Source of the DNA: Fretibacterium sp.
GTDB taxonomy: Bacteria; Synergistota; Synergistia; Synergistales; Aminobacteriaceae
Length of the DNA stretch: 42,730 nucleotides
Direction: 5' to 3'
NCBI GenBank assembly: GCA_012520235.1
Contig: JAAYOR010000052.1
Span: 1-42,730, forward strand
The translations under genes were made by a program, and so were the position numbers. The notes beneath the pieces are model-generated. The model was not told the origin of the DNA and searched no databases. It saw only the letters and a program-made list of their open reading frames with translations. Shown here piece after piece: positions 1-42,730 of this stretch (the stretch's first letter is position 1; the number at the start of each line of letters is the position of its first letter).

Positions 1-105
1 CGTTACCAACAAGTATCAGGACTCGGGAGCTGCGTTCCCTTTGAGCACTTAGGAGTGACATTTTATCTGAACAATTAGGGGTGACATTTTCTCTGGCTAT
101 TGACA
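1..105. mobile_element. Probable end of an IS21-family insertion sequence (remnant or edge of an element outside the window)
   Basis: Two copies of a 19-bp direct repeat with 17 matches lie at 51-69 and 77-95, 26 bp apart, both built on GTGACATTTT. The segment ends in TGACA at 101-105, so read on the minus strand it begins TGTCA. Internal repeats of a GTGACATTTT type near a terminus that starts with TG are what I remember of IS21-family (istA/istB) ends. An open frame ends in TAG at 50-52 and could be the last codons of a transposase gene, but 16 codons are too few to identify. The presumed end lies 3 bp from the stop of the radical SAM gene. The family call is inference from the repeats only. 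Confidence 0.5.
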
Positions 106-108
106 GGC

Positions 109-1422
109 TTATTTCGAGAAATCTGATTTAGTCAGCGTTTCCTCAGAGGTCTTTCCCTTCGCTCGTTCTTTCAAGGACTGAAGGGTCTCCGGAGTGGGCG
201 CACCGGCAACGTAAGGGGCATAAATGGTGTTGTTGTGTAGCAGAGGCTCTTTTTCAATCGCAGGGGTGATCTTTAAAGCTGTCTCATAAAGGGAAGTTCC
301 AGGGATAGGGGAGTATTCCGAAAGTTTGGGGCGGCCTCCCAGAGCCAGAACATAGTCAATAGAACGCTTCACGTCTTTCAGGTCCTGCCCCGGAAGCCCT
401 ACCAGAATATAGGTCTCTATCTGTTCAGGGGCATAACCGGCCTTAAAGAGGGCACGGACTGCCCTTTCATAGTCCCGGCGGGCCGCTTTCCCGGAGCTGT
501 TGGCTTGAGTGTAGTCGTCCAGCCCCTCAAGGCTCAGCCGTATTGTCCGAAAGCCGGCCTGAAAAAGAGCGTTGCAGCACCTTTCGTCAAGAGAGGCGAC
601 GTGGAGCCCGTTGGGCGTGTGCAGGCGCAGATGGGGCAAATGCTTCTGAAGCTGGTCAAGCAGAGGGTAGAATCGTTCCTCAGGGTTCAAAAGCAAAGCG
701 TCATCGTAAAAGACAAGATCGGTGAGCGAGGGGATGGCAGCCAGCGCTTCCATATCAGCCTCAAGCTCTGCCTCCGGGCGCATTTTAAAAGAGCCCCAGA
801 GCAGCCGGGTCGCGCAGTAGGAGCAACGCATCGGGCAACCCCAGGAGGTTATCAGGACAGCATACTGCAGCCCGGGATAAAGATCGAAGGCCGGGGAGGT
901 GAAGGGCAGGGAGAGCGGGGCGGTCTGGACGATATCCGCTCCGCTCCTCCAAGCATGCTCAGGACACAGTCTGACATAGGTTCCCCCAAGGTAGACCGGG
1001 ACGTCGGGCCAGACCGTTTTCAGGACACGGATGGTCTCAAAGACGCCCTCGTACCAGTAGGTCATGGCGGAGGTCACGAGGACCAGGTCGGGGCGCTCCA
1101 TCCCTTTAAGGCGAGCCATGAAATCCGCTACGGGCAACCCAAAGCGGCGATAGCGTCTTGGAATGTTTTGATAGGGAGGGGGCTTTTCAAGCGTTGTTTG
1201 TGTCGTCTTCCAGCGCCCGAAGCTCAGAGGCTTGCTCCGCCCCTCCCAAAGGAGGTCCAAAAGGGCGATGCGGTTACCTCTCTGCCTCAGAAAAGCCAGT
1301 AAGCTCAAGAGTCCTACGGGCTTGCTCCAGAGGTCAAACCAGGCGAAATCCCTCACGTAAGGGTTGACGCCCAGCACAAACTTCCCAGACAGCTCGCCTA
1401 GGAGCTTTGAAACGTCCGACAT
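109..1422 (-). CDS. Radical SAM protein with N-terminal cobalamin-binding-like domain
   Basis: The protein has 437 residues. The radical SAM 4Fe-4S motif CPMRCSYC (C196, C200, C203) follows a hydrophobic strand, as expected. The N-terminal ~170 residues, with VTSAMTYWYEG and VYLGGTY, resemble the B12-binding-like Rossmann domain of the B12-binding/radical SAM superfamily, but I see no clear DxHxxG cobalamin motif. After the cluster come YDDALL, RLSLEG and VGLPGQ, typical of the Elp3/MiaB-type TIM barrel. The start is supported by GAGGAGAG about 7 bases upstream of the ATG. The substrate cannot be told from sequence. The stop is 3 bp from a probable IS end, so the C-terminus may have been altered by the insertion. 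A terminator and a repeat-rich gap separate it from the upstream macroglobulin gene, so it is probably transcribed alone. Confidence 0.85.
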   Translation of the reverse strand: MSDVSKLLGELSGKFVLGVNPYVRDFAWFDLWSKPVGLLSLLAFLRQRGNRIALLDLLWEGRSKPLSFGRWKTTQTTLEKPPPYQNIPRRYRRFGLPVADFMARLKGMERPDLVLVTSAMTYWYEGVFETIRVLKTVWPDVPVYLGGTYVRLCPEHAWRSGADIVQTAPLSLPFTSPAFDLYPGLQYAVLITSWGCPMRCSYCATRLLWGSFKMRPEAELEADMEALAAIPSLTDLVFYDDALLLNPEERFYPLLDQLQKHLPHLRLHTPNGLHVASLDERCCNALFQAGFRTIRLSLEGLDDYTQANSSGKAARRDYERAVRALFKAGYAPEQIETYILVGLPGQDLKDVKRSIDYVLALGGRPKLSEYSPIPGTSLYETALKITPAIEKEPLLHNNTIYAPYVAGAPTPETLQSLKERAKGKTSEETLTKSDFSK

Positions 1423-1523
1423 AATTTAACTCTCCTCATAGCTGCCCCATTTTGGAGAGGGCTTCCCTGGCGATTTTACTTCAAAACTCAAACTTCGCAC
1501 AGACAAAAAATCGAAAATAAATC

Positions 1524-1551
1524 CGCAGATGACGCAGATGGACGCAGATTT
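1524..1551. repeat. CGCAGAT short tandem repeat with distal inverted copy
   Basis: CGCAGAT occurs three times, at 1524-1530, 1533-1539 and 1543-1549, with spacers of 2 and 3 bases. An inverted copy AAATCTGCG lies at 1612-1620, so the unit could fold into a long hairpin. A T-rich stretch separates the arms. Confidence 0.6.
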
Positions 1552-1724
1552 TTTAAAAGACTTTTTACTTTTTTAGGCGGAGTTTTTAATCTTTCAGTTT
1601 TTTAATCTGTGAAATCTGCGCAATACTCCAGAGTACCTTCTCGCCTTCTTCCAGAAGGCTCACCTTGTCTGCGGATAGTTTTTGAGGTATTGCGCTTAGA
1701 TTATAAATCCATGATGATAAAAGA

Positions 1725-1759
1725 AGAGAGGTCGGGTTATAAAGCTTCCCGACCTCTCT
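1725..1759. terminator. Rho-independent terminator, probably bidirectional
   Basis: A perfect 12-bp stem, AGAGAGGTCGGG (1725-1736) with CCCGACCTCTCT (1748-1759), encloses an 11-base loop. The plus strand continues with a run of T from 1758. On the minus strand the sequence after the stem is also T-rich (CTTCTTTTATC). It lies 39 bp past the stop of the minus-strand macroglobulin gene and most likely ends that transcript. Confidence 0.85.
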
Positions 1760-1797
1760 TTTTGCTCCTTTTCTGCTCGTTTTTACGGAGCCTTGCC

Positions 1798-4700
1798 TTA
1801 CCTTATCGTCAGGGTCTCAGGCGTCTCTCCCACAAAGGATATCTCAGGATCGTACATCCCGACGGCAGTGACGGGAGGGATGACAAAGGTCCCCTTAGTG
1901 ACCGCTCGGAGGCTGAAGCGATGGGTTTTTGCCTCGGAAAGCCGGTCGACGAAGAGCAGAAGTCGATCGTCCCGTGCCTCAAATCGCCCTATCGGGTACT
2001 CGTTCTCCTCCAGAATCTGTGGGGTCTCTATCTCCAATCCCGCAGGCAGAAGGAAGGCAAGGGCCAGGTTGCTCACCGGGAGGAGGGGATTGAGGGTGAG
2101 ACTTATCTGGACCTCGTCCCCCTGAGCGAACCCCTTGGAGAGGTCGAGCTCCGTCCCGCTCTTGTCTGACCAGAGGACGGCTACTTCCACCCCCTGTTTT
2201 TGAGGCTCGGGCCTGGAGGCAGAGGCGCCGATGAGGTTCCAGGTGTAATATCCCTGTCCCGAGCCCTGGAGGGAAAGGGTCAGGTCGGCCGGGGTCTGAT
2301 CGGAGAGGGGGAGGGAAGCGCTTTGACCGCTCTTAAAGGAGAGGAGCGTTTTGCCGTCGCTGTCCTTGACCTTACCCTCAAGGTTCGCCTTTTCGCTGCC
2401 GGTTTTCAGAAGGTAACGGCCCAGCGCCATGGCTGCCGCCGAGTTCTCCTGAGTGCTGTACCAGCGGTTTTCCTGCCCCCACTTCACCAGCTGTGTCGCC
2501 AGCTTGAGAGCTTCCGGCGCGTTCGGCTCCACTTCCGACCAGAGGGAGAGGAGGAGCGCCGTGTTCCTCACGTCGGAGTCCAGCGTCTCATAGCGGGACT
2601 CGGAGGGGACTTTCCCCGAAGCTCCGGTTCCCAGATCCCGCAGAGCGTCCGCCCGGCCTTCTATGCAGGACGCTGCCCCGGCAAGATAGATGCTCCCGGA
2701 GGGCCACATATTGGCCTTGTTCTCCTCAAGGTACTGGAGCCAGCCAAGGGGCTTCTCTCCGTTCAGGGCCAGGACATAGACTGCATAGGCCTTGGTGGTG
2801 AAGTCATCCTTCTCCTGGGTGGGATAATTATTCCCCGGCATGGAGGCCAGGTAAGCTCTGATCCAGTTCAGGGCCCCCTTCAGCATATCGTCCGGGAAGG
2901 GCACGTCGGCCTTGCGAGCCTCTATCAGGAAATGTGTGGCATAAACGCTGCCCCAGTTGTAGGGCGCCGTGTCACCAGGCCAGCGGGCGAAGGAGCCATC
3001 ATAAAGCTGCATGGATTGGACGCGGGCCAAAGCGGACTCCGTCTTGAGCCTGACAGAGTCATCGTTGACGAGGAGCGGATCCACCTTGGCGATAGCCTCC
3101 GGGAGCACCAGGAACGGCCAGGCGGCAGAGAGCACCTGCTCCAGGCAGCCGTAGGGGTAGCGCAGGAGGAAGCTGATAGCTCTGTTCAAATCCACAGCCG
3201 GCGTGTCCGCAAGCGTGAGGGTCCCCTGAAGTCCCTGCAGGAAGTCTTCTTTGGGCAGCTCAACAGAGGTTTCTCCTGCCTTGAGCAGTCCGGACCCGGA
3301 TTGAGCCGTCACGGGCCATGGGGAGCGGACGGGCAGATCGATGCTCTGCTTAAAGGACTTTGTCTCTCCGTCCTCAAGCCAGGAGGTCGTGACGTTCCAG
3401 ACAGCATTCCCAAGAGTCGAAGCCTTGACGGAGACCGCAGCATTTGCAGAGCCGCCGGGCTCCAGCTCCAGGACAAAACGATGTTCGTCGAGCTCCAGCC
3501 CTCCCTCTGCTACGATGTCAATCGAGACGAGACGGCTCTCCTCCGAGGAGTTGAAGACGGAGATAGGGGCTGAGAAGGTGTCTCCGGGCGCGGCAAAACG
3601 AGGCAAGTCAGGCTCGGTGACGATGCTCCGGGCTATTTGAACCTGCTTTTCCGCCGCTCCGAATCGGGGTCCGGAGGCTGCTACCGCAAAGAGACGTCCG
3701 CGCCCGCTGAATTCGGGGACATCCAGCTCTGCCCTGACCAAGCCGGCCTCGTCAGCTGAAAGCGTGCCTTCAAACAGGGAGAGGATCTTGAAGCGCTGGC
3801 TTCTCTTACCCATCCCGGCCATCGCCCCCATCGCCTCCTGAAGGGCGCCTCCGGCCGGATGCAGGGCTTCCGTAGCCTGAGACTCCAGGGGCATCAGTTG
3901 ATCGTACAGGTCGTATCCCTTAGATCCCATCTGCTTGAATCCCCAGAAGTGGTTCAGGAGGTCGGGGGTCTTGTACTGCGTGAGGTTCAACACGGCATCG
4001 TCGACAAGCGCTAAGGTCACGTCACCCTTGGCGGGGTTACCCTCAGAATCCTTGAGCGTCAGAGTCACGGGGAGAGGCTTTGCTGGCTCTGTCTTATCAG
4101 GCGCCTCCAGGTCGAGTGCCAGGCGGTAAGGGCTCCGGTCTGCCTTCAAAGGCGCGATGCCGACGGCTCGATGGGTGCCCCAAACCTCCTCCTCAATGAC
4201 AGGGCGGATGAGCCACGCGGAGCACCAGGCGTTGGGCATCATTTTTTCCGTCACGGGGACCTCAATGACGGTGTCCGAGGCGGAGACCGTCAGGATCTTC
4301 CGGAAGAGCAGCTCTTCTCCTTCAACATTGAAAAGAAGAAGGCCTTCAAAGGGGGCGCTCAGGGTGACCTTTGCCGTCTCCCCGATCTTGTACTCGTCCT
4401 TATCCAGGGAGATCTCAACCCGGTCCATCAGCTGGGAGCCGCCCCTGTCGGCATACTCGGGGTCGTCGGCGTAAAAGCGCAGGGACGCTCGGGCCATCTC
4501 ATCCTCATCCGATATGCGGATCATATAGGTTCCCCATCGCTCGGGGCGGAAGGTCACTTGTCCCACCCCATCCTTCAGGGTGAAGGTTTTATGCTCCACT
4601 TCGGTGAGCTCTTCGCTGCTCTGCCAGCGGGTGTAGCCGTCAAGCTGCACCAGGTTATAGTTCCAGGAGACGCGATAGAGAGTTGCCGAGAGCTCTCCCG

Positions 4701-7170
4701 GATCCGCAGGGTTCTCCTCGGGATCGATAGCCGCGACTTTGAAGGTCAGATCCCGTTTGACGCTGAGGCTCTCGTTGGTGTCTGCGATGCCCAAAAGCCA
4801 TGGGGTCGGGTAGTAGGGCAGGGTGATGCTCTTGGAGATCCAGCGGCCGCCGGGTTCCATCACGGAGCTGCTGAGGGTCACACCGATGATTGAAGCTGCC
4901 TCCCATTCCGCGTCGAAGAGAAGGCCGGTCGAGCCCTTGCCTTTGTCGTCCAGAACGCCTCCGTTCAACTCACCGGAGACGGTTGAAAAGCGTCGGGTCG
5001 GGTCTCCGAACACGTACCCCTTCCATCGATCCTTGGTGGGGATGAAGTCAGCAGCACGAGCGGTCCAGTCCCCCTTCCAGGTCAGCCCGGCTCCGTCCAC
5101 GCCGAAGAGGTAACGTGCGGTGAGCGCCAGGTTCAGGTCGGTCTTGTGTTGAAGGTACTTTGCATCAGCCTCCAGGTCAACCTCAATGCGCGGCGGAGCG
5201 AAGTCCTCGACGTGGAAGGGCATGACGGCCAGAGGGGAGTCCTCCTTGCCGGGGACCAGTATCGAAGCGCGCCAGAGCCCTGTCATGGCGTTGGGGGGGA
5301 GAGGAAGGGAGAAGAGGCCCGCTCCCTCGTCGCTGAGGTGTAGGGTCTCCCGCCTGAAGAGGCGCCCCAATGGGTCCTGAATGGAGATGAGGACGGGGAA
5401 AGGCTGTGGAGTGCTGATGTCCGCATTGCGCACGATCGTCTTGAATGGGACCGTCTCACCGGTTCGGTATATGTCGCGCGCCGAGAAGAGCATCGCGTCA
5501 TACCCTTCTCTCAGCCAGGGGCGTCCTGCTGTGTCAAATATCTCCCGGCTCAGAAGGTCACGATTGAGCTTCACAAAGGAGATATCATCCTCAAGGGTCA
5601 CGACGGCCAGGGCCGGAGTGCCCTCCTCAGGGTCCCAGGGCTTGTCGCGCTGAATCAGACAGACGCCCTCAGCGTCCGTAAGCCCCTCTGCCAGAACCTG
5701 ATTCGTCTGGCTGTAAATGCGGACAGTTGCGCCCTCAAGCGGTTGAGTGGTCGAGAGGGTGTTGACCCAGGCCAGAGCTCCGTCCTCCCAGAGCCTCACG
5801 ACCAACCCCATGTCGCTCAGGTTGACTATCTGAGAGGTCTCGTCCCAATAGCTCTTGTCCTGATTGGAAACGGAGAGCAAAAAGAGGCCGCGAAGCCCTC
5901 CGGCCAGCTCCTCCAGCGAGAGGCTGCGGCGAATCGTCTCGTTGAGGGGCAGGGAAAGGGTGTAGTCCTTGCTGTAAATTCTGCGGGCCAGATCTTTTTG
6001 GAAGGAGGCGTCTCCATTACTATAACCATCATAATAGTAGCTCTCCCTGGGGCGCAGGACAAAGGGGAGGTTGTTTTCATAAAGACGCCAGAGTTCGACC
6101 TTGATCTTGTTGACATTACGGAGCTCCAGGGGGAGCCGCCCGCCTCCGCTCGGTGAGAGGAAAGTCCCGGGGACGGGAAAGGAGATGAGGGGCGCGAGGT
6201 CCGGCATGATGACGGCCTGTTGATACGCCTCCGCCAGAACGAGACCGTCGGACTTGGAGGGGAGCCCTTTTTTCAGGGTCACCACAAAACGATCCCGCGG
6301 CTTCATCTCGCCACAGAGCTGGATTCTGCCCTCATAGATGGAGTCGATCCTGAATGGGACAGGGGGCTCCAGCTGAATAAAATCTTTGGCCTGGGCCGGG
6401 TCGATGGAGAAATTGGTGTCGATGACGATCCCGCTCTCCCTGGCAAAGAGCGATGAGACGAGGAGCGTCGGGCGCAGGACCACGGTTCTGATGACGTCCT
6501 CCTCAAGACCCAGGTTCCCCGTCTGTCCCGTGAGGCCGGAGGCCAGCTTGACCCTCAGCTTTGTCGGCTTGCTCACTGCTCCGATGCTTAAAGACACGTT
6601 GAGCGACGAGGAAGGCGCCCCGCCGAGGATGCGATACTGCAGAGGTTTGTTTTCTTCATTCAGGACACTAAGGAAACCGGACAGCCTGGAGGGAGAGACG
6701 GGGGCGTTGAAGTTGAGCCTCAGAGAGGCGGTGTTGTCCCAGCCCATGACGGCCTGAAGGGTGTCGAGCATCAGGGAGTCCGTCTGAAAGAAGAACGTCC
6801 CGGGCCCAACCCCTTTGCCCTTCAGGTCCTTCAGCCCGTCCTGAAGTGAGGCCTTATAAGCGGTCCCCGCTTCCAGAGGCGCCAGAAGAGACGCGGAGAA
6901 GGTCTTGGAATCCAGCCACTTGCCCTCCGCCTGGACCGAAGGGCTTATCACAAAGGGGAAGTCCTGAGTACCGACGGTTTTACCCACCTTTGCCCTTTGG
7001 ACCATGGGATTGGTGAAGACTATCTTGAACGCGACGTTGTCGGAGACTCTGCCGCTCGGGGAGAAGGTCTTCACCCCCTGAGGCGTCTCGGCAGCCGAAA
7101 GCCCGGGGGTGAGACACAATAAGAGAAGCAGAAGCCATAGGAACGAGAATTTCTGTCTGAACATATTCAT
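1798..7170 (-). CDS. Bacterial alpha-2-macroglobulin with thioester, exported
   Basis: The protein has 1790 residues, within the usual 1500-2000 of bacterial alpha-2-macroglobulins. These act as protease traps in the periplasm or at the outer membrane. The N-terminus carries a signal peptide, a poly-Leu core followed by LSA-AE, with no clear lipobox, so a soluble periplasmic protein is likely. The thioester motif GCLEQ is intact (Cys1342, Gln1345). A flexible Gly/Ala/Met-rich stretch ending in a basic GKRSQR, around residues 1103-1125, fits the bait region where a protease would cut. Middle segments such as DIYRTGETV and LPPNAMTG match MG-type beta-sandwich domains. The ATG at 7170 has AGAGG directly before it. 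The ATG two codons later (7164) has better spacing and may be the true start. The partner gene pbpC (PBP1C), common next to this family, is absent from the window. Confidence 0.93.
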   Translation of the reverse strand: MNMFRQKFSFLWLLLLLLCLTPGLSAAETPQGVKTFSPSGRVSDNVAFKIVFTNPMVQRAKVGKTVGTQDFPFVISPSVQAEGKWLDSKTFSASLLAPLEAGTAYKASLQDGLKDLKGKGVGPGTFFFQTDSLMLDTLQAVMGWDNTASLRLNFNAPVSPSRLSGFLSVLNEENKPLQYRILGGAPSSSLNVSLSIGAVSKPTKLRVKLASGLTGQTGNLGLEEDVIRTVVLRPTLLVSSLFARESGIVIDTNFSIDPAQAKDFIQLEPPVPFRIDSIYEGRIQLCGEMKPRDRFVVTLKKGLPSKSDGLVLAEAYQQAVIMPDLAPLISFPVPGTFLSPSGGGRLPLELRNVNKIKVELWRLYENNLPFVLRPRESYYYDGYSNGDASFQKDLARRIYSKDYTLSLPLNETIRRSLSLEELAGGLRGLFLLSVSNQDKSYWDETSQIVNLSDMGLVVRLWEDGALAWVNTLSTTQPLEGATVRIYSQTNQVLAEGLTDAEGVCLIQRDKPWDPEEGTPALAVVTLEDDISFVKLNRDLLSREIFDTAGRPWLREGYDAMLFSARDIYRTGETVPFKTIVRNADISTPQPFPVLISIQDPLGRLFRRETLHLSDEGAGLFSLPLPPNAMTGLWRASILVPGKEDSPLAVMPFHVEDFAPPRIEVDLEADAKYLQHKTDLNLALTARYLFGVDGAGLTWKGDWTARAADFIPTKDRWKGYVFGDPTRRFSTVSGELNGGVLDDKGKGSTGLLFDAEWEAASIIGVTLSSSVMEPGGRWISKSITLPYYPTPWLLGIADTNESLSVKRDLTFKVAAIDPEENPADPGELSATLYRVSWNYNLVQLDGYTRWQSSEELTEVEHKTFTLKDGVGQVTFRPERWGTYMIRISDEDEMARASLRFYADDPEYADRGGSQLMDRVEISLDKDEYKIGETAKVTLSAPFEGLLLFNVEGEELLFRKILTVSASDTVIEVPVTEKMMPNAWCSAWLIRPVIEEEVWGTHRAVGIAPLKADRSPYRLALDLEAPDKTEPAKPLPVTLTLKDSEGNPAKGDVTLALVDDAVLNLTQYKTPDLLNHFWGFKQMGSKGYDLYDQLMPLESQATEALHPAGGALQEAMGAMAGMGKRSQRFKILSLFEGTLSADEAGLVRAELDVPEFSGRGRLFAVAASGPRFGAAEKQVQIARSIVTEPDLPRFAAPGDTFSAPISVFNSSEESRLVSIDIVAEGGLELDEHRFVLELEPGGSANAAVSVKASTLGNAVWNVTTSWLEDGETKSFKQSIDLPVRSPWPVTAQSGSGLLKAGETSVELPKEDFLQGLQGTLTLADTPAVDLNRAISFLLRYPYGCLEQVLSAAWPFLVLPEAIAKVDPLLVNDDSVRLKTESALARVQSMQLYDGSFARWPGDTAPYNWGSVYATHFLIEARKADVPFPDDMLKGALNWIRAYLASMPGNNYPTQEKDDFTTKAYAVYVLALNGEKPLGWLQYLEENKANMWPSGSIYLAGAASCIEGRADALRDLGTGASGKVPSESRYETLDSDVRNTALLLSLWSEVEPNAPEALKLATQLVKWGQENRWYSTQENSAAAMALGRYLLKTGSEKANLEGKVKDSDGKTLLSFKSGQSASLPLSDQTPADLTLSLQGSGQGYYTWNLIGASASRPEPQKQGVEVAVLWSDKSGTELDLSKGFAQGDEVQISLTLNPLLPVSNLALAFLLPAGLEIETPQILEENEYPIGRFEARDDRLLLFVDRLSEAKTHRFSLRAVTKGTFVIPPVTAVGMYDPEISFVGETPETLTIR

Positions 7171-7424
7171 CCTCTTTTTTCATCCTCCTCGTGATCATTG
7201 CATGAGATAAGCTTGAACTTCAAAACGCGCACGATCTTAATTTCTTGATTCTTTGCGATCATTATAATAAACTTCCCCGTGTTTTTAAAGGTGGACAAGG
7301 GGCTGTTTTCCCCACCCCTACCGATGAATAAAGAAAAAAGAGGGGCGCTTCAATTTTTTATGCGCTACAATGAGGGGGAAGTTCAATCCGGTCTCATAGG
7401 ACGGAGGGAGCAGGAGGCGAGGCA

Positions 7425-8306
7425 GTGCAGAAGAAGGGGATCTCCCAATGCGTGGTCGTCACGGGAATATCCGGTGCGGGCAAGACAACGACCCTGAAGG
7501 TCCTGGAGGATTTTGGCTTTTTTGCCATCGACAACCTTCCCCCCGCCCTTTTGCCGCAGCTCTTGCATCTTCTGGCGGACAACCAGGCTGCTATCCAGAC
7601 GGGCGTCGCCGTGACGATTGACCTGAGGAGCGTCTCCGGCTCTGAGGAGCTCATCAAAATCATTGAGGGGCTTGAAGCAACCTTGCCCTCCGTGAGGATC
7701 CTCTTCCTCGACTCTTCAGACGAGAGCCTCATCCGCCGTTTCGAGCAGACCCGCCGCAGCCATCCTCTGAGCCGGCAACGTTCGATTCAGGAGGGGATCC
7801 GCAGGGAGCGGGAGCTCATGGCCCCGATCCTGGCTCAGGCGGACCTGGTCATCGACACGTCTTTTATGGACCTCCAACAGCATCGCCAGAGGCTTCTGCA
7901 GGAATTTGCCCAGGACAGCAGAAACGGCGTCTCGCTGCTCCTCACTTCCTTCGGATTCAAATACGGGGTCCCTCAAGACTGCAACTACGTTTTTGACGTG
8001 CGCTTCCTCTCAAACCCCTTCTACGTCCCGGAGTTGAAGCCCCTGAGCGGAGAGGACCCCGAGATTCAGGAGTACCTCAAAGGTTTCCCTGCAACCCATG
8101 ATTTTCTTGCCGAGACCATGCGTTTTCTGGATTTTGTGGTCCCTCATTACCTTGAGTCAGTCAAGTCTCAGATGCACGTGGCGGTCGGCTGCACGGGGGG
8201 ACGGCATCGTTCGGTGGCCGTGGCCAGATGGCTTTACGAGCATTGTAAGAAGAAGAGGGTTGACGTTGGGCTCATCCATAGGGACTGGGAGAGGGGTTCC
8301 GCATGA
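7425..8306 (+). CDS. rapZ: RapZ/YvcJ-family nucleotide-binding protein (RNase adapter)
   Basis: The protein has 293 residues; the family is about 285-300. An N-terminal Walker A motif GISGAGKT (residues 14-21) is followed by the family signature IDNLPP (35-40). The C-terminal half ends with GCTGGRHRSV (about 255-264), the conserved patch of the RapZ C-terminal domain. In E. coli, RapZ directs RNase E to the sRNA GlmZ; in Gram-positive bacteria the homologue YvcJ binds GTP and affects competence. The RNA-adapter role is not proven for this lineage. The start is GTG at 7425, with AGGAGG at 7412-7417. The last codons overlap the next gene by 4 bases (ATGA), so the two are translationally coupled. 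The order rapZ-yvcK-whiA is a conserved cluster. Confidence 0.95.
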   Translation: MQKKGISQCVVVTGISGAGKTTTLKVLEDFGFFAIDNLPPALLPQLLHLLADNQAAIQTGVAVTIDLRSVSGSEELIKIIEGLEATLPSVRILFLDSSDESLIRRFEQTRRSHPLSRQRSIQEGIRRERELMAPILAQADLVIDTSFMDLQQHRQRLLQEFAQDSRNGVSLLLTSFGFKYGVPQDCNYVFDVRFLSNPFYVPELKPLSGEDPEIQEYLKGFPATHDFLAETMRFLDFVVPHYLESVKSQMHVAVGCTGGRHRSVAVARWLYEHCKKKRVDVGLIHRDWERGSA

Positions 8307-9412
8307 CAATGAACTGGGCCTTGGGGTTTCTTCTGGGTGTGCTCGCTACCCTTCTTGCCGGTTTTGTCTTTGACCCTCACCTCTTCCGATCGAGAAGGAA
8401 GCGATCGGAAAACCCGATGAAAGAGGCCATCTCCCGCCGTCTCTCAAGGGGGCCTGTTATCGTGGCTGTAGGCGGCGGGACAGGGCTCTCCACCCTCTTG
8501 CGCGGCATGAAGGCCTTCACCCGCAATATCACTGCCGTCGTGGCTGTGACCGATGAAGGAGGGAGCTCCGGCAGGCTCAGGATGGAATGGGGCGTGCTTC
8601 CCCCCGGAGACGTGCGCAACTGCATGGTGGCGTTAGCTGAAAATGACAACGCGCTCAAACAGCTGCTGAACTTTCGTTTCGACCGGGGCGAGCTGGCCGG
8701 ACACAGCCTGGGCAATCTCTTCCTTCTGGCGATATCGGAGCTGTGCGGGGATTTCCGGTTGGCCGTTGAGCACATGAATCACCTGCTGGCCATAAGAGGG
8801 AGGGTCCTTCCCGTGACCACGGAGGCCATCACCCTTGTGGGCCTGACGCGAGATGAAGAAGAAGTGCGCGGGGAGCTCGACATCTCCCGTTATGGGCGTG
8901 AGCTGAAGGCGATATGGCTTGAGCCCCAGGACGCCCAACCTCTGCCCGACGTGCTGCGCGCGGCAACCGGCGCGGACTTGATCGTTTTAGGACCCGGAAG
9001 CCTTTTCACCAGTGTGCTCCCAAACCTTCTTCTACCCGAATTTGCTTCCCGTCTGCGGGACGCGCCGGCTCCGAAGGTCTACATCTCCAACCTGATGACC
9101 CAGCCTGAGGAGACAGAGGGGATGTCCCTTTTGGAGCATATCGAATGGGTGACGTCCGCCCTGGGGACTGTGCCGGATTGTGTTGTCGCCAACAATGAGC
9201 CCATTCCGGAGGATATCGTCGCCGCTTACAGACAGGACGGGGCAGCGCCCCTCTATCTCTCTCCCAGGGCCAGAGAGCGCCTCAGAGGCCTGGGCTGCAG
9301 GACCATTGAGGCCCCTCTTGTTCAGACCACGGAGGATCGTCTTGTGCGGCACGACCCTCTGAAGCTGGCCGCGCTCCTCTTCCGCCTGTGCCGCAACCTG
9401 GAGAGAGAGTGA
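8303..9412 (+). CDS. yvcK: YvcK/gluconeogenesis-factor family protein with N-terminal membrane anchor
   Basis: The protein has 369 residues. The CofD-like Rossmann core begins VAVGGGTGLSTLLRG and continues with VTDEGGSSGRLR, NLLLPEF and VVANNEPIP, all typical of YvcK (GlmR), a UDP-sugar-binding factor needed on gluconeogenic carbon sources and for peptidoglycan precursor supply. An N-terminal hydrophobic segment (about residues 5-24, then a basic HLFRSRRKR stretch) precedes the core and predicts a membrane-tethered form with the enzyme-like domain in the cytoplasm. The well-studied Bacillus protein (~317 aa) lacks this. The start ATG at 8303 overlaps the rapZ stop by 4 bases. whiA follows after 1 base. 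Confidence 0.94.
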   Translation: MTMNWALGFLLGVLATLLAGFVFDPHLFRSRRKRSENPMKEAISRRLSRGPVIVAVGGGTGLSTLLRGMKAFTRNITAVVAVTDEGGSSGRLRMEWGVLPPGDVRNCMVALAENDNALKQLLNFRFDRGELAGHSLGNLFLLAISELCGDFRLAVEHMNHLLAIRGRVLPVTTEAITLVGLTRDEEEVRGELDISRYGRELKAIWLEPQDAQPLPDVLRAATGADLIVLGPGSLFTSVLPNLLLPEFASRLRDAPAPKVYISNLMTQPEETEGMSLLEHIEWVTSALGTVPDCVVANNEPIPEDIVAAYRQDGAAPLYLSPRARERLRGLGCRTIEAPLVQTTEDRLVRHDPLKLAALLFRLCRNLERE

Positions 9413-9413
9413 T

Positions 9414-10301
9414 ATGTCATCTTTATTAAATGAAAGCCTCTGGGACGAATGGTCCGCGTACCCTCACCAGAGCCAGGCTCTCTCAACGGCCGAATGCGCC
9501 GGCATCCTTACTGCCCTCCCGGGCAAGGGAGTGCCTTTCCTTGTGAAAAACGCCCGACTTTGGGTTTTAAGGCGCCTTTTGAAAATATGGAAGCGGACCG
9601 ACTGGCGAGATCGCTGGAATGTTGCCTCTTTTCTGTCCGTCTCCTCCGGCAAAAAGCGGCGCGTGCAGCTTGCCCTTCCTCAATCTCTCAAGGAAACGGC
9701 CGACAGCTATGCGGACGAGGAGTTTCTCTCAAGCCCTCTCACCCCCCTGCACTGGGCCTGGATACGAGGTGTGTGGGGCTGCTGTGGCGGGCTTTATGCC
9801 CCCAAATCCGGCTATTACCTGGTGATTCGGCTCTCCTCCGAAAAAACCTCTCCCCCTCTGAAGAGGCTTCTGAGCCGCTCGCGCATCTCCTGGGGCTCTC
9901 GCATCTTTCGTGGCAGCGAGGAACTCATCCTGAGAGATCAGCAGAATATCGTGACCTTCCTCTGCCGGTTGGGATTGAACGCCGCTTCGCTGCGCATGGA
10001 AGAGAAGGCCATCGTGCGCTCGATACGAGACAACGCCAATCGCGCCCGCAACTGCGATACTGCCAACATCAAGCGCGTCCTCAGAGCAGCTCGGGAGCAG
10101 ACGAGGCTGGCCCGGAAGATACAGGACGCCTCCCTTCTTGAGGAGCTCCCTTTTTCGATGAGAGAGCTCGTCAGGGCCCGCCTGGAGAACCCGGACGCAT
10201 CCCTCTCAGAGCTAGGGGCAGTTTTATCTCCTCCTGTCACCAAAAGTACGGTAAAATATCGGTGGCAGCGCTTAAGCTCATACGTTGACTTGAAACTTTG
10301 A
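9414..10301 (+). CDS. whiA: DNA-binding protein WhiA-like
   Basis: The protein has 295 residues; WhiA is usually 300-325. The C-terminus carries the WhiA helix-turn-helix: a run like VRARLENPDASLSELGAVL followed by SPPVTKSTVKYRWQRL (about residues 250-290). The N-terminal two-thirds should be the degenerate LAGLIDADG-homing-endonuclease-like domain; VWGCCGGLYAP (about 118-128) fits its conserved core. WhiA is a sporulation regulator in Streptomyces and in Bacillus affects cell division and chromosome segregation. Its role in this organism is unknown. The identification leans on the C-terminal motif and on position 1 base after yvcK in the conserved rapZ-yvcK-whiA cluster. The start ATG has GGAGAGAG just upstream, inside the end of yvcK. 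Confidence 0.9.
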   Translation: MSSLLNESLWDEWSAYPHQSQALSTAECAGILTALPGKGVPFLVKNARLWVLRRLLKIWKRTDWRDRWNVASFLSVSSGKKRRVQLALPQSLKETADSYADEEFLSSPLTPLHWAWIRGVWGCCGGLYAPKSGYYLVIRLSSEKTSPPLKRLLSRSRISWGSRIFRGSEELILRDQQNIVTFLCRLGLNAASLRMEEKAIVRSIRDNANRARNCDTANIKRVLRAAREQTRLARKIQDASLLEELPFSMRELVRARLENPDASLSELGAVLSPPVTKSTVKYRWQRLSSYVDLKL

Positions 10302-10323
10302 CAATGTAAAAGCACAGTATACA
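10298..10323 (+). promoter_or_regulatory. Weak candidate promoter ahead of pgk
   Basis: TTGACA (10298-10303) and TATACA (10318-10323) are good hexamers, but the spacer is only 14 bases. Shifting the -35 box by one base gives 15. The site overlaps the end of whiA and is 130 bp upstream of pgk. The spacing makes this doubtful. Confidence 0.3.
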
Positions 10324-10454
10324 AGGGCCTTTAGGGTTCCTCCGACTCAGTCGCTTTGACGATCATGGACCGCTGCCGCTGGCTTCAAACGAATAAATCG
10401 GCTCTTTCTTATGTTTTCACGTTGTTTATCTTCACTTGACGGATCTGGGAGGGC

Positions 10455-11651
10455 ATGGCAATGAGGCTGAAAACTTTTACCACTGAGGATGTCAGGGACA
10501 AAAAGGTGTTGGTGCGCGTCGATTTCAACGTCCCTTTCAAAGACGGGCGCGTGACGGATGATGCTCGCATTCGCGCTCATACCTCCACGGTTAAGAAGCT
10601 CATGGACGCCGGAGCGCGCGTAGCTCTGGTCTCGCACTTCGGACGTCCCAAGGGAGCGGTGGATCCTGCGCTCTCCCTGGGGCTAATAGCCCCGGACGTA
10701 CAAAGAGCCTATGGGGTTAAAGTCCGCTTCGTAGGGGAGTCCATCGGACCCGAGGTCCTCAAGGGCCTTGACTCCCTCTCTCAGGGTGAGCTCTTGCTGC
10801 TTGAGAACGTGCGGTTCCATCCGGAGGAGCAAAAAAACGATCCTGCCTTCGCTCAAAAGCTGGCGGAGCCGTTTGATGTCTTTATCATGGACGCTTTCAG
10901 TGCCGCTCATAGGGCTGACGCCTCCACGTGCGGCGTCATCCCCTTCCTTCCTTCTTTTGCAGGAGATGTTCTGCTACGCGAAGGGGAGATGCTTGGAGCT
11001 GTCAACGAAAACCCGGCCCAACCCTACGTCCTCATACTCGGAGGCGCCAAGGTCTCGGACAAAATAGCCGTGGTGGAGAATCTTTTGGAGAAGGTCTCGA
11101 CGGTCCTTGTAGGAGGAGGGATGGCCTACACGTTCCTCAAGGCTCAGGGCCATGACGTGGGAAGATCACTGTGCGAGACGGAACGCCTGGATTTTGCACG
11201 AGACATGCTGAAAAAAGCCCGGGAACTTGGAGTCAAGGTCCTTTTGCCTGTGGACAGCGTCGCAGCGACGGGACTGGACGCTCTGGAGACGGAGGTGTTC
11301 CAGACGGGAGACGCCTTTGAGAACAAGATGGGGCTGGATATCGGCCCCAGGACCGCCTCACTCTTTTCCGAGGCTCTGAGAGGGGCTCGCACCGTTCTCT
11401 GGAATGGGCCCATGGGGGTTTTTGAGAACCCGCTGTTTGCAGAAGGGACAAGAGCTCTCTGTCAGGCTGCAGCGGAGGCCACGCGGTCCGGAGCCACTAC
11501 GGTGATTGGCGGAGGCGACACGGCTGCTGCCATCCATCAGTTCGGCTTTGCCGAGAAGGTCTCTCACGTTTCGACCGGGGGAGGGGCCAGCCTGGAGTTT
11601 TGTGAGGGCAAGAAGCTGCCCGGCATGGCGCCTTTTGAGCTTGAAAGCTGA
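10455..11651 (+). CDS. pgk: Phosphoglycerate kinase
   Basis: The protein has 398 residues, the normal length. It catalyses the transfer of phosphate between 1,3-bisphosphoglycerate and ADP in glycolysis and gluconeogenesis. Seen motifs are VLVRVDFNVPF near the N-terminus (substrate site), SHFGRPKG, LLLENVRFHPEE, the nucleotide site LGGAKVSDKI, WNGPMGVFE and the C-terminal GGGDTAAA with STGGGASLEF. Start ATG at 10455 follows GGGAGGG by a few bases; a second ATG two codons on is also possible. tpiA follows 78 bp downstream and the two are probably co-transcribed, a common glycolytic pair. No gap gene is seen next to them. Confidence 0.98.
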   Translation: MAMRLKTFTTEDVRDKKVLVRVDFNVPFKDGRVTDDARIRAHTSTVKKLMDAGARVALVSHFGRPKGAVDPALSLGLIAPDVQRAYGVKVRFVGESIGPEVLKGLDSLSQGELLLLENVRFHPEEQKNDPAFAQKLAEPFDVFIMDAFSAAHRADASTCGVIPFLPSFAGDVLLREGEMLGAVNENPAQPYVLILGGAKVSDKIAVVENLLEKVSTVLVGGGMAYTFLKAQGHDVGRSLCETERLDFARDMLKKARELGVKVLLPVDSVAATGLDALETEVFQTGDAFENKMGLDIGPRTASLFSEALRGARTVLWNGPMGVFENPLFAEGTRALCQAAAEATRSGATTVIGGGDTAAAIHQFGFAEKVSHVSTGGGASLEFCEGKKLPGMAPFELES

Positions 11652-11660
11652 CGGATAAAA

Positions 11661-11695
11661 CTCAGACAGGCAGGGGCTAAAGCCTGCGCCCTGAG
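11661..11695 (+). other. Two-tier hairpin between pgk and tpiA
   Basis: CTCAG (11661-11665) pairs with CTGAG (11691-11695), and inside it GCAGG (11670-11674) pairs with CCTGC (11683-11687). No T-run follows, so it is not a classic terminator. It could set mRNA stability or relative expression of the two glycolytic genes. The role is inference. Confidence 0.4.
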
Positions 11696-11729
11696 ACAAA
11701 AAATGCTGGCGATAAGGAGACAGACGAAA

Positions 11730-12515
11730 ATGAAAAAAATCCATCTCTATGGGAACTGGAAGATGAACATGACCTGCACAGAGACAGGCGCCTTTTTTAA
11801 GGACCTGCTTGCAGAAGGCGCCGATCTTAAAGACTCTATAGGCGAATCTTTGGAATTGGCCGTTTTTCCACCTTTCACCTCCCTGTGGGCCGCCGTTTCA
11901 AAAGTGGAACGTTTGAAGGAGGCGGATTTCCCTGAAGTTCTCCTGGGAGCTCAAAACGTTTATTTTGAGCTTAAAGGGGCCTTCACCGGCGAGGTCTCTT
12001 TTCCCATGCTGAATGAATGCGGCTGTACTCATGTCATCCTCGGACACAGCGAGCGCCGTCACGTCTTTGGCGAGAGCGAGGAACTCATACACAAAAAAGT
12101 TGCAGCGTGCCTGGACGCAGAGCTCACGCCCGTCCTGTGCTATGGAGAAAAACTGGAGGAGCGCGAGGGGGGCAAGACCTTTGAGGTGATGGAGCGTCAG
12201 CTCCGCTCCGCTTTAGCAGGGATGGACCAGGACGCTCTGTCCCGGATAGTCTATGCCTACGAGCCCGTCTGGGCCATAGGGACAGGACGTTCTGCGACCT
12301 CAGAGGAGGCTCAGGAGGTCTGTGCCTGGACCAAAAAACTTCTGGCAGAACTGGGACAGGGAGAGTTCCCTTCCACTGTGCTGTACGGGGGCAGCGTCAG
12401 CGCTGCCAATGCACGCGAGCTGTTCTCGATGCAGGCCATTGATGGCGGTCTGGTTGGAGGAGCTTCCCTGAAAGCAAAGTCCTTCCTGGATATTTACAGA
12501 GCCTATGTAAATTGA
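11730..12515 (+). CDS. tpiA: Triosephosphate isomerase
   Basis: The protein has 261 residues from the chosen start; the family is about 250. It interconverts dihydroxyacetone phosphate and glyceraldehyde 3-phosphate. Catalytic residues are all visible: GNWKMN with K11, GHSERR with H106, and YEPVWAIGTG with E178. The phosphate-binding LYGGSVSAANA lies near the C-terminus. I chose the ATG at 11730 because AAGGAG lies upstream (11713-11718) and because the protein then begins directly with the family's first strand. An in-frame ATG at 11703 would add nine residues but has no ribosome-binding site. Confidence 0.97.
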   Translation: MKKIHLYGNWKMNMTCTETGAFFKDLLAEGADLKDSIGESLELAVFPPFTSLWAAVSKVERLKEADFPEVLLGAQNVYFELKGAFTGEVSFPMLNECGCTHVILGHSERRHVFGESEELIHKKVAACLDAELTPVLCYGEKLEEREGGKTFEVMERQLRSALAGMDQDALSRIVYAYEPVWAIGTGRSATSEEAQEVCAWTKKLLAELGQGEFPSTVLYGGSVSAANARELFSMQAIDGGLVGGASLKAKSFLDIYRAYVN

Positions 12516-12578
12516 GCCGTTTTCATTTTATTTAAAATAAATTAACTCAGCGCTTCATAAATCAAAGGAGGTTGTAAC

Positions 12579-14249
12579 ATGAAAAAGCACTTGCGATTCA
12601 CTGTTCTATGTCTTCTTCTGGCAGCCCTCACGTCGCCTGCCTGGAGTGCCGTCCCTCAGGATGCCCTGAGCGCTCCGGGTGAAGAATCTGTCTATGCTCT
12701 TTTAAACCTGAAGGACGCAGGAGGATTAGCCCGGTACCTTCTCTCGCCCGCAAATATTGAGCTCATCACTCCTCTCCTGGGGGAGGAAGAAGCTCAGCTG
12801 CTTCAAATGATTTCTACCATTGCCGCAGGGGTACCCTCTCAGGAGCTGGCCCTTCTGGCAGGGACCGATGCCGAGCAAAGGCCCTTCCTCCAACTTGCCG
12901 TGGCCCTGCCCTCGGAGGCTCAGGCTAAGCTTGACCTTGTCTCCTCCGGCCAGGCGGGCCCTGAGGACATCGTCACGCTTCTGATGGGTGAGGGCGCGCT
13001 TTCGCTGGCAGGCGGATTTGCCCCCGAGGTGCAAGAGGCCTCCTTTGGGCCTTTTTACAGCCTTGATGGACAGGTGGCGATAACAGCGCGTGACAACCTG
13101 ATGCTCTTCACCCTCTCTCCGGAGGAGCTGGGTCGAAGCGTGGCGGCTCTGGAAGAGCCCGAGAAACGCCTTGCCCTGAAACGCCGTTACGAAAGCCGCG
13201 ACTTTTTATATCTGCATCTTGATGCCGCGACCCTCTTCGCAATCGCAAAGTCGCAGGGGGCGAACTCGTCGGAAGAGGAAGTTTTCGACGCCATTCAAGC
13301 CGCCTTTCAGGCCCCTCTTGACCTGGAGTTTGATTTCGCAACCCTGCCGGACCGCACCCGCCTCTCTATGGGAGCGAATCTGAAGGAGGCCCTCGCCTCC
13401 GAATACCTCGCGCGGCTGGAGGAAATGCCTTCTATCCCGGGCGGCCATCTTCACCTGAAGGGCAAGGGGCGCCCTCTTTTTGCCGTGGGAGGACGCACTG
13501 CCTTCAGATTCTCTGATCTCGAATCGACACACCCCATGGCGGCTGCTTTCCTCAAAGAGGTCGTGGATCTTTTCTCGGAGATAGGCGTCATGGAGGAGGA
13601 CATCGAAGCTCTGCTCTCCGACACCCTCTCCTTTGTCGTGGGAGGCTCCGCCACCCTGCAGGGAGTGGATATTCCCGGCGTTTACCTTGCAGTCAACGGC
13701 AAAGATGGCGCTGCGGCCAGGATACTGAGCAAGATCCTTGAGGAAAAGTCCTTCGCGGAATCCGTCCCCCTTGCTCCTCTGTCCCTGGAAGGGTGGGACT
13801 CCCTCTTCTCTCTGGACCCGGCTTTGCTTCCCTTCCCGGTCGTCTTTGGGGTCAAAGGAGAGATGCTTTTTCTCGGGATAGCCGAGCCGACGACTTTTGA
13901 CGATCAGCCGGAGCTGACGGAAAACGTCCAGGCCCTCTTGGAGGAGAGCTCAATTGGGGTAGGTTTCCTCGATTTTGACGCCATATGGAGCTGGTTAAAG
14001 AAAGAGATGGACAGCGATGAGTCTCTCCTGGTCGCCATGATGGGGCTTGAGCCCCCTATCCTGGAGGGCATCAGGACGGTTCTGGGAGCCCGTCTCTCCG
14101 TGCCCTTCCTGTCTTTTTGCACGTCGAGCATAGAGACAGCTTTCGTGGACTTTGTCATTGCAGAGGTTCCGGAGGACGAGCGCCTCATTCCCAGGGTCAT
14201 CCAGGTTGTGAAGGCGTTCCTGGGAGCTCAGGAAGGCGAGTCTGAATGA
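12579..14249 (+). CDS. Exported protein of unknown function
   Basis: I do not recognise this 556-residue protein. It begins with a clear Sec signal peptide (MKKHLRF, a hydrophobic core, then SPAWSA-V, cleavage near residue 24) and has no further membrane segment, so it is likely periplasmic. The body is acidic and rich in Leu, Ala and Glu, with amphipathic stretches such as LLNLKDAGGLARYLLSP and an alternation of LxLxLD beta-type segments. That texture resembles the DUF3352-type secreted proteins, but the match is loose and I do not assert it. The start is firm: AAAGGAGG is followed by a 7-8 base spacer and ATG. It stands alone between tpiA (63 bp upstream) and a long structured gap. Confidence 0.8.
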   Translation: MKKHLRFTVLCLLLAALTSPAWSAVPQDALSAPGEESVYALLNLKDAGGLARYLLSPANIELITPLLGEEEAQLLQMISTIAAGVPSQELALLAGTDAEQRPFLQLAVALPSEAQAKLDLVSSGQAGPEDIVTLLMGEGALSLAGGFAPEVQEASFGPFYSLDGQVAITARDNLMLFTLSPEELGRSVAALEEPEKRLALKRRYESRDFLYLHLDAATLFAIAKSQGANSSEEEVFDAIQAAFQAPLDLEFDFATLPDRTRLSMGANLKEALASEYLARLEEMPSIPGGHLHLKGKGRPLFAVGGRTAFRFSDLESTHPMAAAFLKEVVDLFSEIGVMEEDIEALLSDTLSFVVGGSATLQGVDIPGVYLAVNGKDGAAARILSKILEEKSFAESVPLAPLSLEGWDSLFSLDPALLPFPVVFGVKGEMLFLGIAEPTTFDDQPELTENVQALLEESSIGVGFLDFDAIWSWLKKEMDSDESLLVAMMGLEPPILEGIRTVLGARLSVPFLSFCTSSIETAFVDFVIAEVPEDERLIPRVIQVVKAFLGAQEGESE

Positions 14250-14285
14250 GGCGGCTTCAAGTCTGACCCCCTCATGCCGCTTTTG

Positions 14286-14319
14286 CCCGGAGGAGGCGGA
14301 GCCTGGCCGATCCTCCGGG
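14286..14319 (+). other. Hairpin just downstream of the exported-protein gene
   Basis: CCCGGAGGA (14286-14294) pairs perfectly with TCCTCCGGG (14311-14319) around a 16-base loop. It lies 36 bp after the stop codon and could act as a transcript end or stabiliser, but no U-run follows it. Confidence 0.45.
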
Positions 14320-14333
14320 GTTTCTGGTGGTGT

Positions 14334-14392
14334 GACGGACCTTTTCCCCGATCCTTTGCGATCGGGGATTTCCATTACGTCATCGGTCCGTC
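14334..14392. other. Nested double inverted repeat
   Basis: The inner stem CCCCGATC/GATCGGGG (14346-14353 with 14360-14367) has a 6-base loop. The outer stem GACGGACC/GGTCCGTC (14334-14341 with 14385-14392) encloses it, with 4 bases on the left and 17 on the right. Two perfect 8-bp stems nested in one 59-bp segment suggest a folded RNA or a protein-binding site. The function is unknown. Confidence 0.5.
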
Positions 14393-14464
14393 TGGGGCGT
14401 TGCTTATCTACACGCAAATGCAGCACCCTGAGAGAGGCAGGCTTTGTTTATTAACTCAAACCTC

Positions 14465-14606
14465 GCATAAGCAGGCGACCGGCTACTTTGGGGCCGTTTT
14501 TCTCCAAGGCCACGAATGCCGTGTCGTATAGCGTAGCTAAACCTACGGGCTTCGCCCTTCGGTCCTGCTTATGCCGAAGCGAAGCCCCCACGGCTTCGTC
14601 TTCGGC
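14465..14606. other. Structured element with long-range inverted repeat and strong hairpin
   Basis: GCATAAGCAGG (14465-14475) and CCTGCTTATGC (14564-14574) form a perfect 11-bp inverted repeat around 88 bases. Overlapping its right arm, 14573-14586 pairs with 14592-14606 as a 14-bp GC-rich stem with one bulged base and a 5-base loop. A GGGC-TTCG-CCC motif lies at about 14547-14557. This could be a mobile repeat end or an RNA element. No known riboswitch signature was recognised. Confidence 0.5.
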
Positions 14607-14643
14607 TGATGCCTCAGTGGCATGGCATGTTGAAAAGAGAATT

Positions 14644-14816
14644 AACCGCGAAATTTTGCATGGCCTGTTTTTCTTTTTTCGTTTCTTTATTCATGTCTTT
14701 TTCGTATCTCTTTTCGTTTTTTTGTTCTTTCTGTGTTTTCTGTGTTGTCCGTGGTTGATAGTTTTTCGTTTTTTCCTTTTCGTGTTTTTTCCGAGCCTTT
14801 CGCGTGGTTCGCGGTT
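14644..14816. repeat. Palindromic interspersed repeat, copy 1 (diverged)
   Basis: AACCGCGAA at 14644-14652 is mirrored by TTCGCGGTT at 14808-14816. Two blocks are shared with copy 2 near 42273-42342: a 20-base block starting at 14647 (CGCGAAATTTTGCATGGCCT) and a 19-base block at 14798-14816. The middle is expanded by a T-rich, low-complexity stretch. Confidence 0.75.
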
Positions 14817-14828
14817 TCTTTTTTTGTA

Positions 14829-14858
14829 TTTATCCGTGTTTATTCGTGTTTATTCGTG
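14829..14858. repeat. Tandem 10-bp repeat, three units
   Basis: The units are TTTATCCGTG, TTTATTCGTG and TTTATTCGTG, directly adjacent. They lie in the T-rich tract about 45 bp ahead of nrdJ. Confidence 0.7.
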
Positions 14859-14905
14859 GTTCTTTTTTAAATGAATGATCCTATGTGACGAAGGAGAGTC
14901 CCAAG

Positions 14906-17479
14906 TTGACCTATTCAATAAAAGATCGCTTTAATACCCGTATCACGTCGGATCATCTGGAGCCTCTTTCTGAACCCCGCCTTTCGGAAAACGCGCTCTG
15001 GCTTCTGGCTCAGCGCTATTTTGTGCAACGTTGGGACCCCATAACTCAAGAGCTCCGTAAGGAGAAGAGCTTTGAGGAGTTTTCACTGCGCATAGCCCGC
15101 ACTCTTGCGAGCGCCGAGACGCTCTACCTGGATGCCGATGCTCCCGACTCTCTTGCCTGGCTCCACACTTTGGAGAAGAACATCGCATACGACATCCTTG
15201 AGCGTCGTTTTCTCTTCAACTCCCCCTGCCTGTTCAGCTCTGCCGCGGGCCTGACTGTTGTGCCTGAGTTTGCAGAGCTTCTCTATAAAAAAACAGAGGC
15301 CATGACCTTTGGAGACTACGCACGGCTTTTTGGCGCCAGGACAAAGAATCAGCAGCTGTTTGCCTGTTTTGTCATCGACATCCCGGACAGCATTGAGGGG
15401 ATTTTCGAGTCCGTCAAGGACGCCAGCGTTATCAGCAAATTCGGAGGTGGGGTCGGGGGCAATTTCGGGCATTTGAGGGAGCATGGCTCCGAGATCAGTG
15501 GGGGAACCGGGGGCAAAGCCTCCGGCCCTGTCTCCTTCATGGAGACCTGGAACACCATGGGCGCCGTTGTCGTCCAGGGAGGTAAGAGGCGTGCTGCCCT
15601 GATGGGGATGCTGTTCGACAACCATCCGGATATCTTCCGCTTCATTGATTCCAAGACGGAGGATGGCAAGCTCTCTTACTTCAATATCTCCGTGGCCTTA
15701 TCGGACGCTTTGATGGAGGCTGCTGCTGAGGATGGCCCCTTCCATCTGCGCTCTCGTGCCGACGGAGCAATCGTCCGGACAATCAAGGCGCGTGACCTTC
15801 TGGACCATCTCTGTGAGAGTGCCTGGAAAAGGGGGGACCCGGGCGTGTTCTTCATCGACCGGGCTCAGCAGGACAACATTCTGAAAAAGGATCCCGACTG
15901 GGTTATCGAGTCCACCAACCCCTGTGGGGAGCAGCCCTTGCCCAACTACACGAGCTGCAACCTGGGGTCCATCAACGTGGAGGCTTTTGTCAATGACGGT
16001 GAGTTTGACTGGGGCAAATTCCAGGACCAAGTCTTCCGCTCCCTCTACTATCTGGACCTGGTGATTGACGCCTGCAGTTATCCATTGCCCAAGATAGGGG
16101 ATAGGACCCGTAAGATCCGACCTGTTGGTCTGGGGATCATGGGGCTGGCTGATGCCGCTATCCTGCAGGATCTTGTCTACGGAAGCCCGGAGTTCTCCGC
16201 TCATTGCCAGGCCCTCAGCACCTGTATGGCCGCCTCCGCTTTGCACGCTACTGTACAGATGGTCGAGGATGGAAAAGAGCCTTTCCCGGAGAGCTTTTTG
16301 GTGCGGGAGCTCTTTGACGACTTTCGCATGGAAGTGGAGGGCCCCGGCCTGTTCAATGAGGGAGGACTTTTCAGTGACGAATGGTTCCAGGCGCTCTCGA
16401 AGGAGGAGTACGATCAACTGATAGAGCGCATGAGAGGCTCTGAGACGATCCCCAAAACCCTGATAAACACGCTTGCCTCCATGAGAGAGAACTGTTCGGG
16501 GCTCTCCTTTCATGAGGCCAGGAAGACGTTGAAGGCCCTGGTGAACGGGAGGCTGCGCAACAGCCGCCGTCTTTCCATCGCCCCGACCGGTTCCATCTCC
16601 ATGATCCTTGATGCCAGCGCTGGTATTGAGCCCAATTTTGCCTGGTCCTGGAACCGCCATATTGCCAAGGTTGACGGGACGGGAACGGAACAGCGCGATT
16701 TCTGGCATAAGCTTCTCTCCCCGGAGCAGCGGGAGGAGTTCCGCAAGACTGGCGTCTTGGAGGACAGACGTTTTGTCACCGCTTACGACATCTCCACGGA
16801 GCAGCATGTGGAAATAACCGGGCTCTTCGCTCAGGTAGTGGACAGCGGGATCAGTAAGACGGTCAACCTGCCTAACTCCGCCTCGGTTGAGGACGTCAGG
16901 CGGGTCTATGAATCCTGCTACGCTCTGGGCTGCAAGGGGATCACTATTTACCGTGACGGCTCACGTTCGTTCCAACCCATCGAGATCAAAAAGGAGGAAC
17001 CCAAGGGCCTGGGGACCCAGCGCGTCAAGGAGCGCCCTGGTCTCGTCGTCTTCGGTAAGACCATCAAGGAGAGCACGCCCTGGGGCAGCATCTACATTAC
17101 CCTGAATTTTGACGGCCCCGATCCCTTTGAGACCTTCATCACTGTGGGTAAGAGCGGCTCCGAGCTTAAGGCTATGACCGAAGCCCTCTCACGGGTCATC
17201 TCCATCGGCCTGCGCTCGGGCGGCAAACTTGAGGACTTCATCGACACCTTGAAAGGGCTCTCCGGGAAAGAGTACTGGATGTTCGGGTTTGACGAAGAGC
17301 ATGTGGCCCGCTCCATCCCTGACGCCATCGCGCTCCTGCTGGAAAAGCTCCTGGAGAGAGAGGACAGCCTGCCCTCTCCCAGGGGAGGAGCCGTCGCCTG
17401 CCCGGACTGCAGCGCGCCATTGGAGATGGTCTCAGGCTGCGCTTATTGTTTCAGCTGCGGTTACAGCCCCTGCAAGTAA
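14906..17479 (+). CDS. nrdJ: Adenosylcobalamin-dependent (class II) ribonucleoside-diphosphate reductase
   Basis: The protein has 857 residues from the chosen start. It makes deoxyribonucleotides using coenzyme B12 as radical source, so it works with or without oxygen. The key cysteines are in place: C154 in LFACFV and C351 as the redox pair, and C340 in NPCGEQPL as the thiyl-radical site. C340 and C351 are 11 apart, as in the Thermotoga enzyme. FGGGVGGNFG and GTGGKASGPVSF mark the active-site barrel. The C-terminus carries a CPDC...CAYCFSCGYSPC zinc-finger-like tail that probably re-reduces the active site. I see no ATP-cone. I prefer TTG at 14906, which has GAAGGAGAG about 7 bases upstream; an in-frame GTG at 14885 lacks a ribosome-binding site. 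The gene stands alone behind a long structured gap. Confidence 0.95.
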   Translation: MTYSIKDRFNTRITSDHLEPLSEPRLSENALWLLAQRYFVQRWDPITQELRKEKSFEEFSLRIARTLASAETLYLDADAPDSLAWLHTLEKNIAYDILERRFLFNSPCLFSSAAGLTVVPEFAELLYKKTEAMTFGDYARLFGARTKNQQLFACFVIDIPDSIEGIFESVKDASVISKFGGGVGGNFGHLREHGSEISGGTGGKASGPVSFMETWNTMGAVVVQGGKRRAALMGMLFDNHPDIFRFIDSKTEDGKLSYFNISVALSDALMEAAAEDGPFHLRSRADGAIVRTIKARDLLDHLCESAWKRGDPGVFFIDRAQQDNILKKDPDWVIESTNPCGEQPLPNYTSCNLGSINVEAFVNDGEFDWGKFQDQVFRSLYYLDLVIDACSYPLPKIGDRTRKIRPVGLGIMGLADAAILQDLVYGSPEFSAHCQALSTCMAASALHATVQMVEDGKEPFPESFLVRELFDDFRMEVEGPGLFNEGGLFSDEWFQALSKEEYDQLIERMRGSETIPKTLINTLASMRENCSGLSFHEARKTLKALVNGRLRNSRRLSIAPTGSISMILDASAGIEPNFAWSWNRHIAKVDGTGTEQRDFWHKLLSPEQREEFRKTGVLEDRRFVTAYDISTEQHVEITGLFAQVVDSGISKTVNLPNSASVEDVRRVYESCYALGCKGITIYRDGSRSFQPIEIKKEEPKGLGTQRVKERPGLVVFGKTIKESTPWGSIYITLNFDGPDPFETFITVGKSGSELKAMTEALSRVISIGLRSGGKLEDFIDTLKGLSGKEYWMFGFDEEHVARSIPDAIALLLEKLLEREDSLPSPRGGAVACPDCSAPLEMVSGCAYCFSCGYSPCK

Positions 17480-17651
17480 CTTTTTTTATCCCTTCTCCTG
17501 CCCTCTTGTTCCAGCGTAAGGGACAAGCGCGGCCGGGGAGGGGCAAAAGTCCTTTGGCCTCCAACAAAATACGCAAAAATCAGGCTGCCCCCACCGGGAT
17601 TTGAAGCTACAATGAAAGACAGAGTCTTTCAGGACAGGAGGCGTGACGAAG

Positions 17652-18803
17652 GTGGATTCTCTCTGGGCCGGCACCAACTGGGAATTAATATTGTCAATCA
17701 TCGCAGGAAGCGCTTTTTTAGCCTTCCTGGGGGATTTCCTGGGCTATAAATACGGCAAGCAGAGGGTCTCTATCTTTGGCCTGCGTCCACGTTATACCAG
17801 CCATCTGATAACAGCTTTGACAGGGGTGTTTATCTCCGTCGCCATTTTGACCGTGATGTCCATCGTCTCCCAGGATATCCGCACAACGTTATTCAGCATG
17901 AAGTACGTCCAGCAGCAGCTTTTAAACCTCAACGTGGAGCTGCAGAAAAGCCGTTCCGACACGGAGCTGACGACAAATGAGCTGCATCATGCCCGAGCTC
18001 TTCTGGGAGAGCAGCAGGAATCGCTGCAGATGACGACGGTCAGCCTGGACCTGGCCCGTATGGACCTTGAATCCTTGCGTAACGATAGTCTCCTGCTGCA
18101 AAACGAAAAAAACGCCCTTGAGGCCGCCGTCAGCGCTTTGAGAGGGGAGTCCGACGAGCTCAAGCAAAAGCTGGAGACAATGAGGCAGGAGTCCATAGCC
18201 TTTCACGCCAACCTTCTCCTGGGCCAGCAGGCAGTTTTGCCAAACAGCTCCCGTGCCCGGATAGAGGCCGTGCTTGAGCTTCTAAAAAAAACCGTTACGG
18301 AGAACGTCCGGAGCAGCATCTCCGAGAACATCTTCACCTATGGCCGCTATGACCTCTCCATCATCTACGACCCCGAGGAGGAAGCGGAGATGATAGAGCA
18401 GCTCCTGATCGCCTCAGAGGACCGTTGTTACGTCCGGGCGCTCTGCGCGGAGAACGTTCCCTTTGGGGATCCGATTGAGATACGCCTGGACTATGGGCTC
18501 AGTCTCCTCATCTACCGCGAAGGAGAGCCTTTTTACCGCAAGGCAGTGGACCCGACCCGGTCGGGCTTTGACGCCGAGAAAGAGCTGCACTTCTTCCTCA
18601 GGGAACTCAAGAAGCAAGCCCTCCAGGACGGCATTTTGCCCGAGCCCTCGACCCATAACGTGGGCACCCTTGAGGGGGAAGATTTTTTTGACGCCGTGGA
18701 GCGCCTGAAGACAGTCCAGGCCCCCGTCATCATCAACGCCATCACCCTCCAGGACACCTACACGGAGGGGCCGGTGAAGATAAGAATCGAGATAGAGGAG
18801 TAG
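17652..18803 (+). CDS. DUF3084 membrane protein with coiled coil
   Basis: The protein has 383 residues from the chosen start. The N-terminus has two membrane segments (about residues 10-30 and 50-72) separated by a basic GYKYGKQRVSIFGLRPR loop, the hallmark of DUF3084. They are followed by a long heptad-rich coiled coil (about 85-195) and a mixed C-terminal domain with SIIYDPEEEAEM and INAITLQDTYTEG. The family is common in cyanobacteria and some anaerobes; its function is unknown. I chose GTG at 17652, 10 bases after AGGAGG (17636-17641). The GTG at 17643 is only 1 base from that site. The next gene starts 1 base after the stop, so this is the head of a tight run: DUF3084, GNAT, RNase HI, comF. 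Confidence 0.88.
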   Translation: MDSLWAGTNWELILSIIAGSAFLAFLGDFLGYKYGKQRVSIFGLRPRYTSHLITALTGVFISVAILTVMSIVSQDIRTTLFSMKYVQQQLLNLNVELQKSRSDTELTTNELHHARALLGEQQESLQMTTVSLDLARMDLESLRNDSLLLQNEKNALEAAVSALRGESDELKQKLETMRQESIAFHANLLLGQQAVLPNSSRARIEAVLELLKKTVTENVRSSISENIFTYGRYDLSIIYDPEEEAEMIEQLLIASEDRCYVRALCAENVPFGDPIEIRLDYGLSLLIYREGEPFYRKAVDPTRSGFDAEKELHFFLRELKKQALQDGILPEPSTHNVGTLEGEDFFDAVERLKTVQAPVIINAITLQDTYTEGPVKIRIEIEE

Positions 18804-18804
18804 C

Positions 18805-19218
18805 ATGAAGGACGGTTACCTTTTCTACGACAGCAAGTTTGCCGTCACAGCGGCAGAGCTGCAAGACCTTTATCGCTATACAGGATGGGGGCGAAGTCGT
18901 TCTATAGAGGGAATCGAAGCGATGCTTGAGCAGACGAGCCTTTGTTTTTCCGCTCGGTTTGCAGGGCAGCTCGTGGGCTTTTGCCGCATTTTGACGGATT
19001 TCGTCTACCGAGCTTCCCTGTGGGACGTCATGGTTCATCCCGCCCACCAGGGGAGGGGGCTGGGCAGCTCCCTGGTTGATTACGCTCTCACTCATCCCGC
19101 CATACAGAAGATCCCGATGGTCGTCACCTACACAAGCGAATGGAGAGCGTTCATGGCCTCTCGCGGGTTTCGCGACGGCGCGATGCTGATGTTGCGCTGT
19201 CCCATAGAGTACTCTTGA
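18805..19218 (+). CDS. GNAT-family N-acetyltransferase
   Basis: The protein has 137 residues, a full GNAT domain. The acetyl-CoA pyrophosphate-binding motif A is clear: LWDVMVHPAHQGRGLGSSLV, with QGRGLG. The N-terminal LYRYTGWGRSR and the C-terminal VTYTSEWRAFMASRGF are typical of small GNATs. The acceptor cannot be predicted. It begins 1 base after the DUF3084 stop and the RNase HI start lies 1 base after its own stop, so co-transcription is likely. Confidence 0.92.
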   Translation: MKDGYLFYDSKFAVTAAELQDLYRYTGWGRSRSIEGIEAMLEQTSLCFSARFAGQLVGFCRILTDFVYRASLWDVMVHPAHQGRGLGSSLVDYALTHPAIQKIPMVVTYTSEWRAFMASRGFRDGAMLMLRCPIEYS

Positions 19219-19219
19219 G

Positions 19220-19771
19220 ATGACGGGTAAAGACAGGGTAAAGAACAGGCCAAGAGTGATCATTCACACCGACGGAGGGGCCTCTCCCAACCCGGGGCTG
19301 GGCGGCTGGGCAGCCATCCTGACGGCTCCCTCGGCGGACCCTCTCCGACCTCGAAAACGTCGGGAGATCTACGGCACAGAGCGCGACACGACGAACAACA
19401 GGATGGAGCTGACTGCCGCCATCAGGGCGTTGGCTGCCTTGAAACGCTCCTGTTCGGTGGACCTTTACACCGACTCCACTTACCTGAGAAACGCCTTTGA
19501 AAAGAGCTGGCTGGAAAAATGGCGCAAAAATGGCTGGAAGACCGCGTCCAAACGCCCTGTGCTGAACCAGGACCTCTGGATGGAGCTCTGGGAATTGACG
19601 CAAAGACACCGTGTGCGCTGGCATTGGGTCAAAGGGCATGGGACGGACGAAGCAAACCTGCGCTGTGACCAGCTGGTGCAACAGGCCAAGAGGGAGTTTT
19701 TAACCTCTCCTCCCGATGTCCCAACGTCTTTTTCCAATGCCCCTTTGGAGCCCTCAGGGGAGGAACCCTGA
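19220..19771 (+). CDS. rnhA: Ribonuclease HI
   Basis: The protein has 183 residues; E. coli RNase HI has 155. It degrades the RNA strand of RNA-DNA hybrids. All catalytic residues are present: D18 (HTDGGA), E63 (NRMELTAAI), D85 (YTDSTYL), H140 (VKGHGT) and D150 (NLRCDQL). The basic handle region SWLEKWRKNGWK is also there. Compared with E. coli it has a short N-terminal extension, a basic insert RPRKRR before the second strand, and a Pro/Ser-rich C-terminal tail of ~25 residues. It starts 1 base after the GNAT stop. The comF start lies 1 base after its own stop. Confidence 0.96.
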   Translation: MTGKDRVKNRPRVIIHTDGGASPNPGLGGWAAILTAPSADPLRPRKRREIYGTERDTTNNRMELTAAIRALAALKRSCSVDLYTDSTYLRNAFEKSWLEKWRKNGWKTASKRPVLNQDLWMELWELTQRHRVRWHWVKGHGTDEANLRCDQLVQQAKREFLTSPPDVPTSFSNAPLEPSGEEP

Positions 19772-19772
19772 T

Positions 19773-20480
19773 GTGGGTCTGGAGCCCAGGTCAAACCTTG
19801 ACTTCTTCAGAAGAAGAGCTCCCGTGACGTTCCTCCGGGAGTTTTTCAAGCTGTCACTGAACCTGTTCTGGCCTGTCAGCTGCCCCATCTGCGGTCGTCT
19901 GGGCACGGTGCTCTGTGAGGGGTGTCTTACCCCTCTCTTTCGGATGCAGCTCCCACGCTGTCTCTCCTGCGGAGGGAGCGTTCCTTGCCCTTTACATCCC
20001 AATTCCCCTGAGATCCATTCGGGCGCCCTTTATGCAGGGCACATGAAAATTCTCATTCACCAGCTCAAGTACAAACGCTTTGCCTCCCTGGGGCCTCGGC
20101 TCGGATGGGGATTAGGCCAGGTGTTCACAGCACCGGTTGCAGACCTCTTGCTCCCTGTCCCCCTGCATTTGGGAAGCCCGCGCCGCTACAACCAAGCTGA
20201 AGGAATAGCCCTCGGGCTGAGCCGCGCCTGGGGGCTGGAGGTATGGAATGCGGCATGGTGGATGCGGCGGGTTGAGGCCCGCGTCAATCTGAAGAGGAGC
20301 GAGCGCCGCGCTCTGCCTTCCGATGTTTTTGAGGTTGACGGTCGGCTCAAAGGGCTGAGGGTCCTCCTTGTCGATGATGTCTCTACGACCGGAACGACGC
20401 TCTCCCGCCTGGCCTCCGCCTGCCGCAAAAAAGGGGCGGTTGTTGTAGGGGCTTATGTCCTTGCCCATGTTCCGGCATAG
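19773..20480 (+). CDS. comF: ComF/GntX-family phosphoribosyltransferase-like protein
   Basis: The protein has 235 residues from the chosen start. An N-terminal zinc-finger-like cluster (C37, C40, C48, C51, then C63, C66, C72) precedes a type I phosphoribosyltransferase fold with the PRPP loop VLLVDDVSTTGTT (about residues 195-208) and RYNQAEGIA (about 140), as in ComFC. In naturally competent bacteria ComFC is needed for uptake of transforming DNA. I chose GTG at 19773, which has GGGGAGGAA 8 bases upstream; an in-frame ATG at 19716 would overlap RNase HI by 56 bases without a ribosome site. In Bacillus comFC also lies just upstream of flgM. Here a toxin-antitoxin pair separates the two. Confidence 0.9.
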   Translation: MGLEPRSNLDFFRRRAPVTFLREFFKLSLNLFWPVSCPICGRLGTVLCEGCLTPLFRMQLPRCLSCGGSVPCPLHPNSPEIHSGALYAGHMKILIHQLKYKRFASLGPRLGWGLGQVFTAPVADLLLPVPLHLGSPRRYNQAEGIALGLSRAWGLEVWNAAWWMRRVEARVNLKRSERRALPSDVFEVDGRLKGLRVLLVDDVSTTGTTLSRLASACRKKGAVVVGAYVLAHVPA

Positions 20481-20519
20481 GGCTAAGGAACCACGGTCAG
20501 GGGCTCAAAACTGAGCGGG

Positions 20520-20711
20520 TTAAAAGATTGCCGGGATACCGGCCTGCCTGCAGAGGGCGTTTGCCGTGATGCGGTCGAAGGTCGTATGGCGTTTGACCGG
20601 AACCATCTTGCCCTTGCCGTTGCTGTAGATGCTGTGATTGCCGCCCTCTCTCTGCAGGAAAAATCCGTATTCTTCCAGGTGCCTCACGAGCTCGCGTCGG
20701 TTAACCGACAT
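20520..20711 (-). CDS. hicA: HicA-family mRNA interferase toxin
   Basis: The protein has 63 residues, typical for HicA. The double-stranded-RNA-binding-like fold is recognised by LVRHLEEYGFFLQREGGNHSIY, with catalytic H26 in GGNHSIY, then the conserved VPVKRHTTF and a C-terminal LCRQAGI. HicA cleaves mRNA when not held by HicB. Its start overlaps the end of hicB by 11 bases. The gene lies convergent to comF, 39 bp from its stop. Confidence 0.93.
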   Translation of the reverse strand: MSVNRRELVRHLEEYGFFLQREGGNHSIYSNGKGKMVPVKRHTTFDRITANALCRQAGIPAIF

Positions 20712-20937
20712 GCGACGCCCTCTCCGTGGGCACAGGGAGAGGTTCGAAGAGGAGCTGAGCCTGAGGCGGGACTTGCCCTGTCTCCAGATAAGCCTTCGTC
20801 ATCTCTTGGGCGGCATCCAGCAACATGGCCCGGCACTCCTCCAGAGTCGCCCCTTCCGTGATGACCTCCGGCCACTCAAGGAGCTGCCCCATGTAACCCG
20901 CCTCTATCTTCGTGTAACAAGCTGTGTAGGTTGTCAT
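20701..20937 (-). CDS. hicB: HicB-family antitoxin, short form
   Basis: The protein has 78 residues from the chosen ATG at 20937, which has AGAGG and GAGGAGG upstream. An in-frame ATG at 21006 would add 23 residues of unconserved sequence. The partial RNase H-like HicB fold is visible: YTACYTKIEAGYMGQLLEWPEVITEGATLEECRAM. It ends soon after LETGQVPP, so the usual C-terminal DNA-binding domain (ribbon-helix-helix or HTH) is absent and autoregulation by direct DNA binding is doubtful. The antitoxin comes first in this pair; in E. coli hicA comes first. Confidence 0.88.
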   Translation of the reverse strand: MTTYTACYTKIEAGYMGQLLEWPEVITEGATLEECRAMLLDAAQEMTKAYLETGQVPPQAQLLFEPLPVPTERASHVG

Positions 20938-21279
20938 CCTCTGTTCTTCCTCCTCATTGATCAAAGTTATCTTGCCCGATTGATAACTCAGGAAAGGTAG
21001 CGACATTCTTGACGGTCATAAAGTTTGCGAGCATAGAAACATCTTCCCCCCTGAGACATTATAACAACGATAACAATAATATTATCTCATTCGCTAATAC
21101 TATCGCATCGAACCATCGACTGGTTAACTTTATGAATGACGAATGACTCCGCACTTCCTTAAAGTCTCGCGCCAGAAACGCCGATAAAAACCCTAGTGAA
21201 GGAAAATGCCATTGTCGGCCAATAAATTTTAATTTTTTATAGAGCTTCAGAGTTTTTCTCAGGGAAGGGGAAGGTTTTC
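20938..21279. other. Divergent regulatory gap between hicB and flgM
   Basis: This 342-bp stretch has no gene. It holds an AT-rich block around 21055-21110 (TTATAATG on the minus strand is a possible -10 for hicBA), the sigma-28 promoter at 21160-21187, and an AT-rich flgM leader ending in a GGGGAAGG ribosome site. Confidence 0.7.
21160..21187 (+). promoter_or_regulatory. Sigma-28 (FliA/SigD) promoter of the flgM operon
   Basis: The -35 box TAAAGTCT (21160-21167; consensus TAAAGTTT) and the -10 box GCCGATAA (21180-21187; exact consensus) are separated by 12 bases, where the enteric consensus is 11. It points toward flgM, whose start codon is 92 bp further on. This fits late-class control in which sigma-28 drives its own anti-sigma factor and the hook-filament junction genes. 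Confidence 0.82.
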
Positions 21280-21564
21280 ATGATCGGAAAAGTTACCGGG
21301 TCTTATGGCCTTGACGCCTCAGGAAAATCGAGGGCCAAAAAGGGATACGGCGCAGGGAGTCCGTCCGACGGAGACAGCGCTGACTTCAGCTCTTTTGCCG
21401 TTGAGCTGGCCCGTGTGAACGCGGAGCTGAAAGCACTTCCTGACGTGCGCCAGGAGCTGGTTGCGGACCTCAAGGAGCAGGTGGAGGCAGGGGAGTACTA
21501 TCCTCCGCTTGAAGCTGTGGCCAGGCATCTTTATCTGGCAGGCATCCTGAACCTGGATGAATAG
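21280..21564 (+). CDS. flgM: Anti-sigma-28 factor FlgM
   Basis: The protein has 94 residues, the normal size. The C-terminal half carries the sigma-binding helices: RQELVADLKEQVEAGEYYPPLEAVARHL, matching the FlgM pattern of IKxxIxxGxYxxdxxxvAxxll. The N-terminal half is Gly/Ser-rich and probably disordered, as in FlgM exported through the hook. It holds sigma-28 inactive until hook completion, then leaves the cell. It is the first gene after the sigma-28 promoter, and flgN starts 11 bp downstream. Confidence 0.9.
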   Translation: MIGKVTGSYGLDASGKSRAKKGYGAGSPSDGDSADFSSFAVELARVNAELKALPDVRQELVADLKEQVEAGEYYPPLEAVARHLYLAGILNLDE

Positions 21565-21575
21565 CCCGAGAGGCT

Positions 21576-22040
21576 GTGAGAAAGCCGGTTGAAGACCTCG
21601 TCACAGTCATTCTGGATGAGGCCGATTGTCTGGACGAGCTCGTTGAGGTGGTGCAGGATCAGCGAGAGGCTCTGAAGAGCGAGGAGCACGACGAGCTTCA
21701 GGATCTGTTGCTGGAGCTACAGGACCTTCTCTTTGAGGCTAAGGCCATTGAAGTCAGGAGAGAAAAACTGGCGGCGGACCTGGCCTCGCTTTTGGGTTGC
21801 AGCACAAAAGCAGCGGATTTTGAAGCTCTTTTGACCGAGAGGGAGCGCGTCTTTTTTGAAGGGGCGGCAGATCGCCTGACTCAGGCCGTCTTTGCCTTGA
21901 AAGCCGAGATGGTCATCATCGGCGGTTTGGTTGAGCAAAGCGAACGTTTCAGTGCGATGCTCCTTTCAGAGTGGCGCCGCATTGAGGGTGGGATGCCTTC
22001 GGCCGAAGGTTCAGCCGGAGGATTGGATTTCAGGGGGTAG
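21576..22040 (+). CDS. flgN: FlgN-like flagellar export chaperone
   Basis: The protein has 154 residues, mostly helical and acidic, with coiled-coil heptads across LDELVEVVQDQREALKSEEHDELQDLLLELQDLLFEAKAIEVRREKL. This and its place between flgM and flgK identify it as the chaperone for FlgK and FlgL. Sequence conservation of FlgN is low, so the call rests partly on context. GTG start at 21576 with GAGAGG close upstream. flgK starts 6 bp after the stop. The chaperone would have to handle unusually large clients here. Confidence 0.85.
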   Translation: MRKPVEDLVTVILDEADCLDELVEVVQDQREALKSEEHDELQDLLLELQDLLFEAKAIEVRREKLAADLASLLGCSTKAADFEALLTERERVFFEGAADRLTQAVFALKAEMVIIGGLVEQSERFSAMLLSEWRRIEGGMPSAEGSAGGLDFRG

Positions 22041-22046
22041 GATTGG

Positions 22047-25000
22047 ATGTTGAACAGCTTTTTTGGGCTGGAGATGAGCAAACGCGCTCTCAACGCCTTC
22101 AGAACCGGCATAGAAGTTGCGGGGCACAACGTCTCGAACGTCAAGACGGAGGGGTACTCTCGCCAGAGGGTTAACCTTTCCACAACCGATCCCTATACCG
22201 AGCCAGGATTAAGCCGGCCCGCGATCCCGGGGCAGATAGGCACGGGTGTGAAGGTGGACGAAATCGTCCGCATCAGGGACGAGTTTCTGGACCTGCAATA
22301 CCGTACGGAACTGGCGGACCTCGGCTACTGGGAGAAGGTCAATCAGCTATATGACGCAATTCAGCTTTACATAGCCGAGCCAAACCAAAAGGGCGTCCGT
22401 GCCGCTTTTGATACCTTCTTCGACTCCCTTCAGGCACTGCAGAAAGACCCCGAGATCGCAGCCGTGCGGGAGAGTGTCGTACAGGCGGCAAAGACGCTGG
22501 GGGCAGAGCTGGGACGGATCATTCAGGGCTTTGACACTTATGCCGATTCTATAAACGCAGAGGTCAAGTCCTCCGTGGAGCAGGCCAACATAACCCTCCA
22601 TGAAATAGCAGCTCTGAACAAGCGGATTTACGCTCTCAAGGCACTGGGGCAGAACCCTAATGACCTTTTGGATAAGAGGGACCTCCTCCTGGACAAGATC
22701 TCAAGGATGATGGACGTGGATATTCAGGAGCCCATCCAGCGGGGTGATAGCACGGGCGAGTTTTTCCTCACCCTGAACGGACGCACCCTCATCCAGGGCG
22801 ACAGGGTTCGTGAGCTGGTGGCCCATCCCTTCTTCTGGGATGATAAGGTCTATTACGACGTGCAGGTGGCAGAGAACGAGTTCGACATCGTCGAAAACTG
22901 TGAGGTGGCCAGAGCCCTTGCGACAGGCCCTGAGGGCGTGCATCAGCTGGTCGTGGACCGTCTGGCTAACGGCGAGGAGTGGGCAGTGGGGGGAGAGGAC
23001 CCTTACTGCCTTGAGCCCGACGGCACCCTCAAACAGAGGCCCGTCAGCTCCCTTACCACCAAGACTTTTGCCGGTGGTGTTATCCTGGAGGCCGGCACGA
23101 CGGACGGCGAGACGCGGGCACTTCGTTTTCGCGTTCCCACGGCTCAGCCGCACCCACCTTTCTATCACTATGACGTGGCCGTGACCCTGACCTGGAATGC
23201 GGGCGCTTGGACTATAACCAACGATCAGACACCGCTGACAACTCCGGCGGGGCCAGATGTAACGGTAGACGAGCTTGCTGATTACCTTGGGAATGTTTTT
23301 GCTGCGGACGCTTTTGCGGCAGGGGACCTTACGGTTACAAAACTCGGCGGCCCCCCGGCCACATCCTTCTCTGTAACCTCAGGAGACCACACGATTGAGC
23401 TTTTGGACTCACATGGGATCCTGGGGGCAAATGTAGAGTATGTCCGGATGCGCCTGCGTCCTCAGACCCCGACCGAGGCCCTTGGCGTTCTGGGCTCCTT
23501 CCGCATCCAGGTGGGCAGCCAGGGCACCCGGGTCGCCTCCAGGATTTTCCGCAACGAAAACGAACCGGATCTGGACCCTGGCGATATCCTGGGTCCCGGC
23601 ACGGAGGGCGACTCCTACACCTTCCGGGTGGGGGCCCACCAGGAGCAGGTGGACATCACGGTCTACTGGGACGAGCCAACCAACAGATGGAGGATGAAGA
23701 GCGACGTCTTTGCGGACGCGGACTACTTTGTCGCGGCCGCCAACATTGAGAAGCTTACTGTGACAGACCTGAGCAACTTTTTAAGGGATGCGCTCCCGCA
23801 GACGGGGATGGACGCTTTTGCCGTGGAGTCCGCTAATACGCAGTTTGCGATCCGCTCCGTCGACAACTGGCTCATCTCGATCTCCGACGTCCATGGGGAC
23901 CTGGCGGCCAGGATGGGGATGGTCAACCCCAACCCTGTGATTGAGATTGACGTCGTCGAGACGGACTCCCTGGAGACCATCCGCAACAAGATAAACGAAA
24001 AATATCAGGCCGAGTTTGGGCTTATCCATCCGGAGCAGTGGGTCCATGCGTCTCTCAAACAGGACGCGGATCAATCCTGGTACCTGACGATCGCAGCTGA
24101 CGTCGCAGGGGAGGCGCAGCGTATCACCCTGCTGCCCGGGAGCGACGGCAACGCTCAGATCCTGAGGCGCCTGGGGCTGTTGGGCCTGAGGAAAAAAGGA
24201 GAGACCGCAGAGGGGTTCCCCGTTTACAGAGAGGTCACCGCATACCTGGCGATTGCGGAGGACGCCTCCTTCACCTTTGACGGGGTCCGTTACCTCTCCG
24301 CGGACAACAAGTTCAAGGAGGCGCGGCGGGTTCCGGCGGGGGCAAATCGCAATGATTACACTGCGCGGCAGCTTTCCATTGTGAGAGAAGGCCTCTGGCT
24401 GGAGCTCAGGGGGATAGGTAACACGGCCATCACCGTCCGTCATCACGTCCGCGGAGGGAGCATCAAAGGGCTTGAGGAGGCTCGGGATGCCCTTATCCCC
24501 GACCTCAAAGCGGGGCTGGACGATGTGGCCTGGGAGCTGGTCAAGAACTTCAATGCCTACCAGTACTCGGGCTATGGAATCGGCAACAACATTAACATGA
24601 CCGGAGTCGCCTTTTTCGAGCCTTACTCCTTTAAAGCCGATGCCGCCTCCCGCTTGCACGTCAACGACGCCGTGGAGAGGAACGTTAGTCTGATAGGGGC
24701 GGCCATGGGTAAGCCGGACCCCGTGGGCAGAGCCATTTACGGCAGAAGCGGAGGGCCCGGGGACGGGAAGAACGCCACCCGCATGGCGGGTATGAAGAAC
24801 GCAAAGCTCCTTGATGAGGGCAGCGCCAGTTTTGGGCAGTTCTATGAGGCCTATATTGCCAGGATAGGAGCAGAGGCGGGGAGAGCCGCTCTCATGTATA
24901 AGGCGCAGGAGAACCTGACCAGCCAGATTGACTGGCAGCGTCAAACCGTCATGGGGGTGAACCTTGAGGAGGAGATGTTGAACATCATGATGTTCACCCA

Positions 25001-25088
25001 GGCCTTTAACGCGATGTCGCGTTATGCCACGACGATAGACGAGATGTTGGATCGTCTCATCAACGGCTTCGGCCTCGCCGGGCGTTAA
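22047..25088 (+). CDS. flgK: Flagellar hook-associated protein 1 (FlgK), enlarged
   Basis: The protein has 1013 residues; most FlgK proteins have 450-650. The N-terminal rod-type motif SFFGLEMSKRALNAFRTGIEVAGHNVSNVKTEGYSRQ and the helical region to about 230 are standard. So is the C-terminal part: GGSIKGLEEARDALIPDL (about 803-820) and the terminal LEEEMLNIMMFTQAFNAMSRYATTIDEMLDRLI. The extra ~400 residues (about 340-740) hold beta-rich modules with a strand, a helix like LETIRNKINEKY, then strands ending near a Leu-Gly-Leu pattern (about 355-460, 520-625, 630-715), resembling the flagellin IN motif. It forms the first junction ring between hook and filament. ATG at 22047 with GGGGGTAGG upstream. 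Confidence 0.95.
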   Translation: MLNSFFGLEMSKRALNAFRTGIEVAGHNVSNVKTEGYSRQRVNLSTTDPYTEPGLSRPAIPGQIGTGVKVDEIVRIRDEFLDLQYRTELADLGYWEKVNQLYDAIQLYIAEPNQKGVRAAFDTFFDSLQALQKDPEIAAVRESVVQAAKTLGAELGRIIQGFDTYADSINAEVKSSVEQANITLHEIAALNKRIYALKALGQNPNDLLDKRDLLLDKISRMMDVDIQEPIQRGDSTGEFFLTLNGRTLIQGDRVRELVAHPFFWDDKVYYDVQVAENEFDIVENCEVARALATGPEGVHQLVVDRLANGEEWAVGGEDPYCLEPDGTLKQRPVSSLTTKTFAGGVILEAGTTDGETRALRFRVPTAQPHPPFYHYDVAVTLTWNAGAWTITNDQTPLTTPAGPDVTVDELADYLGNVFAADAFAAGDLTVTKLGGPPATSFSVTSGDHTIELLDSHGILGANVEYVRMRLRPQTPTEALGVLGSFRIQVGSQGTRVASRIFRNENEPDLDPGDILGPGTEGDSYTFRVGAHQEQVDITVYWDEPTNRWRMKSDVFADADYFVAAANIEKLTVTDLSNFLRDALPQTGMDAFAVESANTQFAIRSVDNWLISISDVHGDLAARMGMVNPNPVIEIDVVETDSLETIRNKINEKYQAEFGLIHPEQWVHASLKQDADQSWYLTIAADVAGEAQRITLLPGSDGNAQILRRLGLLGLRKKGETAEGFPVYREVTAYLAIAEDASFTFDGVRYLSADNKFKEARRVPAGANRNDYTARQLSIVREGLWLELRGIGNTAITVRHHVRGGSIKGLEEARDALIPDLKAGLDDVAWELVKNFNAYQYSGYGIGNNINMTGVAFFEPYSFKADAASRLHVNDAVERNVSLIGAAMGKPDPVGRAIYGRSGGPGDGKNATRMAGMKNAKLLDEGSASFGQFYEAYIARIGAEAGRAALMYKAQENLTSQIDWQRQTVMGVNLEEEMLNIMMFTQAFNAMSRYATTIDEMLDRLINGFGLAGR

Positions 25089-25116
25089 CCGTATTGAATA
25101 GAGGAGGGCCTGCATA

Positions 25117-28100
25117 ATGGCGAACCGCATCACCACTCCGATGGTCTATGGCTCCATGCTGAGCTCCGCTCAGGCCAACTTGAAAACGCTCCTGGATCTG
25201 CAGCGTCAGATGACCACACAAAATAAGTATTCCAAGCTCTCGGACAATCCCGTGGAGATAGCCCGAGCGTTGTCGCTTGAGTCGTCGCTGGTGGCCAACG
25301 AACGGTACACCGCGGCTCACGAGGACTCCGTGACGATGCTCAAGCACTCTCAGAACGCCTTGACCGCCGCCTTGAACATCGTCCAGACCATTCACGAGAA
25401 GGTGGTCTATGCTGGGAACGGGGCCCTCGGGACCTCGGGCGCGGCCATTGCGGATGAGATAGACCAGCTCAAGCAGCAGCTTGTGGACACGCTGAACACG
25501 AGGGTTGCGGGCAAGTACCTTTTTGGGGGGACGGACACCGGGACCGCTCCCTTCCAGATAGATCAATACGGAAACATCCGGTACGTCGGCTCAGATGAGC
25601 GCATCCGGTACGAGATTGACCAGGCTGTCCTGGGTGACGTCTCCTTCACGGGGAAGGAGCTTTTGCCGAACGACGACAAGACCTACTTCATCTGCGGGCA
25701 TGTCCTGCCCCTGGACTGGGTCTGGACGGGTCGGGAGGAGAAAGTGATGATAACGGTCGGCAACCGCACGTTGCCCATCTACATCCCCGAACAGTGGGTT
25801 GACGAGGTGACGACCGGCAAGACCAAGCCCACGGACTACAACGAGTTCCGGGACCCTCAGGAGCTGACCGGCATCACCCTTGATGACGTCGCCACGTTGA
25901 TCAACCGCGCTCTCGTGGAGCAGGGTGTGGACATGCTCCTGACGGCCACGGTGGATAAGGACCTGGACGCGGGGCTGCAGCGCCTCTTCCTGAAGAGCAA
26001 CACGGGGGAGCCCGTCTCGATCGTGGGCTGGCCGGATACGGACTACCTGCCCATGCCTCAGAGCGTGGCGGGGAACACCCTCCCGCGAGACGGTGCAGAT
26101 AATGTAGTCACTCCGGACTGGTCGCACACGATGCTCATCGGGGACGCTGCCCCACAGTTTTCCGGCCTTGACGGGAAATCTCTGATCGTCGTCTCCGGGG
26201 GTGTTTCCACGACCATCGCCCTCACTGCGGCCCAGTCAGACGCAGCCACCCTTCTGGCACATCTCAACACCCATCTGCCTCTTGACGTCAGAGCGACTAT
26301 GCAGGGAGGAAAGCTGGTCCTGACCTCCTCGACTGGAGAAACTATCCAGGTGGACGGGACTGCGGCCCAGATGCTCTTTGGCAACGTCCGGGTCAGCGAG
26401 AAGCCGGAGTATAACGGGCTCATGGGCCTCGTCAATACCTTGGGGTGGCGCGATGACGGGCTTGGCAAAGGCATCCGTATCTCTCTTAATGGGCAGAACT
26501 ACGACTTCACCTTTGCGGGCAAGCGCTCCATCACCGAGCTGATAAACGAGATAAATGAGAAGGTACCCGTCGGGGCAGGAGACCTGCCGGTGGCTTCCCT
26601 CGTCGCCGGGCGCCTGACCCTTCAGTCCACCCTGGGGCCTATTACCGTCACGGACTTAGGGGTGGCAGGGGGCACGGCACAGCTTTTTGGACAAGACACG
26701 ATAGGGAGCTCCACCAGCTCGCTCACCATCAAGCTGGATGAGAAGCACCCCGTGAAGGTCTACATCAACTCCGGGGACGACCTCACGAAGATAGCCACGC
26801 GCATCAACGCTCTTGAGGGCATCTACTCCCGCACCTCTGCCGATGAGGACCAGCTGGTCATCGTCGCCCAGCGTTTCGGGCAGCTTCCGCCCGACCCGCT
26901 CGCGGTGAGCTCGGCTCAGGAGAGCCTTCACTATCCCCCCTTCACCGTGACCGGTGAGGGGATGGCGATGTCCCTCTTCGACTTCACCTACACGGTCGAC
27001 CCGGAGACCGGGCTTGAGACCGGCGTCCTGGGCTCCAGACCGAAGACGCGGCCGGTGGACCACAGCCATATGGACGTCTTTGCCTACCTGGGCATGGAGA
27101 CCGCGCTTAAGAGCGTGGAGTTCCAGATGGGTGAAACATTGAAGGTCGGGGAGTTGCAGAACCCGGGTAATCCTTATGACCCGGTTCACAACCCTTACGT
27201 GGGCAAAGTGCTGCACTGGCGGATCATGAGCGGAGGCCACGTGACCGAGATCAAGCTGAACCCCGGAGAATACACCATGGAGCAGCTGGCCGACAGGATC
27301 AGGAACGCTGGCAGCGGTTGGCTGCAGGCGACGGTCGACGTCTTCAGGACCCCCGGGGTCCCCAGCGAGGACGACCATGAGACGGGGCTGGGCACTAGCC
27401 ACAACGAGGAAAAGGCCACCAGCCGTCTGGTGATCCAGAGCCTGGACGGCTCTCCGGTCACCTTCCTGGACATGAACGATCAGCGTTATGCGGAGGAGAT
27501 GGGGCTGGCCAACTCGGTCCGGACCGACCCGGACATGGGGCTGGAGACGATCTATTTCCCTGAGGCCCCCTGTCTGGACGACGAGCTGGCGGCGCTGCTG
27601 CGGGTCCAGATGACCTGCGGTCGGGCCTTTGACGTCCGCCTGACGCGCGAGGATGTCATCGCAGATAAAGCGACAGGAGAGGTCGACCGAGTGCTCGTGA
27701 TGAGGGAAATAGCCCGGCAGGTCAACGCTCAGGCCGGAGACGAGCTTCTTCGGGTCATCATTCCTGTGGATGACAGCGGCAAGGAGCTCCCGGACTCTGC
27801 CTCTCTGATATCGGTCTCGGGCACGCCCTTCACCATCGCGGACCTCCCCGTATCCGACCCCGCCTGGAAGGACTACTCCTCGGGGATTGCAGCCCAGATG
27901 GGCATCCATTCCGGGGTGACCTCGAACCTGTCCCTTGTTCCTGGGGCGCCTCCCGGGCTCAGGGACGATGAGACGATTGGGGTGACCGGGACGATCCGGT
28001 TTGAATCGCTGGGGCAGAGGGTGGAGATTGATGTCACTGCCGACGACACCGTCAAGGACGTCATGGACCGCCTCCGCGCTCAGGCCGGGGACTGGCTCTA

Positions 28101-29055
28101 CGTGAACTATTTTGACCGCAACATGGGGAACAAGGCAGGTCAGGCAGGGAACTACCCTCTGATATCGATAGCGGCCAAGGACGGCTCCGCCGTCAACGTC
28201 CTTGACGTCAAGGGGACGGTGGCCAGGGAAAAGCTGCTCCTGACCACGGGGATTCAGGGCGCCCAGCCTTTCCTTCAGGCAGATGGGACTCTGAACCCTG
28301 CTCTCTTCTGGAACGAGGGAGATCGCCCTGCTTCGGTCCTGGACCTCTCCGTGGCAGGGTACACTCATACCATCGACCTGACTGCGATGCGGGACATCAA
28401 TGGCAACGGCCACATGGACGCGGAGGACCTCGTCGAGACCATCAACGCCCGGATGCAGGACTACGACGTCCGAGCCGAGCTGAACGCGGACGGTAACCTG
28501 GTCCTGTGGTCTCCGCGCGGCTACACTGTGACAGCTCAGGCGTGGAGGCTTGACCTTGATGGAGTAAGAGACGCCGATATCACAAATGTCTTTTTCGGAG
28601 CAGCCGGGCTTCAGACCACCCCTTATCGGGGCGGCTATAAGTTGGAAGACCCCTTACGGACTGCCCCTGGGATCTATACCCAGAACACCGTCTCCCGGAG
28701 CGGGGCCAACCAGCGTAGGCAGAACTTCTTCGGTGTCCTGGACGACATATCGCGAGCGATACGGTCTGAGAACCGAAAGGCCCTATCCAACATCATGCTG
28801 CCTAAGATCGACCGGTTTATGGACGGCCTGTTGCGAGCCATGTCGCAGGGCGGGGCTCTCCAGACGCGTTACGAGGGCAACATCTCCCGCCTGAAGATAG
28901 ACAACATCATCATGACTGAGACCTACGACGACCTGGTCAAGATTGACCTCTCCAAGATCCCCACGGAGCTGATGATGGCCCAGGCTATTTATCAGGCGAC
29001 CTTGGGGGTCATGGCTCAGGTCATCCAGCCGACGCTTCTGAACTTCCTGCGTTAA
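25117..29055 (+). CDS. flgL: Flagellar hook-associated protein 3 (FlgL), giant form
   Basis: The protein has 1312 residues; FlgL is usually 290-500. The N-terminus RITTPMVYGSMLSSAQANL, QNKYSKLSDNPVEIARALSLESSL and VAGKYLFGGTDT (about 131-141) is canonical, and so is the C-terminus (about 1195-1312, with DDISRAIRSENRKAL and the terminal helices). About 1000 residues are inserted between. The insert reads as roughly seven beta-alpha-beta units resembling the flagellin IN motif (about 353-422, 453-524, 535-585, 700-800, 825-905, 957-1040, 1073-1145); the first two end in the same LFG. A dockerin/EF-type loop DINGNGHMDAED (1093-1104) sits in the last unit. It forms the second junction ring and bears the filament. 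Confidence 0.95.
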   Translation: MANRITTPMVYGSMLSSAQANLKTLLDLQRQMTTQNKYSKLSDNPVEIARALSLESSLVANERYTAAHEDSVTMLKHSQNALTAALNIVQTIHEKVVYAGNGALGTSGAAIADEIDQLKQQLVDTLNTRVAGKYLFGGTDTGTAPFQIDQYGNIRYVGSDERIRYEIDQAVLGDVSFTGKELLPNDDKTYFICGHVLPLDWVWTGREEKVMITVGNRTLPIYIPEQWVDEVTTGKTKPTDYNEFRDPQELTGITLDDVATLINRALVEQGVDMLLTATVDKDLDAGLQRLFLKSNTGEPVSIVGWPDTDYLPMPQSVAGNTLPRDGADNVVTPDWSHTMLIGDAAPQFSGLDGKSLIVVSGGVSTTIALTAAQSDAATLLAHLNTHLPLDVRATMQGGKLVLTSSTGETIQVDGTAAQMLFGNVRVSEKPEYNGLMGLVNTLGWRDDGLGKGIRISLNGQNYDFTFAGKRSITELINEINEKVPVGAGDLPVASLVAGRLTLQSTLGPITVTDLGVAGGTAQLFGQDTIGSSTSSLTIKLDEKHPVKVYINSGDDLTKIATRINALEGIYSRTSADEDQLVIVAQRFGQLPPDPLAVSSAQESLHYPPFTVTGEGMAMSLFDFTYTVDPETGLETGVLGSRPKTRPVDHSHMDVFAYLGMETALKSVEFQMGETLKVGELQNPGNPYDPVHNPYVGKVLHWRIMSGGHVTEIKLNPGEYTMEQLADRIRNAGSGWLQATVDVFRTPGVPSEDDHETGLGTSHNEEKATSRLVIQSLDGSPVTFLDMNDQRYAEEMGLANSVRTDPDMGLETIYFPEAPCLDDELAALLRVQMTCGRAFDVRLTREDVIADKATGEVDRVLVMREIARQVNAQAGDELLRVIIPVDDSGKELPDSASLISVSGTPFTIADLPVSDPAWKDYSSGIAAQMGIHSGVTSNLSLVPGAPPGLRDDETIGVTGTIRFESLGQRVEIDVTADDTVKDVMDRLRAQAGDWLYVNYFDRNMGNKAGQAGNYPLISIAAKDGSAVNVLDVKGTVAREKLLLTTGIQGAQPFLQADGTLNPALFWNEGDRPASVLDLSVAGYTHTIDLTAMRDINGNGHMDAEDLVETINARMQDYDVRAELNADGNLVLWSPRGYTVTAQAWRLDLDGVRDADITNVFFGAAGLQTTPYRGGYKLEDPLRTAPGIYTQNTVSRSGANQRRQNFFGVLDDISRAIRSENRKALSNIMLPKIDRFMDGLLRAMSQGGALQTRYEGNISRLKIDNIIMTETYDDLVKIDLSKIPTELMMAQAIYQATLGVMAQVIQPTLLNFLR

Positions 29056-29139
29056 GGAGGACGGGGGCGGAGGCCGAGCAAAATTGGATAGATTTGGATA
29101 AAGATTTGCTGGAGCAGAAAGCGGAAAAACGAGGATGAA
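29056..29139 (+). promoter_or_regulatory. GGA-rich leader of fliW-csrA, candidate CsrA target
   Basis: Eight GGA triplets, the core of CsrA binding sites, occur in 84 bases: starts at 29056, 29059, 29069, 29086, 29096, 29111, 29123 and 29133. The last lies in the fliW ribosome-binding region. TTGGATA occurs twice, 10 bases apart. CsrA regulation of its own transcript is an inference. Confidence 0.4.
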
Positions 29140-29622
29140 ATGTCTTTAACACTGATGACGGAGCGATTCGGAACAGTTTATTACACGGAAGATGACGTTG
29201 TCTTCTTCCCGCGGGGGTTGCCGGCCTTTGAAAACAACCGGAGCTGGATCCTGGTGGGTGAGGAGGAAAACGCCATCAAATGGCTTCAGAACCTGGAGGA
29301 CGGTTCTCTGGCTATGCCCGTGACGGCTCCCGACGCCGTCTTACCGGACTACAACGCACGCATCCCCGAGGATGAGCTGGAGCTGGTGGGTTCGCTGGAT
29401 CTGGCGGACCTGGCGCTCCTTATCGTCGTCTCCATCCCTGAGGCGGCGCCATGGAACATGACGGCCAACCTCAGAGCGCCCATCCTCCTCAACCTCAAAA
29501 AACGGCGTGCTGTCCAGGTGATCGTCCTGAATGAGGAGTACCCCATCCGGCATGTCGTCTTTCCGGACGACGTGCGCGAAGCGATGAAGCTGAAGGCTGT
29601 CCTGGAAGAGGAGACGCACTGA
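29140..29622 (+). CDS. fliW: Flagellar assembly factor FliW
   Basis: The protein has 160 residues, near the usual 130-160. Motifs VVFFPRGLPAFENN and the later LIVVSIPE, NLRAPILLNLKKRRAVQVIVLNEEYPIRH are characteristic of FliW. FliW binds flagellin and CsrA in turn: free FliW takes CsrA off the flagellin mRNA, so flagellin is made only as fast as it is secreted. Its stop codon TGA shares one base with the csrA start, so the two are translationally coupled and made in step. ATG at 29140 with GAGG upstream. Confidence 0.95.
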   Translation: MSLTLMTERFGTVYYTEDDVVFFPRGLPAFENNRSWILVGEEENAIKWLQNLEDGSLAMPVTAPDAVLPDYNARIPEDELELVGSLDLADLALLIVVSIPEAAPWNMTANLRAPILLNLKKRRAVQVIVLNEEYPIRHVVFPDDVREAMKLKAVLEEETH

Positions 29623-29918
29623 TGCTGGTTCTCAGTCGGCGCGTCAACGAGTCCATTCAAATAGGGACCGATGTCGAGGTCACGGTCATAGAGGTCAAGG
29701 GCGACGTGGTCCGCTTGGGCATCGAAGCCCCTCAACAAACGCAGATTTGGCGTAAGGAACTTTGGGACGTCATCGTGGAGGAGAATCAGAGGGCTGCGCG
29801 CCGCGCGGGCAAGAAACCGTTGATCACACCGCAGCTCCCTATATCGACCTTCTCTAAATTCTCCAAGCTGAAGACGGTTCCGGTTCCCACGCAGAAGAAG
29901 GAGCGGGAAAAAGAATGA
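29622..29918 (+). CDS. csrA: Carbon storage/translational regulator CsrA, with C-terminal extension
   Basis: The protein has 98 residues; CsrA is usually 60-75. The core MLVLSRRVNESIQIGTDVEVTVIEVKGDVVRLGIEAP is complete, and the RNA-contact residues L4, R6/R7 and the Arg of IWRKEL (E. coli R44 equivalent) are kept. About 30 further residues are basic and Lys/Pro-rich with no homology I recognise. In Bacillus and relatives FliW binds an extended C-terminal part of CsrA, so the tail may serve that contact. That is inference. The start overlaps the fliW stop by one base and the stop overlaps the next start by 4 bases (ATGA). Confidence 0.95.
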   Translation: MLVLSRRVNESIQIGTDVEVTVIEVKGDVVRLGIEAPQQTQIWRKELWDVIVEENQRAARRAGKKPLITPQLPISTFSKFSKLKTVPVPTQKKEREKE

Positions 29919-32791
29919 GCATGGTAACCCTGCCCCCTCAGAGCTCGCTCGTCTGGGACGCAAACATGAAAGAACTCCGACGTCTGCAGCCCCTTCTGGC
30001 TGCACGGTTGGAGGAATGGGTGGAGGAGCATGGGCGCTCTTTTGAGCGGGACGAGCTGGAGACGGCTCACGGGACCTGGATATCCGGCCTGACGGAAAAG
30101 CCGTTTTTTCAGCCCTCCGAGCTGCCCAAGAAGCCTTGGCGCAGGGGGGAGGAAGGGAAGGTCTCCGTCTTGTTTTTCTACGGGGTCGGAACCGCCCCAT
30201 GGTTCTTCCGTATGGTCCGGACTATGCCTAAGACGGTCCTGTCCCTCGTGGTCTTTGAGCCTGAGCTCTCCCTATTGGCACTGCTCCTGCATATGACGCA
30301 CGTCTATCTGGCTCTTCCGAAGGGCTGCCTTCTCTCTTTCATCACGTTCCCGGAGACGAACCTGATGACCGAAGCCCTGGCGGTCAACATCGGGCCCATG
30401 GGGATATACGCGGCTTCTCTGGCGATCCCCTGGTCTCACCCTGGTGAGGTTGAGGTCTTGCAGGAGGAGTTTGAGGAGCTCCAGGAAAAACTGAGGGAGA
30501 CCATCACCGTCAGGCTCCAGATGCTGGGTAACTCCGCCGAGGACACCCTGCTGGGCATCCGCCAGATAGCCCTGAACGCCCCCTGGATCCTCTTTGGCCC
30601 CTCTTTACAGACGATAGCTGAGGACTTCAGAGGCCGCCCCTTCATCTGGGTTGCCTCCGGTCCTTCCTTGGACAAAAACGTCCATCTCTTAAAGGAGAAC
30701 CGGGATCGCGCCGTAATCGTCTGTGCGGACACAGCCGTCCGTAAGCTGCTGGGCCTGGGGATACAGCCGCACATTGCCGTCTCTCTGGAGCGTGTGCTTG
30801 ACGTCTACGATTATATGGAGCGGACATGGGTGGAGTTCCCTGAAGAGACAAAGAAGATATTGTACATCTCTCAATCGGTCTGTGTCCCGGAGCTGGTGAA
30901 ATGGCCCGGCCCGCACGTCATCGTCGGCAAGAAGGAGCTGCCGATAGACCAATGGATCAACCAGGGGCTCCTGCACGGCGACATGCTTCATTCAGGTCTT
31001 TCGGTGGCGCACATGGGGCTCTGGCTGGCCTCCGGTATGGGTGCCTCCTCTCTGGCGCTCATCGGGCAGGATCTGGCCTTTGCGGAGGATGGGAGCTCCC
31101 ACGCTGCTGTAACGATCAGTGAAGAGCATAGAGAGGAGGAGAAAGCACGAGGCCAGACCGGAGGCCTGGAGCTCCCGGGCGCACTGAGCGATACGGTTCG
31201 CACCACGGAGATCTGGCTGCTTTTCCTCAGGCTCATCGAGCAGTACATTCCTCTCTTAGGGGTGCCGGTCTTCGATTGCACGGAGGGAGGGGCCAGGATC
31301 GAAGGGACGACCCTCAAGACGCTGGAAGACTGGATGGAAGACTCCCTGAGCTCCGTCGAGCCCTTTGGAAGCTCCCCTGCGGAGCTCCTGATCGACAGGC
31401 CAAGGACCTCGGAGGAGCGCGAGACCCTGACCGTCCAGGCGACGCAGCGGCTTGATGCCGCCCTGCAGGAGCTGGATCGATCAAGAGCTACGCTGGAAGA
31501 ACTGAGAGAGGGGGTCGATAAGGTCTCCGCGCCTGCGCTCGCTCCGACGCAGCGCAGGGAATACGCCGCAGTCCTCTCAAGGCAGTTGGATGAGTACCAT
31601 CACACAAACCCTGTCATAGAGTTCATAGGTCAGAGCCAGACGACGCTCAACGCTGTGGGGATAACGAAGACGAGGCTTCTGGAGGACGCCATCGCGGTAA
31701 AAGAGTGGCGCCGCGTGCACCTTGAGATCCTGGAGGGGCACGGGAAAGCGTTGAACTTTCTGAAGAGTTGGATCGGCTACATCAAAATGGCCTTGAACTC
31801 CGTAAACCGCTTCTGGGATGAGGGATGTTCTCTGGCGCCCCTCTCCTTTCACCCCTCAGGCTCCTTTCAGGAGGGCTCCGGGCCCAACGATGGAGAGTCG
31901 ACGCTGCAACTGCTTCAAAGCCAGCTTGATGACATCGACACGGCTCAGACCCTGGAGGAGGAGCTTTCGGCCCACGCTCTTTTCGACAACCTCCTGGCCC
32001 GGGCGGATCATAAGTGGTGGAGCCGTTGGGACAGGCGGATTGACTGGAAGATAGCGCTTGTGCTGGAACGTGAGGGCCGCAACGCCGAGGCCGTGCGCTT
32101 TATGAAGCGCATGGAGACGGAGAGCCTTGAGGTCTGGGGGCTGCCCCACGAGGCGGGGGTGCAGTTCCTCAAGGATTACGCACGTATAGCCTCGGGTTAC
32201 GACCTCTGTTTCTTTCCGGACTATCGGCTGGCCCGAACCTGCGCTCAGCACGTCATCGAGCTGGAGCCGGACGACCTGGAGGCGCGCGAGCTTCTGAAGG
32301 AGATCAACCAAAAGGCCCTTGACTATTACAGAAGCTTCGCCCCCTGGGAGTTCGCCGAGAAAAAGTTCTTGCGTGGCGTGTTTCTGGACTGGACTTTGGC
32401 ACGGGCGGAGGCGGAACAGGCCCTCTCGGAGGGGGATCTCATGCTCACGTTTGAGCGGGTCTGGGCGCTGATTAAGGAATATGCCCCGTTCATCCCGGAT
32501 GGAGCCAGAGCCTACCTGGACTGGCTGACGACTCAGATAGCGAGGGTCGAAGAGCAGCAGCCTCTCCCAGTCAGGCTGGAGGAGATCAAGCAGGAGGTCT
32601 TGGAATGGATACCTCTCTTTGAGAAGCTGGGCATAAGGGAGGAACAGGACCCAGGCTCCCAGTCTGAACTTTCGCAGGAAGAAATTCTCATGTCCGGCCG
32701 GAGCACTGCCGATGATATGGATAAGGGCGGGGACAAGGAAGAGGAAGCAACCCACCGAAAGGCCGCAGCAGCCCTCGGGGAACAGGGATAA
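29915..32791 (+). CDS. DUF115/Maf-family protein, probable flagellin glycosyltransferase
   Basis: The protein has 958 residues. The DUF115 (6-hydroxymethylpterin-pyrophosphokinase MptE-like) core spans about 240-470: FIWVASGPSLDKN (about 243-255), VIVCADTAVRKLLGLGIQPHIAVSLER, HSGLSVAHMGLWLA and ASSLALIGQDLAFAEDG. Motility accessory factors (Maf) with this core attach nonulosonic acids such as pseudaminic or legionaminic acid to flagellin. The C-terminal half (about 480-960) is helical, with TPR-like passages such as ARTCAQHVIELEPDDLEARELL, and could bind flagellin. It overlaps csrA by 4 bases and flagellin follows 175 bp on, which supports the role. No sugar biosynthesis genes are in the window. 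Confidence 0.85.
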   Translation: MSMVTLPPQSSLVWDANMKELRRLQPLLAARLEEWVEEHGRSFERDELETAHGTWISGLTEKPFFQPSELPKKPWRRGEEGKVSVLFFYGVGTAPWFFRMVRTMPKTVLSLVVFEPELSLLALLLHMTHVYLALPKGCLLSFITFPETNLMTEALAVNIGPMGIYAASLAIPWSHPGEVEVLQEEFEELQEKLRETITVRLQMLGNSAEDTLLGIRQIALNAPWILFGPSLQTIAEDFRGRPFIWVASGPSLDKNVHLLKENRDRAVIVCADTAVRKLLGLGIQPHIAVSLERVLDVYDYMERTWVEFPEETKKILYISQSVCVPELVKWPGPHVIVGKKELPIDQWINQGLLHGDMLHSGLSVAHMGLWLASGMGASSLALIGQDLAFAEDGSSHAAVTISEEHREEEKARGQTGGLELPGALSDTVRTTEIWLLFLRLIEQYIPLLGVPVFDCTEGGARIEGTTLKTLEDWMEDSLSSVEPFGSSPAELLIDRPRTSEERETLTVQATQRLDAALQELDRSRATLEELREGVDKVSAPALAPTQRREYAAVLSRQLDEYHHTNPVIEFIGQSQTTLNAVGITKTRLLEDAIAVKEWRRVHLEILEGHGKALNFLKSWIGYIKMALNSVNRFWDEGCSLAPLSFHPSGSFQEGSGPNDGESTLQLLQSQLDDIDTAQTLEEELSAHALFDNLLARADHKWWSRWDRRIDWKIALVLEREGRNAEAVRFMKRMETESLEVWGLPHEAGVQFLKDYARIASGYDLCFFPDYRLARTCAQHVIELEPDDLEARELLKEINQKALDYYRSFAPWEFAEKKFLRGVFLDWTLARAEAEQALSEGDLMLTFERVWALIKEYAPFIPDGARAYLDWLTTQIARVEEQQPLPVRLEEIKQEVLEWIPLFEKLGIREEQDPGSQSELSQEEILMSGRSTADDMDKGGDKEEEATHRKAAAALGEQG

Positions 32792-32864
32792 AAATTCTCC
32801 GGGCACTTGGCGTTTAGGTCGTTTGCCGGGCGTTCGGGTGTTATGGATAGATGCGCACGTGGGG

Positions 32865-32877
32865 GACCAGGATGGTC
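32865..32877 (+). promoter_or_regulatory. Candidate CsrA-binding hairpin 1 in flagellin leader
   Basis: GACC (32865-32868) pairs with GGTC (32874-32877), presenting AGGAT in the loop. A GGA in a short hairpin loop is the classic CsrA recognition element. It lies about 90 bases before the flagellin start. Confidence 0.55.
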
Positions 32878-32893
32878 AAGAACTTAGAGAAGA

Positions 32894-32917
32894 TGCTCTT
32901 AAGCCTGAAAAAGAGCA
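32894..32917 (+). other. Stem-loop between the two GGA hairpins in flagellin leader
   Basis: TGCTCTT (32894-32900) pairs with AAGAGCA (32911-32917) around a 10-base loop. It has no GGA, so it may only space or shape the leader. Confidence 0.5.
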
Positions 32918-32925
32918 CGAGAAGA

Positions 32926-32943
32926 CGAGGACAGGATGCCTCG
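32926..32943 (+). promoter_or_regulatory. Candidate CsrA-binding hairpin 2 in flagellin leader
   Basis: CGAGG (32926-32930) pairs with CCTCG (32939-32943), and the 8-base loop is ACAGGATG. This is very close to the in-vitro-selected CsrA consensus (RUACARGGAUGU). It ends 7 bases before the AGGAGG ribosome site at 32950-32955, which is itself a GGA-containing potential second contact. Confidence 0.65.
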
Positions 32944-32966
32944 CATTTCAGGAGGTTTAATGTACG

Positions 32967-35321
32967 ATGAGGATTTATCACAACATACCGGCACTTTACG
33001 CTTACAATGCTTTGAACAGCACGAATAACGCACTGCAGAAGTCCATCCGCACGCTCTCGACGGGCCTGCGGATCAACTCGGCGGCGGACGACGCGGCGGG
33101 CCTGGCCATCAGCGAGAAGATGCGCGCTCAGATCAACGGGCTCGGCATGGCCCTGCGGAACGCGCAGGACGGCATCTCCCTGCTCCAGACCGCCGAGGGC
33201 GCTCTGAGCGAGAGCCACAGCATCCTTCAGCGCATGAGGGAGCTGGCGGTCCAGGCTGCCAACGACACTCTGACCCAGCAGGACCGTCAGTACATCCAGC
33301 TTGAGATCGACCAGCTCAAGGATGAACTGAGCCGCATCTCCACCGCGACGCAGTTCAACAAAAAGCGCCTCCTGGACGGCAGCGCGGCCGGCCTCTGGTC
33401 CTCCAACGACCTCGCCACCAAAGCTTACATCCGGGGCTCCCTGCGCAAGATAGACCGGTTCGGTCAGAAGGCGGCCTTTGAGGGCAACTACAAGATCCAG
33501 ATAACCGCCGCCCCCGGCCAGGCCGAGGCCATGAAGTCGGACATCTTCAAGATCAAGCACCCCAACGTAACGATGGGCGTCAGCCTGAACGAGAAGGCAG
33601 GTGTGGCAGCGCTGCGCATCGACACCCTGCCTGCGGGAAACTACACGGTGACGACCAACGGAGATGTTGCGAACGCTGTAGAGCTCACGGGGAGGTACGG
33701 CTGTGGTACTGCGGCCATAAGTACCATCCTGACCGTGACTCTGGCAGCGGACTCTGCGCTCCATGGCAACGCCAGCGTCCTCTTTGAGGTCGTCTCCGTC
33801 AACACGGCAGCAAGGAGCGTCACTCTCAAGGCCACGTCCAACGTCCTGAAGACCGACGGCTCAATCGCAAACTACGTCGACAACAACATCGTCCTCACGA
33901 CTGCCACCGTCGATCTCGGCGAGAACTTGGGCCTGGGCTCAGCTGGCGGAAACGCGTTTCAGCTGAATCTCGAGAATAATTTTACAAACCTCAAAGAGGG
34001 CAGTAAGTTCGTCTTCAACGTGACCAGGGGTACCGGCGCAGCTGACGTGATGGTGGAGATCGAGGGGAAACAGACGGAGACCTGGCCCTTCAGGTGGGGC
34101 AGCGCCGGCGCTCCCGTGACCCTTACCGCCCTGAGGTTCGGGCTGAGCGCAGGTGGGGTGACGGAAAAGGAGCTGCACTTCCGCAACTTCTACCTGAACA
34201 ACGCCAACGGCACCGTCTATGAGGGCGACATCGTCCTCACTATGAACACCGCGGCGCTGGTGTCGGGCAATACTCTGGCTACTTTCGAGGCAGCCTATAT
34301 CGGCCAGGTGGCCAAAAAGGACGTGCACCTGCGCGACCTGGACAAGTTCTGGGACAGCCAGGGCCGCTTCATGCTCACGGACCCCCAGACCATCACCATC
34401 TCTCAGGGCGACGGCAAGAACACCTCCATCACCCTCTATGCCACGGACACCCTGGCCGAGCTGCGCAGCAAGCTGAACGACGCCATCGCCAACGGCCTGG
34501 GGCAGGCGAAGTTCGCGGTCAGCCACGCCAACAGCTTCGTGACCTTCGTGGAGGAGGGGCACAGCCAGACCAACGGCCTGGAGACGGTGCCCGGCACCTT
34601 TGTCATCCGCTCCATGATCGCGGGCAACGCGGGCAAGTTCTCCTTCTCCGGCGACGAGGACCTCATCAAGGCGCTCTCCCTGAACGTGGTGCAGGAGGCC
34701 CGGGAGAACTCGTTCACAGCCTCGATCTATGACGCTCACACCGGCGCGACGGTGGTGAACGGCGTGACCGTGTCGGGCAACCAGATGATCGGCGTCATCC
34801 ACCACAACGTGGACGTCGAGTTCGACCCCATGGCCAACATCAGGGTGGAGTGGAACGAGAACCTGCGGAACTTTGAGTTGAAGCGGTTGCTGACCCCTTA
34901 CGAGACCATCCTGCACCTGGTGGACAACAGTACGATCTTCCAGGTGGGGGCCAACGAAGGGGAGGACGTGGCCATCGACATCGGCGACATGTCGGCCGAC
35001 GCCCTCGGCGTGACCCGCGTGATCGTCACAGACCGGGGCTCCGCCTCGCGCGCCATCTCCATCCTGGACTCGGCCATCAACAAGGTCTCGACCCAGAGGG
35101 CGAAGATAGGCGCCTTCCAGAACGCGCTGGAGCACACTATCGCCAACCTGACCGTGACCAGCACCAACCTGTCTGCTGCCGAAAGCCGTATCCGCGACGC
35201 GGACATGAGCCTGGAGATGCTGAACTTCACGAGGCTTCAGATCCTCTCTCAGTCCGGCACAGCGATGCTGGCCCAGGCAAACCAGCTTCCCCAGTCGGTG
35301 CTGCGGCTGCTCCAGGGGTAG
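32967..35321 (+). CDS. fliC: Flagellin, large form
   Basis: The protein has 784 residues; flagellins are commonly 270-500. The N-terminal D0/D1 helices are textbook: [49 protein letters not shown] and [14 protein letters not shown] (about 87-100). The C-terminal partner is [18 protein letters not shown] to [14 protein letters not shown]. The surface-exposed middle (about 150-650) is expanded, with an IN-like unit [20 protein letters not shown]. No internal Cys is seen. The start ATG at 32967 has AGGAGG 11 bases upstream; the leader carries probable CsrA hairpins. A strong terminator follows. I found no sigma-28 promoter in the 175-bp leader, so transcription may come from further upstream. 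Confidence 0.97.
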
Positions 35322-35347
35322 TCTCTCAAGCATCCTTAGCAGCTCAA

Positions 35348-35378
35348 GGACGAGGCGGTTCCGCCTCGTCCTTTTTTT
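35348..35378 (+). terminator. Rho-independent terminator after flagellin
   Basis: A perfect 10-bp GC-rich stem, GGACGAGGCG (35348-35357) with CGCCTCGTCC (35362-35371), has a GTTC tetraloop and is followed by seven T. It ends the flagellar transcription unit 27 bp after the flagellin stop. Confidence 0.95.
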
Positions 35379-35421
35379 GCTCCGGACTCACCTCTGAACT
35401 TTCTTGGGGCGTCATTTGCTT

Positions 35422-35450
35422 TTGCTTTTTACTTTTGATTGCAGTATACT
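35422..35450 (+). promoter_or_regulatory. Candidate sigma-70-type promoter of the dipeptidase-TRAP operon
   Basis: TATACT (35445-35450) is a good -10 box, and TTGCTT (35422-35427) lies at the ideal 17-base spacing, though only its first three bases match TTGACA. It sits just after the flagellin terminator and 42 bp before the dipeptidase start. Confidence 0.5.
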
Positions 35451-35491
35451 GAATAGGTTTTGATGCCCTTATATTTGGGGAGTGATCGCGC

Positions 35492-36541
35492 TTGAGCTCT
35501 CTGGTCATTGATGCCCATTACGATCTTCTGTTTGACGTCTTTCGCCTCAGAAGGCAGGGGGAAAGACAGGTCATCGAACGTTTTTATCTTGAAGACCTCC
35601 GCACTGCAGGGATCGACGTCCTGGTCTGTTCCCTTTTTGTCCCTGACGATTACCTGCCGGAATCCGCCTTGAGGACGGCTTTGAGCCAGATAGGCATGCT
35701 CCATGCGGAGCTTGACGAGTCCCCGGGGCTCTTTGCCCTGTGCCGTAACCTGGATGAGGTGCAAAAAGCGCACCGCTCCGGGCAGGTGGCTCTCCTGCTC
35801 TCCTTTGAGGGGGCGGACCCCATAGGTTTTGACCTGCACCTTTTGAAGGTTTTTTATGAGCTGGGCGTGCGCTTTCTGGGGCTCGTCTGGAGCCGCCGTA
35901 ACTTCGTTGCGGACGGGTGTCACTTCACCCCAAAGACGGAGGGGACCGTCGGAGGCCTGACTGCCTTTGGCGTGGAGCTCGTCGTGGAGGCCGAGCGTCT
36001 GGGGATGATCCTTGACGTGAGCCACCTGAACGATGCGGGGCTGGCGAACCTCCTGACTTTCTCCAAAGGGCCTCTGATCGCTTCCCACTCCAACTGCCGC
36101 GCTCTCTGCCCCGTCCCGCGTAACCTCACCGACGAGCAGTTGACAGCCCTGGCCCAAAGGGGGGGCGTGGTCGGACTGAACAACATGCTCTCCTTCGTCT
36201 ACCCCAAGGATGAAGGGGCCAACACCAACGCTGAGGGCGCTAACGCCTCCGGTGCTGCCTCCTCCTCCGCGCCCTTGCTCATCCCCGAGGGGCAGCCTCT
36301 TTATCGAGGCCTCCTGGACCATGCCCGTCACATGATAGAGGTGATGGGGGAGGACCATGTCGGCTTGGGGCTGGACCTCTGTGAGTTCCAAAAGCCGGAG
36401 GCAGAACGCATCAAGAGCGCCTTCCCATCCTACAGGCACGTGCTTCCCTTTCTGGAGGCCCTTGACGCAGAGCTCGGCCCGGCGGTTGCGGAGAAAATAA
36501 AGGGCGGGAACTGGCTGCGCATCCTGGAGCGGCTGACTTGA
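35492..36541 (+). CDS. Membrane dipeptidase (peptidase family M19)
   Basis: The protein has 349 residues, normal for M19. Zinc ligands are in place: H9 and D11 in IDAHYD, E106 in SFEGADP, H178 in DVSHLN and H199 in ASHSNCRAL; a GLGLDLCEF near 305 supplies the last Asp. M19 enzymes cleave dipeptides, often including D-residues, and in bacteria lack the GPI anchor. No signal peptide is seen, so it should act in the cytoplasm on imported peptides. The start is TTG at 35492 with GGGGAG about 10 bases upstream. An Ala/Ser/Asn-rich insert (about 237-260) is unusual. The DUF1850 gene overlaps its stop, pointing to one operon with the TRAP permease. Confidence 0.93.
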   Translation: MSSLVIDAHYDLLFDVFRLRRQGERQVIERFYLEDLRTAGIDVLVCSLFVPDDYLPESALRTALSQIGMLHAELDESPGLFALCRNLDEVQKAHRSGQVALLLSFEGADPIGFDLHLLKVFYELGVRFLGLVWSRRNFVADGCHFTPKTEGTVGGLTAFGVELVVEAERLGMILDVSHLNDAGLANLLTFSKGPLIASHSNCRALCPVPRNLTDEQLTALAQRGGVVGLNNMLSFVYPKDEGANTNAEGANASGAASSSAPLLIPEGQPLYRGLLDHARHMIEVMGEDHVGLGLDLCEFQKPEAERIKSAFPSYRHVLPFLEALDAELGPAVAEKIKGGNWLRILERLT

Positions 36542-37005
36542 GGCGGAACCCTGCGCTCTTCTGGGTCCCTCTGCTTGGCCTGAGCGCTCTCTTTTTAAGC
36601 CTGGCTGCCTTAGCCCCTCAGGTGACCCTGAGAGGGGAGGACGGCGAGGCTCTTCAGGTGTTTCGGCTCTATCTGGGGGATTTCTTCGAGACGCAATATG
36701 TGCATTCCGTCCAGCTCTGTCCTGTAGTTGACCGCTATTATGCGACGAGGGGAACCCTTTGGCTTTGGGAGGAACGGACTCAGTCCACCAACGCCGGCCT
36801 CCCCACCGAGGCCCCTTTCCGAGGCCGTTTTCTGCGTGACGGGAGCTGGTTCCGCTACGTCGGAGGGGGCCGGTCTTTTGAGGAGATAGCCCTGAGGGTA
36901 GGGGACGAACGCTGGGGGCTTAACACGTTAACGCCTCCTAACGGTAAGACCTTCAAGCTCTTTGCCGCTTTCCCGGGGCGTAAAATCTTAATCCGTGCGG
37001 ACTGA
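36538..37005 (+). CDS. DUF1850 protein, TRAP (TAXI-type) transporter accessory
   Basis: The protein has 155 residues. An N-terminal signal/anchor (FWVPLLGLSALFLSLAALA) precedes a domain with the DUF1850 signature YVHSVQLCPVVDRYYA, then LWLWEERTQSTNAGLPTEAP. DUF1850 genes regularly sit next to TAXI-type TRAP permeases; the biochemical role is unknown. It starts at TTG 36538, inside the dipeptidase stop (TTGA overlap), with GGAG upstream, so it is co-translated. The TRAP permease follows 113 bp later. Confidence 0.88.
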   Translation: MRRNPALFWVPLLGLSALFLSLAALAPQVTLRGEDGEALQVFRLYLGDFFETQYVHSVQLCPVVDRYYATRGTLWLWEERTQSTNAGLPTEAPFRGRFLRDGSWFRYVGGGRSFEEIALRVGDERWGLNTLTPPNGKTFKLFAAFPGRKILIRAD

Positions 37006-37118
37006 TCAGGTCAACTTGTCCTGAAGTTCCGGAGAGTCCGGGATGGGAGTAGAATAAACAGAGATAAGCAGCAAACGAGGACAAGCAACAAGGATCAATA
37101 GCGAGGAGGATTGGAGTC

Positions 37119-39086
37119 ATGTCGGAGCAAGATGTTCTTAACGGTACAGAGGGTTATCCTGAGGTCAGTGATATCGATCTGGATGTCATCAAGCGTCAAT
37201 ACGACAGTGAGTCCCGTTTCCGCACCCCCGGAGGATGGCAGGGGAGACTGATAGCAGTGCTCGCCGTCCTCATGTCGCTCTTTCATCTTTACACCTCGGC
37301 TTTTGGCCTGATGAAGGAGATGTGGCAGAGACCCATACACCTGTGTTTTGTCCTGGTTCTGGTATATCTGCTCTACCCTGCGAGCTCGAAGAGCCCCAAG
37401 GACAAGATCCCCTTTTACGATTTTCTCTTTGCGGCAGCAGGCGCCTTTGTCACGCTTTATATCGTTGCGCAGTTTTACGGGCCCATGCTGGAGCGGGCAG
37501 GGATGCCCAACACCATGGACCTCATTGTGGGTGGGCTGGGGATACTGATAATCTTAGAGGCGACGCGGCGCGTCTCCAACCCGGTCTTGCCCGTCATCGT
37601 CATCTTCTTCCTCCTCTATTGCCACTTTGGACGCTTAGCGCCATCCATCTTCCAGCACCGGGGATACAACTTTTACCGCATCATCAACCATATGTATCTG
37701 GGCACGGAGGGTGTCTTCGGCACGCCTCTGGCCGTGTCGGCGACCTTCGTCTTCATGTTCATCCTCTTTGGCACCATCGTGGAGCAGACGGGGCTGGGCA
37801 GGTACATCATCGACCTCTCGATGGCTTTGGCGGGCTGGTCCGCCGGCGGGCCTGCCAAGGTGGCTGTGGTCAGCTCCGGGATCATGGGGACCATTTCCGG
37901 CTCGTCCGTGGCCAACGTCTGCACGACCGGGATGTTCACCATCCCCCTGATGAAGAGCGTCGGGTACGAATCCCATTTTGCCGGGGCGGTGGAGGCGGTG
38001 GCGTCCACCGGAGGGCAAATCATGCCTCCGGTCATGGGGGCAGCTGCCTTCATCATGGCTCAGACGATGGGGGTCTCCTACGTTGAGGTGGCGCTGGCGG
38101 CAGTGGTCCCGGCCCTCCTTTACTATTTTGCCGTCATCGTCCAGGTGCACTTTGAGGCGACGCGGCTGGGGCTGAAGGGACTGCCGCGGGACCGGCTGCC
38201 CAGCCTCAAGAGGCTGCTTCTTTCTCGCGGGCACCTTCTGATCCCGCTTATCGGCATCATCTACTTCCTCGTCGGTGGCTATACGCCGTTGATGGCCGCT
38301 TTTTACGGGATCGTCCTCACCATCGTGACGTCCTATTTCAGACGAGACACCTGGCTGACCCCGGCAAAGCTCTGGGCGGGCCTTGAGAATGGAGCCAGGA
38401 GCTCATTGGGGGTGGCCTGTGCCTGCGCTACGGTGGGGCTCATCATCGGGACGGCTACTCTGACGGGTCTGGGCCTGAAGTTGGCCCATGCTATCGTGAC
38501 TCTGGCTGGGGGCAGTCTGTTTCTGACCCTGGTGTTCACGATGGTGGCCTCCATCTTCCTGGGGATGGGGCTTCCGACCACCGCCAACTTCATCGTCACC
38601 AGCACCATGGCAGCGCCCGCCTTGATTCAGCTTGGGGTCCCCAGCATGGCAGCCTACATGTTTGTCCTGTACTTTGGCATCGCGGCGGACCTGACACCTC
38701 CCGTCGCTCTGGCCGCCTATGCTGGGGCAGGGATAGCCCGGGCCGACCCCATGAGGACGGGAATAACAGCGACCAAATTGGCGCTTGCCGGCTTTCTTGT
38801 GCCTTTTATCTACGTCTATAACCCGATCCTGGTCCTCGTCGACTTCGTCCCCCTTGAGTTCTTCATGGCGGTCATCACAGCTCTCCTGGGAGTCGCACTG
38901 TTGGGCTTTGCCACAATCGGCTTCTTCAAAGCTCCGCTCCCATGGTATCTCAGGCTTGTTGCTTTGGGAGGGGCTCTGGGGCTCATGATCCCGGGCTGGA
39001 AGTCGGACTTGTTCGGCCTTGTTATCCTCATCGTCATCTATTTTATTCAAAAGCAGCGGGAGCAGGCCCTTTCAGCAGGACACTGA
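37119..39086 (+). CDS. TRAP transporter permease, fused small (4TM) and large (12TM) subunits
   Basis: The protein has 655 residues and is mostly hydrophobic. A cytoplasmic N-terminus (to about 40) leads to four membrane segments of the DctQ-like part (to about 165), and then the DctM-like part with EGVFGTPLAVSATFVFMFILFG, GTISGSSVANVCTTGMFTIPLM, ASTGGQIMPPVMGAAAFIMA and MGLPTTANFIVTSTMAAPAL. This fused form is typical of TAXI-type TRAP systems, which use an ion gradient to import organic acids or amino acids. A TAXI substrate-binding protein would be needed, but none is encoded nearby. ATG at 37119 with AGGAGG upstream. Next to the dipeptidase it suggests uptake of amino acids, peptides or carboxylates. 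Confidence 0.95.
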   Translation: MSEQDVLNGTEGYPEVSDIDLDVIKRQYDSESRFRTPGGWQGRLIAVLAVLMSLFHLYTSAFGLMKEMWQRPIHLCFVLVLVYLLYPASSKSPKDKIPFYDFLFAAAGAFVTLYIVAQFYGPMLERAGMPNTMDLIVGGLGILIILEATRRVSNPVLPVIVIFFLLYCHFGRLAPSIFQHRGYNFYRIINHMYLGTEGVFGTPLAVSATFVFMFILFGTIVEQTGLGRYIIDLSMALAGWSAGGPAKVAVVSSGIMGTISGSSVANVCTTGMFTIPLMKSVGYESHFAGAVEAVASTGGQIMPPVMGAAAFIMAQTMGVSYVEVALAAVVPALLYYFAVIVQVHFEATRLGLKGLPRDRLPSLKRLLLSRGHLLIPLIGIIYFLVGGYTPLMAAFYGIVLTIVTSYFRRDTWLTPAKLWAGLENGARSSLGVACACATVGLIIGTATLTGLGLKLAHAIVTLAGGSLFLTLVFTMVASIFLGMGLPTTANFIVTSTMAAPALIQLGVPSMAAYMFVLYFGIAADLTPPVALAAYAGAGIARADPMRTGITATKLALAGFLVPFIYVYNPILVLVDFVPLEFFMAVITALLGVALLGFATIGFFKAPLPWYLRLVALGGALGLMIPGWKSDLFGLVILIVIYFIQKQREQALSAGH

Positions 39087-39247
39087 CGACCTAAGGAGAA
39101 TGACCGGCTTCTTGAGGTTGTCGCTTTGCCCTGGCTGCGGTATTATTTTATGCAGAGTAAAGTGGCACGCATCCAAGCTGGGCTGAGCCGTGTGTTTTTA
39201 AGATTTTTAACAGAGCGTTTTGAACGCTGGAAACGAGGGACTGTGAC

Positions 39248-40183
39248 ATGCAGGAAGTCAAAAAGGTCATCACGGAAGTGGGGACCAACGAATGGCAGGT
39301 CGTCGTCTTTTTTCTGGGCGACCAGCCATTCGCCATCAACGTTGATAAAACCCGGGAGATACTGCGTTGGCCCGGGAGCCGCGTCATCCCCGATACCTCG
39401 ACAGCCCTGGCCGGGATAACCTCCGTGCGGGGCGAGATCTTACCGATGGTCGATCTGCGCATTTTCCTGGATATCGAGCCCCAGACGCCGCTGGAGCAGA
39501 GCAAGGTCATCGTGGCAGAGTTCAACGACATCAAGCTGGGCTTTGTTGTGGACGCCGTGGAGCGGCTCTATCGGATCAGCTCGGAGGACCTGGACTCTAC
39601 ACTGACGGGCAAGTATCTGGGAGACTGGATCCTCTACGTCATCAAGAGGGACAGCCGCAACGTCCTGCTTTTAGACTACGAGGCCATCGTCCAGGCCATC
39701 AGCCCGGAGCTGTCCATGCAGAACAAATGGGATCCCTCCCGCGCGCCGGAGTTCACGCAGGGCATAAGCAACCCGGGGGACTACCGCATCATCGTTGCGG
39801 AGGATTCGCCCCTGATTCGGAAGCAGCTCAAGGAGACCCTGGTCTCAGGGGGGTTCGTCAACCTTCTACTCTGCTCCGACGGCAAAGAGGCCTACGACGC
39901 GATCACCCGTGAGGGCGCTCGTTGCGACCTCTTGATAACAGACGTGGAGATGCCCCGTCTGGACGGGTTGGCTCTGACGAGGCGCCTGAAGGAAAATTCG
40001 GCCACCAGCGATATCCCCATCATCGTCTTTTCTTCAATTATGGCGGAGGACATCAAGGTGAAGGCAGCAAGCGTCGGCGCCCGCTATCAGATAGCAAAGC
40101 CCGAGATTTCGAAGTTAGTGGAGTACGTGTCTAAGGTGATCCTGGAGGAGCAGGAGGCAAAAGCTCAGAGAAGCGTGGGCTGA
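39248..40183 (+). CDS. cheV: Chemotaxis protein CheV (CheW domain fused to response regulator receiver)
   Basis: The protein has 311 residues. The CheW-like domain covers about 15-160 (FFLGDQPFAINVDKTREIL, VRGEILPMVDLRIFL, VIVAEFNDIKLGFVVDAVERL). A receiver domain follows (about 179-300) with acidic pair E185-D186, phospho-acceptor D232 in LITDVEMPRLDG, S262 and K284. CheV couples receptors to CheA and takes part in adaptation through phosphorylation. ATG at 39248 has GAGGG about 9 bases upstream. A 6-bp hairpin (39214-39228) lies just before it. It is not linked to other che genes here; the flagellar operon is 4 kb upstream. A probable terminator follows. Confidence 0.95.
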   Translation: MQEVKKVITEVGTNEWQVVVFFLGDQPFAINVDKTREILRWPGSRVIPDTSTALAGITSVRGEILPMVDLRIFLDIEPQTPLEQSKVIVAEFNDIKLGFVVDAVERLYRISSEDLDSTLTGKYLGDWILYVIKRDSRNVLLLDYEAIVQAISPELSMQNKWDPSRAPEFTQGISNPGDYRIIVAEDSPLIRKQLKETLVSGGFVNLLLCSDGKEAYDAITREGARCDLLITDVEMPRLDGLALTRRLKENSATSDIPIIVFSSIMAEDIKVKAASVGARYQIAKPEISKLVEYVSKVILEEQEAKAQRSVG

Positions 40184-40282
40184 TCAAAGCTTCTGATGGT
40201 GTGGTAACTCTCAGGATGAGCTCAGCGGTTCCTCAATACCAGGGAAGGGTCCCCTTCTCTAAGATGTGTTGTTTGACCTTAC

Positions 40283-40324
40283 GAGGCGCTTTTTTTAGCT
40301 TTTTTCACCCCTGCGCCTCTTTTT
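40283..40324 (+). terminator. Probable terminator after cheV
   Basis: GAGGCGC (40283-40289) pairs with GCGCCTC (40313-40319), followed by five T. The 23-base T-rich loop is long for a terminator, which lowers confidence. Confidence 0.55.
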
Positions 40325-40363
40325 GAAATTTCAACTCGTTCTGAAAGGATAAGAGGGATACTC

Positions 40364-41038
40364 TTGCTATCTTACTGGAGTTCTGACCTGGACCTCGAAA
40401 TAGCTCCCTGGTTCCCCTTAGGCGTTGATTACAATCCTGTCTCCATCAACCTGTTCCACAGCAAGCAGCTTGAAAGGATCGCCGCTGCCTGTTTTGAACG
40501 GGGGAGTGAGTTTTTGTTCATGTCCTCGCCCACCCTTGGCTGTGTGGGCAGCCTCATGCGGGACAATTTTTTTAAGGTGGACCCCCAGATCTTTTTGAAT
40601 CTGGGTTTTATGATGCTTCTGGGTTATTCCCCCCAGATGGAGGCCCTGCTGGGGCAGGCTCTGGCGAGGACGGACCTTGTCAGAGCGGGGGTCGCTTTCT
40701 GCTCTCTGTGGAGCAAGAGGACCTTGTTGGAACAGATCAAAGTCATCGTCCTCGTGAGCGAGGGGATTTTTTTCGACGAGGAAAGTTTTTTGACGGAGTT
40801 TGAGGCTCTCTTCGCCTCCGATGCAAAGGAAAAATCTGTCTACTTCGCCGAGAAGTTCGGTTACAGGCGTTTTTATGTGCCTTACGAGACAGACGACCTG
40901 CTTCAGCTCAGGATCAGCCGCTTGCTTTATGAGATGGAGTTCCCGGAGACACGGCAAATGGTGGGGCCTTCTCCTGAGATGCCGTTTCCCCCCTTTTTAG
41001 GGATCAGCCTGGGAATAGCAAATATCACAACTCTGTGA
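40364..41038 (+). CDS. Unrecognised protein between cheV and rpoD
   Basis: I do not recognise this 224-residue protein. It has no signal peptide and no membrane segment, and looks soluble, mixed alpha/beta, with several aromatic and Cys residues (WSSDLDLEIAPWFPLGVDYNPVSINLF at the start). An amphipathic middle, VDPQIFLNLGFMMLLGYSPQMEALLG, may be a protein-protein interface. The start is TTG at 40364, with AGAGGG about 7 bases upstream. The rpoD start lies 36 bp after its stop, so the two could be co-transcribed; primase (dnaG), which often precedes rpoD, is not here. It could be a lineage-specific gene. Confidence 0.75.
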   Translation: MLSYWSSDLDLEIAPWFPLGVDYNPVSINLFHSKQLERIAAACFERGSEFLFMSSPTLGCVGSLMRDNFFKVDPQIFLNLGFMMLLGYSPQMEALLGQALARTDLVRAGVAFCSLWSKRTLLEQIKVIVLVSEGIFFDEESFLTEFEALFASDAKEKSVYFAEKFGYRRFYVPYETDDLLQLRISRLLYEMEFPETRQMVGPSPEMPFPPFLGISLGIANITTL

Positions 41039-41074
41039 TGCCAAGAGATAAAAGCTTATGGAGGATGCAATACC

Positions 41075-42208
41075 GTGCAGGAAAAAAAAACAGACGAAGT
41101 GAAAGCGGCGGATACCTCTCAGGACGAAGCCGTCGAATATCTGGGGAAGGTGAGGACGCTTGCGCATGAAGGGCAGGATCGCGGGTTCGTCACCCATAGC
41201 GACATTGAGCGCCATATTCCTGTCGACACCTGGACCCCTGATATGCTGGATAATGTCCTCAATAACCTTCAGGAGCTGGGCATCGAAGTGGTGGACGACG
41301 ACAGTCAGGATAAACAGCAATCTTCGGCAGGCGGGGACGAGCACCTCCCCTCTCTGGAGGTGGACTCCGGGAAGCTGGGCGACATCCCCCTGACCGACCC
41401 GGTCCGCATGTACCTCAGAGAGATAGGCAAGGTCCCTCTGTTGACGGCTGCCGAGGAGGTGACCCTTGCCCAGCAGATGGAGGCAGGGGATCTCAAGGCC
41501 AAACAAAAGCTGATTGACGCAAACCTGCGCCTCGTCGTCAGCATCGCAAAAAAATACATCGGGCGGGGTATGCTCTTCCTGGACCTGATCCAGGAGGGCA
41601 ACCTGGGGCTCATTCGCGCCGTCGAAAAGTTCGATTATCGCAAGGGCTTCAAGTTCAGCACCTATGCGACCTGGTGGATACGCCAGGCAATAACCCGTGC
41701 CATCGCCGATCAGGCTCGGACCATACGCGTTCCCGTACACATGGTGGAGACCATCAACAAGATGGTCCGCATCTCGCGCCAGCTTGTGCAGCGCCTGGGA
41801 CGCGAGCCGACGGATGAGGAAATAGCGGCGGAGATGGAGATAGAGCCCTCCCGCGTTGAGGAGATCCGCCGCATTGCGCTCTTGCCCGTCTCACTGGAGA
41901 CCCCCATAGGGGAGGAGGAGGACAGCCAGCTAGGGGACTTCATTGAGGACAGGGACCTCCCGAGCCCCGATGAGGCTGCGGCAAGGCATCTCTTGCACGA
42001 GCAGATTGAGGAGATGCTGAACACCCTCTCCACCAGAGAGCGGGAGGTGCTGCACTATCGCTTTGGGCTCGAGGACGGACACTCCTATACGCTTGAGGAG
42101 GTGGGACGCAAGTTTAACGTGACGCGCGAGCGCATACGCCAGATTGAGGCCAAAGCACTGCGCAAGCTGCGCCATCCCAGCCGCAAGCTGAGGGACTTTC
42201 TGGACTAG
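41075..42208 (+). CDS. rpoD: RNA polymerase primary sigma factor RpoD (SigA)
   Basis: The protein has 377 residues, the compact form without the long non-conserved insert of E. coli sigma-70. Region 1.1-like sequence fills about 1-95, region 1.2 begins at [22 protein letters not shown] (about 107-128), regions 2.1-2.4 include [55 protein letters not shown] (about 152-206), and region 4 ends with the [33 protein letters not shown] (about 339-368). It directs RNA polymerase to housekeeping promoters. GTG start at 41075 follows GGAGG by 9 bases. A palindromic repeat lies 65 bp past the stop. Confidence 0.98.
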
Positions 42209-42272
42209 AACGACCGGCAAAAAGACTATTCACTGATTTCATAAAAGACAGATTAAAAACCGGAAGCTCTTT

Positions 42273-42342
42273 AACCGCGAAAAACGCGAAATTTTGCATG
42301 GCCTCTTTTCCCTTTTCCCTGTCTTTCGCGTGGTTCGCGGTT
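42273..42342. repeat. Palindromic interspersed repeat, copy 2 (compact)
   Basis: The left arm is AACCGCGAA-aa-ACGCGAAA (42273-42291) and the right arm is TTTCGCGT-gg-TTCGCGGTT (42324-42342), so 17 of 19 positions pair, with one 2x2 mismatch. Block 42285-42304 is identical to 14647-14666, and 42324-42342 is identical to 14798-14816. Confidence 0.8.
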
Positions 42343-42405
42343 CATAAAATTAGTGTTTTGTAGAAAGCGAGAGCATTTTGAACTTCAGGAAGGGAGGAGA
42401 ACTGG

Positions 42406-42730
42406 TTGTCTTATAAAAACTTTCTCGTCATGCTTTTTTTCCTGATGCTTTTCATGACAGCGCCCCTCCTTTCCCTTGCCCAGGAGCAGCAGGGGGCTGT
42501 AGCGTCGGTACAGGCTCAACGAGCGAGGCAGCAGAAGACTGCCTCCGAGTTGGGTGAGGGGGGGGTGGGGGGAACGGACCTGAGGTCCATCGCCTCTCCC
42601 AAAAAGCAGGGCACGACCTTCACGGGTTTCCCTGGCGGGGCAGAACCGGACAGCGAGGCGAGGTCTGAGGTGGAACAACCTAAGGTCCTCTCGCCTGAGG
42701 GAAGGATCGTCCTCTCAGGTTCGCCCATTA
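42406..42730 (+). CDS. Exported protein, N-terminal part only (cut by window edge)
   Basis: An open frame of 108 codons runs off the end of the window. It starts at TTG 42406 with GGGAGGAG (42392-42399) six bases upstream. The first ~27 residues are a signal peptide: SYKNFLVMLFFLMLFMTAPL and then LSLA-QE. The mature part begins Gln-rich and then is Gly/Pro/Ser-rich, low in hydrophobics and probably disordered. No domain is visible in the sequenced part, so the function is unknown. It follows rpoD by about 200 bp, across a palindromic repeat that may separate the two transcripts. Confidence 0.75.
   Translation, partial: MSYKNFLVMLFFLMLFMTAPLLSLAQEQQGAVASVQAQRARQQKTASELGEGGVGGTDLRSIASPKKQGTTFTGFPGGAEPDSEARSEVEQPKVLSPEGRIVLSGSPI

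Follow-up and report, generated by a model that had tools for sequence, protein, structure and literature searches.

An order-wide string of IN-like units in the FlgL of Synergistales and its possible role at the hook-filament junction

The FlgL protein (HAP3) of Salmonella forms a layer of 11 subunits between FlgK and the filament, and the corresponding complex of Campylobacter jejuni is built alike (PMC12221982). In Xanthomonas the outer domain (D2) of FlgL is a one-domain beta-sandwich (PMC6155364; 5ZIZ/5ZJ0), which has no experimentally assigned role and was proposed to reinforce the contacts between FlgL subunits (PMC6155364). In C. jejuni, where FlgL counts about 750 amino acids, a bulky D2 was seen by cryo-EM (PMC12221982, PDB 9GSX). 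The largest FlgL models in NCBIfam have 749-827 positions, and the outer domains of the protein are treated as optional decoration. The giant flagellins that have been described include those of Synergistetes (Aminomonas), and FlgL proteins were sorted out of that set (PMC6248924). No report of a FlgL from the order Synergistales, or of a FlgL of the size presented here with a string of units, was found in the open-licence literature.

The window that we analyzed (the whole stretch of 42,730 nucleotides, from a Fretibacterium sp.) carries a late flagellar cluster of normal composition: an flgM-like ORF, flgN, flgK, flgL, fliW, a csrA-like ORF, a flagellin modification gene of the PseD/Maf type and a flagellin gene (Table 1). 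Antisense ORFs are present over flgL. The flgL gene is one uninterrupted frame of 1312 codons that starts with ATG, and its identity is clear from the score of the FlgL equivalog TIGR02550 (202 bits versus a cut-off of 127.2), from the D0/D1 helices at both termini and from its context, as it adjoins flgK with flgN and fliW nearby. Flagellin_N (Pfam) matches residues 5-140, the Flagellin_C match is slightly under the 23-bit cut-off, and the D1 fold compares to solved FlgL fragments with a TMt of about 0.5 (Foldseek). The ends are those of an ordinary FlgL, as the earlier note on this DNA had read them. A filament flagellin of more than 1000 residues can be dismissed considering the equivalog match, the flgK context and the separate flagellin genes. 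Full-length orthologues of about 1300-1330 residues and 57-64% identity were found in other genomes, with Fretibacterium fastidiosum and several metagenome assemblies among them; these belong to Synergistaceae, as does the genome of the window. Therefore, and given the single frame, an assembly error, a gene fusion or a frame error that joined two genes, the last of which had been put forward beforehand as a possible cause of the unusual length, is ruled out.

Table 1. Features of flgL and its neighbours in the window (residue numbers are those of FlgL)
Feature	Position	Strand	Basis
flgM-like ORF, 94 aa	21280..21564	+	position and sequence, by eye only
flgN, export chaperone of FlgK/FlgL	21576..22040	+	PF05130
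flgK, 1013 aa, enlarged too	22047..25088	+	TIGR02492 298 bits; AF2 pLDDT 70.7
ribosome-binding site AGAGGAGG of flgL, rated good	25100..25107	+	read off the sequence
flgL, 1312 aa, giant hook-filament junction protein	25117..29055	+	TIGR02550 202 bits; one frame; orthologues
D0/D1 N-terminal helices, residues 1-140	25117..25536	+	Flagellin_N; AF2 helices; Foldseek to FlgL D1
D1 beta-hairpin and neck to insert, residues 141-204	25537..25728	+	alignment, AF2 strands
U1, residues 205-323, order-wide	25729..26085	+	profile links, AF2, unit models
U2, residues 350-428, lineage-specific, tail QMLFG	26164..26400	+	alignment, profile links, AF2, unit models
U3, residues 446-532, lineage-specific, tail QLFG	26452..26712	+	alignment, profile links, AF2, unit models
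U4, residues 531-620, most of order	26707..26976	+	profile links, AF2, unit models
U5, residues 655-804, order-wide, long N-terminal loop	27079..27528	+	profile links, AF2, unit models
U6, residues 820-937, order-wide	27574..27927	+	profile links, AF2, unit models
U7, residues 953-1049, order-wide, closest partner U5 (99.1%)	27973..28263	+	profile links, AF2, unit models
U8, residues 1071-1161, order-wide, Flagellin_IN over cut-off	28327..28599	+	Pfam, profile links, AF2, unit models
EF-hand-type loop DINGNGHMDAEDL, residues 1093-1105, between U8 hairpin and helix	28393..28431	+	PROSITE PS00018; alignment
D1/D0 C-terminal helices, residues 1200-1312	28714..29052	+	Flagellin_C 1230-1311 (20.8 bits); TIGR02550
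fliW	29140..29622	+	PF02623
csrA-like ORF, 98 aa	29622..29918	+	sequence by eye only
fliC, 784-aa flagellin	32967..35321	+	PF00669/PF00700

Between these ends lies an insert of about 1060 residues (about 141-1199). A comparison of its profile with itself yielded off-diagonal matches to about E 2e-22, and the insert comprises eight units that are linked pairwise by profile comparison with probabilities of up to 99.1%, whereas reversed controls fail (56 controls, best 7.5%). More specifically, links were obtained for U5-U7 (99.1%), U2-U3 (98.0%), U2-U8 (97.6%) and U3-U8 (97.1%), and further for U1-U5 (96.4%), U4-U7 (94.3%), U1-U8 (94.1%), U5-U6 (89.0%) and U4-U8 (87.1%). The AlphaFold2 (AF2) model of residues 48-1245, based on an alignment of 49 sequences, has a mean pLDDT of 88.4 and a pTM of 0.81 and presents a well-predicted string of units, all eight of which have the same order of elements: a hairpin, a helix, three strands and a short tail helix. 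The recurring strand/helix/strand pattern that had been noticed in the sequence is thus borne out by the self-alignment, the pairwise links and the predicted element order. The number of repeats is eight instead of the 'roughly seven' suggested before, and the two proposed unit ends indeed represent the tails of U2 (QMLFG, 418-422) and U3 (QLFG, 522-525). Disorder, or one unrelated fold, is ruled out by the model. A fold search among viral proteins gave baseplate and tail proteins with a TM to the query of at most 0.1, which were dismissed as generic beta-rich matches.

The relation of the units to the Flagellin_IN family (PF07196) is best seen in U8, where residues 1085-1130 score 24.9 bits versus a cut-off of 22.7 when the whole protein is searched. 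As a fragment, however, U8 scores 18.0 bits, and the other window units score about 13 or nothing. 'IN-like' is the accurate label because most window units alone fall under the Pfam cut-off. The family is found in 18 of the 27 relative proteins. Of 43 single units taken from six species, 13 match it with E below 0.5, and no other family turns up in more than two of them; it was found in 8 of the 13 units of the U2/U3/U8 type. The profile of this type matches the outer domain of P. aeruginosa flagellin (8erm, E 5.5e-8), C. jejuni FlaA (6x80, E 3.6e-6) and H. pylori flagellin (9yh1, E 1.6e-5). A Foldseek search with the whole model retrieved H. pylori FliD (6iwy, E 9.5e-8), Xanthomonas FlgL and the chains of about 750 residues in the junction complex of C. 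jejuni (E 2.6e-7 and 1.7e-7), and Legionella FlgL. All units are homologous to U8, an IN motif, as judged by the profile links (reversed controls at most 7.5%). The insert is therefore a string of homologous IN-like units, in line with the initial reading.

The U8 unit carries a loop that fully matches the 12-residue calcium loop pattern PS00018. The pattern occurs 20 times in the 49 FlgLs, where 0.70 matches are expected on basis of shuffling, and all 20 are at this U8 site. The loop is a single copy that follows a strand and is not a paired EF-hand. A full Pfam EF-hand (helix-loop-helix, usually paired) was not found in the window protein; relatives showed scattered weak EF-hand and dockerin matches. 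Judging from the motif, the loop may bind calcium.

We have surveyed FlgL in 188 genomes of the phylum, only five of which are from outside the order. All complete Synergistales FlgLs found are giant, with about 887-1487 amino acids (open frames of 890-1503) and 5-9 units, whereas the FlgLs of the five outside genomes are ordinary, with 402-412 amino acids and one IN-like unit at about 204-287. This single unit is linked to U1 (95.9%), U7 (94.8%), U5 (93.9%) and U4 (92.3%) of the window protein (reversed controls at most 1.4%). The multi-unit insert is an order-wide trait of Synergistales that is new here. A frame of 1787 amino acids was set aside, as it includes an out-of-frame stretch over flgK and has a true length of about 1198; among the short frames within the order (332-838 amino acids), the 11 examined more closely are cut off by the end of a contig, bar one frameshift pair (G049).

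According to the unit models the smallest FlgLs have five units (U1 and U5-U8), and these form a core that is present in each order FlgL examined. Forms with six units add U4, those with seven U3 and those with eight U2, and nine units are found in a few; U2, U3 and U4 come and go. In a tree of the D0/D1 ends the single-unit and giant FlgLs are on opposite sides of one branch (support 100/100), and at least 11 changes in unit number are needed in all, so units must have been both gained and lost. A reversal to the short form was not seen among the order FlgLs examined. Since ordinary FlgLs of other bacteria carry at most one D2 domain (PMC6155364), we infer that the direction was from one unit to many, i.e. 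amplification and not loss. By this multiplication the FlgL of the order would have become about three times as large.

A comparison of protein sizes within the same genomes, in which open-frame lengths are upper limits, revealed that the growth is not restricted to FlgL. The hook protein FlgE has 440-507 amino acids outside the order and 584-985 within it (lengths of 462 and 675 occur together in one genome). For FlgK the values are 700-724 and 814-1030, respectively (the frames of 1394 and 1528 exceed this range and are untrimmed). The main flagellin has about 760-841 versus 756-1014, and FliD 782-792 versus 481-1850. The enlargement thus concerns the proteins of hook and junction jointly and does not extend systematically to those of the filament and the cap. 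The FlgK of the window contains about three stretches with a unit-like element order, one of them lineage-specific, in a model of moderate confidence (Table 1); the profile links of these stretches are weak.

These sizes bear directly on possible causes of the growth. Flagellins of 760-841 amino acids coexist with FlgLs of 402-412 as well as with giant ones, and therefore a match to the filament width alone fails to explain it. It is also conceivable that the units serve as a docking platform that keeps the FliD cap at the junction during placement of the first flagellins, by analogy with C. jejuni, where the bulky D2 of FlgL adjoins an extra D4 domain of FliD (PMC12221982). In fact, one genus (g16) combines a FlgL of 6-7 units with FliD frames of 1535-1850 amino acids. 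However, FliD has only 481-503 amino acids in several families with a 5-6-unit FlgL, and the genomes outside the order, with their ordinary FlgL, have a larger FliD of 782-792. The sizes of FliD and FlgL are therefore not consistently matched across the phylum, and we regard such a platform as distinctly unlikely.

The conservation of the units provides another line of evidence. Among the close relatives of the window protein the core units show an identity of 0.59-0.70 versus 0.47-0.54 for D0/D1, and among distant families 0.41-0.49 versus 0.48-0.67; the greatest variability is that of U2 and U3. Outer identity divided by core identity comes to 0.82 in FlgL and to 0.55 in the flagellin of the same genomes, with FlgL higher in 167 of 171 (non-independent) genome pairs. 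Nevertheless, the absolute outer identities are alike (0.42 for the FlgL core units, 0.45 for the flagellin outer domains), and a strong purifying constraint on the insert compared to flagellin outer domains holds only relative to the core of each protein. By this ratio the FlgL core units diverge only slightly faster than the D0/D1 of the same protein, as expected for a structurally constrained part. This near-equality of identities, the retention of the five core units in each order FlgL examined, the lack of any observed return to a short form and the larger hook protein and FlgK make it quite unlikely that the growth was largely neutral, with duplications of surface domains piling up on a tolerant outer face of FlgL. 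Such a process may hold for the giant flagellins, which arose repeatedly (PMC6248924), and here it could account for the at least 11 changes in unit number and for the variability of U2-U4.

The insert is located at the D2 position of FlgL, which suggests an outer structure that projects from the junction, as had been proposed. The qualification 'adhesive', which was part of that proposal, found no support. In an adhesive or ligand-binding ring the exposed IN-like units would bind host surfaces, mucus, protists or neighbour cells, and their folding would depend on calcium, as it does in many adhesins. The outer position, the multi-domain string with its variable copy number and the EF-hand-type loop in U8 would fit such a ring, and the carrier Fretibacterium fastidiosum is an oral species. 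Nevertheless, a family search of the units revealed no adhesin domain in any of them, and a flagellum would have only about 11 copies, far from the tip. Moreover, the core units show no hypervariability when compared to the core of FlgL itself, and the string is found in all complete Synergistales FlgLs seen, regardless of family. We consider adhesion unlikely.

A structural collar is favoured over adhesion by the constant five-unit core and by the size of the hook protein and of FlgK, which are likewise enlarged in this order. The D2 of FlgL, a single IN-like unit in relatives outside the order, would have been multiplied to a chain of eight, and the D0/D1 ends would assemble as in any FlgL, giving a ring of 11 members that is placed between FlgK and the first flagellins. 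As D0/D1 is intact, the units would have to lie outside the FlgL layer, where they could form a bulky collar round the junction with the outer domains of the enlarged FlgK and hook protein. Via contacts between neighbouring subunits such a collar might brace the junction and shield it at the transition from the soft hook to the stiff filament, and calcium binding by the EF-hand-type loop of the last unit would stiffen one domain in many species. We consider it reasonably probable that the amplified D2 domains build a large, probably structural, collar round the hook-filament junction. The variability of U2, U3 and U4 counts against this collar, as do core-unit identities that do not exceed those of the flagellin outer domains and the small number of outside genomes (five), and the deletion of a unit might be neutral. 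More tentatively, the co-expanded outer domains of FlgE, FlgK and FlgL could constitute a continuous sleeve over hook and junction, of a size undescribed in any flagellum. The FlgL ring by itself would contribute about 55-99 IN-like units (5-9 x 11), with calcium-stiffened ones in many species, and the sleeve would be tuned by the gain and loss of units.

As the order always has 5-9 FlgL units and a larger hook protein and FlgK, and not systematically a larger filament or cap protein, it provides a natural experiment on the outer face of the junction. The single-unit FlgL of the related families is the presumed starting point, so that domain removal has a clear and testable prediction. In addition, long proteins that are filtered from flagellin surveys can include real giant FlgLs.

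Compared to the Flagellin_IN-type D2/D3 domains of flagellins and FliD (PF07196), the units are alike in consensus, element order and fold. However, the FlgL of the window has eight of them in tandem, most of which are under the cut-off, each adds one or more strands and a tail, and one has the EF-hand-type loop. Like the giant flagellins (PMC6248924), the protein is an axial component of the flagellum whose outer part has grown through additional and repeated domains, but the giant flagellins are filament proteins whereas FlgL is a junction protein, and the families outside the order pair a large flagellin with an ordinary FlgL. The FlgLs of Xanthomonas and C. jejuni have the same D0/D1 ends with an outer domain inserted in D1, yet the single beta-sandwich of the former is replaced here by eight IN-like units. 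The statement in the earlier note that no such structure is known for FlgL is thus too broad for an oversized D2, which is known from C. jejuni (PMC12221982) next to the one-domain D2 of Xanthomonas (PMC6155364), and holds, for the literature found, for a string of units of this size. The FlgL of the window is an extreme variant of the oversized-D2 FlgL, of which the size and the string of units are new.

The last IN-like unit of the giant FlgL, U8, is present as a tandem copy in the FlgL encoded at locus L064 (genome G089; region 937-1112), which represents a recent gain of a unit. Additional units possibly follow U8 in the FlgL proteins of loci L014 and L039, and these would then be possible recent gains as well. 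In Synergistota genome G049 a frame change splits flgL (contig C10, 4448-8112) in two, leaving one frame 838 aa long and another of 399 aa, and this may reflect either a pseudogene or a sequencing error. The placement of the gene also varies: in three families it is the hook gene flgE, not flgK, that directly precedes flgL (see the table).

Locations of flgL genes behind flgE and of other genes in the window
Feature	Location	Strand	Remark
flgL directly behind flgE	G067:C4:219651-222525		
flgL directly behind flgE	G069:C1:75932-78819		
flgL directly behind flgE	G083:C175:1811-4707		
Bacterial alpha-2-macroglobulin with bait region, 1790 aa	window 1798-7170	-	
HicB-type antitoxin-like ORF, 101 aa	window 20701-21006	-	by eye only
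CheV-type: CheW domain fused to response regulator receiver	window 39248-40183		near flagellar cluster

Very large proteins were also found among the other flagellar components. In genus g16 (genomes G036, G046, G041, G044, G027 and G015), the frames that encode the filament cap protein FliD are 1535-1850 aa long. The genome of the window itself encodes a further flagellin besides the main one (L045:1450-7347, minus strand, contig C48), with a length of at most 1965 aa, in which Flagellin_N and Flagellin_C are both intact. Frames of about 1840-1970 aa that resemble this protein occur in at least seven further Synergistota genomes, where they are located apart from the main flagellin.
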